NCBI GenBank assembly: GCA_030613025.1
Contig: JAUWMT010000018.1
Coordinates: 1 to 44,905 of the forward strand
Direction of reading: 5' to 3'
Source of the DNA: Candidatus Cloacimonadota bacterium
Lineage (GTDB): Bacteria; Cloacimonadota; Cloacimonadia; JGIOTU-2
DNA length: 44,905 bases
Under the pieces are notes generated by a model. That model was not told the origin of the DNA. It was given only the letters and a program-made list of their open reading frames with translations, and made no database searches. Positions 1 to 44,905 of the stretch are shown one piece after another (within the stretch, counting starts at the first letter, position 1; each line of letters starts with the position of its first letter). The translations under genes and the position numbers were made by a program.

Positions 1-1
1 G

Positions 2-199
2 GTAGAAGGACTTGCAGAAAGCCAAAAGAAAATAATAGAATTGGTCAAAATAAACCCCAAAATCTCAAAGAAAGAAATGTCAAATAGGATTGGTATCAAC
101 ACAACATCAATTGATAAAAACATTGAAAAACTAAAACAAAATGGTCTCCTAAAAAGAGTTGGCTTCCCTAAAGGCGGGCATTGGGAGATTTTGGTATGA
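2..199 (+). CDS. C-terminal end of a winged-helix protein (AlbA_2/RecG-like type), partial
   Basis: The reading frame is open from the window edge to a TGA at 197-199 and gives 65 residues. The visible part is a winged helix-turn-helix with the pattern ISKKEMSNRIGINTTSIDKN, then a wing ending GGHWEILV. This C-terminal module is common in AlbA_2-type putative ATP-binding transcriptional regulators (often annotated as RecG-like helicases), which sit in accessory regions and near restriction-modification genes. The rest of the protein lies outside the window, so the family call rests only on the DNA-binding tail. The next gene starts 27 bases later on the same strand. Confidence 0.55.
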   Translation, partial: VEGLAESQKKIIELVKINPKISKKEMSNRIGINTTSIDKNIEKLKQNGLLKRVGFPKGGHWEILV

Positions 200-226
200 T
201 CATTAATACTAAGGATAAAAATAAAT

Positions 227-3200
227 ATGATAAAAACCAACGAACGTGAGTTATCCAGTAAGGTTGCCCAATGGTTCAATGAGCAAATCCAAAGAGCCAA
301 ATATCCCTTTAAATCTGCAAGTTGTGAAACCGGAATTAAAGTAGATAAAACAACTTATTTTGGTGATATTATCATCTGGGAAAACAGAGAAACCGATAAA
401 GCATTTTCTTATATTGAACTCAAACCACCTTTTGGAAAAACTGAAAATTTGGAACGATTCCGGAAAAAAGCAGTTCAATTAAATGTTAAAATTGCCTATA
501 CCTGGGATTTCCAATCTTTGAATGCTTACGAAATAAAAGGCAATAAAATAAAATTGGTAGATAGTGAATCTCGTCCGGTATTAACAAATATCGAAGATTG
601 GAAAAGAGGAGATAAACAAGCGGACATCAAAGCATTCATTTCGAAAATCTGCGATGAACTTTTATGCTTCAACGAGAAAGGTCAATTCCAAAAATTCACA
701 CCCGAAAAACATTACTTTATTCGTTTCTTGCGAAATATAGTTGATGATTTGATTCCATCATTTGAGAAATTAATAAGAATAAACCATAAACAGAAAGAAT
801 ACAAAAGTATAATTAATAAATTTGTTGCTGAACAATGCATTGCTTATCCGGGTGACGATAGTTTTTATCGATTAATTGCCAGCCAACGAGTTTATGGTTT
901 GATAACAAAAATCGTTTTTTATCTAACCATAAAAAGACACTTTAAAGAATTACCTGATTTATATACTGAGGATGAGAAAGATCTTGAAGCAAATTTAAAG
1001 TCTGCTTTCTCTCAAGCACGAGAAATTGACTGGCAGGCAGTTTTTGAAACTGATCCAATAGAAGATCTGGGAATTCCAAAGGAAGCGTATTCTTCTTTAA
1101 ATGAGTTGTTCTCTCATTTAAAAATCTATAATTTTGGTGCATTACCGGAAGATGTTATCGGTGAATTGTTTGAAGAAATTATCGATCCTAAACGAAGACA
1201 CGAATTAGGACAATATTTTACGCGGGAAGATTTAGTTGATCTGATAATTGCAGTTGTTGTGAATGATAAAGACAAAATATATGCAGATCCAACCTGTGGC
1301 TCGGGAACATTTCTAATCAGACTTTATAATAGATTACAATTCTTGAGCGGAAACAGGATGAAACATGAAGAAGTTTTAGAAAGGATTTGGGGAATAGATA
1401 TTGGTAAATTTCCCGCTGAACTTTCTACAATAAATTTGTTCAGACAATCTCCGAGTAATTTTGAAAACTTTCCCCGTGTTTTGAAAAATGACATCTTCAA
1501 TATTTTTACTGGTATGGAAATTGAATTTCCACCAAATAATATTAATTACAACCAGAAGTATAATAAAATTAAAATTCAAATTCCTGAATTCTACGGTCTT
1601 GTCGGTAACTTTCCGTATATCAGGCAGGAACTGATAGAAAAGGATGTGAAAGGATATAAACAAACTTTAACCAAATTATTGGCTTATGAATACCTGGCAG
1701 ATTATCCGAAATTATTTAAAATAAATCATATTAATGATAAACAATTTGAAAATTTCTTGAATCAAACAGAAACAGAAAAAAAGAAAACTATTAACCACTG
1801 GTTAAAGAATAAATTTGTAGAGTTAAAACTTTCGGGACAAGCAGATATTTATACTTACATCTTTATTCACGCAACAACTCTTTTAAGTAAAAGTGGTTCA
1901 TTCGCCATTATTACTTCGAATTCATGGCTTGATGTTGCTTATGGCTCTGTTCTCAAACAATTCTTTTTAGACAATTTCAAGATCAAGATGATAGTTGCTT
2001 CCTGGGCAGAACCCTGGTTCGATGATGCTGCTGTGAATACAGTTTTCACGGTTCTGGAAAAATGTGATGATGAAAAAGAAAGAAATAATAACCTTGTTCA
2101 TTTTGTGAAACTAAAGAAAAAATTAGAAGAACTAATCCCGGAAAGAAACCTGAAAATAGAATCTAATAATCGCTGGCGAAGGATTGATGGAATTGTAAAC
2201 ACTATTGAATCTGCGCAGTATAAAGCTGATAAGATCAATGAGAAAATTTCTTCTTTTGAAAATGAGCAGATGAGAGTGAGATTAATTGAACAAAAGGAAC
2301 TATCTGAAGAAATAGAAACACAGAATGAGTTTTCCAAATGGGGAAAATATCTGAGAGCACCGGACGTTTATTTTGAAATCCTGGAAAAATGCAAAGATAA
2401 ACTAGTTCCGCTAAAAGAAATTGCTGATGTAAGAAGAGGTGTAACAACAGGAATTAACGATTTCTTTTATTTAAAACCGATTGAAGAAAATAAAAAAGAA
2501 AAAACGATTTTATGTGAAAACAGCAGAGGTTGGAATGGGAAAATCGAAAGCCAATATTTAAAACAAGTTATCAAAAGTCCGAAAGAATCTGAAAGCATTA
2601 TTATTGATCCCAAAAAAATGAAAAACCTGATTTTTATCTGTAACAAAAGCAAAGCAGAGTTGAAAAAAACGAATCACTTAAATGCTTTAAAATATATCGA
2701 ATGGGGAGAAAAGCAACGAACAAAAGAAAATAAACCTTGGACTAATGTTCCGTCAGTTAAAGGAAGAAAATATTGGTGGTGGTTACCCGATAATAAACCC
2801 GGGAAAATTTTGTTTCAGATGATAAATAATGAACGATTTCTTGTTTATAACAATAATTCAAATGTAAAAGTTGATCACAATCTTTTTGAATATTTACTTG
2901 AAGAAGATGAAATGATAAATTCTGCAAATAAATATTTGAATTCAACATTTTTTGCAATGATTAAAGAAGTAAATAGCAGGATAAATTTGGGAGATGGAGC
3001 AACTAAAACCGAAGGTGTCGATTGGAATAATTTGATGTTGATTTCTAAAGAACCTTTAAAAATTGAATATAACATTGAAAAACTTATGAGTAGAAAAGTA
3101 AAATCAATTTCTGAAGAAGTGAAACTCAAAGACCGTCAAGAACTTGATAAAGCTGTTCTTGAAGCTCTCGGTTTAAATCCTGAAGAATATCTACAACGAA

Positions 3201-3733
3201 TATATGATGGTTTAACGCAAATGGTTAAAGAACGTCTTGAATTACCTAAAATGCGTAAGAAAAGGAAAAAGCAGAAGGTTAAAATTTCTTACGATGAAGT
3301 GAAAAAATCTGTAGTAAACGAAATAATCGGGAATAAAATAAAGAAGTTTCCTGAAGATTTTTACACTGATGCAAAGCTGGGTTATGATTATGAAAGTGTA
3401 GAAACAGAGGTTTATAATACCAGCGGTAAAGAACTTCACATAGATCAATTTATGAATATTTCCACTTTAATTGATAAAGATGATGATGAAATATTTTCCA
3501 CCAAAAGTTTTTATAAAGCCGAATTTGCTGTGATTTTAGCAAAACCCGATGTTTACAGGTTGAAAATTCCAAAAGATGAAAAGATAGCAAAAAGCATTTT
3601 AAAGAGTTATAAAAATTATGTTTCACAATTAGAGGAACAATTAGAAGCAAATGCTCAACAAAAACTTCATAGTTGGAGCGAAGCTGAACAGATGGCAAAA
3701 GAGATTTTGGAAGAGTATGGATTGAGATTGTAA
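227..3733 (+). CDS. One-piece restriction-modification enzyme (type IIG, Eco57I-like N6-adenine methylase with N-terminal nuclease)
   Basis: This 1168-residue protein appears to carry cutting, modification and target recognition in one chain. Near the N terminus, GDIII (D47) followed by IELK (E64, K66) fits a PD-(D/E)xK nuclease core. In the middle, DPTCGSGTF (residues 354-362) is the S-adenosylmethionine-binding motif I of N6-adenine methylases. GNFPYIRQ (460-467) sits where the catalytic NPPY motif IV normally lies, so the second position is Phe rather than Pro. A lysine-rich target-recognition-like part follows from about residue 720 (ADVRRGVTTGINDFFYL), and the last 200 residues are charged and helical. 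An AAGGA ribosome-binding site at 211-215 supports the start. No separate specificity or restriction gene is present, which agrees with a type IIG layout. The target sequence cannot be read from this. Confidence 0.88.
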   Translation: MIKTNERELSSKVAQWFNEQIQRAKYPFKSASCETGIKVDKTTYFGDIIIWENRETDKAFSYIELKPPFGKTENLERFRKKAVQLNVKIAYTWDFQSLNAYEIKGNKIKLVDSESRPVLTNIEDWKRGDKQADIKAFISKICDELLCFNEKGQFQKFTPEKHYFIRFLRNIVDDLIPSFEKLIRINHKQKEYKSIINKFVAEQCIAYPGDDSFYRLIASQRVYGLITKIVFYLTIKRHFKELPDLYTEDEKDLEANLKSAFSQAREIDWQAVFETDPIEDLGIPKEAYSSLNELFSHLKIYNFGALPEDVIGELFEEIIDPKRRHELGQYFTREDLVDLIIAVVVNDKDKIYADPTCGSGTFLIRLYNRLQFLSGNRMKHEEVLERIWGIDIGKFPAELSTINLFRQSPSNFENFPRVLKNDIFNIFTGMEIEFPPNNINYNQKYNKIKIQIPEFYGLVGNFPYIRQELIEKDVKGYKQTLTKLLAYEYLADYPKLFKINHINDKQFENFLNQTETEKKKTINHWLKNKFVELKLSGQADIYTYIFIHATTLLSKSGSFAIITSNSWLDVAYGSVLKQFFLDNFKIKMIVASWAEPWFDDAAVNTVFTVLEKCDDEKERNNNLVHFVKLKKKLEELIPERNLKIESNNRWRRIDGIVNTIESAQYKADKINEKISSFENEQMRVRLIEQKELSEEIETQNEFSKWGKYLRAPDVYFEILEKCKDKLVPLKEIADVRRGVTTGINDFFYLKPIEENKKEKTILCENSRGWNGKIESQYLKQVIKSPKESESIIIDPKKMKNLIFICNKSKAELKKTNHLNALKYIEWGEKQRTKENKPWTNVPSVKGRKYWWWLPDNKPGKILFQMINNERFLVYNNNSNVKVDHNLFEYLLEEDEMINSANKYLNSTFFAMIKEVNSRINLGDGATKTEGVDWNNLMLISKEPLKIEYNIEKLMSRKVKSISEEVKLKDRQELDKAVLEALGLNPEEYLQRIYDGLTQMVKERLELPKMRKKRKKQKVKISYDEVKKSVVNEIIGNKIKKFPEDFYTDAKLGYDYESVETEVYNTSGKELHIDQFMNISTLIDKDDDEIFSTKSFYKAEFAVILAKPDVYRLKIPKDEKIAKSILKSYKNYVSQLEEQLEANAQQKLHSWSEAEQMAKEILEEYGLRL

Positions 3734-3788
3734 GATATGGCTTTCTCAATCTTAATCACTTATACTAAACTTGATAAAAATTCATTGA

Positions 3789-3944
3789 CGCGATACCCGG
3801 CAGTTGAATTTTCAATATCAAAATTATCCTGGAATAAACATCCCAAACACAACAAATTGCATAGAAAATCTGAACAGTAAAATCAAAGATTTATTAAGAA
3901 TTCATCGAGGATATTCAAAGAAATTAAGAAATTATAAATTTTAA
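3789..3944 (+). pseudogene. Transposase C-terminal remnant (IS256/IS1249-like)
   Basis: After a TGA at 3786-3788 an open frame runs to TAA at 3942-3944. Its second half reads IPNTTNCIENLNSKIKDLLR followed by IHRGYSKKLR. A Thr-Asn-x-x-Glu box followed by a helix and HRGLS(K/R) is characteristic of the C termini of IS1249-type and related DDE transposases. There is no start codon, no DDE core and no obvious inverted repeat, so this is only a scar of an insertion sequence. The remaining intergenic sequence on either side (3734-3788 and 3945-4077) shows no further gene; TTGACA at 4022-4027 may be a -35 box for the next small ORF. Confidence 0.55.
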
Positions 3945-4077
3945 TCATTATGAGTCGTTCCTTTCACGATCTACTCATGATCTGCTCCGACTAATCTCCT
4001 AACCTATTCGAATTAATTTCATTGACATCTAAAACACTCATAATCAAAAATAACTTCTCATAATCCAGGGAATTCCT

Positions 4078-4203
4078 ATGCCAACAACTCCGACTCAGTT
4101 AGAAGAATCGTTTATAAGGATGAAAAATCATTCTTCGTTTGATGATCCCGGCATGAGGGCATCTCTGAGGAAGATCCCACCAACCATCAATGAAGATGAA
4201 TAA
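4078..4203 (+). CDS. Small ORF, 41 residues, function unknown
   Basis: An ATG at 4078 follows AGGGAA at 4067-4072 by five bases, a usable ribosome-binding site, and the frame stays open to TAA at 4201-4203. The peptide starts MPTTPTQLEESFIRMKNHSS and ends with an acidic NEDE; it has no signal peptide or membrane segment. It ends 34 bases before the start of the exported protein at 4238 and could be its upstream operon partner or leader. I do not recognise it. Support is the start site, TTGACA 50 bases upstream, and placement only. Confidence 0.35.
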   Translation: MPTTPTQLEESFIRMKNHSSFDDPGMRASLRKIPPTINEDE

Positions 4204-4237
4204 AATCAATATTCATTATAACAAAAGGAGAAACAAA

Positions 4238-4696
4238 ATGAAAAAAATTCTTACAACTTTAATAACAGTTCTTCTGCTTGTATCCTTTTCATCAGCACTC
4301 TATGCATATGATGATGATACGGAGGTTTTGCTTGAAACCATAGGTGCATTAGCCGCACAGGATTTATACCTCACTTATAGCTCCATCGGCTCAACCCTCG
4401 ATGCATGGTGTTTTGAAGCATACACAGATGAGGAAACTGTTGATATGCTTCTGGAATTTGTCGGCATGTGCGAAGCAGTATCAGATCAGCTTATCGTTTT
4501 ACTTGGTTCAGGTATTATGAACAGTGAAGACATTATCTATGTGTCCGAAATAATTGATGTTTTCGACATTCTTTACGATGAAGGAGAAGCGGCAATCAAT
4601 TTTATTGAAACCGGTGAAGAAAGTTATCTTGATCGTTTTGAGAACAAGCGCAATGAAGGGTGGGATAAGATCGCGAGTCTGCTTGGTTTAGAGTAA
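4238..4696 (+). CDS. Small exported acidic protein, unknown function
   Basis: The start is placed at the ATG at 4238, eight bases after a clear AAGGAG site (4225-4230), rather than at 4190 upstream. The 152-residue product begins with a classical signal peptide (MKKILTTLITVLLLVSFSSA, then LYA) and is probably cut after ALYA. The mature part is rich in Asp and Glu and predicted largely helical (TEVLLETIGALAAQDLYLTY). Two cysteines at about residues 46 and 65 could pair in the periplasm. No known domain is recognised. It lies in an accessory strip with no functional partner nearby, so no role is proposed. Confidence 0.7.
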   Translation: MKKILTTLITVLLLVSFSSALYAYDDDTEVLLETIGALAAQDLYLTYSSIGSTLDAWCFEAYTDEETVDMLLEFVGMCEAVSDQLIVLLGSGIMNSEDIIYVSEIIDVFDILYDEGEAAINFIETGEESYLDRFENKRNEGWDKIASLLGLE

Positions 4697-4775
4697 GTAA
4701 TTAGTGTCCTAACTCGTCTAAACCGAAACGAAATAGAATATCACCATCCGGTTTCGCTGCTCTTCGCTCTTCGAG

Positions 4776-4850
4776 CTAGTTTCCTAAAATCCCCCAGAGC
4801 ACACCTGCAGCAACTGCCGAGCCGATAACACCTGCAACGTTCGGCGCCAT
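4776..4850 (-). pseudogene. Detached 3' end of a sodium-pump beta subunit gene (mmdB/oadB fragment)
   Basis: Read on the minus strand from 4850, this stretch encodes 24 residues, starting MAPNVAGVIGSAVAAG, followed by a TAG stop. It matches the last 24 residues of the decarboxylase beta subunit at 8746-9864 at 23 positions; only the final residue differs (Asn for His). The DNA differs at several third-codon positions. No other part of the gene is present nearby. The rest of the gap 4697-5001 contains no gene, though TTGACA at 4891-4896 could be a -35 element for the downstream antitoxin-like gene, and 4706-4740 resembles 33280-33315. Confidence 0.8.
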
Positions 4851-5001
4851 TTGGCTATAATGAGAGAGGAAAGAATGCGATATAAAAAATTTGACATAAT
4901 TTTTAATTAAAAAAAGTTTAGTTTAAGATGAATAGAAAAATAAACAAGAATTTGGAAAGAATTAATTCCGAATTCGTAATTATAATAAGGAAAACGAAAT
5001 T

Positions 5002-5316
5002 ATGACTACAAATAAGCAATATAAAAAGCAACTATCAATAATATTTGATAATTTACCTACTAAAAAAGTAATTGAGTTATTTGATTTTGCCCAATTCTTG
5101 AATGAACAGTATCTAAAGGAAAAAAAATCTGCCTTAAACAAAAATTCTCTATTAATACAACCAAAATCTCTAAGAAAGATATGGGATTCCTCTGAAGAAG
5201 ATGTATATGAATTAAAACCGGGGAGATATTGTAATTTTACCTTTCCCTTTTGTGACTCAAGCTGGAGTGAAACAAAAAGCTCGCCCAGCTTTGATTATTT
5301 CAGATCACTCTATTGA
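5002..5316 (+). CDS. Antitoxin-like protein (DUF2281-type) of a MazEF/PemIK module, stop codon apparently lost
   Basis: The first about 68 residues are a small antitoxin-like chain: a helical N-terminal part (IFDNLPTKKVIELFDFAQFL) and an acidic tail ending KIWDSSEEDVYE. Antitoxins of this kind bind DNA or dimerise through the N terminus and wrap the toxin with the tail. The frame does not stop where expected and runs through the toxin N-terminal coding sequence out of register to TGA at 5314-5316, giving 104 residues with a meaningless tail. Changing only base 5213 from T to A or G would create the missing stop at 5212-5214. The start follows AAGGAAAAC at about 4987. Confidence 0.6.
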   Translation: MTTNKQYKKQLSIIFDNLPTKKVIELFDFAQFLNEQYLKEKKSALNKNSLLIQPKSLRKIWDSSEEDVYELKPGRYCNFTFPFCDSSWSETKSSPSFDYFRSLY

Positions 5317-5578
5317 TCGCCGATATAATGATGTTATTTTAGTTGCTATTACATCACAAAGAATAGATGAAGTAAAACAAACAGAATTATTAATTGAAGA
5401 AGGAACTCCAAACTTTAAGCAAACCGGGCTTGTAAAGACTTCTGTTGTTCGATGTGAATTTATAATGACAATCCCAGCAAAACTCATTGTTAGAAAACTT
5501 GGAAAATTAAGTAAAGCCCTGCAAAACAAAGTTGATAATATACTTAAACTAAGTCTTGGATTAAAGGACAAAATATGA
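5201..5578 (+). pseudogene. MazF/PemK-type toxin gene interrupted by an in-frame stop
   Basis: Toxins of this family are ribosome-independent mRNA endoribonucleases. In this frame ATG codons lie at 5201 and 5207, then TAA at 5213-5215, then NRGDIVILPFPF and KARPALIISDHS, the two first conserved blocks of MazF/PemK, and later the block TGLVKTSVVRCE. If the TAA were a sense codon the protein would be about 125 residues, the usual size. As sequenced, the next start is GTG at 5252, which would drop the GDIVILPFPF strand and probably inactivate the enzyme. Alternatively one extra G in the GGGG at 5220-5223 shifted the frame, since ELKPG just upstream also looks like a MazF beginning. A sequencing error is possible. 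Confidence 0.7.
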
Positions 5579-5678
5579 CTTAGCTTTTATAATATTTAAT
5601 TTTGCATCTTTGTATTTGTTCTGCAACTAAAATTCCCAAATGAAAAAGGAATAAAAAAAAATTATGGAGATGAATATT

Positions 5679-6704
5679 ATGAAAAAAAGCTTACTATTAA
5701 TTATTGCATTAATGTTCTACGGTTGTGCAACACACCAACAAACTATTCCCATAACTCCAACATTCCAAGAAAATAAACAAATTATTCTCGACAATTCTTT
5801 AGATTCGCAATTAGCAAATCTTACAAATCAGATCGTGGAAAGTCTTTCGCAGGAAAGTAAATCAAAAATAGCTGTTATTGAATTTTCTGATTTAAATGGT
5901 AATATTACTGAATTCGGCATGTACTTATCTGAAGAATTAATAACAAGGTTGTTTCTTACTCGTAAATTTGATGTTATTGAAAGACAGTTATTAAATCAAA
6001 TTATTTCTGAACAAAAATTGGGGATGACAGGTTTAATTGATGATGAATCAGCAATAGCAATTGGAAAAATACTTGGTGTGGATGCAATTGTATCAGGTAC
6101 AATTACGGACTTCGGTACAGATTTAAAAGTAAATGCCCGTATAATCTCCACAGAAACAGGAAAGGTGTTTGGAGTAGCTGGAACAAAAATTGTAAAAGAT
6201 GAGACTGTTGAAAAGCTGATGGGAATCATTTCTACTGTTCAAAAGGAAGAAATCCAAAAGCAGACGGAAAAGAAAGAAATTTCTAAGGAAGTATTGAAAA
6301 AAATAGAAGCAGAAAAATTTACATTTGAATTAACCAAATGTGAGATGTCATCAGGAGGTAAAGTAACTTGTGATTTGCTTATCACAAACAATGCTAAAGA
6401 TAGAGAACTTACACTTTTTACAAATACTACATCCAGAATGTTTGATTATTTTGGGAATGAATATAGACCGAACCAATGGGAACTTGCCAACAAAAAAGGG
6501 GGTTTGACTGGTGGCATTTTTGATTCGATTTGTACCTTTCGAATTCAAAGCTTGCTTATTTCTGGTATTTCTACAAAGGCAAGTCTCACTTTTAAAAATG
6601 TTACACAAAAAGCAAATGGTATATCACTACTTGAAGTTAGTTTCTGGGAACAAGAGAGTGGAAATTTCAAAATTAAGTTCCGAAATATTCCCTTGTCAAA
6701 GTGA
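5679..6704 (+). CDS. CsgG/FlgO-like outer-membrane-associated lipoprotein
   Basis: The 341-residue product begins MKKSLLLIIALMFYGCATH, a short lipoprotein signal with Cys at residue 16; the lipobox is weak at -3/-2. I chose ATG 5679 because GGAG at 5666-5669 precedes it at good spacing; an upstream ATG at 5664 has none. Residues about 60-180 follow the CsgG/FlgO pattern: KIAVIEFSDLNG, an ELITRLF helix, FDVIERQLLNQII, and a GKILGVDAIVSGTITDFG segment. Such proteins sit at the inner face of the outer membrane in secretion or flagellar assembly. The C-terminal part is a beta-rich domain of unknown role. The next exported protein starts six bases later. Confidence 0.75.
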   Translation: MKKSLLLIIALMFYGCATHQQTIPITPTFQENKQIILDNSLDSQLANLTNQIVESLSQESKSKIAVIEFSDLNGNITEFGMYLSEELITRLFLTRKFDVIERQLLNQIISEQKLGMTGLIDDESAIAIGKILGVDAIVSGTITDFGTDLKVNARIISTETGKVFGVAGTKIVKDETVEKLMGIISTVQKEEIQKQTEKKEISKEVLKKIEAEKFTFELTKCEMSSGGKVTCDLLITNNAKDRELTLFTNTTSRMFDYFGNEYRPNQWELANKKGGLTGGIFDSICTFRIQSLLISGISTKASLTFKNVTQKANGISLLEVSFWEQESGNFKIKFRNIPLSK

Positions 6705-6709
6705 AATCT

Positions 6710-6919
6710 ATGAATAAAGTAATTAGAAACAAAACTAAAGTAATAATTATATTATCTTTGTTTATTTTTTCTTTTTCTTATGCTGAGAAACCATACTGGA
6801 TAACGGGTCTGCTTTGTGAAAAAGTCTCAAACCAAACTTTGTCTCTTTTTCCCAATTTTCCAGCTTTTCTCTCTGACTCTTTTTCCCAACTTTCCAGTTG
6901 GGAAAATAAGAACCAGTGA
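6710..6919 (+). pseudogene. Truncated exported protein (signal peptide plus a few residues)
   Basis: ATG 6710 lies six bases after the stop of the CsgG-like gene. It gives a good signal peptide (KVIIILSLFIFSFSYA) and the mature start EKPYWI. After that the sequence turns into two near copies of TCTTTTTCCCAA(T/C)TTTCCAG (about 6843-6862 and 6878-6897) with a 7-bp hairpin at 6885-6902, and the frame ends at 6917-6919. In another frame, EVSTSDIFKQKLINLFQN ends at TGA 6977-6979 and may be the displaced C terminus. LPP20-like proteins that begin this way often accompany CsgG/FlgO-like genes, so a broken LPP20-like gene is my guess, not a demonstrated match. Confidence 0.45.
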
Positions 6920-6983
6920 AGTTTCTACTTCAGATATTTTTAAGCAGAAGCTTATCAATTTATTTCAAAATGAGACTTGACTT

Positions 6984-7066
6984 ATCCGGCAGTTGCCGGA
7001 TGAGTTAAGACGAAACAGCGATCATGATGATTGAATCAAACATTTCGAAGCAATCTTCAAGATTGC
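6984..7066. repeat. Two short perfect hairpins in the gap 6920-7218
   Basis: ATCCGGCA at 6984-6991 pairs perfectly with TGCCGGAT at 6994-7001 across two bases. GCAATCTT at 7050-7057 pairs with AAGATTGC at 7059-7066 across one base. Neither is followed by a clear T run on either strand, so I do not call them terminators. Nothing else in 6980-7218 looks coding. Confidence 0.4.
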
Positions 7067-7218
7067 TCCAGCAATAATTAAAACCTCCGCTGCAATTCTA
7101 AAGTAGTTGGACCAGGTTTTCCGTTTCAAATCTTAAAATCATCAATTTCAAAAATTCACCTGTCAGAATTTTCTATAAAATACATTCTCAGTCAACTCGG
7201 GTTTGCTGAAAACATCTT

Positions 7219-8460
7219 CTATACCAAATAAACAGGCAATATCCTTTCTTCCCTAGAAAAATCTTGCAGCATACTAATCGTGAAAATCTCTGCATCGGGA
7301 TAAATCTTTTTAAATCTCTTTAAATTATAAGTTGTTACTTTACTCCATTTTACTTCAATTGCGTTGAGTTTTTCATTTTTTAATATAAAATCAATCTCCT
7401 GTCTGGATTTGGTTCGCCAGTAATTTATATTTGTCAGAGCATCTGATTTTTTTATTAGTTGTGTAAAAACAAAATTTTCCAGTAATTCCCCCCTATCAGA
7501 ACGAAATTCCGGTTCGTTAAAATCTGAAATCAAAAAATTCCGCAATCCATTATCAAGGAAATAACATTTCGGGGTTTTACGCAATTCTGAAGATAAATTT
7601 TTATGAAACGGATAAATCAACTTTATTATGTAACCCGCTTCTAATACATTTATATAATTTTCAAGTGTTTGTTTATTCAGCCGTGTCTCTGTTGCAAGCT
7701 GGGAGATATTCAGTTCTTTTCCTATAATTGCTGCTAACAATTTTACCAAATGATTAAATTGGGCTATCTTCTCAAGACGAAATATACTTCGTATATCTTT
7801 TAACACATAAGATTGAACAATATCATGTAAGATTTGAATTTTATCTTTCTTATCCTCCTGAAGAGCAACCTTTGGAAATCCACCATAAATTAAGTATTCT
7901 CTTAATAAATAATGAGCTTTTTCTTTTTCAAAGCGAAGGGGATTTTCTTTTAATTCAAATGGATTGATTTTCTGGAGCAACTCTGAAATTTTGTTTTCGC
8001 CTTTGAAACAGCAATATTCTTCAAAAGATAACGGATAGAGTTCAAAAACAATCTTCCTTCCAACGAGTGAATCTTTGAATTGCTTACGAATTTGTAAAGA
8101 AGATGACCCGCTGAGAATCAACTTATAGTTTTCAGAGTAATGATCAACCATATATTTTATAATACTTGAAAAATCTGAAGCATACTGAATCTCATCAATA
8201 AAAATAAAATTTCTGGACTTTTGTGATAATCCCTGATATTTTAAATAAGCCAAAAATTCATTAACACCTTTATTAAGGATTGAAAGAAAAGTGGGATTTT
8301 CAAGATCAAGATATATGTATTGATTTTCAGGAAGTTCATTCATTATATGCTTCATCAGGGTAGTTTTGCCTACTTGCCTGGCACCAAGAATAAAGATGGC
8401 TTCTGGGCTATAAAGCTTTTCTTTTATCTTGCTTTCTAATGTTCTTGGATAATAAATCAT
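7219..8460 (-). CDS. AAA family ATPase with DUF4143 domain
   Basis: The 413-residue protein has Walker A GARQVGKTT at residues 26-34, Walker B FIFIDEIQ at about 85-92, and a sensor-like LSGSSS segment, the AAA_14 type. The C-terminal part has the winged helix and DUF4143 fold ending in QEIDFILKN...AIEVKWSK, which resembles a restriction-endonuclease-like core. I start at ATG 8460 because AGAGGTG lies just upstream; a GTG six bases earlier overlaps that site. Proteins of this group are abundant, mobile and poorly understood in AT-rich anaerobes; no client or nuclease activity can be assigned. The gap 8461-8745 has no gene and includes a piece of the GGCGTAGT...GAAGCCGGATC repeat. Confidence 0.85.
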   Translation of the reverse strand: MIYYPRTLESKIKEKLYSPEAIFILGARQVGKTTLMKHIMNELPENQYIYLDLENPTFLSILNKGVNEFLAYLKYQGLSQKSRNFIFIDEIQYASDFSSIIKYMVDHYSENYKLILSGSSSLQIRKQFKDSLVGRKIVFELYPLSFEEYCCFKGENKISELLQKINPFELKENPLRFEKEKAHYLLREYLIYGGFPKVALQEDKKDKIQILHDIVQSYVLKDIRSIFRLEKIAQFNHLVKLLAAIIGKELNISQLATETRLNKQTLENYINVLEAGYIIKLIYPFHKNLSSELRKTPKCYFLDNGLRNFLISDFNEPEFRSDRGELLENFVFTQLIKKSDALTNINYWRTKSRQEIDFILKNEKLNAIEVKWSKVTTYNLKRFKKIYPDAEIFTISMLQDFSREERILPVYLV

Positions 8461-8745
8461 TATCACCTCTTTTGAACCAAATGATTATGAGTGTATAAAA
8501 ATAGTCAAACTTTTTTTACACAATAAACTCTAACCGAGCTTTTAATTCTAAACTCAGGTTTTTTCATCTACGCCAAATAATCAGGCAGAACCACACATAT
8601 CGAACTGACTTTCGCAGGTATTAAATTGAATTTTTGCGATAGAGAACACGAGAGTTTTCCATTTTTTCTTTTCTGATCTCTTTTCGCTTCCCGCTTTTCG
8701 CTCCCCTGTCGCGGCGTAGTAAACGAAGCCGGATCACTCTACGAT

Positions 8746-9864
8746 CTAGTGTCCTAAAATCCCCCAGAGCACACCTGCTGCAACTGCCGAACCGATCACG
8801 CCAGCAACGTTCGGCGCCATTGCGTGCATGAGCAGGTAATTGGATTTATCATATTTCTGTCCCTCCTGCTGAACCACTCGTGCAGAATCCGGAACTGCAG
8901 AAACCCCGGAAGCTCCAATAAGCGGGTTAATTTTCGTCTTAAGAAAGAGGTTCATAAACTTAGCAAACAATACACCTGCTGCGGTTGCAATACAAAAAGC
9001 AAAAGCACCCAAAACAAAAATTTTTAAAGATTTATAGGTAAGGAAAACATTCGCCTGAGTACTTGCACCCACTGCAATACCCAGTAAAATTGTGACAATA
9101 TCGGTCAAAGCATTTCGTGCAACGTTTGCAAGGCGTTCAGTTACTCCGGATTCTTTAAGAAGATTCCCAAGGAAAAGCATTCCAAGAAGTGATATCGCAC
9201 GGGGAGCGATAGCAGTGGTTACCAGCAGAGCAACAAGAGGAAATATTATCTTCTCGCGTTTATCCACAATGCGGGGATTTTTCATCTTTATAACCCGCTC
9301 TTTTTGTGTGGTCAGCAGCCGCATGATCGGGGGTTGAATGATCGGCACGAGCGCCATATAGGAATACGCAGCAATAGCTATCGGACCCAGAAGATGTGGT
9401 GCGAGTCGTGAAGAAAGAAAGATAGAAGTGGGTCCATCCGCTCCGCCGATAATTCCGATTGCACCTGCTTCAACAAGACTAAATCCAAGCAAGGTCGCAC
9501 CAAAGAAGGTCGCAAATATACCGAATTGAGCAGCAGCGCCAAGTAAGATAAGTTTCGGGTTTGCAATTAGTGTGGAAAAATCCGTCATCGCACCAATACC
9601 GAGAAAGATCAAAGGTGGGAAAATACCGGTCTTTACACCAAAATAAATATAGCTCATGACAGAGCCCTGATCATAGACTCCGGCAAAAGTACCGGGAATA
9701 TTGCCAAGTATAATTCCAAATCCGATTGGAACGAGAAGAAGTGGCTCATAATGTTTCACGATGCCCAGTGTGATAAAGATCAGACCTACGGCGATCATAA
9801 TAAGATTGCTGTAGTGCATGTGAGCAAAAGCAGTAGTATTCAAAAAGCTGAGGATTTCATTCAT
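8746..9864 (-). CDS. mmdB: Sodium-pumping decarboxylase beta subunit (methylmalonyl-CoA/oxaloacetate decarboxylase type)
   Basis: This 372-residue polytopic membrane protein decarboxylates the carboxybiotin carrier and couples that to sodium export. The family signatures GIIGGADGPTSIF, with the aspartate essential for sodium binding, and SAVPDSARVVQQ are present, among about nine or more hydrophobic segments. The start at ATG 9864 follows GAGGAAAG and overlaps the end of the biotin carrier gene by eight bases, which implies translational coupling. It is last in the operon. The family does not reveal by itself whether the substrate is methylmalonyl-CoA, oxaloacetate or glutaconyl-CoA; the epimerase wreck upstream of mmdA favours methylmalonyl-CoA. 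A stray copy of its 3' end lies at 4776-4850. Confidence 0.95.
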   Translation of the reverse strand: MNEILSFLNTTAFAHMHYSNLIMIAVGLIFITLGIVKHYEPLLLVPIGFGIILGNIPGTFAGVYDQGSVMSYIYFGVKTGIFPPLIFLGIGAMTDFSTLIANPKLILLGAAAQFGIFATFFGATLLGFSLVEAGAIGIIGGADGPTSIFLSSRLAPHLLGPIAIAAYSYMALVPIIQPPIMRLLTTQKERVIKMKNPRIVDKREKIIFPLVALLVTTAIAPRAISLLGMLFLGNLLKESGVTERLANVARNALTDIVTILLGIAVGASTQANVFLTYKSLKIFVLGAFAFCIATAAGVLFAKFMNLFLKTKINPLIGASGVSAVPDSARVVQQEGQKYDKSNYLLMHAMAPNVAGVIGSAVAAGVLWGILGH

Positions 9865-10300
9865 CTTTGCTTTCCTCAATTTCAACTAATAACTGATCTT
9901 CGAGAACTGACTCACCGATCTTCGCATTGATCTTCTTCACCTTGCCTTTGACCGGAGCGGTTATCTCAGATTCCATCTTCATGGCTTCGAGAATGGCAAG
10001 CAGATCACCTTCATTCACTTCATCGCCCTCTTTGACCTTCACATCCAAAATAATACCGGGAAGTGGAGCTTTGACATTGCCCGGACTGAGTATAGAATCC
10101 ACGCCCTTTCCGCTCAACGAAGGTTGCAAAGTAAGTACTTTTTTTGGTCGCTCAAGGGCTTTGTTATTCTTTCCGAATTCCGGCTCCATTTTTATCCTGT
10201 AGGCAATGCCATTTATCTCAACTTTTGCATTGAGCCCATCATATTCTATGACACGCCCTTCAAACTTTTCGCCATTAACTTCCATCTTATATGTTTTCAT
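9857..10300 (-). CDS. mmdC: Biotin carrier subunit of the decarboxylase
   Basis: The 147-residue protein ends in a biotinyl domain with the canonical EAMKMES motif; K108 is the expected biotinylated lysine. The domain starts at about residue 76 with VKAPLPGIILDVKVKEGD and is preceded by a Pro-poor linker and an N-terminal beta-rich region (MKTYKMEVNGEKFEGRV). It shuttles CO2 from the transferase subunit in the cytoplasm to the membrane beta subunit. It starts 13 bases after the stop of the gamma subunit and its stop overlaps the beta subunit start. No biotin ligase is in the window. Confidence 0.94.
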   Translation of the reverse strand: MKTYKMEVNGEKFEGRVIEYDGLNAKVEINGIAYRIKMEPEFGKNNKALERPKKVLTLQPSLSGKGVDSILSPGNVKAPLPGIILDVKVKEGDEVNEGDLLAILEAMKMESEITAPVKGKVKKINAKIGESVLEDQLLVEIEESKDE

Positions 10301-10313
10301 AAGTGTCCTATAT

Positions 10314-10820
10314 TTAATCTGTTATGATTGGTGTGCTTCTTTGTAATATTGGTCTGACACCAAAATTTGCATTCGGCATACGAAGTTTTGATGATTGCTG
10401 CCACGGGCTTATCTTTGCTCTTTTCATCGTGAGCAGCATTTTGCTGTGGTTCTCTACTTCATTTTCATGGAGAAATATTGTCATGATAACTGCGGTGAGG
10501 ATTTTCTGATCCAGTGGAGGAGCCGGTGTTTGTGATTGAATTGGTGAGATCGAAACGATCTTCTTTTTTAGATTAAGTTCTTTCTCGGTTTTGGACTGGC
10601 TCTTATCTTTCTTTTGCAGATGCTTTAGAAGGTCTATGATCAGCGCAATCAATACAAGACTGGCGAACACGATGATCATGCCTGCGAATACAATATTTCC
10701 AACTGTTGTTTTTGGAGTAATATCCTCTCTCTCAGATTCGACAACCTCTGCGAAGCATACAGAAGAGATCAGCAAAAGAACCAATACAAAAAATAGGATT
10801 TGTATGATTTTCAATTTCAT
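10314..10820 (-). CDS. Decarboxylase gamma/delta subunit (OadG-like small membrane protein)
   Basis: The 168-residue protein has a cleavable-looking leader (ILFFVLVLLLISSVCFAE) and a membrane segment at about residues 42-66 (IVFAGMIIVFASLVLIALII). A charged linker follows, then an ILTAVIMTIFL helix and a basic tail with W-Q-x-S-S-K-L-R. This fits OadG/MmdD, which holds the transferase and beta subunits together. The family is weakly conserved, so the call leans on position: it starts at the last base of the transferase gene and precedes the biotin carrier. Confidence 0.85.
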   Translation of the reverse strand: MKLKIIQILFFVLVLLLISSVCFAEVVESEREDITPKTTVGNIVFAGMIIVFASLVLIALIIDLLKHLQKKDKSQSKTEKELNLKKKIVSISPIQSQTPAPPLDQKILTAVIMTIFLHENEVENHSKMLLTMKRAKISPWQQSSKLRMPNANFGVRPILQRSTPIITD

Positions 10821-12370
10821 TATAAAGGAATGTTCCCGTGTTTTTTGGGAGGATTAGAATCCTTCTTTGAAGCTATCATTTCCATTGCCCTGATGAGTCT
10901 TCTACGTGTTTCCGAGGGTTCGAATATATCATCAATATATCCCTTAGAAGCTGCCTGGAAGGGAGTTGCAAACATCTTTCTGTACTCATCTTCAATATCT
11001 TTGAGATATTCTTCGGTATTTCCTGCTTTTTCTGCTTCTTTACGGAATATGATCTCAACTGCTCCTTTGGGACCCATCACTGCGATCTCGGCTGAGGGCC
11101 AAGCATACACGAGGTCTGCTCCCACATGTCTGCTGTTATAAACGCAATATGCTCCACCATAAGCTTTTCGTATGATCACTGTGATCCGCGGCACGGTAGC
11201 TTCTGCAATTGCATAGAGAATTTTTGCACCCTCTTTAATGATACCGCCATGCTCCTGAGTGACTCCCGGAAGGAATCCCGGCACATCTTCAAGAAAGAGA
11301 AGCGGTATATTAAAGGCATCGCAGAAACGGATAAAACGAGCACCCTTCTTCGAGGCATTGATGTCCAGACAACCCGCAAGATATTCCGGCTGATTTGCCA
11401 CAATACCGAGTGAATGACCATTCAAATGTGCGAAACCAACAACAATGTTCGGGGCAAAATATCGTGCTACTTCCATGAACTTTCCATTATCTACAATACT
11501 CTTGATGATCGCAACAACATCATAAGGTTTTGTTGGATCTTCGGGAACAATTGTATTAAGATTTTCACAAACTCTGTCAATCGGATCAGCGCACGCAACA
11601 ATTGGGGGTTCTTCAAGATTGTTATTGGGAATATACTGCATAAGATTTCGTATCAGAGAGTATGTTTCCTCTTCTGTTTCTGTAACGAACTGCGATACGC
11701 CACTCTTCTGAGCATGTACCATCGCGCCGCCCAGCATTTCTATGGTCACGTCCTCATGTGTAACTGTTTTTACGACCTTGGGACCGGTCACGAACATGTA
11801 GCTGTTCTTTTTATTCATTATGATAAAATCTGTGATCGCAGGTGAGTACACAGCACCACCGGCACAAGGTCCCACAATTGCAGATATCTGGGGAACAACG
11901 CCGGAAGCCATCACATTCTTATAAAAAATATCTGCGTATCCTGCAAGAGAATCCACACCTTCCTGAATACGAGCACCTCCGGAATCATTCAGTCCTATAA
12001 GCGGAGCACCCATCTTCATTGCCATATCCATGATCTTGCAGATCTTCTCGGAAACAGTTTTGGAAAGCGAGCCGCCAAAAATCGTGAAGTCCTGAGCATA
12101 TACATACACAAGACGTCCATCAATTGTTCCGCATCCGGTAACTACGCCATCGCTGAGGAATTTCTGATCCTGCATATCAAAATCCGTGCAGCGATGAGTA
12201 ACGAACATATCGAATTCCTCAAAACTGTCCGGATCGACCAATAATTTTACTCTTTCGCGCGCAGTAAGTTTTCCTTTTTTATGTTGAGATATTATTCTTC
12301 TCTCACCACCACCAAGGAGTGCTTCTGCACGGCCTGCTTTTAACTGTGCCAAACGTTTTTCTCTGTCCAT
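10820..12370 (-). CDS. mmdA: Carboxyltransferase (alpha) subunit of methylmalonyl-CoA decarboxylase
   Basis: The 516-residue protein is a crotonase-fold carboxyltransferase that moves the carboxyl group from methylmalonyl-CoA to biotin, or in reverse. Visible landmarks are the [19 protein letters not shown]-terminal block, [12 protein letters not shown] and [12 protein letters not shown] of the first oxyanion hole, and [12 protein letters not shown] with [13 protein letters not shown] and [17 protein letters not shown] in the second half. The start is ATG 12370 ([10 protein letters not shown]), preceded by GAGGAG at the right distance; the frame stays open farther upstream, but that stretch is epimerase remnant. 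Length matches the family. It leads the operon mmdA-gamma-biotin carrier-mmdB. Confidence 0.92.
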
Positions 12371-12384
12371 GTATCTCCTCGCTC

Positions 12385-12617
12385 TTACGCTTCCATACAG
12401 AGTTCGAGCAAAACTCGGTTCGTTGATCTGGGATGAACCAAAGACAATTTTTGTGCCGTGTGCACCATTGCGGGGAACGGTATCTATCATACGAATTCCC
12501 TTTTGTTCATATTCCTGCATCATCGACTATGGAATCTTTAACTTTTATTTTTTCTATAGTGTCCGATTTTTGAACAGACTCTTTAACAAATTTTCCTAAA
12601 GAATTCTTTTTCATCAT
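12385..12617 (-). pseudogene. Methylmalonyl-CoA epimerase remnant (mce), at least two frameshifts
   Basis: Minus-strand reading gives in pieces the C-terminal half of a methylmalonyl-CoA epimerase. First comes SLGKFVKE...IKVKDSIVD from ATG at 12617 (the start of the visible part), then in a second frame [20 protein letters not shown] and TKIVF, then in a third frame [17 protein letters not shown] with TAA at 12385-12387. Removing one base of the CC at 12438-12439 joins the last two pieces into the family's usual KIVFVHPRST. The second shift lies near 12522. The N-terminal glyoxalase half is absent. The intact gene would have ended 14 bases before mmdA, the usual operon order. Confidence 0.75.
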
Positions 12618-12623
12618 AATAAC

Positions 12624-12654
12624 TTGTTGCAACAAACTGCTTTAAGCTTGTCAA
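12624..12654 (-). promoter_or_regulatory. Candidate promoter and palindromic operator of the mmd operon
   Basis: TGTCAA at 12649-12654 reads TTGACA on the minus strand, a consensus -35 box facing the mmd operon. Between it and the epimerase remnant lies the perfect 12-base palindrome TTGTTGCAACAA (12624-12635), with partial symmetry extending outward. No convincing -10 is seen at 17 bases. Operator function is inferred from symmetry and position only. Confidence 0.3.
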
Positions 12655-12739
12655 ATATTAGGACGAATTTTCATTTATAGTCAAATAAAATATTTCCGCA
12701 CTGTCTTAACTGCAAAAAAAAGAGATGTCATCCATCCAC

Positions 12740-12936
12740 TAGCCGACGAATCGCAGAGCTTGTAATAAATAATTACCATGCATTCTTTTCAACTTAAGAC
12801 ATGCTCTTCGACATGTCTCAAGTTTCCGCTGAGTTATATCGCTTACAAAAAATATTTGTCCCCCTGATCCCTTTTTATTTGGAAGGCAAATCGCTCTCCT
12901 GTCGCGGCGTAGTTTTGACGAAGCCGGATCACTCTT
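12740..12936. repeat. Interspersed repeat, copy related to 33550-33682 and 8703-8740
   Basis: Within the gene-free gap 12655-12999, AACTTAAGACATGCTC (12791-12806) with flanking GAGCTTGT(A/G)ATAA recurs at 33584-33640. TGTCGCGGCGTAGT...GAAGCCGGATCACTCT at 12900-12935 recurs at 8707-8740 and, in part, at 33552-33580. No coding potential is credible here. The pieces occur in different orders in different copies, which suggests decayed or composite repeats. Confidence 0.5.
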
Positions 12937-12999
12937 CACTCTCTTGAATTGATATATCTATGAAATTTTTCAGGGTATGCAAGAATGAATCTAAATTTA

Positions 13000-13005
13000 T
13001 TGACA
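13000..13005 (+). promoter_or_regulatory. Candidate -35 box upstream of the FadL-like gene
   Basis: TTGACA ends 58 bases before the ATG at 13064. An AT-rich TATATAAAAATAAT stretch follows at 13037-13050, but at wider spacing than the usual 17 bases. A very similar word plus context (TTGACAA...TTTTCAGA) precedes sucC at 33755, supporting shared promoter use. Confidence 0.3.
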
Positions 13006-13063
13006 AATTTTCAGAGGTTTTTTCTTTCGAATAACCTATATAAAAATAATGAAAGGAGTAGGT

Positions 13064-14338
13064 ATGAAAAAAGGACTATTAGTTCTATTTCTAGTTACTA
13101 TCTTCGTAGTATCTTCCCTCTTTGCAAATGGTCTCAGTCTAAACAGTATAGGCCCGAGAGCTTTGGGAATGGGTGGAGCAATGGTGGGTCTTGCTGACGA
13201 TCCCACCGCAATCTATTGGAATCCGGCAGGTTTAGCAGGTCAAAATTCCTCACTCTATTTCTTTGCCACAGATATCATTCCCTTTGGCACTTACAAGTCA
13301 AAATCAGAAGATTGGGGTTATCCAGCTGGGTATTTCACAATTGATGCAAAAACTAAAACACATCATTATCTTGGCCCAAATCTCTTCGCAAATTACAACA
13401 TGGGTAACCTTGCCCTTGGTCTGGGTGTCTTTGTCCCTGCAGGTCTCGGAGCTGAATATAATGGGGATGATCTAATTCCTATCTCTGGAGGTTCCCTTGA
13501 ATGGATGTCTAAGATCGCTGTAATAAACATTGCACCAACAATTGCATACAAGATCAATGATATGTTCTCCCTCGGTGTAACAGGTAATATCTTCTATGGT
13601 ATGTTTGATATGAAGAAACCTTCAACCTATACAGATTCTACCGGTCTTCATGGGGTTCAATATACCGAATCCTCAACAGGAACAGGATTTGGTGTTTCAG
13701 GTGGTTTGCTCTGCAAATTATCAGAAATGATCCAGTTTGGTGTGAGTGCTCGTACAGAGATCAAAGTTACCATGAGTGGTGAAGCTGAAAATGCACTCAT
13801 GGTTGCTCAGGGTGGTCCTGCAACCAGTGATTTTGACCGTGATGTTGCTTGGCCTCTTTGGGCTGCTTTCGGCGTCGCAGTAAAACCAATGGAGAATCTT
13901 ACCATTACTGCTGATGCACAATATAGCCAGTGGGCTAAAAGTGAAGATACATTCAAGACAGAATTTAAGGATCCCGTTTGGAAAGCCGTAACTGCTGCTA
14001 CCAGTGATGATACTTTTGTGCTTGACTGGAAAGATTGTATCCAGTACCGTTTAGGTCTCGAATACATGGCATGTGAAAAATTAGCTCTCCGTGCAGGTTA
14101 TTATTATGACCCGGCACCAGCTCCGGATGAAACTCTTACTATCCTCTTCCCCTCCTCCACAAACAATGTCGTCACAGCAGGTGTGGGTTTCTGTGTTGGT
14201 AAATTTGATATCGATTTCGGTCTTGAATATCTCATGGGTAAAGAGCGTGATGTAGCCAAATTAGCACATAACATGCCCGGAAAACACAAACTCGACATCT
14301 TTGCTTTCAGTCTTGCTATTGGAATGGGCTTAATGTAG
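13064..14338 (+). CDS. OmpP1/FadL-family outer-membrane transport protein
   Basis: The 424-residue protein starts at ATG 13064 after AAAGGAG (13052-13058). It has a signal peptide (MKKGLLVLFLVTIFVVSSLF, ANG) followed by the FadL/TodX hatch signature: GPRALGMGGAMVGLADDPTA and IYWNPAGLAG. The rest alternates as expected for a 14-strand barrel and ends in a hydrophobic strand (FSLAIGMGLM). Members take up hydrophobic compounds such as long-chain fatty acids or aromatics across the outer membrane; the cargo here is unknown. The gene stands alone, with its own terminator just downstream. Confidence 0.88.
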   Translation: MKKGLLVLFLVTIFVVSSLFANGLSLNSIGPRALGMGGAMVGLADDPTAIYWNPAGLAGQNSSLYFFATDIIPFGTYKSKSEDWGYPAGYFTIDAKTKTHHYLGPNLFANYNMGNLALGLGVFVPAGLGAEYNGDDLIPISGGSLEWMSKIAVINIAPTIAYKINDMFSLGVTGNIFYGMFDMKKPSTYTDSTGLHGVQYTESSTGTGFGVSGGLLCKLSEMIQFGVSARTEIKVTMSGEAENALMVAQGGPATSDFDRDVAWPLWAAFGVAVKPMENLTITADAQYSQWAKSEDTFKTEFKDPVWKAVTAATSDDTFVLDWKDCIQYRLGLEYMACEKLALRAGYYYDPAPAPDETLTILFPSSTNNVVTAGVGFCVGKFDIDFGLEYLMGKERDVAKLAHNMPGKHKLDIFAFSLAIGMGLM

Positions 14339-14361
14339 ATAAACAACAAATTTCTTTCTCA

Positions 14362-14395
14362 ACGGCTCGGGTTAATCCCTGAGCCGTTTTTTTTT
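14362..14395 (+). terminator. Rho-independent terminator after the FadL-like gene
   Basis: ACGGCTCGGG (14362-14371) pairs with CCCTGAGCCGT (14377-14387, one bulged T) over a TTAAT loop and is followed by eight further T residues. It lies 24 bases after the stop codon. TTGACA at 14394-14399, just past the T run, may be the -35 of the next gene. Confidence 0.88.
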
Positions 14396-14496
14396 GACAA
14401 AAATTATTTAACTTATCTAAGTGGTATTAAATAAGTAGATATCAATGAAAAACTGAGCTAAAAGTATAATTCTGATGAGCGTATTTATGTGGAGAA

Positions 14497-14916
14497 ATGA
14501 TGAGCACATCATCTTATGCGAGCATATCTCGGCGATTGGTGGCATTTTTACTTGATCTGCCATTCATAATAGTACTATACTACGTATGCGGTTCTATCTG
14601 CATCTTCTTAGAGGATGCATGGGGTTTCATATTTGATACTTACATTATTATGTATATCATTTTTATCATTGTTTATTTTTGTGCGTTTGAATGTTCTCCC
14701 ATGCAGGGAACTTTGGGGAAAGCGCTCATCGGTATCCAGATACAAAATAGTCATGACGATTCCGGAATCACCTTCATGACCGCTCTTTTGCGTCTCGTAG
14801 TAAAAATATTTTCGATACTGTTTTTTGGATTCGGAATACTACTTATTATCTTTACAAAAAAGCATCAAGGGTTACATGACCTGATCGCTGGAACAGTGGT
14901 GGTGAAAGAGGAATAA
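14497..14916 (+). CDS. RDD-family membrane protein
   Basis: The 139-residue protein opens with the RDD pattern SISRRLVAFLLDLPFIIVLY (Arg, then Asp-Leu in the first membrane helix). It has two further hydrophobic helices (FDTYIIMYIIFIIVYFCAF and IFSILFFGFGILLIIFTKK), the loop GTLGKALIGIQI, and the C-terminal HQGLHDLIAGTVVV motif typical of the family. RDD proteins are small inner-membrane proteins, some linked to ion exchange or stress; no specific role is inferred. Two adjacent ATG codons (14497, 14500) follow GGAG at 14491; either could serve. Confidence 0.88.
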   Translation: MMSTSSYASISRRLVAFLLDLPFIIVLYYVCGSICIFLEDAWGFIFDTYIIMYIIFIIVYFCAFECSPMQGTLGKALIGIQIQNSHDDSGITFMTALLRLVVKIFSILFFGFGILLIIFTKKHQGLHDLIAGTVVVKEE

Positions 14917-14980
14917 GATTTAAAATAATTTCTAAATCCTCCCGACCTGTCGGGACTAATTACAAATAAAATGCCAAAAC

Positions 14981-15187
14981 TCAAATGTCAAAGTAATTTT
15001 TTTTCCTTGATTTAATTACAATTGATGAGAAAATTAAATTTATATCGTTATCTTCTTTCCAATAAATTTTTGCTTTTTCTTTTAATCGTGGAACTGCTTT
15101 TGAAATCATCCTCAACCAATGTTTTGATTCTTTAGCCCACTTTTTGCAAATACCTATTTTATGTTCGAAATCTTTTTTTATTTGCCA
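14981..15187 (-). pseudogene. Four-helix-bundle (23S rRNA IVS/S23-type) protein, C-terminal remnant
   Basis: In the gene-free gap 14917-15341, the minus strand reads KKDFEHKIGICKKWAKESKH then WLRMISKAVPRLKEKA to a TGA at 14981-14983. This matches the later helices of four-helix-bundle proteins, whose usual pattern is KxDFxxKxxIALKEAxExxYWLxLI. The N-terminal helices are missing: upstream the frame passes into low-complexity sequence (AATTACAAATATCTAATTTC on the minus strand) with no start. CCCGAC..GTCGGG at 14941-14953 is a separate small inverted repeat. An intact member of this family lies at 40949-41434. Confidence 0.65.
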
Positions 15188-15341
15188 TTTGTCATCAGCC
15201 AGTGGGCAGACAAGTAATGTTATTTGAAATTTCGTTAGAAATTAGATATTTGTAATTAGAAATTTATTTTCAGGATGGATATTACTCAAAAACATCATAT
15301 TAATCTTTAATAATATCTACTGCGAAACCTGAGTAAGAGTT

Positions 15342-16796
15342 TTACTGCACCTGTTCAACAGCCCACTTTAATGCATCCTGAAGCATCTCCTGATCAGGAG
15401 ACTTGATAAAACCATTCTCAGTAAGTGAAGTGGTGAGATTTCGCGCATATTCAATATCTCTTTTTGCTATATTGAATGCCTCTTCGCGTGTCATTTTTAT
15501 TCTGGCAACACCATTTTTGATCGCCTGCATTGCGACATCGGCAGCTTCTTCAGGAAAGACATTCGCTTCATCCATTTTAGGAACAATATTTTCAGGATCG
15601 ATGCCGCGCTTTTCTGCATAATTTGCCAGAGAGTAGGCAGCAGCAATAGCCATCTCATCTGTAACTTTCTTTGCACGGACAATAAGAGCACCTTTTAGAA
15701 TACCCGGGAATCCAAGTGAATTATTTACCTGGTTCGTGAAATCACCGCGCCCGGTAGCAACGATGAATGCTCCAGCTTCTTTGGCTGCATAAGGATAGAT
15801 TTCCGGCACGGGATTTGCGCAGGTAAAGACAATTGATTTATCAGCCATCGAGCTTATCCATTCGGGTTTCACAGTATCCGGACCAGGTTTGGAAAGTGCA
15901 ATAAGCACATCTGCACCTTTCATAGCTTCTGCAAAATCATTGATCCTGTCAGAATTTGTCTTTTGACAGAGTTCCCACTTGCGGTAGAAACGTTTATCGG
16001 CTTTGATGTCTTCTCTGCCTGCATGCAATCCGCACTTGGAATCAAACATAATAATCTTTTTGGGATCGCCGCCTGCAGTAATAATTATCCTGGCGATCGT
16101 GGTATTTGAAGCACCGGCGCCAAGCATAGTAATGCGTACATCTTCGATCTTCTTATCTGCAAGTTTTAGTGCATTAATAAGTCCGGCAAGCGTCACACAA
16201 GCAGTACCTTGCGCATCATCATGCCATACGGGAATGTCACACTCTTCCCGAAGAGTATCCAGCACTTTATAACAATTTGGCTGAGAAATATCTTCAAGAT
16301 TGATCGCTCCAAAACTGGGCTGGCACATCTTCACAAACTCGATTATCTTATCGGGATCGTGCTCGCCCTTATCATTATAACTATCAACACAAAGCGCAAC
16401 AGCATCCACACCGCCGAGATATTTCATAAGGAATGCTTTTCCTTCCATCACCCCGAGACCTCCCGGAGGAGTACAGTCACCATCTCCCAGCACACGTGTC
16501 GAATCACTCACCACAGCAACGAGATTACCTCTGTTGGAAAGGTCAAAAGAAGTATCATTATCATCACGAATGGTAGTTGATATCTCGGACACGCCCGGAG
16601 TGTACCATACGTTGAACCAGTTGAAACCAAAAACTGCTGCTTTCGGCACAGTCTGGATCTTTCCACTGTAAAAACGATGGGCTAATGCCGCAAGCTTTTT
16701 CAAAAATAAAGTTTTCGCTCGAGCTTTCTGTTCTTCGGTGAAGTCATCAGGAAAGACTTCATCCAGATTCTTCAATGAGAGTTCGACTTTTTTCAT
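15342..16796 (-). CDS. NAD(P)-dependent malic enzyme
   Basis: The 484-residue enzyme oxidatively decarboxylates malate to pyruvate and CO2, or the reverse. It shows VWYTPGVSEIS with the catalytic tyrosine, STRVLGDGDCTPPGGLGVME, the metal-binding LEDI and WHDDAQGTACV, and the dinucleotide site LGAGASNTTIARI. The length suits the short bacterial type without the phosphotransacetylase tail. The start ATG 16796 follows GGAGG by 10 bases. It begins 35 bases after the periplasmic adaptor gene on the same strand and may share its transcript. With fumarase and the sodium-pump decarboxylase it links succinate and pyruvate. Confidence 0.93.
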   Translation of the reverse strand: MKKVELSLKNLDEVFPDDFTEEQKARAKTLFLKKLAALAHRFYSGKIQTVPKAAVFGFNWFNVWYTPGVSEISTTIRDDNDTSFDLSNRGNLVAVVSDSTRVLGDGDCTPPGGLGVMEGKAFLMKYLGGVDAVALCVDSYNDKGEHDPDKIIEFVKMCQPSFGAINLEDISQPNCYKVLDTLREECDIPVWHDDAQGTACVTLAGLINALKLADKKIEDVRITMLGAGASNTTIARIIITAGGDPKKIIMFDSKCGLHAGREDIKADKRFYRKWELCQKTNSDRINDFAEAMKGADVLIALSKPGPDTVKPEWISSMADKSIVFTCANPVPEIYPYAAKEAGAFIVATGRGDFTNQVNNSLGFPGILKGALIVRAKKVTDEMAIAAAYSLANYAEKRGIDPENIVPKMDEANVFPEEAADVAMQAIKNGVARIKMTREEAFNIAKRDIEYARNLTTSLTENGFIKSPDQEMLQDALKWAVEQVQ

Positions 16797-16831
16797 CGGT
16801 TTTATTCCTCCACATCTGTATTTGTGTATTA

Positions 16832-17962
16832 TTAATGCATTCTTATTCCGCGTTTAAAGTCCGCTCCTCCCTGATTGGGATCATACTTTTCTACCAGAGA
16901 GATCGTGTCTCCTTCAGCAACACCTTTCAGAATTTCAACTTTTTGCAGATCGTTGATGCCGATTTTCACAATGACGGATGTAATTAGCGTATCGGATTTC
17001 ACCACATATACGATATCGTTTCCATTTTCATCCTGGAATATTGCCTGTATGGGAATCGTTACAACATCTTTCCTTGTTTTTCCGATAATGGTTACATTGG
17101 CGCTCATGCCGGGTCGAATTTCTTTCAGGTTATCTTCGATCGAGACTTTTACCTTGAATGTGCGAATATTATTGTTGCCGATCGTTGCCATCGGTGAGAT
17201 ATGCGTGATCTTTCCACCATATTTATCATCCGGGAACGCATCGATAGTCATCTTTGCTTCTCTACCAAGAGAGATCTTGCCAATGTCAACCTCATTTATA
17301 TCTGTGAGAATGATCATCTGAGAAAGGTCAGCAATGGTTATGAGCACTGTTCCGCCGGAATAGGATTCGCTGGAAACGACCATCTCCCCTTCTTCTACAT
17401 TGTTATGTATGATCATGCCGGAAGCAGGGGCTGTAACTCTCAGATATGTTTCTTGAATACCTATCTCTTCAACTAACTGATGTTGTTCTGAGGCAGAATC
17501 ATAGCTGATCTGCGCTAATTTAAGAGCATTCTGTGCGTTACGCCAGTCTTCATCAGAAATTAGGTTTTTCTCGTAAAGCTCTTTGCTGGATTCATGATCT
17601 TTTTGGGCATTCTCAAGATTGATCTCTGCTGTTTTCAGGTTACTTTTTATTCTGGAAAGGGTCTGCGCCTGTGCCATATCCGGCTCGATTTCTGCAATGA
17701 TATCAGCTTCATTAATGTACTGTCCTTCTTCAACGAACATCTTGATAATGCGTCCACTCAGTTTTGATTTTACGTTCACTTCTTTAACGGGACGTATCTC
17801 CCCAACTTCATCAAGCACAATTGAGATGTCGTCGACTATGGCTACTGCTGTTGGGGTTTTCTTATCACCTTCTTGTCGTGCTGTCTTCTTTTTTCCTGTC
17901 ACGGAAACAACGATCACTACTATAACAATAGCAACGATTATGATCCACACAAATTTTTTCAT
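16832..17962 (-). CDS. Periplasmic adaptor (membrane fusion) protein of an efflux system
   Basis: The 376-residue protein has one N-terminal membrane anchor (WIIIVAIVIVVIVVSV). The split lipoyl domain shows VNVKSKLSGRIIKMFVEEGQ and VTAPASGMIIHNNVEEGE around an alpha-helical hairpin (about residues 105-165), followed by a beta-barrel and a membrane-proximal domain (VVTIPIQAIFQDENGNDIVYV). This is the HlyD/MacA/RND adaptor fold that links an inner-membrane pump to TolC. It starts 11 bases after the TolC gene, with AAGGAAGG as its binding site. No ABC or RND pump gene follows; the next gene is malic enzyme. Confidence 0.9.
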   Translation of the reverse strand: MKKFVWIIIVAIVIVVIVVSVTGKKKTARQEGDKKTPTAVAIVDDISIVLDEVGEIRPVKEVNVKSKLSGRIIKMFVEEGQYINEADIIAEIEPDMAQAQTLSRIKSNLKTAEINLENAQKDHESSKELYEKNLISDEDWRNAQNALKLAQISYDSASEQHQLVEEIGIQETYLRVTAPASGMIIHNNVEEGEMVVSSESYSGGTVLITIADLSQMIILTDINEVDIGKISLGREAKMTIDAFPDDKYGGKITHISPMATIGNNNIRTFKVKVSIEDNLKEIRPGMSANVTIIGKTRKDVVTIPIQAIFQDENGNDIVYVVKSDTLITSVIVKIGINDLQKVEILKGVAEGDTISLVEKYDPNQGGADFKRGIRMH

Positions 17963-17973
17963 ACTTGCCTTCC

Positions 17974-19215
17974 TTAATATCTATTTAATAATTTATCGTT
18001 TGTGATCAAATGAATGTTTTCCTGAGCCATAATAAGTGAATAATACTGGCTGATCCTGGAACTCATGCTCTGAAAGCGTTCCTGTCTGGCTTTTTCCAGC
18101 TCGGTCAGGTCTGCTTGCCCAAGACGGTATTTTTCATTCACCAGATTGAAATGCATTTCGGATAGGTTTTCCTGTTTTTTTGCAAGCTCATAGCTCTGCT
18201 GAAGCTGGTTGAAGTTTTTCACTGCCTGCACAAAATCCTGCTGCTCTTCCTTTTTCTTATGCTCATACAGAAGTTTTGTCTGCTTATAACTATAGTGTGA
18301 AGTCCTGTTCGCAGGAAGATTCGTCAATGGATTGAGCAATGGGTAGGAAAGTGCCAGCGTGTATCGAACCGGTGAACTTTTTGCGTCAAAATCAAAGAGA
18401 CCACCCTTTTCCCAATCGAGTGATTTATTCACAGAAAAACTCAGAGTAGGTATGAATTCCAGCCAATTCTGTACGTAATTCAGCTTGGACTGTTTCATGC
18501 TTTCTTTATAGGAATTGACAGTAAGATTTTTATCAATGTCCAGATCAAATGTCGGATCTGCGATAAAAACATAATCGAGCTCTGCAAAAGTGTAGCTCTC
18601 ATCATAATCGATGCTCAGCAGAAAGCACAGATCCATTTTGCTGTTCTCATAGTCATAATCGGATTTCAGAGAGTCTATCCGGGCACGTGAAAGGTCGATT
18701 TCCGCCTGCTGCATATCAAGCTCGGACACTTTACCGTAACTTCTCAGAGTTTTTGTTTCATCATAATTCATCTTTGCGATATTCAGCGCCATGTTGGAAA
18801 CATCATTTAGTTTTTCTTGAAGGAGCACATTCAGATAGGATGAGATGATATTATAAATAAGATTTTTTCTAGTGATCTCAAGATCGATCTTACTTTTCCT
18901 CAGAGATGAGAGACCATTTGTGATGTTGAAGTAACGATAGTCGTCACTATAAATAGTTTCGGAAATGCTTATACCGCCGGATTTTGTAGTTGAATTTGAA
19001 GTTTCTGTCTGAGAAATGGAATAGTTCGCACTTGGCAGAATGTCGAGGAACGACGAGTAGAGACTTTGCTTTGATTTCTTCAATGTGTAAGTCTGGTTTG
19101 TGATGTCATAAGAGTTTTCCAGCCCGACCCGGATGACCTTATCAATGTTAAAGGTTTCGGCATAAGATATGCCCGCACATAATAGTATTAGCACCAAAAT
19201 GAATATTTTTTTCAC
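17974..19215 (-). CDS. TolC-family outer-membrane efflux protein
   Basis: The 413-residue protein starts with GTG at 19215 after AGAGAGGT. A signal peptide (IFILVLILLCAGISYA) is followed by two TolC-type repeats with long coiled-coil helices: KVIRVGLENSYDITNQTYTL at the start of the first and NFNQLQQSYELAKKQENLSE in the second, then LVNEKYRLGQADLTELEKAR. This arrangement forms the trimeric tunnel across outer membrane and periplasm. It lies between a DUF445-like gene (21 bases upstream) and its adaptor (11 bases downstream), so all three are probably co-transcribed. Confidence 0.9.
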   Translation of the reverse strand: MKKIFILVLILLCAGISYAETFNIDKVIRVGLENSYDITNQTYTLKKSKQSLYSSFLDILPSANYSISQTETSNSTTKSGGISISETIYSDDYRYFNITNGLSSLRKSKIDLEITRKNLIYNIISSYLNVLLQEKLNDVSNMALNIAKMNYDETKTLRSYGKVSELDMQQAEIDLSRARIDSLKSDYDYENSKMDLCFLLSIDYDESYTFAELDYVFIADPTFDLDIDKNLTVNSYKESMKQSKLNYVQNWLEFIPTLSFSVNKSLDWEKGGLFDFDAKSSPVRYTLALSYPLLNPLTNLPANRTSHYSYKQTKLLYEHKKKEEQQDFVQAVKNFNQLQQSYELAKKQENLSEMHFNLVNEKYRLGQADLTELEKARQERFQSMSSRISQYYSLIMAQENIHLITNDKLLNRY

Positions 19216-19236
19216 GAAGACCTCTCTGTTTTTTAT

Positions 19237-19809
19237 TTAGAAGATTATGAGCAAAATAAGGTTTAATAAACCAAATAGCAATCCGAAAAATGCCCCTATG
19301 ATGACCAAAGGTTTTGTGAGATAATATTTTGCTTTATCTTCAATAAATTGCATATTTTTATCTGATATAAGTTCGAAAATTTTTTCTTTAATTTCATATC
19401 TTTCAGCAAGATTGGGAATGAAGTTGCGGAACAGTTCTTTTAATAAATGATTTGTTACAACCTGCACAAAGGATAGAACCGGTTTTTGAATGAAGGATGG
19501 AAGCTTCAGCAGAAATGCCTGTTCTTCTGTCCATTTCTGAACCTTTTCATAGGTGGTTCGAATGAATTCTTCTTTCTTCACATTCACCATACCACCCGGG
19601 AAGCGTTCTATATAAGTTTCATATTTTTCAGTGAGTATTTTTGCAAGCTTGTTTCTGAAGAATACAAGAACTCCAACGATTGGAAGCTCTTTCCCGAATA
19701 GTTTTGGTTTCTTTCTCGGATGAAAGACGATAAGAAGAAGAAAATAGAAAAATCCTATTCCCCAGAGAATATTAAGTATAAAAATTATTATTATCAAATA
19801 CCAGGGCAT
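19237..19809 (-). CDS. DUF445-like membrane protein
   Basis: The 190-residue protein has an N-terminal membrane helix (LIIIIFILNILWGIGFFYF). The phrase HPRKKPKLFGKELPIVGVLV with FFRNKLAKIL recalls the conserved loop of DUF445/YheB proteins. A helical middle follows, and the C-terminal hydrophobic hairpin (PLVIIGAFFGLLFGLLNLIL) is typical of that family's end. It is shorter than usual DUF445 proteins (about 200-400 residues). Function is unknown; relatives are thought to stabilise envelope contacts. Its start overlaps the stop of the TPM gene by one base. Confidence 0.6.
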   Translation of the reverse strand: MPWYLIIIIFILNILWGIGFFYFLLLIVFHPRKKPKLFGKELPIVGVLVFFRNKLAKILTEKYETYIERFPGGMVNVKKEEFIRTTYEKVQKWTEEQAFLLKLPSFIQKPVLSFVQVVTNHLLKELFRNFIPNLAERYEIKEKIFELISDKNMQFIEDKAKYYLTKPLVIIGAFFGLLFGLLNLILLIIF

Positions 19810-20558
19810 TAGAAACCTCTACCTACTCCTCCCCCTCCACTCATACCTCCTCCGAAGCCGCCGAAACCACCAAAACCGCCACTACCACTGCTCCAGCTGC
19901 CACCTGAACTTCGTCCGCCGCCCATTCCACCAAGAAGCAGAAAAGGTAAGAATCCCATACGTCCCCCAAATATCAACATGAGAACAATAAACCCAATAAT
20001 AAATTTGATGATTCTTCTCGCACTTGCTTTACCACCAACTTGATATGATCCTTCAGGAACTCCATCGAACTGCACTCCATAATGCTTTCCTATTACGGAA
20101 GCAAGCGCAAGATACCCTTGAAGTACTCCCTGATCCCAATTATTATTTCTGAGATAAGGAACCATATAAGTATCTGCGATCTCACCGGTAAGCCCGTCTG
20201 TGATGAAACCCTCTGCGCCATAGCCGACTTCGATCTTCAGTTTGCGTTCATTTATAGCAACGAGTATCAGGCAGCCCTCATCGTCTTTGCTGCCCACACC
20301 CCATTTTTCATATAATTTATTTGCGTATGTGTAATATTCTTCACCTTGCATATCCTTCACAACTGCAACTGCGAGTTCAAATCCCGTTTTCTGTTTTATT
20401 TCGAGCGCAAGGTTGTTCAACTGGCGCACCGTGCTACTGGATAGCACACCTGCAAAATCATTCACCCACTGCGTTGGAGTAGGATAGGTTACTTTTGCAA
20501 TGAGCAGGAAAGGTATGACAACGAGAATCCCGATTACGAGAATAATTCTTTTTTTCAT
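19809..20558 (-). CDS. TPM-domain (YgcG-like) membrane-anchored protein with glycine-rich tail
   Basis: The 249-residue protein has a signal or anchor (IILVIGILVVIPFLLIAKV). The TPM phosphatase-like domain covers about residues 25-160: PTQWVNDFAGVLSSS, KTGFELAVAVVKDMQG, KWGVGSKDDEGCLILVAINE and GYGAEGFITDGLTGEI. A second membrane helix (about 182-200) and a Gly/Ser/Phe tail of GGFGG repeats follow. The architecture equals YgcG/BA14k-type envelope proteins, whose exact role is unclear. It opens the TPM-DUF445-tolC-adaptor run. No strong ribosome-binding site precedes ATG 20558. Confidence 0.85.
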   Translation of the reverse strand: MKKRIILVIGILVVIPFLLIAKVTYPTPTQWVNDFAGVLSSSTVRQLNNLALEIKQKTGFELAVAVVKDMQGEEYYTYANKLYEKWGVGSKDDEGCLILVAINERKLKIEVGYGAEGFITDGLTGEIADTYMVPYLRNNNWDQGVLQGYLALASVIGKHYGVQFDGVPEGSYQVGGKASARRIIKFIIGFIVLMLIFGGRMGFLPFLLLGGMGGGRSSGGSWSSGSGGFGGFGGFGGGMSGGGGVGRGF

Positions 20559-20662
20559 ATAAATTTAACTATCTTTTTGATAATTTGGTTTTACAAAAAA
20601 TTAAGCTGAAAAATTTACGTCAACTATTATTTTCGATTTGAGCTTCTGCATAATTCTTTAAT

Positions 20663-20696
20663 CAAAAAAAGTCCGCATCAAAGGACACGGACTTTA
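20663..20696 (-). terminator. Terminator after secreted paralogue C
   Basis: AAAGTCCG at 20668-20675 pairs perfectly with CGGACTTT at 20688-20695 over a 12-base loop. On the minus strand the hairpin is followed by a T run (the A run at 20664-20670). Near-identical hairpins follow the two sister genes. Confidence 0.85.
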
Positions 20697-20717
20697 TATC
20701 TGAAATATGATTGAAGT

Positions 20718-22784
20718 TTATCGAGTCAACAGCATCTTTCCTGCGGGTGAATCAACTGCACCTTGCAATTTATAGAAATAAATTCCATTAGCAACATTCT
20801 GCCCTGATGCATCTTTGCCATCCCAATTTGTAAAACCTTTTTGAGATGTTTCGAGAGTTAGAGATAGAGTGCGAACAAGCTGTCCTCTTGCATTGTAAAT
20901 TTGGACTTCGGTATTCTGGTTGAATCCTTGTTTACAACTTAATGACATCTTTGTTGAATTGTTAAAGGGGTTTGGATAATTATTCATCTGGATAACGTGA
21001 ATGACGGGCTCTTCATCAACACTTACCAGATTAAAATCAATCATTATTACACATTCTGTAATTTGCCCACCAGTGTTGTCACCGTGTCCCTGTATGAATG
21101 ATCCAAAGGAATTATCATCTATATAGAAGATTGTTACTTCACCCCAATTATCGCCTAAGTCTTTTATATAATGAGAAATATAGGGATACACTGTAATCTG
21201 CCCGAAGAAATCGAATTTAGGATTAAAAATACTTGTGAGTTCAATTGGTTCTGACCAGTTCTGCCCATTATCAATAGATGCTGAAAGGTAGAGTATTGGA
21301 CCCACTGCCCACGGTATAGGATAACCATCTTCTGCAAGTTGAATATAGGTTCCATCAACCCAGAGCTGCAGCATCCAACTATTATCCAGATTTATTGCCT
21401 GCTTTTGAGCATTCTCGTGGAAGATATTCGCATTACCGGGATATTTATTGAAACCCACCGAATAAACATACAAGGTGTCCGAGCCTTCGATCCCCCAAGG
21501 TACATCATAACACGAACCACCTGTATCCATCCATGGAAATGCGGGAACATTTCTATATTCAAAATCGGTTCCATCCCACACAAATTCTGCCTGGGGTAGG
21601 ATATGATTGAAATAATAATCTGAACCATCTTCACTAAAACCATAGGACTGCATATAGGGCCAGTGGATATTTCCTTCAGTATCAAATGTGGCAGTGCTAT
21701 GGTAACCAATTGCATCGACATTGATCTCTGATAGAACTGCACCTGAATTATTGGTTAACTGAAGAAGATTAGCAACTGTATAGAAGTAATCAGTAGGACC
21801 ATCTGAATGCAGGTCTGTAGTATACCAGTGTTCACCATAATCAAAAGATTCCCACACAAATGCGCCTTCATCAACTGGCATATCTCCGAGATCACCTTCC
21901 GACCATACTACATAGCCAATAAAAGCAACATGGCCTGGCGTGTTTGGATCAACAGCAAAGGATTGGAACGGTCTACATGATTTAGGTCTCCAGTCCGTAA
22001 ATATGGTTACTTCGTCCCAGTTTGCAGTATTCATTAACATAGAAAAATCAGCAGTTATAGAATTTTCAATATCGGTGTAGAGAAGTCGCACATCTTCACA
22101 GGGATGACCAAAAGGGTCATCAGCAGCGTTATTTGAAACCAGATAGATTCGTAGATAATCATCTCCAAAAGGTGAATCTCCTATGTAGAGATATGGCCGG
22201 CAATATTGATCAGGGGGATTATTTGTAAATTCAATAAGAGTTGACCAGAATCCAGGAATATTAAGGAATGCAAAGTCATCATAGGTGAATGGAAGCTTGG
22301 GTTCAGCTCCAAAATCTTCATGCCAGATAGATAAACAGTTTCCAGTTGCAGGATGAATAACGATACCTCCATATCCCTGGCAGTAATCATAGGTTGTGAT
22401 CGTTCCCCAGGAACTTAAAGAACCAAAATCATTGTAATAAGCATAATACTGTCGTATATTTGCTGTGGTCGATGCTCTTCCAAAGAATCCGAGATATGTC
22501 CCTGTGCCGTTCTCTGTCTGATAGTCAATAGGATAGCCTGTGAAGCTGCCGGGCATGTAATCATAATAAGATGTCATAATGGCATTTGGATCAACAACAA
22601 ACTCGTAATCCGGAACAGGATAATTATTTCGATTGTGAGTTCCAGTGTACATTTTCATTTTGCTGATATCATAATTCTGAACAGGCTGCGGTTCATTACC
22701 ACTTGGACACATAATATCAGCTGCGTTAAGAAATGTCACCAATAGCAGCAGCATTCCAATCAAAGAAATGGTAATTTTTTGCAT
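20718..22784 (-). CDS. Secreted Asp-box (sialidase-like propeller) protein with C-terminal sorting domain, paralogue C
   Basis: The 688-residue protein begins at ATG 22784 after AAAGGAGGCAACTC. The signal peptide is KITISLIGMLLLLVTFLNA. The long middle region has Asp-box motifs, SFDYGEHW and SIDNGQNW, found on the loops of sialidase-like beta-propellers, plus the recurrent GTYLxFxGRAS and YQGYG blocks. Catalytic sialidase residues (the FRIP Arg motif) are not seen, so an enzyme call is not made. The C-terminal about 85 residues form a FlgD-like/type IX sorting domain: NNYPNPFNNSTKMSLS, then IYNARGQLVRTLSL, DGKDASGQNVANGIYFYKLQ. It is the downstream member of three tandem paralogues. Confidence 0.75.
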   Translation of the reverse strand: MQKITISLIGMLLLLVTFLNAADIMCPSGNEPQPVQNYDISKMKMYTGTHNRNNYPVPDYEFVVDPNAIMTSYYDYMPGSFTGYPIDYQTENGTGTYLGFFGRASTTANIRQYYAYYNDFGSLSSWGTITTYDYCQGYGGIVIHPATGNCLSIWHEDFGAEPKLPFTYDDFAFLNIPGFWSTLIEFTNNPPDQYCRPYLYIGDSPFGDDYLRIYLVSNNAADDPFGHPCEDVRLLYTDIENSITADFSMLMNTANWDEVTIFTDWRPKSCRPFQSFAVDPNTPGHVAFIGYVVWSEGDLGDMPVDEGAFVWESFDYGEHWYTTDLHSDGPTDYFYTVANLLQLTNNSGAVLSEINVDAIGYHSTATFDTEGNIHWPYMQSYGFSEDGSDYYFNHILPQAEFVWDGTDFEYRNVPAFPWMDTGGSCYDVPWGIEGSDTLYVYSVGFNKYPGNANIFHENAQKQAINLDNSWMLQLWVDGTYIQLAEDGYPIPWAVGPILYLSASIDNGQNWSEPIELTSIFNPKFDFFGQITVYPYISHYIKDLGDNWGEVTIFYIDDNSFGSFIQGHGDNTGGQITECVIMIDFNLVSVDEEPVIHVIQMNNYPNPFNNSTKMSLSCKQGFNQNTEVQIYNARGQLVRTLSLTLETSQKGFTNWDGKDASGQNVANGIYFYKLQGAVDSPAGKMLLTR

Positions 22785-22863
22785 GAGTTGCCTCCTTTGA
22801 GAATTAAAATCCCAAAAATTATCGCACGTTTTAATAAAAAAATTAAAGCTCATTTTTATAAAT

Positions 22864-22898
22864 CAAAAAGTCCGCATCAATAGACATGAACTTGATGT
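22864..22898 (-). terminator. Degenerate terminator after secreted paralogue B
   Basis: On the minus strand AAGTTC (from 22893) can pair with GGACTT (ending at 22868) using one G-U pair, followed by five T. The equivalent hairpins after paralogues A and C pair without wobble, so this copy has changed sequence but kept a six-pair stem. Confidence 0.6.
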
Positions 22899-22915
22899 TC
22901 TTGTATGATTGAAGT

Positions 22916-24892
22916 TTATCGAGTTAACAGCATTTTTCCTGCGGGTGAATCAACTGCACCTTGCAATTTATAGAAATAAATTCCATTTGCAACATTCTGC
23001 CCTGATGCATCTTTGCCATCCCAATTTGCAAAACCAGTTTGGGGTGTTTCGAGTATCAGAGATAGAGTGCGAATAAGCTGTCCTTTTGCATTATAAATTG
23101 CTACCGCAGTTGCTTCTTTCAGAGCTTTCTTGCTGCTGAAGGATATCTTCGTTGAGCCGGCAAAGGGATTCGGTTGATTTTGCGAGAAAATGATATTCTG
23201 TATCGGCTCGTCATCAAGACCAAGAAAACTGAAATCTAATTGCACAATACATTCGTTGATCTGACCTCCGGTATATTGCCCACTTCCCTGGACAGAAGAA
23301 CCGAATGAGTTATCATCCATATACATTATCACAAATTTACCATCACTGCCATTCACATCCTGAATGATCTTCTGAGTATAAGGGTATACAGTGATTTGAT
23401 CTGCAAAGTTATAATTAGGATTATATATATCAGTAAGGTAAAGCGGTTCCGACCAGGTTTCTCCATTATCATTTGATGCTGAAATTGCTATGAGCGGGTG
23501 GATACAATACTCATAATAACCCGGTTCCCCAATTATAGCATAAAAGAGGTATGTACAGTCCGTCCAAAGCTGTATCATCCACTCGTTATCTACAGAAAAG
23601 GATTGTGCCTGTACACTACTCCATGGGCTGAGATCGTCATAATAATAGAGCCCTTGAGAATATTGAAAAAGAGTATCGCCTGTGACCGGATCGATCCCCC
23701 AAGGTACATCATACCCGGAACCCCCTGTATCCATCCATGGAAATGCAGGGACATTTCTATAGATGAAATCCGATCCATCCCACATGAATTCCGCCTGTGG
23801 AAGAAATTCTGGCAGGTAATAATAGTATCCAGCCGAATCTTCCATGGTATATTCCTGCAGATATGGAAAATGAACACTTCCCTCATTATCGATGACGGCA
23901 GTGCTGTGATATCCTCCGGGTCGTGTGTATAGTTTATCGGGAATATCTCCATTGGGCAGCTCGAACTGAGGAAGATTATCAACTTCATAAAAGGCAAATC
24001 CAGGACCATCGTCATGCAAGTTTGAGGTATCCCAAGTTTCTCCAAAATCGAAGGACTCCCACACAAAAGCGCCTTCTTCGACCGGCATGTTACTCATGTT
24101 GCCTTCCAGCCACTGCGCCATGCCAATGATCGCGACATGTCCCGGATTCACATAATCGATTGCAAAGGATGCACTTGGTCTGCATGACACATCACGCCAG
24201 CTATATAAAGGATATACTGCGGTCCAGTTCGCCTGATTAAGAATTTGAGTCAAATCAGCAGTCGGAGTATTTTCTATATCGATATAAAGAATACGCATGT
24301 CTTCACAGGGATGTCCGAATGGATCCATCGCAGCATTCTTGGATATATGATAAAATCTTATCCAATCATCTCCAAGCGGTGAAGGTCCTTTATGGATCTG
24401 GGGCCACAGATATTCATCAGGGGGTGTAGAATGTATATACCCAATCATCCAACCCCAAGGGGGTATAATTAAACCGTAGTCATACCATGCAATAGCACAA
24501 ACACTCTCGGTTATTGTCTCATGCCACGTGGCAATACCATCTCCAGTAGCAGGGTGGACATTGACATCACCATATCCTTGCACATAATCCTGCCAAGTAA
24601 TCGTTCCATAATCACTTATAGTTCCATCTTGATTCAAATAGCCATAGTATTGTCTGCGATTAGTAGTTGTGTTCTCTCTTGCCATAAATGTCAAATACGT
24701 CCCATCTCCATTTTCGGTTTGATGTGCTATTGGAAAGGTATTCAAACCACCCGGCAAATAGTCATAATATGAAGTCATTATTGTAGTGGGATTTGTAAGA
24801 AATTCATACTCAGGAACAGGATTATTCTCTGCTATTGAAAGCTGCGAACCTGCAATCAAGATCACAGCTATTATAAAAAACATGCATTTCAT
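22916..24892 (-). CDS. Secreted Asp-box protein with C-terminal sorting domain, paralogue B
   Basis: The 658-residue protein starts at ATG 24892 after GGAGGAACA. Its signal peptide (MKCMFFIIAVILIAGSQLSI) differs from those of paralogues A and C, and it lacks their DIM(K/C)PSGNEPQ segment. The body aligns with both throughout: ESFDFGETW and SNDNGETWSEP are Asp boxes, and FPWMDTGGSGYDVPWG is shared nearly word for word. The end carries the same sorting domain (QPNPFAGSTKISFSSKKAL, then DGKDASGQNVANGIYFYKLQ). Export across the outer membrane by a type IX-like system is expected from such domains; no T9SS gene is in this window. Ligand or substrate is unknown. Confidence 0.75.
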   Translation of the reverse strand: MKCMFFIIAVILIAGSQLSIAENNPVPEYEFLTNPTTIMTSYYDYLPGGLNTFPIAHQTENGDGTYLTFMARENTTTNRRQYYGYLNQDGTISDYGTITWQDYVQGYGDVNVHPATGDGIATWHETITESVCAIAWYDYGLIIPPWGWMIGYIHSTPPDEYLWPQIHKGPSPLGDDWIRFYHISKNAAMDPFGHPCEDMRILYIDIENTPTADLTQILNQANWTAVYPLYSWRDVSCRPSASFAIDYVNPGHVAIIGMAQWLEGNMSNMPVEEGAFVWESFDFGETWDTSNLHDDGPGFAFYEVDNLPQFELPNGDIPDKLYTRPGGYHSTAVIDNEGSVHFPYLQEYTMEDSAGYYYYLPEFLPQAEFMWDGSDFIYRNVPAFPWMDTGGSGYDVPWGIDPVTGDTLFQYSQGLYYYDDLSPWSSVQAQSFSVDNEWMIQLWTDCTYLFYAIIGEPGYYEYCIHPLIAISASNDNGETWSEPLYLTDIYNPNYNFADQITVYPYTQKIIQDVNGSDGKFVIMYMDDNSFGSSVQGSGQYTGGQINECIVQLDFSFLGLDDEPIQNIIFSQNQPNPFAGSTKISFSSKKALKEATAVAIYNAKGQLIRTLSLILETPQTGFANWDGKDASGQNVANGIYFYKLQGAVDSPAGKMLLTR

Positions 24893-24971
24893 TGTTCCTC
24901 CTTTGGGAATTAAATTCCCAAAATTCGTTTGCTTGTACAAATTCTGAAATAATAAATTATATTTGTCAAAT

Positions 24972-25002
24972 AAAAAAAGTCCGCATCAAAGGACACGGAC
25001 TC
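24972..25002 (-). terminator. Terminator after secreted paralogue A
   Basis: AGTCCG at 24978-24983 pairs with CGGACT at 24996-25001 over a 12-base loop whose sequence (CATCAAAGGACA) is identical to that after paralogue C. The A run at 24972-24978 gives the minus-strand T tract. Confidence 0.85.
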
Positions 25003-25026
25003 AATATTTTCAGTACGATTGAATTT

Positions 25027-27102
25027 TTAACGTGTTAACAGAATCTTTCCTGCAGGAGAATCGACTGATCCATGCAATTTATAGAAATAGATTCCATTAG
25101 CGACATTCTGCCCCGACGTATCTTTACCATCCCAATTTGTAAAACCTTTTTGAGATGTTTCGAGCGTCAGAGATAGAGTGCGGACAAGCTGTCCTCTTGC
25201 ATTGTAAATTCCTACTTCAGCAGCTGCATTCAGTGCTTTCTTGCTGCTGAAGGAAATCTTCGTTGAGCCGGCAAAGGGATTCGGATGATTTTGTGAGAAG
25301 ATAATATTCGGAATGGGTTCGTCATCAACACCTACTTCCGGGAATTCGATTTGAAGAACACCCTGTGTGATCTTGCCACCGCTGTTGGATCCCTGTCCTT
25401 GAACAAAGGAACCGAAGTCATTATCATTCAAATAGAAAAACATGATCTCGCCCCAATTATCCCCGATATCTTTTATCTCCTGTGAGATGTATGGATATAC
25501 TGTGATCTGATTGGAAAAATCAAAGTTTGGATTATAAATATCGGTAAATTCAAGAGGTTCTGACCAGGTAAGTCCGTTATTACTGGAAACAGAAATATAA
25601 ATAAGCGGATGCTGTGCATAGGGAATATAGGCAGGATCACCATCCTCTGCAAGCTGCACATAGGTTCCGTCCACCCACATCTGAAGTAACCAGTTGTTGC
25701 CGAGATGTACTGCCTGTTTCTGTGTATTTTCATGGAAAAGTGCTGCGCCACCAGAAGGTTCATATTTAGAATACGCCACTCTATAAACATAGAGAGTATC
25801 GTCTCCTACTACACCCCATGGCACGTAGTGAATGGGGATTCCTGTATCCATCCATGGAAATTCCGGTACGGTGTGATATTCAAAATCAGTTCCATTCCAT
25901 ACGAGTTCTGCTGAGGCAAGAAAGTGATTAAAGTAATAGGTGCTACCTTCATCAGTAAATCCATAATACTGAATATAAGGAAAGTGTAAACCATAATTAT
26001 CAAAGGTTGCAGTGCTGTGATAGCCGATCGCACCAACTTCAAGCTCGGGAATAATTAGTCCGGAATTATTTTCAAATTGAGGAAGATTTGCAACTGTGTA
26101 GAAATAATCTGTAGGACCATCTGAGTGCAGGTTTGCATAATCCCAGGTCTCTCCATAGTCAAAGGACTCCCACATGAATGCTCCTTCTTCAACTGGCATA
26201 TCTCCGAGGTCTCCTTCTAACCATACCGCACATCCGATGAATGCCACATGTCCGGGTATATTTGGATCCACAGCAAAGGATTGGAAGGGACGGCAGGATT
26301 TCGCACGCCAGTCCGTGAAGACAGTAACTTCATCCCAATTTGCGGTATTCATGATCGCGGAAAAATCCACCCATTCGGAATTTTCTATATCAGTATAGAG
26401 AATACGCACATCTTCGCAGGGATGTCCGAAAGGATCGCTATCATTATTATTGGATAAATGATATACACGCAAATAATTATCTCCATCAGGAGAGGATCCT
26501 ATATAAAGATAGGGCCAGCAATATTGATTTGGCGGGGTGTTAGTGAATACGATTGGCGTAGCCCAAAATCCGGGAATTGAAAGCAGGTGATAATCATCAT
26601 AGGTGAAAGGAAGTTTGGGATCAGTACCGAAATCCTCGTGCCAGGTTGCAAAGGGATTGCCAGTAGCAGGATGAACCACCATGCTTCCATACCCCTGCCA
26701 GTAATCATAAGTGCCGATGGTTGCCCAGCTTGCACCAATGTTGCCTGCTGCATCTGCATACGCCCAGTATTGACGGCGGTTCGCAGTGGTCGATGCTTTT
26801 CCAAAAAAGGTCAGATAAGTTCCAGCACCATATTCGGTCTGCGGGCGGATAGGATAGCTGACATAACTTCCCGGCATATAATCATAATAGGATGTCATGA
26901 TCGGACTGGGGATAACAGCAATGTTGTAATCTGGCACAGGTGTATTATCTCTCATCTGCCCCTGATACATTTTCATTGTTGATATGTCATAACTTTGTAC
27001 AGATTGCGGCTCATTACCGCTGGGTTTCATAATATCAGCTGCATTAAGAAATGCCACCAATAGCAGCAGCATTCCAATTAAAGATATGGTAATTTTTTGC
27101 AT
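25027..27102 (-). CDS. Secreted Asp-box protein with C-terminal sorting domain, paralogue A
   Basis: The 691-residue protein starts at ATG 27102 after AAAGGAGGCAACTC, the same leader as paralogue C. Its first about 45 residues are nearly identical to that paralogue (KITISLIGMLLLLVAFLNAA). Asp boxes are SFDYGETW and a degenerate SSNNGLTW. The C-terminal domain mixes features of both sisters: the PNPFAGSTKISFSSKKAL start of B and the YNARGQLVRTLSLTLETSQK phrase of C. The gene begins 20 bases after the DUF6485 gene and likely shares its transcript. Role unknown; probably surface-attached or released. Confidence 0.75.
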   Translation of the reverse strand: MQKITISLIGMLLLLVAFLNAADIMKPSGNEPQSVQSYDISTMKMYQGQMRDNTPVPDYNIAVIPSPIMTSYYDYMPGSYVSYPIRPQTEYGAGTYLTFFGKASTTANRRQYWAYADAAGNIGASWATIGTYDYWQGYGSMVVHPATGNPFATWHEDFGTDPKLPFTYDDYHLLSIPGFWATPIVFTNTPPNQYCWPYLYIGSSPDGDNYLRVYHLSNNNDSDPFGHPCEDVRILYTDIENSEWVDFSAIMNTANWDEVTVFTDWRAKSCRPFQSFAVDPNIPGHVAFIGCAVWLEGDLGDMPVEEGAFMWESFDYGETWDYANLHSDGPTDYFYTVANLPQFENNSGLIIPELEVGAIGYHSTATFDNYGLHFPYIQYYGFTDEGSTYYFNHFLASAELVWNGTDFEYHTVPEFPWMDTGIPIHYVPWGVVGDDTLYVYRVAYSKYEPSGGAALFHENTQKQAVHLGNNWLLQMWVDGTYVQLAEDGDPAYIPYAQHPLIYISVSSNNGLTWSEPLEFTDIYNPNFDFSNQITVYPYISQEIKDIGDNWGEIMFFYLNDNDFGSFVQGQGSNSGGKITQGVLQIEFPEVGVDDEPIPNIIFSQNHPNPFAGSTKISFSSKKALNAAAEVGIYNARGQLVRTLSLTLETSQKGFTNWDGKDTSGQNVANGIYFYKLHGSVDSPAGKILLTR

Positions 27103-27122
27103 GAGTTGCCTCCTTTTGTTCA

Positions 27123-27314
27123 TTACCGTGTGTTTACTCGAATAAAATATTCAATACTTCGATCATAAGTTTTTTCCTGAGCTTCAGTAAAATAACAGGC
27201 AGGGAGCTCTCCCCTTTTTCTGTGATATGCAACGCATTCACAACATATGCCTTTTTTGTCACATAGATAGGTGCAATTGCACATGTTCATATTTTGACTT
27301 TTCTTACATTCCAT
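27123..27314 (-). CDS. DUF6485-type cysteine-rich small protein
   Basis: The 63-residue protein starts at ATG 27314 with AGGAG six bases upstream; the longer open frame above it overlaps repeat sequence. It has eight cysteines patterned [20 protein letters not shown], then RGELPACYF and [12 protein letters not shown], which is the DUF6485 signature. The cysteine spacing suggests bound metal (zinc or iron), but function is unknown; the family is common in strict anaerobes. The stop is 20 bases before paralogue A. Confidence 0.8.
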
Positions 27315-27349
27315 AGACGCTCCTGCATATAAATTTATTTTTACCACCC

Positions 27350-27490
27350 GTCTCCATTTCACTACGCCGTGGCATGCAAAAAGCCCGAAAAACACGAAAA
27401 CGATTTCTAAGAGAAAATGTTTTTTTACACGTCATTTTATCAATTTCGTGTGTTTCGCCTGCATCGGCGTAACGAAGTGAAGACGTGTGG
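27350..27490. repeat. Interspersed ACGCCG/CGGCGTA-containing repeat in the gap 27315-27508
   Basis: CACTACGCCGTGGCATGCA (27361-27379) and CGGCGTAACGAAGTGAAGAC (27465-27484) resemble words at 33390-33425 (ACACTACGCCGAGACAAGAC) and at 33555-33572. The stretch between carries an A/T-rich centre. It probably belongs to the same decayed repeat family as 12740-12936 and 33550-33682. Confidence 0.4.
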
Positions 27491-27508
27491 TTCAGCATCT
27501 TTCTCTTT

Positions 27509-29305
27509 TTAATTAATAAAATTCCATTGCACACCAAAAGCGACGCCAAATGGATTCACTTTATTTAGTTTGTACATGAAATAATTTGAGTCAAGAATAT
27601 CGAATATGTTTGTTAATTTCAGATAGGTCAAAAACCGCTTGATGCTCACACCGACCTCTGCAGAAACAAAAAGCTGATGAGCAACCTTATCCTTTCTTAT
27701 ATCGAGAAAATTCCCAAGATAGGATGCTTCAGCATTAAGAAATATAAAATTCATATGAGGAAGATGCTTCCTGTTTTCCAATCGCAATTTTGCTTTGTAA
27801 GAGGGATAATTTACAAGATCATCCGGGCAATGTGTATAGGTGGCTGCTATGCGATAGGTGTTATCTACTCCTAAAATTGTTGAATGTAATTCAGCATCAA
27901 TATCTGTCCCAAACAGCTTGTAATCATCGAGTTGCTCATAGGCAGTTGAATCCTCGTTGGGTAACAAAACCCACTGCCCGTCCCGACGGATTTCATCATA
28001 AAAAGTACTAAGCGAAATTCGTGTATTTTTATTAGAGTAAGAAATTTCTGCGTTGGTGAAAATTACTTTCGTCTTGTTATCAAGAGCATAAATTCCATCG
28101 TAGTAAAAATTCTTCTCTTTTCTTCGCGCTCCCACAGACAATTCGGAATTGATAGATTCAGTGAGTGGAATTTCAAAAACAAGCTCCGGCATAATGAAGA
28201 TCGTATCCGGTTTTTCTGAAAAGATCACATCATTGATGATCTTTAGCGAATAGAAATCTGCAAAAATTCCAGGTGAATTGATAGAAACACGAATCAGATA
28301 ATCATGCAGATACCCCTTCCAGTAAAAGTGATCGATGCCCTGGAGATCAGCACGAAGTAAAATGTTTGTGGCATATTCTTCGAGCGGAAGGTCGAAGCCA
28401 AGATTGAACTGATGGCGGACAATTGTGTTCTCCGCTTTACGAGTGGTTTTATCATAAATGCGCTCTTCGCCGAATTGATTCAGATATGAGAAATGTATGA
28501 CATCATCAAAGAAAAAGGCATCAAAAAGATTTAGTATTGTTTCATTTTTCTGAAGATATTGCTTAGTATAGAAAACTCCATATTTTGGGTTGAACACATT
28601 ATAGGTTTCTTTTGCGGAAAAAAGTTTTATAAAATTATAGTTAAATCGATGCGAAGTAAGCGAGCTGGTCAGCAACTTTTTCTGTAACTGGAACACAAAA
28701 TTATCAAAGTAACATTTATGCATCCACGGGCTTGTGTACTCTCCGCTATGAGCATAGAGCTGGAAATCGAGGAAGTTCACAAATTCATTTTTGATAAAAC
28801 CAATGCTCTTATTCTCATTATTGAAATCCCCATTTGAATACTGTACATCAGTAAGAAGCGCCCTAAATGAATTCTGCAAAGGCGTGAAATTATATGTGCC
28901 ATCTTTACTGTTCATCACATAATAATTCATCAAAGGATAAAACACATCCTCGGGCTGCATATAATTATCAAACCTGGATCCAAATATTCCTATCGAACCC
29001 TTGTGATCGGGCACGATATAGTGTGAATTTCCAAAAGTATAGTACTCATCTGTGGTGAAGGATTTCGACTTATAGGAAAAAAAAGTATCCTGCAGAGAGA
29101 CAATGTATTCTTCCAGTTCTTCAATTGGCATGACCACAATGTGCGTATCTTCCTCCGCTTCTGTATATTCTGTTCTGAGTGAATCTACAAGAAGTGAGTC
29201 CGGTTGATAGATTTGTTTTACATCTATAGAATCGACTTGCTGAGCGTGAAGCGTGCTTGCACAGAAAAGTAATAATAAAATTAATAAATATTTTCTCATA
29301 GCCAT
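27509..29305 (-). CDS. Putative outer-membrane beta-barrel protein
   Basis: The 598-residue protein has a signal peptide (MRKYLLILLLLFCASTLHA, cut before QQ). A short acidic N-terminal segment follows, then a long region of alternating aromatic and polar strands typical of a large barrel, ending in a strand VAFGVQWNFIN. No plug domain or TonB box is clear, so it resembles the 'putative porin' proteins of Bacteroidetes-like organisms rather than a TonB receptor. Either ATG 29305 or ATG 29299 may be used; GGGA lies upstream. Its beginning overlaps the end of the epimerase gene by 10 bases, so the pair is co-transcribed. Confidence 0.65.
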   Translation of the reverse strand: MAMRKYLLILLLLFCASTLHAQQVDSIDVKQIYQPDSLLVDSLRTEYTEAEEDTHIVVMPIEELEEYIVSLQDTFFSYKSKSFTTDEYYTFGNSHYIVPDHKGSIGIFGSRFDNYMQPEDVFYPLMNYYVMNSKDGTYNFTPLQNSFRALLTDVQYSNGDFNNENKSIGFIKNEFVNFLDFQLYAHSGEYTSPWMHKCYFDNFVFQLQKKLLTSSLTSHRFNYNFIKLFSAKETYNVFNPKYGVFYTKQYLQKNETILNLFDAFFFDDVIHFSYLNQFGEERIYDKTTRKAENTIVRHQFNLGFDLPLEEYATNILLRADLQGIDHFYWKGYLHDYLIRVSINSPGIFADFYSLKIINDVIFSEKPDTIFIMPELVFEIPLTESINSELSVGARRKEKNFYYDGIYALDNKTKVIFTNAEISYSNKNTRISLSTFYDEIRRDGQWVLLPNEDSTAYEQLDDYKLFGTDIDAELHSTILGVDNTYRIAATYTHCPDDLVNYPSYKAKLRLENRKHLPHMNFIFLNAEASYLGNFLDIRKDKVAHQLFVSAEVGVSIKRFLTYLKLTNIFDILDSNYFMYKLNKVNPFGVAFGVQWNFIN

Positions 29306-30273
29306 TGATGTCCCTTATACCATTGATAGGTTTTGTTCACTCCCTTCTGTAAAGAATACTGAGGTTTGTAATTGAGTATCTTTTTTGCTTTTTCAGTACT
29401 GCATAGCCAGTAGCACTGCCGCATCTCTTTGACTTTCTGCATATTAATAATTGCCTGCTTTTTGGTGATGTACTTCATCCCTTCGTTGAATGTTGCAATT
29501 AGATAACTTAAGAAAATTGGTATGTGTAAATTCATAGCTTTCTTGTGCATTGTTTCTTTTACAGCATCAATGAATTCCTCAAGCATGTATACATTCCCGT
29601 CCCCAGCAAAAAATATTTCGTTATTTCCTCGTTCATTTTCAGCAGCCATTATGATCATCCGCACAAGATCTTCCACATATACAAGACTGAAATATTTCTT
29701 TTTTGAACCTGCCATAGGTGCAAGATGTATATTGACCAGCTTAAAATACAGCAAAAAATCTCTATCGCGAGGACCATACACACTTGGTGGTCTAATAATG
29801 ACCCACGGAACAGGACACTTTTCACGAACCACTCTTTCGGCTTCGAGTTTACTCTTTCCATAGTATGATACAGGATTGCAAGTGCAGGTTTCCGTTTTAG
29901 GGGAAAGCCCTTTGGCTGGTCCGGTAGCAGCTTGAGTACTTAAAATTACGAATTTCTTAACATTGCTGCTTTTTATCGACTCAAGCAGGTTTTTGGTCAA
30001 TTCTACATTTGCTTCGAAGTAGCGTTTTTTATTTATCTCCCGAACTTTGGCGGCAATATGAAAAATTATCTCTTGATCTTTACAAGCTTCTTGCAACGAA
30101 GATAAAGAATTATAATCTGCATACTTGAAGGATACCGGCAGGTTTTCCAGAGAGATGAGATTTGATGTGCGTCTTACCACACAGGTAACCTCATAACCAT
30201 TTTCCAGCAAAGCCCGCACAAGGTTGCTTCCCACAAATCCGTTAGCTCCGGTTACTAATACTTTCTTTTTCAT
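29296..30273 (-). CDS. NAD-dependent epimerase/dehydratase (extended SDR)
   Basis: The 325-residue protein starts at about ATG 30273 (MKKKVLVTGANGFVGSNLVR), giving the Rossmann motif GxxGxxG directly at the N terminus; an ATG six bases earlier is possible and neither has a strong binding site. The active-site tyrosine and lysine are in VSYYGKSKLEAE, and IIRPPSVYGPRD follows as in nucleotide-sugar epimerases and 3-beta-HSD-like enzymes. LVYVEDLVRMI is also typical. The substrate is unknown, probably a nucleotide sugar or lipid-linked isoprenoid sugar. TTGACA on the minus strand at 30309-30304 may be its -35. Confidence 0.85.
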   Translation of the reverse strand: MKKKVLVTGANGFVGSNLVRALLENGYEVTCVVRRTSNLISLENLPVSFKYADYNSLSSLQEACKDQEIIFHIAAKVREINKKRYFEANVELTKNLLESIKSSNVKKFVILSTQAATGPAKGLSPKTETCTCNPVSYYGKSKLEAERVVREKCPVPWVIIRPPSVYGPRDRDFLLYFKLVNIHLAPMAGSKKKYFSLVYVEDLVRMIIMAAENERGNNEIFFAGDGNVYMLEEFIDAVKETMHKKAMNLHIPIFLSYLIATFNEGMKYITKKQAIINMQKVKEMRQCYWLCSTEKAKKILNYKPQYSLQKGVNKTYQWYKGHQWL

Positions 30274-30383
30274 TAGCATAGAAAGAAAATTGTGCGAAAT
30301 TTTTGTCAATTGAAACTCCCTTAAAGTTTATTCAAAAAAATTTGACAATAAATTGCCAATGCAAAATTTACCCTTAAATTATT

Positions 30384-30679
30384 AGTTTACTCTAAAAAGG
30401 TTATGATTAGAAATATGTTAGAAAAATTTTTAAATATTTGGAAACCGATCCCAGTTAAATGAATATGGATTTCACGGGATAAATGAATCGGTTTAAAGTT
30501 CCTATCTTCTTATTAACCACCAAAGGACTGTTTACTCCGTCTTTGACGGATAAGTTGGTGGTTAATGAAACAAAAAAAACATTAACCGTTTTATTTATCC
30601 CGTGAAATGGCTTTTTATCTTTTTTATTTCACTGGGAACGGTTTCTCGTTTTAATAAATCTGGCTTTATAGGGTGAACT
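30384..30679. repeat. Large nested-palindrome element, copy 1 (long form)
   Basis: The element occupies most of the gap 30310-30716. Outer arms: AGTTTACTCTAAAAAG (30384-30399) with CTTTATAGGGTGAACT (30664-30679), pairing mostly with G-U allowance. Second arms: 30441-30460 with 30626-30645 (18 of 20 bases pair). Third: ATTTCACGGGATAAAT (30469-30484) with its exact complement at 30593-30608. Fourth: ATTAACCACCAA (30512-30523) with TTGGTGGTTAAT (30555-30566). Centre: CCGTC-TTT-GACGG (30537-30549). The whole can fold as one long interrupted hairpin. Not coding. It sits between divergent genes, just before the peptidase. Confidence 0.9.
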
Positions 30680-30716
30680 CAATTATAAAAGAAAATTTGT
30701 TATCGGAGAAATAGAT

Positions 30717-33218
30717 ATGAAAAAAACAATTTTTACACTTTTAGTTTTCGTGCTCCTGTTTTCAGTGCCACTTATTGCAGAGAAGGTCATTATACGCATT
30801 GATAATCCGGGCAGGGCAACAGCAGCTTACTTCATGGAGAATAACTATGATATTGCATCATATTATCCTGAGAAGTATATTGATATTTTCCTGCACGAGG
30901 AAAGGTTGCAGGAAATCTCTCAACTTGGTTATGATTTTACTATTGTTGATTCCGAATCTAAAATGAAGGAAAACCTTGTCACACGTGCGAAAGACATATA
31001 TGGTTACCGCTCTTATGATGACATGAAAACTGAACTCCTACAGCTTGCGTTCAATCATTCCAACGTTATTAATGTTACTACTATTGGTGAGTCACGCGGC
31101 AAAGAATACGCGACAGCGGGAAATTCAAACTATAATGACTACCAGCATGATGTATGGTGCGTGAAATTGTCTGATAATGTCATGTCCAACGAAGACGAGC
31201 CGAACATAATTTTTGATGGCGAACACCATGCCCGCGAACCGATCAGTATGGAACTGACCATGCTGATCCTGAATTATCTTGTAGATAACTACGGCACAGA
31301 TCCGGACGTAACCTTTTGGGTTGATAATGCCCAGATCTGGTTCGTCCCGCTTATAAATCCTGACGGACATAAGATTGTGATAGATCAGAATGACACGTCC
31401 TGGAGAAAAAATATTCGCGATAATGATGAAAACGGACAGATCACATTGGGCGGCTATCAATATCCTGATGGAGTTGATCCAAACAGAAATTACGGACCCA
31501 CCGAGTGGTTTGGCGGCGAAGGCACAAGCGGTCCAACAGGGCAAACCTATTGCGGACCGGAATCCTTTTCCGAGCCGGAAACAAGCGCTCTTCGAGACCT
31601 GCTTACACAGTACAGATTTGACCTTGGAATGTCCTATCATAGCTACAGCGAACTCATAATGTGGCCTCTTGGCTTCAACATGTCCTGTATGGCTCCCGAC
31701 GTGAATGCTCTCGCAAATCTCGGACAGGAAATGGCTGCAACTGTTCCATCACTTTACGGCGGACACTACACTCCACAGCAGACAAACGCACTCTATCCTT
31801 GCTCCGGCACAACAACCGATTACGGGTATGGGGTTGAAAGAATATTCTATTTTATTACAGAACTCGGCACGACTTTCATCCCCGATGCAACTACCATGAA
31901 TAATATTATTAATGATAACCTTTCAGCAGCGATTATTCTCATAGATAGAATCTTTGACCGGGTCATAACAGGTAATATCACGGATAGTCTTGCCGGAACA
32001 TATCTTGATGCAGAAGTTTTTGTTTCAGGTATCGATGATACAGGAACTGAGGTCGAGCCATATATTAGTGGTCCGGATTTTGGACGCTATTACCGAATTC
32101 TGCTACCCGGCATCTATGACCTTACTTTCTCTGCTTTTGGGTATCAACCAAAAACAATTGATAATGTTCAGATTGTCACGGGTTCACAAACCGAACTCGA
32201 TGTCGAGCTTGTTCCTGCTCCAACAACAAATGTACACATTAACCTTGAAAATGAGGATGGTGATCCTATTCCCAATGCGGATATAATTGTGCTGGATACA
32301 CCTCTGGATCAGGTGACAACAAATTCAATGGGCTATGCACAAATACCTGATGTGCCCTACGGCAGTTATGAGGTTGAGATCACAGCAACTGCATACGGCA
32401 CTTTTACCTATCTTATGGAAGTATCTGCTCTAAACAATTCCTTCACCTTTGTCATGGTCGAGCCCTTCTTTATTGATGACTTCGAACTGGGTTTGGTAAA
32501 TTGGACAACTACAGGCGATTGGGGATTAAGCACGCAGTGCTATAGCGGAATATTTTCTCTCGCTGATAGCCCTGATGGGGAATACAGTAATTACGAATTA
32601 TCTTATGCAACTCTTAATGAAGAGATCAATTTAGTTGATGCACTTTCCGCACATGTCGAATTTATGACGAGATATGAGATCGAATCGGGCTATGACTTTG
32701 CGTATTTCCAGATTTCCACAAACGGCACAACATGGACTGATCTCACAGACTATACTGGTTTTCAAACAAGCTGGATTTGTGAATCTATCGACTTGCTCGA
32801 CTATCTTGGGCAGACAGTTTATCTCAGATTCAAATTTTATTCCGACAACTATGTCACAAAAGACGGTATTTATATCGATGATTTCAAGATATACAGATAT
32901 GAAAATCTCGTTTCCAATGATGATCCGGCTATGCAGAACACATTTGCATTGTATCAAAACTATCCGAATCCCTTCAGACATTCAACCCAGTTTGCTTTTT
33001 CACTTCCTGCAAATACAGAGAGTGCTGAAATTTCAATTTATAATCTTTTAGGTCAGCTCGTGGATCGAATTGAGTTAACTCCTGATGATATGTTTAGCAG
33101 AAATATTAACTGGGATGCCAAAGATTCATCCGGTAATGATGTTCCTTCCGGTGTGTATTTCTATAAGCTCTCAGCGGATGAGAAAGAGACAATTAGAAAA
33201 ATGGTTTTGATGAGATAA
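30717..33218 (+). CDS. Secreted M14 zinc carboxypeptidase with accessory and sorting domains
   Basis: The 833-residue protein has a signal peptide (TIFTLLVFVLLFSVPLIA), a propeptide-like region to about residue 95, then an M14 catalytic domain. Zinc ligands are H171 and E174 in GEHHAREP and H308 in SYHSYSE; R257 (DPNRNYG) binds substrate and E382 (ITELGTTF) is the catalytic glutamate. After about residue 430 come two carboxypeptidase regulatory-like (transthyretin-fold) domains, a jelly-roll-like domain (WTTTGDWGLSTQCYSG...GIYIDDFKIY), and a C-terminal sorting domain (NYPNPFRHSTQFAFSL...VPSGVYFYKLS). It probably trims peptides outside the cell, consistent with protein-fermenting life. GGAG precedes the start; a terminator follows. 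Confidence 0.93.
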   Translation: MKKTIFTLLVFVLLFSVPLIAEKVIIRIDNPGRATAAYFMENNYDIASYYPEKYIDIFLHEERLQEISQLGYDFTIVDSESKMKENLVTRAKDIYGYRSYDDMKTELLQLAFNHSNVINVTTIGESRGKEYATAGNSNYNDYQHDVWCVKLSDNVMSNEDEPNIIFDGEHHAREPISMELTMLILNYLVDNYGTDPDVTFWVDNAQIWFVPLINPDGHKIVIDQNDTSWRKNIRDNDENGQITLGGYQYPDGVDPNRNYGPTEWFGGEGTSGPTGQTYCGPESFSEPETSALRDLLTQYRFDLGMSYHSYSELIMWPLGFNMSCMAPDVNALANLGQEMAATVPSLYGGHYTPQQTNALYPCSGTTTDYGYGVERIFYFITELGTTFIPDATTMNNIINDNLSAAIILIDRIFDRVITGNITDSLAGTYLDAEVFVSGIDDTGTEVEPYISGPDFGRYYRILLPGIYDLTFSAFGYQPKTIDNVQIVTGSQTELDVELVPAPTTNVHINLENEDGDPIPNADIIVLDTPLDQVTTNSMGYAQIPDVPYGSYEVEITATAYGTFTYLMEVSALNNSFTFVMVEPFFIDDFELGLVNWTTTGDWGLSTQCYSGIFSLADSPDGEYSNYELSYATLNEEINLVDALSAHVEFMTRYEIESGYDFAYFQISTNGTTWTDLTDYTGFQTSWICESIDLLDYLGQTVYLRFKFYSDNYVTKDGIYIDDFKIYRYENLVSNDDPAMQNTFALYQNYPNPFRHSTQFAFSLPANTESAEISIYNLLGQLVDRIELTPDDMFSRNINWDAKDSSGNDVPSGVYFYKLSADEKETIRKMVLMR

Positions 33219-33243
33219 TCCCAGCTTACAAACTATAATATTT

Positions 33244-33274
33244 AGAGACGTACTTTTGTGCGTCTCTTTTTTTT
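33244..33274 (+). terminator. Rho-independent terminator after the carboxypeptidase
   Basis: AGAGACG (33244-33250) pairs with CGTCTCT (33261-33267), extended inward by TAC/GTG with one wobble over a TTTT loop, and followed by a run of T to 33274. It starts 26 bases after the stop codon. Confidence 0.88.
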
Positions 33275-33279
33275 ACAAC

Positions 33280-33690
33280 CTAACTCGGATAAACCGCAGT
33301 TAAATAGAAAAAATGATTTAACGGGGTGAACAGAAACCAAAAGGAATTCACCAGTAGAGAACACCCATCTTCGCTGCGCTTCCGTCTCCGTTACACTACG
33401 CCGAGACAAGACGCCGTGGCAGGCAGAGAGCACAGAGAATTATTCAATTATTACAAGGTAATTCCTCATAAAATCGGCATGTCATTCCTCCCGATTTGTC
33501 GGGAGGAATCCAGTATTTGGTTGGGAATAAGAATTATCTTGTCATAAGCCCGTCACGGCGTAATGAAATGAAGCCGGATCGAAGAGCTTGTGATAAGTAA
33601 TTCGCACACATCATTTCAACTTAAGACATGCTCTCCGACCAGTCTTCGCTACGCTACGCCCAGACAGGACGCAGTGACAGGTTAGAGGAG
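33280..33690. repeat. Composite of small interspersed repeats in the gap 33219-33815
   Basis: The gap has no credible gene. CCTAACTCGGATAAACCG (33282-33299) resembles 4708-4725. ACGCCG/GGCGTA words at 33390-33420 and 33552-33562 match other gaps. CCTCCCGA-TTTG-TCGGGAGG at 33490-33509 is a perfect 8-bp hairpin inside a TGTCATTCC...GGAATCCAG-type repeat, a form seen in many genomes. 33584-33640 matches 12756-12810. Together they suggest a landing zone for several repeat families between the peptidase and the sucC promoter. Confidence 0.5.
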
Positions 33691-33754
33691 ATTTTTACTA
33701 TACTCTAAAAAATTGTTAAAATTCCTCAAAAATTTCACAAAATTCCGATTTCAC

Positions 33755-33760
33755 TTGACA
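33755..33760 (+). promoter_or_regulatory. Candidate -35 box of the sucCD-fumarase genes
   Basis: TTGACA ends 55 bases before the sucC start, and is followed by ACCAATTTTCAGAAACT, similar to the sequence after the TTGACA upstream of the FadL-like gene at 13000. No good -10 is apparent at standard spacing. sucC also lacks a clear ribosome-binding site. Confidence 0.35.
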
Positions 33761-33815
33761 ACCAATTTTCAGAAACTTTACCAGCACACTAAATTTTTCT
33801 GATTGATAAAATCAT

Positions 33816-34985
33816 ATGAATATTCATGAATATCAGGCAAAACAGCTTTTCAAAAAATACGGTATAACAATCCCTCAAGGCAAAATAGCGGAAACCCCCG
33901 AACAAGCATTAGAAGCAGCACGAGAGATAGACAGCGAAAATTGGATTATCAAAGCCCAAGTACATGCCGGCGGCAGAGGAAAAGGCGGCGGAGTAAAGAT
34001 CGCTTCCTCGATCGAAGAGGTAAAAACAATCGCAGAGAATATGCTGGGCATGAGATTGGTCACCCACCAGACAGGTCCCAACGGCAAACTCGTTCAAAAA
34101 ATATATATTGAAGAAGTTGCACCCATAAAAAAAGAATACTATCTCGGACTGGTTCTTGACCGCACAGCAGAAATGCCTGTTATGATCGCATCTACCGAAG
34201 GCGGAATGGAGATCGAAAAAGTTGCAGCCGAATTTCCTGACAAGATCATCAAAGTCCGCATTGATCCCATGATCGGCTTCCGAAATTTCTATAGTGCAGA
34301 ACTTGCAAACGGGCTGGGATTGGATAAAGTCCAATCGCGTGATTTTGCAAAATTCACACGAGCATTATACACGCTTTACAAAGAAAAGGATGCCGGTCTT
34401 ATCGAAATAAATCCCCTTGTTCTAAAGGATGATAATACCTTCATAGCACTGGATGCAAAGATCAATTTTGATGATAATGCCCTGTTCAGACACGAAGACA
34501 TTCTTGAGATGCGTGATCTTTCTGAGGAAGAACCCACAGAACTGGAAGCAAGCAATTTTAACCTGAACTACATCAAGCTCGACGGCAATGTCGGATGTAT
34601 GGTCAACGGTGCCGGACTTGCGATGTCCACAATGGATATCATCAAGATCAAAGGCGGCGAGCCCGCAAACTTTCTCGATGTCGGTGGTGATGCTTCAGCA
34701 GAAACTGTTGCAAAAGGTTTTGAGATCATTCTGAGAGATAAGAACGTAAAAGCGATCTTCGTGAACATTTTTGGCGGGATCGTTCGCTGTGATCGTATTG
34801 CAAACGGCATTCTCGAAGCTTCAAAAGAAACAAATATTGCTGTTCCGGTCATTGTACGATTAGATGGAACAAACGCAGAAATCGCTGCGGATATCCTACA
34901 AAAAGCACACATTCCGAATATCATTACTGCGACCAGTCTTGCCGATGGAGCTCAAAAAGCAGTTAATGCAGCAAGGGGAGTGTGA
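33816..34985 (+). CDS. sucC: Succinyl-CoA synthetase (ADP-forming) beta subunit
   Basis: The 389-residue ATP-grasp protein begins [17 protein letters not shown], the family's signature start, followed by [15 protein letters not shown] (nucleotide binding), LIEINPLVL with the metal ligand region, and [16 protein letters not shown] near the end. Together with SucD it converts succinyl-CoA, ADP and phosphate to succinate, CoA and ATP, or the reverse. Its stop overlaps the region of the sucD ribosome-binding site. In the methylmalonyl-CoA pathway this is the substrate-level ATP step. Confidence 0.96.
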
Positions 34986-34987
34986 TC

Positions 34988-35857
34988 ATGGGAATATTAG
35001 TTAATAGAAATTCAAAAGTAATTGTGCAGGGTTTTACCGGCAAAGAAGCTACCTTCCACGCAGAACAATGCATTGAGTACGGAACTAATATTGTTGGTGG
35101 CGTTACCCCCGGCAAGGGAGGTCAAATCCATCTTGATCGACCTGTTTTCAGCACAGTTAAAGATGCGGTTGAACATACCGGTGCTGATACTTCGCTGATC
35201 CTTGTTCCCCCATCCTTTGCTGCTGATGCGATAATGGAAGCTGCTAATGGCGGTATCAAAGTCATAGTATGCATTTCAGAAGGCATTCCCACTCAGGATG
35301 TCATGTATGCAAAAAAGTTCGTGGCAAAAAAAGGTGCGGTGCTTATTGGACCAAACTGCCCGGGAATCATCACAGCCGGTGAAGCAAAGATAGGCATTAT
35401 GCCTGGTAATATCTTTAAAAAAGGAAATGTTGGCGTTATTTCAAAATCCGGAACCCTGACTTATGAAGCAGCCAATCAGGTCGTAAACGCAGGACTTGGT
35501 ATCACAACAGCCATTGGCATTGGTGGTGATCCGATCATTGGTTCAACCTTCATAGATTTACTGAAACTTTTCGAAGAAGATCCTGAAACTCATGCAGTGG
35601 TTATGATCGGCGAGATCGGCGGAGACCTCGAAATCCAGGCAGCTCATTATATAAAAAATAATATGAAAAAACCCGTTGTTGCATTCATCGCAGGACAAAC
35701 TGCTCCCAAAGGAAAGCGAATGGGACATGCAGGTGCTATCATTGCAGGCAGCAAGGGAACGGCTCAGGAAAAGATGTCTGCATTGGAACAGGCAGGTGTG
35801 CGTGTATGCAAATCCCCAGCAGATGTCGGGCAAGCAACAAAAGAAGTGTTATCATAA
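34988..35857 (+). CDS. sucD: Succinyl-CoA synthetase alpha subunit
   Basis: The 289-residue protein starts at ATG 34988, two bases after the sucC stop, with AGGGGAG (34974-34980) at good spacing. It has the CoA-binding Rossmann part ([25 protein letters not shown]), the [21 protein letters not shown] loop split across the nucleotide region, and GHAGAIIAG with the phosphohistidine. Full family length. It is followed 10 bases later by the fumarase alpha gene, implying one transcript from sucC to fumarase beta. Confidence 0.96.
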
Positions 35858-35867
35858 GGAGTTTTTC

Positions 35868-36713
35868 GTGAGAGAAATCAATGTAAAAGAAATCATTCCA
35901 GTTGTAAAAAAACTGTGTATTGATGCCAATTATTACATTGGCGAAGATGTCCTGAACAAGATCAAGGAATTCTACGAGAAAGAAGAATCTCCAACTGCAA
36001 AAGAAGTGCTTTCCATCCTTCTGGAAAACTATGAACTTGCTGCAAAAGAAAAAATGCCCTCATGCCAGGATACCGGTGTGGCTGTCATTTTTGTTGAGCT
36101 CGGACAGGATATTCATCTTATCGGTGGAGACTTCTATGAAGCTATCAATGAAGGTGTTCGTCAGGGTTACAAAGATGGCTATCTCAGGAAATCCATTGTT
36201 AATGATCCAATCATTGACCGCGTGAACACAAAAGATAATACGCCTGCTCTTATTTATACTGACATTGTACAAGGCGAACAGATCAAGATCACTGTTGCAC
36301 CAAAAGGCGGCGGCTCAGAAAATATGAGCGAAGTGAAAATGATGAAAGCAGCCGACGGCATCGAGGGTGTGGTTGATTTTGTAGTTGACCGCGTAAGCCG
36401 TTCCGGTGGAAATCCCTGTCCCCCGATCGTTGTTGGAGTTGGTCTTGGCGGAAATTTTGAGCAGAGTGCACTTCTTGCAAAGAAAGCTCTTCTCCGTCCT
36501 CTTAATGAATCTCATCCTGAAGAAAAATGGGCAAAGATAGAAGAAGAAATTTTGGAAAAAGTAAATAAACTTGGTATCGGTCCCCAGGGATTCGGAGGCA
36601 GAACAACTGCCCTTGGCGTGTCCATCATGTACAAACCCTGTCATATTGCATCGATGCCCGTTGCAGTGAATATTCAATGTCATGCTGCACGACACAAAAG
36701 CGCATTTATATAG
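35868..36713 (+). CDS. Class I fumarate hydratase alpha subunit (4Fe-4S)
   Basis: The 281-residue protein starts with GTG at 35868, seven bases after AAGGAG; the open frame extends upstream through sucD but that is not coding. Family landmarks are MPSCQDTGVAVIF with a cluster cysteine, the APKGGGSENMSEVKM phosphate-like loop, NPCPPIVVGVGLGGN, and CHIASMPVAVNIQCHAARH near the end, contributing the other cluster ligands. With the beta subunit it interconverts fumarate and malate through an oxygen-sensitive 4Fe-4S centre, as expected of an anaerobe. Confidence 0.94.
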   Translation: MREINVKEIIPVVKKLCIDANYYIGEDVLNKIKEFYEKEESPTAKEVLSILLENYELAAKEKMPSCQDTGVAVIFVELGQDIHLIGGDFYEAINEGVRQGYKDGYLRKSIVNDPIIDRVNTKDNTPALIYTDIVQGEQIKITVAPKGGGSENMSEVKMMKAADGIEGVVDFVVDRVSRSGGNPCPPIVVGVGLGGNFEQSALLAKKALLRPLNESHPEEKWAKIEEEILEKVNKLGIGPQGFGGRTTALGVSIMYKPCHIASMPVAVNIQCHAARHKSAFI

Positions 36714-36725
36714 GAAGGAGCTCAC

Positions 36726-37286
36726 ATGCCACAAACAATACGATTAACAACTCCTTTTACTGATGAAGATGTTTCCAAACTTTCTATCGGCGATAAAGTA
36801 CTTATTACCGGAACGATCTACACAGGTAGAGATGCAGCCCACAAACGCCTGGTCGAACTTGTCGAAGCAGGAAAAGACCTTCCTTTTGATATCAAAGGAC
36901 AGATAATATATTATGTCGGTCCGGCTCCGGCTCCTCCCGGAAAACCAATCGGCTCTGCCGGTCCTACAACGAGTTACAGAATGGACCCCTATGCTCCTGC
37001 TTTGATGGATGTCGGTTTGAAATGCATGATCGGTAAAGGACCTCGAAATCAAAAAGTTATTGATTCCATGAAAAAGAACAAGGCAGTATATCTCGCTGCG
37101 ATCGGCGGTGCAGCAGTAGTTGTTGCCAAATCAATAAAAGAAGCGGAAGTAATTGCTTATGGCGATCTCGGCACAGAAGCGATCCGCAAACTCAAGGTTG
37201 AAGATTTTCCATGCATAGTTGCAAATGATATTTATGGAAATGATATATATAAAGAAGGTGTAAAAGAGTATAAAAAGGAAACTTGA
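36726..37286 (+). CDS. Class I fumarate hydratase beta subunit
   Basis: The 186-residue protein carries the C-terminal fumarase fold: ISIGDKVLITGTIYTGRDAA-like start (LSIGDKVLITG, then YTGRDAAHKR), YVGPAPAPPGKPIGSAGPTT, and the KGPRNQKVID and AIGGAAVVVAKSIK segments. It starts 12 bases after the alpha subunit with GGAAGGAG upstream. It is the last gene before the copy 2 palindromic element. Confidence 0.94.
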   Translation: MPQTIRLTTPFTDEDVSKLSIGDKVLITGTIYTGRDAAHKRLVELVEAGKDLPFDIKGQIIYYVGPAPAPPGKPIGSAGPTTSYRMDPYAPALMDVGLKCMIGKGPRNQKVIDSMKKNKAVYLAAIGGAAVVVAKSIKEAEVIAYGDLGTEAIRKLKVEDFPCIVANDIYGNDIYKEGVKEYKKET

Positions 37287-37342
37287 TACTCGAAATTAAT
37301 ATGATGTCTAAAAATATATCTTCATTTATCCAATTATTTATA

Positions 37343-37531
37343 AGTATACTCTAAAGGTTTATGATTATAAATATGTTAGAAAAATTCTCATATTTGGAAA
37401 CCGATGAATCGGTTGAAAGTCGCTATCATCTTATTAACCACCAACTTAAGTTGGTGGTTAATGAAACAAAAAAAATATTAATCGTTTTAACGGTTTCTCG
37501 GTTTAATAAATCTGGCTTTTTAGAGTGAACT
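37343..37531. repeat. Large nested-palindrome element, copy 2 (short form)
   Basis: In the gap 37287-37638, a shorter version of the 30384-30679 element. Outer arms: ACTCTAAA (37349-37356) with TTTAGAGT (37519-37526). GAAACCG with CGGTTTC forms the next arms. The centre is a perfect 30-base palindrome at 37433-37462 (arm ATTAACCACCAACTT). Relative to copy 1 it lacks about 35 bases on the left arm after GAAACCGAT and about 44 on the right arm before ACGGTTTCTCG. The shared blocks TAGAAAAATT, GAATCGGTT, CTTATTAACCACCAA, GGTTAATGAAACAAAAAAAA and TTTAATAAATCTGGCTTT leave no doubt about homology. Confidence 0.92.
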
Positions 37532-37638
37532 CATTTATATATTTAAATATGAAAGAAGTTTTGATGAAATTTGATAAAAGACTCCAGGCAAAATATTTCA
37601 CTTTTCAAATTTCAAGTCTCAAATCCAAGGAGTTTTGA

Positions 37639-37902
37639 ATGAGATTTTGGGAAAAACCATTTGGGAAAGAAAAACCCAAAACAATATGCGGAGAGATCCA
37701 CATCATAAATGACAGATGTAAGGGATGCTCCTTCTGTATCGAGTACTGTCCGAGAGACGTACTTGAACTTTCCAAGGATTTTAACAAAAAGGGATACCAT
37801 CCTCCTGTTATAGCAAAACCGGACTTGTGCACTTTTTGTGGTTTATGTGAAATGATCTGTCCTGATTTTGCAATATTTGTAACCGAGAAGGAGGAGGAGT
37901 AG
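37639..37902 (+). CDS. korD: 2-oxoacid:ferredoxin oxidoreductase delta (ferredoxin-like) subunit
   Basis: The 87-residue protein has two 4Fe-4S motifs, CKGCSFCIEYCPRDVL and CTFCGLCEMICPDFAI. It is the electron-exit subunit of the four-subunit enzyme. It begins with an AAGGAG site eight bases upstream, and its TAG stop overlaps the GTG start of korA by one base. Assignment to the 2-oxoglutarate-type enzyme, rather than pyruvate-type, rests on the subunit layout and the large-subunit form next door. Confidence 0.92.
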   Translation: MRFWEKPFGKEKPKTICGEIHIINDRCKGCSFCIEYCPRDVLELSKDFNKKGYHPPVIAKPDLCTFCGLCEMICPDFAIFVTEKEEE

Positions 37903-39059
37903 TGTTCAAAAAATCACGATTAATAGGTGAATTTTTCATGCAGGGCGATATCGCTTGTGCAGAAGGTGCAATCGCTGCGGGCTGCCGTTTCTTTGGCGGC
38001 TATCCCATCACTCCAGCATCGGAAATCGCAGAACGTATGGCTATGAGACTACCGCTTCTTCAAGGAGTATTTATACAATATGAAGACGAGATCGCTTCCA
38101 TAGCAGGCATACTCGGTGCTTCATGGGCTGGTGCAAAATCCATGACAGCAACCTCCGGACCCGGCATCTCGCTTATGACCGAGAATATCGGGCTTGGCAT
38201 GATGATGGAAGCTCCCTGCGTTGTTGTGAATGTTCAAAGAGGTGGACCTTCTACCGGGCTTCCAACCTCATGGGGACAATCCGACATGATGCAAGCTAGG
38301 TGGGGTTCTCATGGTGACTATGGAAGTATCTCTCTTGTACCAAATTCCCCCCAGGAATTCTTCGATCTGACAGTAACTGCTTTCAATTTTTCAGAGAAAT
38401 ACAGATTGCCTGTATTTATTATGGCAGACGCCCTTGTCGGACACATGACCGAAAAAGTTGTCATTCCTCCAGTTGAAGAACTTGAGATCATAAACAGAAA
38501 ATATACAAATAAAAAACCGGAAGATTATCTCCCTTATGATTACGGTAAAGATCTCATTCCCGATTTCGCAAAAGCTGGAGACGGATACCGCTATCATACT
38601 ACAGGTCTTACCCATGACAAACGGGGCTATCCTGACATGACCTTTGAATGCCAGAACGAGCTCGTACCCCGCCTTGTAAACAAGATTAAAAATCATATTG
38701 ATGATATTTCTCTTACTGAAGAGTATGATATCGAGGGTGCTGATGTGATTGTCATTTCCTATGGAATTACATCTCGCACAGTACTTCCTGCGATCACAAT
38801 GGCAAAGAAAAAGGGAATAAAAATCGGTTATTTACGTTTGAAAACAGTATGGCCCTTTCCGGAAGAAAAAATTCGCAAGCTCTCTGAAAAAGTTGCCGGT
38901 TTCGTAGTTCCGGAAATGAATCTCGGGCAGATATCACTCGAAGTGGAACGATGTGCACATAATGATTCTATTGTCAAACTCGTTCCCCATCCCGGCGGAG
39001 GCATACATAAATTTGAAGACGTGCTGCACGCAATTGAAGAGGTCGCACATGGCAAATAA
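37902..39059 (+). CDS. korA: 2-oxoacid (2-oxoglutarate):ferredoxin oxidoreductase alpha subunit
   Basis: The 385-residue protein starts with GTG at 37902 over a GAGGAGGAG site. It shows FFGGYPITPASEIAE (the conserved YPITPxSE loop), MTATSGPGISLMTENIG, VNVQRGGPSTGLPT and HGDYGSISLVPNSPQE, all standard for the alpha chain of Kor/Vor-type enzymes. The C-terminal third includes the pyrimidine/CoA-binding region (VISYGITSRTVLPA). With korB, korC and korD it converts 2-oxoglutarate and CoA to succinyl-CoA and CO2 while reducing ferredoxin, or runs in reverse. It overlaps korB by 11 bases. Confidence 0.92.
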   Translation: MFKKSRLIGEFFMQGDIACAEGAIAAGCRFFGGYPITPASEIAERMAMRLPLLQGVFIQYEDEIASIAGILGASWAGAKSMTATSGPGISLMTENIGLGMMMEAPCVVVNVQRGGPSTGLPTSWGQSDMMQARWGSHGDYGSISLVPNSPQEFFDLTVTAFNFSEKYRLPVFIMADALVGHMTEKVVIPPVEELEIINRKYTNKKPEDYLPYDYGKDLIPDFAKAGDGYRYHTTGLTHDKRGYPDMTFECQNELVPRLVNKIKNHIDDISLTEEYDIEGADVIVISYGITSRTVLPAITMAKKKGIKIGYLRLKTVWPFPEEKIRKLSEKVAGFVVPEMNLGQISLEVERCAHNDSIVKLVPHPGGGIHKFEDVLHAIEEVAHGK

Positions 39060-40005
39060 TACAGCTCAATTACAAGAAAAACCCCATCCAATGGAAGATA
39101 TCCTGAGGATGGATAGAATGCCTCATATCTGGTGTTCCGGATGCGGGCTTGGTTCGGCAGTGACAGCCTTTGTTGAAGGTTTAAAAAAAGCAGGTGTATC
39201 TTATGATAAAACAGCAATAGTCTCAGGCATTGGCTGTACCGGTCGTGTGGCAGGGTATCTGCGCCTTGATTCATATCATACAACACACGGAAGAGCAATC
39301 CCCTTTGCAACCGGAATGAAGCTTGCAAACCGCGATTTAACAGTATTTGTTTTTTCCGGCGATGGAGACCTTTTTGCCATCGGCGGAAACCATCTCATTC
39401 ATGCTGCCAGAAGAAACGTGGATATTAATGTAATTTGCGTGAATAATTTTATTTATGGAATGACTGGCGGTCAAAATGCCCCGACTACTCCGCTTGGAGC
39501 ATACAGTTCAACAGCTCCTTTTGGCAACTATGAGATGCCCTTCAATCTTGTTGGGCTTGCTGCAGCATCGGGTGCGAGTTATGTCGCTCGTTGGACCACC
39601 ATGCATGCCCGTCGTTTGACAGACTCTATTGCAACTGCTGCGAACAAAAAGGGTTTCTGTTTCATCGAGATCATTTCTCCTTGTGCAACAGTTTTTGCCC
39701 GGAAAAACAGAGGTGGGACAGGACTGGATCTCCTCAAAGATTTTCAAGCTCGTGCTGTTATAGACCATGATGCTGACCCGACCAAGATCCCTCTAGATAT
39801 GGATAACGAAATCGTATGCGGCGAGTTTGTGAACGAAGATAGACCCACTTTCTGGGAAAATGTGCAAACTGGTATTAAATCTCGGTTAGAAAAATTTGTA
39901 AACTGGGAAGAAATGCAAAGCAATTCCAGAAAAATTTTTCACAAAAAAGATCGAAAATATACATCGAGTAGAGATTTTAATTTATCAGGAGCAATACATG
40001 AGTGA
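39049..40005 (+). CDS. korB: 2-oxoacid:ferredoxin oxidoreductase beta subunit (ThDP-binding)
   Basis: The 318-residue protein starts at ATG 39049 within the end of korA. MPHIWCSGCGLGS supplies cluster-binding cysteines. GDGDLFAIGGNHLIHAARRN with VNNFIYGMTGGQ is the thiamine diphosphate and magnesium site (GDGD...NN). IIEIISPCATVFARKN near the C terminus is also conserved (FIEIISPC). The size fits the two-oxoglutarate type. It ends eight bases inside the korC start. Confidence 0.93.
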   Translation: MANNTAQLQEKPHPMEDILRMDRMPHIWCSGCGLGSAVTAFVEGLKKAGVSYDKTAIVSGIGCTGRVAGYLRLDSYHTTHGRAIPFATGMKLANRDLTVFVFSGDGDLFAIGGNHLIHAARRNVDINVICVNNFIYGMTGGQNAPTTPLGAYSSTAPFGNYEMPFNLVGLAAASGASYVARWTTMHARRLTDSIATAANKKGFCFIEIISPCATVFARKNRGGTGLDLLKDFQARAVIDHDADPTKIPLDMDNEIVCGEFVNEDRPTFWENVQTGIKSRLEKFVNWEEMQSNSRKIFHKKDRKYTSSRDFNLSGAIHE

Positions 40006-40540
40006 ACTCAGAGTAAAAATTTCAGGATTCGGCGGACAGGGCATTATACTATCTGCCTTCATTCTCGGAAAAGCAGCTTCAATATATGACCGGCAACACT
40101 CTTCTATGACCCAGGCATACGGACCGGAAGCACGTGGCGGCGCTTGTAGCTCACAGGTAGTTATTTCATCCGATAATGTTGAATATCCACTCGTCGATAC
40201 TGCGGATGTGCTCATTGCTATGTCTCAGGAAGGATATGATACATTTTTACCTATTTTAAAAAAAAATGGTGTCCTGTTATATGATGCCGACCTTGTTGAA
40301 AAGGTACAATCCCATAAAGATTATATTGCAAAAGCAATTCCGGCAACACGTCTCGCTGAAGAACTTGGAAAAAAGATCGTTGCGAACATTGTCATGCTGG
40401 GATTTGCCACAAAACATGCAAAGATCGCTTCACCGGAAGCAATGCAGGAAGCTATCGCAGATTCGGTGCCAAGCAAATTCATCGACCTGAACATGAAAGC
40501 GTTTCAGGCAGGTTATGATTATAATGAGGAACAAGAATGA
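39998..40540 (+). CDS. korC: 2-oxoacid:ferredoxin oxidoreductase gamma subunit
   Basis: The 180-residue protein has the gamma-chain start VKISGFGGQGIILSAFILGK and MTQAYGPEARGGACSSQVVIS, both family signatures, followed by DVLIAMSQEGYDTF. It completes the order korD-A-B-C. Its TGA overlaps the ATG of hdrC by four bases (ATGA), which ties Kor and Hdr synthesis together. Confidence 0.93.
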   Translation: MSELRVKISGFGGQGIILSAFILGKAASIYDRQHSSMTQAYGPEARGGACSSQVVISSDNVEYPLVDTADVLIAMSQEGYDTFLPILKKNGVLLYDADLVEKVQSHKDYIAKAIPATRLAEELGKKIVANIVMLGFATKHAKIASPEAMQEAIADSVPSKFIDLNMKAFQAGYDYNEEQE

Positions 40541-40944
40541 GTTTAAAGATCACTCGCGAAAAAATAAAAAATTCTCTTGTTGATAAAATAGAAGAAATCT
40601 CAGGGCAAAATGTTTTTGACTGTTACCAGTGCGGGATCTGCTCTTCCGGCTGCCCTGTCACAGATTATATGGACTACTCCCCCAACCAGGTCATGCGCCT
40701 TCTTCAACTTGGTTCTGTCGATGAAATACTTAATTCAAAAACTATCTGGATATGCTCTACATGCCTGCAATGTTCCACACGCTGTCCAAAAGGTATCGAG
40801 GTTGCACAAGTTATGGAAGCACTTCGCACCATCAATCTTCGTCAGCGCGAGGGCACTCTTAAACCTGAAGATATTAAATCAAAAGAACTCAAAGACCTCC
40901 CGCCAATTGCATTGGTCAGTGCATTTCGTAAGTTAACAGGATAA
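40537..40944 (+). CDS. hdrC: Heterodisulfide reductase-like subunit C
   Basis: The 135-residue iron-sulfur protein has two 4Fe-4S motifs, CYQCGICSSGCPV and CSTCLQCSTRCPKG, with the helical spacer NQVMRLLQLGSVDEIL between them. It passes electrons between HdrA and HdrB. It starts inside the stop of korC. Normally hdrB follows directly; here a four-helix-bundle gene intervenes. Confidence 0.92.
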   Translation: MSLKITREKIKNSLVDKIEEISGQNVFDCYQCGICSSGCPVTDYMDYSPNQVMRLLQLGSVDEILNSKTIWICSTCLQCSTRCPKGIEVAQVMEALRTINLRQREGTLKPEDIKSKELKDLPPIALVSAFRKLTG

Positions 40945-40948
40945 ATTT

Positions 40949-41434
40949 ATGAGAAGACAGAAGACGGAAGACAGAATACAGGAGACAGGAGACAGAAGAC
41001 AGAAGGCAGAAGACAGAATACAGGAGGCAGGAGACAGAATACAGAATAATGGAAAGCCAGCAAGAAGCTTTCAAGAATTAGTTGTATGGCAAAAAGCACA
41101 CCAATTCGTCTTGTCAGCATATAAATTCACATCCAATTTTCCGAAAATGGAAATCTATGGATTGACTTCTCAATTTAGGCGAGCTGCAATATCTATTCCC
41201 GCTAATATTGCAGAAAGCTTTAAGAAGAAAGGAAAAAAAGATAAAGTCCGGTTCTTTAATATAGCTCAAGGATCACTTGAAGAATGTAGATATTATTTAA
41301 TTCTATCAAAAGATCTTGGATATGGAGAAAATAGTGAGATGTCTGATCTGCTTATAGAAGTTAGCAAATTGCTCTCATCTTACATCAAATCAATTCAAAC
41401 CTCACTATCAAAAAACAAATCTCCTGATTCCTGA
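40949..41434 (+). CDS. Four-helix-bundle protein (23S rRNA IVS/S23-type), inserted between hdrC and hdrB
   Basis: The 161-residue product has about 35 repetitive residues (patterns EDRIQE and TGDRRQKAEDRIQ) read from a low-complexity AGACAGAAGACAGAATACAG tract at 40955-41048. The conserved domain follows: SFQELVVWQKAHQFVLSAYK, LTSQFRRAAISIPANIAES, FFNIAQGSLEECRYYLILSK. The domain is the pentameric four-helix fold first known from intervening sequences in 23S rRNA; its cellular role is unclear. The start of the native protein may lie past the repeats, but no ATG is present there. It has no relation to electron transfer and looks like an insertion. Confidence 0.85.
   Translation: MRRQKTEDRIQETGDRRQKAEDRIQEAGDRIQNNGKPARSFQELVVWQKAHQFVLSAYKFTSNFPKMEIYGLTSQFRRAAISIPANIAESFKKKGKKDKVRFFNIAQGSLEECRYYLILSKDLGYGENSEMSDLLIEVSKLLSSYIKSIQTSLSKNKSPDS
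40955..41048 (+). repeat. Low-complexity purine-rich tandem tract
   Basis: Imperfect units of GA(A/G)GACAG(A/G)A(T/G)ACAG and related words repeat for about 95 bases directly in front of the four-helix-bundle domain. Such tracts are a frequent companion of this gene family. The unit count probably varies between strains. Confidence 0.8.
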
Positions 41435-41469
41435 CTTCTATTTAATATGAAATTTAAAAGGAATATAGT

Positions 41470-42348
41470 ATGAAACTTGGATATTTTCCGGGCTGCACCC
41501 TAAAGACAAATGCCAAGCATTTTGAAGATTCTGCCATGCAGGTCATGGAACTACTCGGTCAACCATTGGAAGAGATGGAAAACTGGATCTGCTGCGGTAC
41601 TGTGTTCTCGATGACGACTGATGATCTGATGCTCCAGCTTGCTTCGATCAGAAATCTGCTTCGTGCTGAAAATCAGGGATATGACGAACTTGTAACCCTA
41701 TGCAGTATGTGCTACAATACACTGAAAAGAGCAAAGGAATTCATTCTTAATGATGAAGAAAATCTGCGCAAAGTCAATGACTTTATGTATAGGGAAGAAG
41801 CAAAATTCAAGGGAACGACCGATGTGGTTCATCTTCTCAGCATTCTTAAAGACAGGATAACCTTTGACGAAATCAAGAACAAGGTTACAAAGCCGTTAAC
41901 AGACCTGAAGATAGGTGCTTATTACGGATGCCTTCTTGTACGTCCCAAGGAACTTGCCATAGATGATTTTGAAGATCCGACTATTATGGAAGAACTTGTA
42001 GATACACTTGGTGGTGAAGGTGTTGTATTTCCATACCGGCTGGAATGCTGTGGGGCATATCAAACCGTTACCGAAAAGGATGTTACGGTCAAGAGAACCT
42101 ATGAAATAATAAATTCTGCTCGCAATGCAGGATGTGAAGCGCTTATCACAAGCTGCCCACTGTGTGCATTCAATCTCGACCAAAGACAAAAAGAAACATC
42201 TGAAGAATTTTTGGAATTTTCAACTATGCCTGTATTCTATTTTACCGAACTAATGGCTATTGCTCTTGGACTTAAATGGAATAAGGATTGGAAAAAATTG
42301 CATTATATCAATCCCGTGCCCTTGTTAAAAGAAAAAGGTTTAATATAG
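41470..42348 (+). CDS. hdrB: Heterodisulfide reductase-like subunit B
   Basis: The 292-residue protein has two cysteine-rich CCG domains, the binding site for the non-cubane 4Fe-4S clusters that carry out disulfide reduction: GYFPGCTLK...WICCGTV...CSMCYNTLKRA in the N half and YYGCLLVRP...ECCGAYQ...CPLCAFNLDQRQ in the C half. The physiological disulfide or other acceptor outside methanogens is unknown. It starts after AAAGGAATATAGT and is nine bases before hdrA. Confidence 0.93.
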   Translation: MKLGYFPGCTLKTNAKHFEDSAMQVMELLGQPLEEMENWICCGTVFSMTTDDLMLQLASIRNLLRAENQGYDELVTLCSMCYNTLKRAKEFILNDEENLRKVNDFMYREEAKFKGTTDVVHLLSILKDRITFDEIKNKVTKPLTDLKIGAYYGCLLVRPKELAIDDFEDPTIMEELVDTLGGEGVVFPYRLECCGAYQTVTEKDVTVKRTYEIINSARNAGCEALITSCPLCAFNLDQRQKETSEEFLEFSTMPVFYFTELMAIALGLKWNKDWKKLHYINPVPLLKEKGLI

Positions 42349-42357
42349 AGGATTATA

Positions 42358-44313
42358 ATGAAAAAAATCGGCGTTTTTATCTGCCATTGCGGAATAAACA
42401 TAAAAGATACAGTTGATGTCGAACGGCTCACAATAGAATTAGAAAACTATCCGGGTGTTGCATATATCGAAAATTATATGTTCATGTGCTCCGATCCCGG
42501 ACAGAATCATATACAAGATGCAATACGCGAGAATAAACTTGATGGTGTGGTCGTTGCCGCCTGCTCTCCCACCTTGCACGAATCGACATTCCAAGCTGTG
42601 CTAAAGGAATCCGGTCTTAATGAATACCAGATGGAAATCGCAAATATCCGCGAGCAGTGTAGCTGGGTTCATACAGATATTGAGCAAGCAACACATAAGG
42701 CGAAACTTATCATTAAAACAGCGATTGAAAAACTTAAGCTGAATGAATCTCTATATCCTGTTTCTGCACCGGTGACAAAGAAAGCCCTTGTTATCGGTGG
42801 CGGCATATCTGGCATCCAGGCAGCGTTGGATATTGCAGATGCAGGTTTCGAAGTTATTATGGTTGAAAAGAAGCCCTCGATCGGCGGGCACATGATCCAG
42901 CTTTCGGAAACCTTTCCCACTCTCGACTGCTCTCAGTGTATTCTCACTCCGAAAATGGTTGCTATCAACAAACATAAAAATATCAAACTCTATGTTAATA
43001 GTGAGGTAGAAAGCATCGATGGATATATCGGAAATTTCAATGTAAAGATCAAGCAAAAAGCCCTATATGTTGATCCTCATAAATGCAATCTCTGCGACGA
43101 CTGTACAGAAGTATGTCCGGTACTTGTGCCAAACGAACAGGAAGAAGGACTTTCGTGGAGAAAGGCAATATATATTCCTTTCCCTCAGGCAATTCCAGCG
43201 ACCTATACACTCGATTTGGAAAATTGCCTTGGTCTCGAACCTATTGCATGTGGTAAATGCCGTGAAAAATGTACTGCCGAAGCAATAAATTATGATGCAG
43301 CAGATATGATCATTGAAGAAGAAGTCGGCGCAGTAATTATAGCAACCGGCTTTGACCTTTATCCTGTTGAAAATATTCCCGAATACGGATATGGAAAATA
43401 TCCTGATGTGATCACGAGTTTGCAGTTCGAGCGAATCCTTTCTGCGACCGGTCCTACAGGTGGTGAAATATATCGACCCTCTGACGGCAAGGTTCCCAAA
43501 GAGATCGTCTTCGTTCAATGCTCCGGCTCGCGTGATCCTGAACATCATCTCTCCTATTGTTCGAAGATATGCTGTATGTACACGCTCAAACATGCCAAGC
43601 TTTATAAACACAAGGTCCACAACGGACAGCCATATATCTTTTATATTGATATTCGAGCAGGAGGTAAACTTTACGAGGAATTTGTCCAGCAGGCAGTGTC
43701 CGAAGAAGGTATCTTATATATACGCGGTAAAGTAGCTAAGATATATAAAGAAGGCGATAAGATGATCGTCGTGGGTATGGATACGCTCAGCGGAAAAAAG
43801 ATTGAAATAAAAGCAGATCTTGTTGTCCTTGCAATGGGAATCGTGCCGAGTGAGGGCTCTCATGATCTCGTTAAGACCTTGAAGATCAATACGGATGACA
43901 AGGGATTCCTGTCCGAAGCCCATCCGAAACTGCGTCCTGTAGAGAGCTTACAAGCTGGATTTTATCTTGCCGGGACTTCACAGGGACCGCGTGATATTCC
44001 TGACTCTGTATCCCAGGCATCAGGAGCTGCCGCCAAAGCTCTTATTCTGCTTTCCAGCGACAAGATCTATCACTCACCAATTATAGCTTCTGTTGATGAA
44101 GACCTGTGTTCGGGCTGTGCGATCTGTGTGGGAACCTGTCCCTACGGCGCTCGTGAACTAAATGAAGTTTCCAAAGTTGTAGAAGTTAATGAAATACTCT
44201 GTGAGGGTTGTGGCGCATGTATCAGTGCATGTCCATCCGGCGCTGCACAGCAGAAAAACCTTACTGATGACCAGATCGATAATATGATCCAAATAATTGC
44301 GAGCGGCAAATAG
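42358..44313 (+). CDS. hdrA: Heterodisulfide reductase-like subunit A (FAD, bifurcating core)
   Basis: The 651-residue protein begins with the HdrA N domain (IGVFICHCGINI, MFMCSDPGQ). It has the FAD site VIGGGISGIQAALDIADAG and EKKPSIGGHMIQLSETFPT with LDCSQCILTPKM, an internal ferredoxin-like part (CNLCDDCTEVCPV and CGKCREKC), and two C-terminal 4Fe-4S motifs (CSGCAICVGTCPYGA, CEGCGACISACPSGA). This is the flavin centre thought to bifurcate or confurcate electrons between ferredoxin, the HdrB acceptor and the MvhD-side donor. The length fits stand-alone HdrA rather than HdrA2 fusions. Confidence 0.95.
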   Translation: MKKIGVFICHCGINIKDTVDVERLTIELENYPGVAYIENYMFMCSDPGQNHIQDAIRENKLDGVVVAACSPTLHESTFQAVLKESGLNEYQMEIANIREQCSWVHTDIEQATHKAKLIIKTAIEKLKLNESLYPVSAPVTKKALVIGGGISGIQAALDIADAGFEVIMVEKKPSIGGHMIQLSETFPTLDCSQCILTPKMVAINKHKNIKLYVNSEVESIDGYIGNFNVKIKQKALYVDPHKCNLCDDCTEVCPVLVPNEQEEGLSWRKAIYIPFPQAIPATYTLDLENCLGLEPIACGKCREKCTAEAINYDAADMIIEEEVGAVIIATGFDLYPVENIPEYGYGKYPDVITSLQFERILSATGPTGGEIYRPSDGKVPKEIVFVQCSGSRDPEHHLSYCSKICCMYTLKHAKLYKHKVHNGQPYIFYIDIRAGGKLYEEFVQQAVSEEGILYIRGKVAKIYKEGDKMIVVGMDTLSGKKIEIKADLVVLAMGIVPSEGSHDLVKTLKINTDDKGFLSEAHPKLRPVESLQAGFYLAGTSQGPRDIPDSVSQASGAAAKALILLSSDKIYHSPIIASVDEDLCSGCAICVGTCPYGARELNEVSKVVEVNEILCEGCGACISACPSGAAQQKNLTDDQIDNMIQIIASGK

Positions 44314-44346
44314 CTCGCCCAATATACATGTGGGGTAGGAAATCGC

Positions 44347-44763
44347 ATGAAAGATTTTGAACCAAAGATTGTCTGTTTCTTATGTAAATGGTGTACATAT
44401 TCCGGTGCAGATCTTGCCGGTACATCACGAATGAAATATCCGCCAAACGGAGTGGTGATCAAAACACTATGCTCATCACGAGTGGATCCGCAGCATATAC
44501 TTCTTGCATTTAGCAAAGGATGCGACGGCGTTTTCATCGGCGGATGTCATCCCGGTGACTGTCATTATCAAAGCGGAAATTATAAGACAAAAAGAAGAAT
44601 CATCTTACTTAAAAAAGTCCTGGAACAACTTGGTCTAAATACCAATCGTCTTCGCCTTGAATGGATCTCGGCAAGCGAAGGAAAGAAATTCGCCAACACT
44701 ATGACAGAATTTACAGACCAGATCAAAAAATTGGGTCCTATTCCAAAAATTAACTGTGAATAA
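44347..44763 (+). CDS. mvhD: MvhD-like [2Fe-2S] electron-transfer subunit
   Basis: The 138-residue protein shows the MvhD cysteine pattern: IVCFLCKWCTYSGADLAG, then TLCSSRVDPQHIL and GVFIGGCHPGDCHYQSGNY. It connects HdrA to a hydrogenase or formate dehydrogenase in methanogens and to other donors in bacteria. It starts 33 bases after hdrA and is the last gene in the window; no hydrogenase or dehydrogenase gene is visible before the palindromic element that follows three bases after its stop. Confidence 0.93.
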   Translation: MKDFEPKIVCFLCKWCTYSGADLAGTSRMKYPPNGVVIKTLCSSRVDPQHILLAFSKGCDGVFIGGCHPGDCHYQSGNYKTKRRIILLKKVLEQLGLNTNRLRLEWISASEGKKFANTMTEFTDQIKKLGPIPKINCE

Positions 44764-44766
44764 ATG

Positions 44767-44905
44767 AGTTTACTCTAAAAAGTGTGTAATTAGAAATATG
44801 TTAGAAAATGCATCAAATATTTGGAAACCGATCCCAGTTAAATGAATACAAATTTAACGGGACAAGTGAATCGGTTACAATTAGCTATCTTCCTATTAAC
44901 CACCA
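44767..44905. repeat. Large nested-palindrome element, copy 3 (left half only, cut by window end)
   Basis: AGTTTACTCTAAAAAG at 44767-44782 is identical to the left outer arm of copy 1. TAGAAATATGTTAGAAAA, ATTTGGAAACCGATCCCAG, GAATCGGTT and AGCTATCTTCCTATTAACC follow in the same order. It carries the extension after GAAACCGAT that copy 2 lacks (CCCAGTTAAATGAATA...TTTAACGGGACAAGT), so it is of the long type. The right half lies beyond the window. Confidence 0.88.

Follow-up and report, generated by a model that had tools for sequence, protein, structure and literature searches.

Cassette-bearing inverted repeats of Cloacimonadota as probable miniature transposons

What are the long, nested palindromes that recur between the genes of a Cloacimonadota genome, and how did they come to be there? 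The window analysed here, 44,905 nucleotides long, is the entire contig C66 of a Cloacimonadota MAG related to Ca. Celaenobacter (2.83 Mb in 98 contigs), the nearest relatives of which by protein are Candidatus Cloacimonadota MAGs, including Ca. Celaenobacter antarcticus. The original prediction had placed three copies of one element in this window, and reading the sequence confirmed them; their places stood, but their boundaries had to be corrected to GAG..CTC, giving copy 1 at 30383-30680, copy 2 at 37342-37532 and a start of copy 3 at 44766. Our results make it very probable that these repeats are non-autonomous transposons (MITEs) with exchangeable tip cassettes, presumably moved in trans by a distant IS1182-like DDE transposase. 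The features of the three copies are as follows.

30377-30382, unstranded: left target-site duplication (TSD) of copy 1, AATTAT, same as 30681-30686; one AATTAT at the empty site in G005
30383-30680, plus strand: copy 1, complete MITE of 298 bp, with a cassette at each of its three hairpin tips and the initial G mutated to T
30384-30399, plus strand: left terminal inverted repeat (TIR) of copy 1, AGTTTACTCTAAAAAG, pairing with 30664-30679; its ends are those of the insertion sequence (IS) described below
30450-30484, plus strand: left-tip cassette of copy 1, CCCAGTTAAAT..ATTTCACGGGATAAAT, 35 bp; short-form copies, copy 2 among them, lack it
30512-30566, unstranded: core palindrome of copy 1, arms ATTAACCACCAA / TTGGTGGTTAAT, with a tip cassette at 30524-30554
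30593-30636, plus strand: right-tip cassette of copy 1, ATTTATCCCGTGAAAT..ATTTCACTGGG, 44 bp; missing at the same site in G001, free-standing in G008
30664-30680, minus strand: right TIR of copy 1, GAGTTCACCCTATAAAG on the minus strand
30681-30686, unstranded: right TSD of copy 1, AATTAT, from flank comparison and the G005 empty site
37336-37341, unstranded: left TSD of copy 2, ATTTAT, same as 37533-37538
37342-37532, plus strand: copy 2, complete short-form MITE, all three tips closed
37533-37538, unstranded: right TSD of copy 2, ATTTAT, from flank comparison
44760-44765, unstranded: presumed left TSD of copy 3, ATAAAT, read directly; shares bases with the stop codon of the ORF upstream
44766-44905, plus strand: copy 3, MITE with left cassette, cut inside the core palindrome by the end of contig C66, its right side being absent from the assembly

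Transposon hallmarks and spread of the family

The family is far from limited to three copies. A BLAST search of the host genome with copy 2 as query returned 94 pieces, which, merged with a scan for TIRs and a search of relatives, gave about 40-44 sites, a count made uncertain by element halves at contig ends (a hand-made list that includes TIR-only matches has 52). Sister species carried further copies, with family matches in 13 of 60 related genomes, chiefly of the same family. A diverged member with TIRs, a TTAAT direct repeat and the core TTAACCCCCAACTTAAGTTGGGGGTTAA was found in a Neomarinimicrobiota contig (L102:1471-1663), where it may reflect inter-phylum transfer or misbinning. None of the 48 copies checked sits within an ORF of at least 100 amino acids.

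Both ends of the element carry TIRs of ~17 bp (GAGTYYACTCTAAAAAG), for which a scan gave 110 matches at up to 3 mismatches compared with 18 for a reversed control. Complete copies start with GAG(T/C)TTACTCTAAAAAG and finish with CTTTTTAGAGTGGACTC, with 6-bp direct repeats outside. These flanking 6-mers were exact duplicates in 22 of 47 copies and differed by at most one mismatch in 29 of 47, compared with 2.4% and 14%, respectively, when flanks were paired across different copies. The duplications follow the consensus ANNNNT (initial A in all 29 near-matching copies, final T in 25) and are eroded in some copies.

Sister species of the genus also preserve empty sites, in which the joined flanks are contiguous at identities of up to 93-95%. 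Upstream of gpsA, the host genome reads AAGGTT, GAG..CTC, AAGGTT (in full, ttttttAAGGTT, element, AAGGTTaatt), and G005 and G001 have a single AAGGTT (TTTTTTAAGGTTTATT). The site of copy 1 is filled in G001 and empty in G005, G007, G002, G006 and G003; G005 shows a clean junction, the more distant genomes noisier ones. Copy 2 has a counterpart in L062 and L064 and is absent from L061 and L063. A miniature inverted-repeat element had been among the candidates of the original prediction, and this identity is borne out by the TIRs, the TSDs, the unoccupied sites of sister species and an IS whose ends match.

Modular stems and changes at the same site

The interior of the MITE consists of three short stems nested in the TIR stem: left (ACCGAT/ATCGGT), core (ACCACCAA/TTGGTGGT) and right (AACCG/CGGTT). 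As our module table records, every stem tip is either closed or carries a hairpin cassette of 28-44 bp, and it is this modular build that produces the nested palindromes. The left tip is GATG or the 35-bp cassette CCCAGTTAAAT..ATTTMACGGG, in place of which short-form copies such as copy 2 read ACCGATGAATCGG. At the core, the closed form is CTTAAG; a 31-bp cassette, CTTATCCGTCAAAGACGGAGTAAACAGTTCT, is found in L050 and L055, its reverse complement (30 of 31 bases) in copy 1 and L029, and a different cassette in L196 and L197. One core-tip cassette lies between the core arms in opposite orientations in L050 and L055 versus L195 and L029. The right tip is TTTC/TTTT or a 44-bp sequence ending in ATTTCACTGGG. 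Tip combinations included none, left only, right only, left and right, left and core, core and right, and all three. Most copies have a perfect central palindrome, and in a further class (L046, L054, L151, L211 and L260) half of the core is replaced by a CTCTCGTTCCCAAAGC..GCTTGGTAACGAG block, in full CTCTCGTTCCCAAAGC..CTTTGGGAACG..CGTTACCAAGC..GCTTGGTAACGAG.

In elements that carry a left as well as a right cassette, the two pair into a long stacked hairpin, as in copy 1, whereas a side cassette on its own (L208) folds as a side branch. Copy 1 was predicted to fold as one long hairpin with a 16-base perfect arm (30469-30484 with 30593-30608); the arm is present, and the fold, at -104.4 kcal/mol (z = -10.6), was equalled by 0 of 200 dinucleotide shuffles. 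Copy 2 is also strongly folded, scoring better than 200 of 200 shuffles (z = -5.5, DNA parameters).

Cassette content differs between species at four orthologous sites with similar flanks. The G001 ortholog of copy 1 (L208), at 229 bp, lacks the core and right cassettes; L064, the counterpart of copy 2, has a left cassette and has lost the core; and the pairs L043 and L196, and L036 and L203, likewise differ in their cassettes. The right cassette lies within MITEs in 11 of its 11 occurrences in the host genome. G001 has it once alone, and in G008, which belongs to another genus, all 13 occurrences seem to lie outside the MITE. Units of CCCRGTGAAAT..ATTTCACTGGG were also seen in G008 as hairpin repeats, both tandem and nested (L277-L287, L329-L356), and these may be a free-standing source or relative of the right cassette.

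Each of these same-site differences may be a gain or a loss of a cassette, and they are read more simply as deletion or as gene conversion from one copy to another. Cassettes would probably change in place by deletion of palindromes during replication, by template switching or by gene conversion between dispersed copies. A bolder idea, which we consider doubtful, is that hairpin tips act as acceptor sites: a palindrome-directed process, such as template switching or a cruciform-tip enzyme, would time and again capture, flip and remove short palindromes of foreign origin (among them the CCCGTGAAAT..ATTTCACTGGG repeat) at the stem apices of a MITE that is already inserted. If this were true, elements would enlarge and diverge where they stand, one hairpin cassette within another.

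A probable mobiliser with the same ends

The element itself encodes no transposase, as originally noted, yet an IS with matching ends occurs in the same genome. Its ends, TGAGTTCACT(C/A)TAAAAACC, were found 15 times as left and 19 times as right ends, every one at a contig end, with 114-134 bp of identical or near-identical sequence inward of each and the start of an ORF on one side. This pattern indicates a multicopy IS whose body collapsed out of the assembly. The 6-mers flanking these ends are also mostly A....T, and for 10 of the 15 left ends the flanking 6-mer recurs at a right end (null mean 5.5, P = 0.01). Contigs C4, C5, C43, C44, C46 and C89 are among many that end inside one IS, some 115-140 bp from its edge, which accounts for much of the fragmentation of this MAG.

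No IS body was found in the host genome (G000), nor by DNA search in relatives; since it is missing from the host assembly, the transposase could be read in relatives only. G005 has the same right end followed by the C-terminal 298 amino acids of a DDE transposase, and a phylum-wide search uncovered complete ISs in G094 (TSD AATATT) and G117 (TSD ATTGAT), with TIRs GAGTTCCCTCTAAAAACC and GAGTCCGCTCTAAAAAG / GAGTTCACTATAAAAAGG. Partial ISs in G005, G116 and G111 share these TIRs and likewise have a transposase of IS1182-like type. The transposases carry a DUF772 N terminus and a DDE_Tnp_1_6 domain, and three of them (L272-L274) scored 87.6-122.5 bits against the IS1182 model NF033551, below its curated cut-off of 270. 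By its sequence, the putative mobiliser is therefore a distant relative of IS1182 and, by that cut-off, not a member.

We propose that the MITE is probably moved by this larger IS. Mobilisation in trans is inferred, because MITE and IS have just the TIR in common; with no shared subterminal sequence, the MITE is not simply the present IS with its interior removed. The IS would supply the distant IS1182-like DDE transposase, which would bind the TIRs common to both elements and cut the MITE out, and the MITE would then enter A/T-rich sites between genes through a staggered cut of 6 bp.

Other candidates for the mobiliser were set aside: ISs found by a DUF772 search have different ends, and an own-genome match (L232) is an IS5-type element adjoining an IS end. 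Searches for the transposase and core palindrome in viral contigs, and searches of phage records, gave no match, and a plasmid search returned just 25-28% identical transposases. Separately, G009 and G017 contain other MITE families (L290-L295) that share the TIR TGAGTYCACTATAAAAACC and have unlike interiors (for example, ACCATTAAAATGGTT..CCCACAACT..AGTTGTGGG), some folding nearly end to end (L290, -75 kcal/mol).

Alternative readings and known relatives

The strong folds could instead mark a structured RNA, or an mRNA-processing element, that the host has domesticated: in co-directional gaps the hairpin would be co-transcribed with the operon and set transcript stability or attenuation, and its structure would be under selection. 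Cleavage of mRNA has been reported for ERIC and Correia elements, which act as its trigger (PMC3049150), and orientation gives a further hint of an effect at the mRNA level: between co-directional genes, own-genome copies follow gene orientation in 16 of 21 cases (16:5, P = 0.027), or 21 of 27 with non-orthologous copies elsewhere added (P = 0.006), counts that rest on mechanically called ORFs. This bias is not expected for a purely neutral MITE. However, divergent and convergent gaps also carry insertions, sister species have empty sites, and cassettes, even the entire core, are lost independently. Across 16 short-form copies, 47 pairs were near-invariant (covariation term +0.93), with double changes in 2 of 47, both from one rearranged copy, so covariation does not support a conserved RNA. 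Subfamilies that share a TIR differ from one another in both core arms (CCACCAA.., CCCACAA.., CCCCCAA..), such that the palindrome is kept while its sequence shifts; either selection or arm-to-arm conversion could explain this. Rfam contained no family at the gathering threshold, a relaxed search giving far sub-threshold matches only. With arms lost and gained independently and without covariation, a structured RNA is unlikely to be its primary nature. For a MITE, any effect on neighbouring mRNA, through attenuation or processing of the operon hairpin, would be secondary. A pattern scan found no terminator-like site in copies 1 and 2, and an intrinsic terminator was rejected as the identity.

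A hairpin-rich, intergenic, multicopy element might also be moved by a Y1/HUH single-strand transposase of the REP/RAYT or IS200/IS605 type that recognises hairpins, but those systems lack both a target duplication and a long TIR, whereas the 6-bp TSDs and ~17-bp TIRs here are shared with a DDE IS; the TSDs refute such movement for the whole element, making this reading highly improbable, with scope left for it in the small cassettes alone. Least probable of all is that the chromosome maintains the element as a nucleoid-protein or cruciform site, also proposed originally: the perfect central palindrome of most copies would suit it, but no evidence for it emerged, and the copies are scattered and recently inserted, bear transposition hallmarks and face empty sites in sister species.

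Like ERIC and Correia (CE/NEMIS) elements, these MITEs are long, imperfectly palindromic intergenic repeats that fold as one hairpin, but sequence, ends and hosts appear to differ. ERIC and Correia elements also have long and short forms. The closest architecture is that of BOX in Streptococcus pneumoniae, boxA-boxB(n)-boxC, a MITE-like composite with TIRs, TSDs and optional internal modules that vary by copy (PMC3049150). Its middle module folds with few contacts to the rest, and pneumococcal repeats are reported to insert into one another (PMC3049150). The likeness is in architecture only, with host and ends unrelated: boxB is a tandem array, whereas cassettes here occupy stem tips at three positions, those on the left and right can pair, and the core cassette occurs in both orientations. 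MITE transcripts often fold into stable hairpins, according to PMC10969869, which describes QMITE2 of Coxiella burnetii as having TIRs and direct repeats, with a transcript that is predicted to fold stably into one hairpin over its full length; its TSD (7-9 bp) and TIR (23-29 bp) differ from those here, and the passage on it mentions no cassette structure. The mobiliser transposase resembles the IS1182 family in matching its model over nearly full length with DUF772 and DDE_Tnp_1_6, but at 87-122 bits against a cut-off of 270. IS1272, of that family, replaces an inverted repeat (stem-loop) without a TSD (PMC5678879); by contrast, the mobiliser here makes a 6-bp TSD in A/T-rich sites, which speaks against insertion by such replacement.

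The element is thus a new MITE family, a modular variant comparable to pneumococcal BOX. Our search of the literature on Cloacimonadota found no description of repeat elements, MITEs or inverted repeats, and the ends, host, tip-cassette layout and same-site exchange appear undescribed in the literature searched. Because the same ends recur beyond this family, elsewhere in the phylum and in one contig of Neomarinimicrobiota, they mark a larger group of transposons.

What emerges is a family of MITEs for which a probable mobiliser, a rule for target choice and empty sites throughout a genus are in hand. Assemblies of these uncultured Cloacimonadota genomes are, moreover, broken by the elements. 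Editing of long palindromes has mostly been studied with artificial palindromes, and the same-site cassette differences between close species offer a natural record of such editing in chromosomes.
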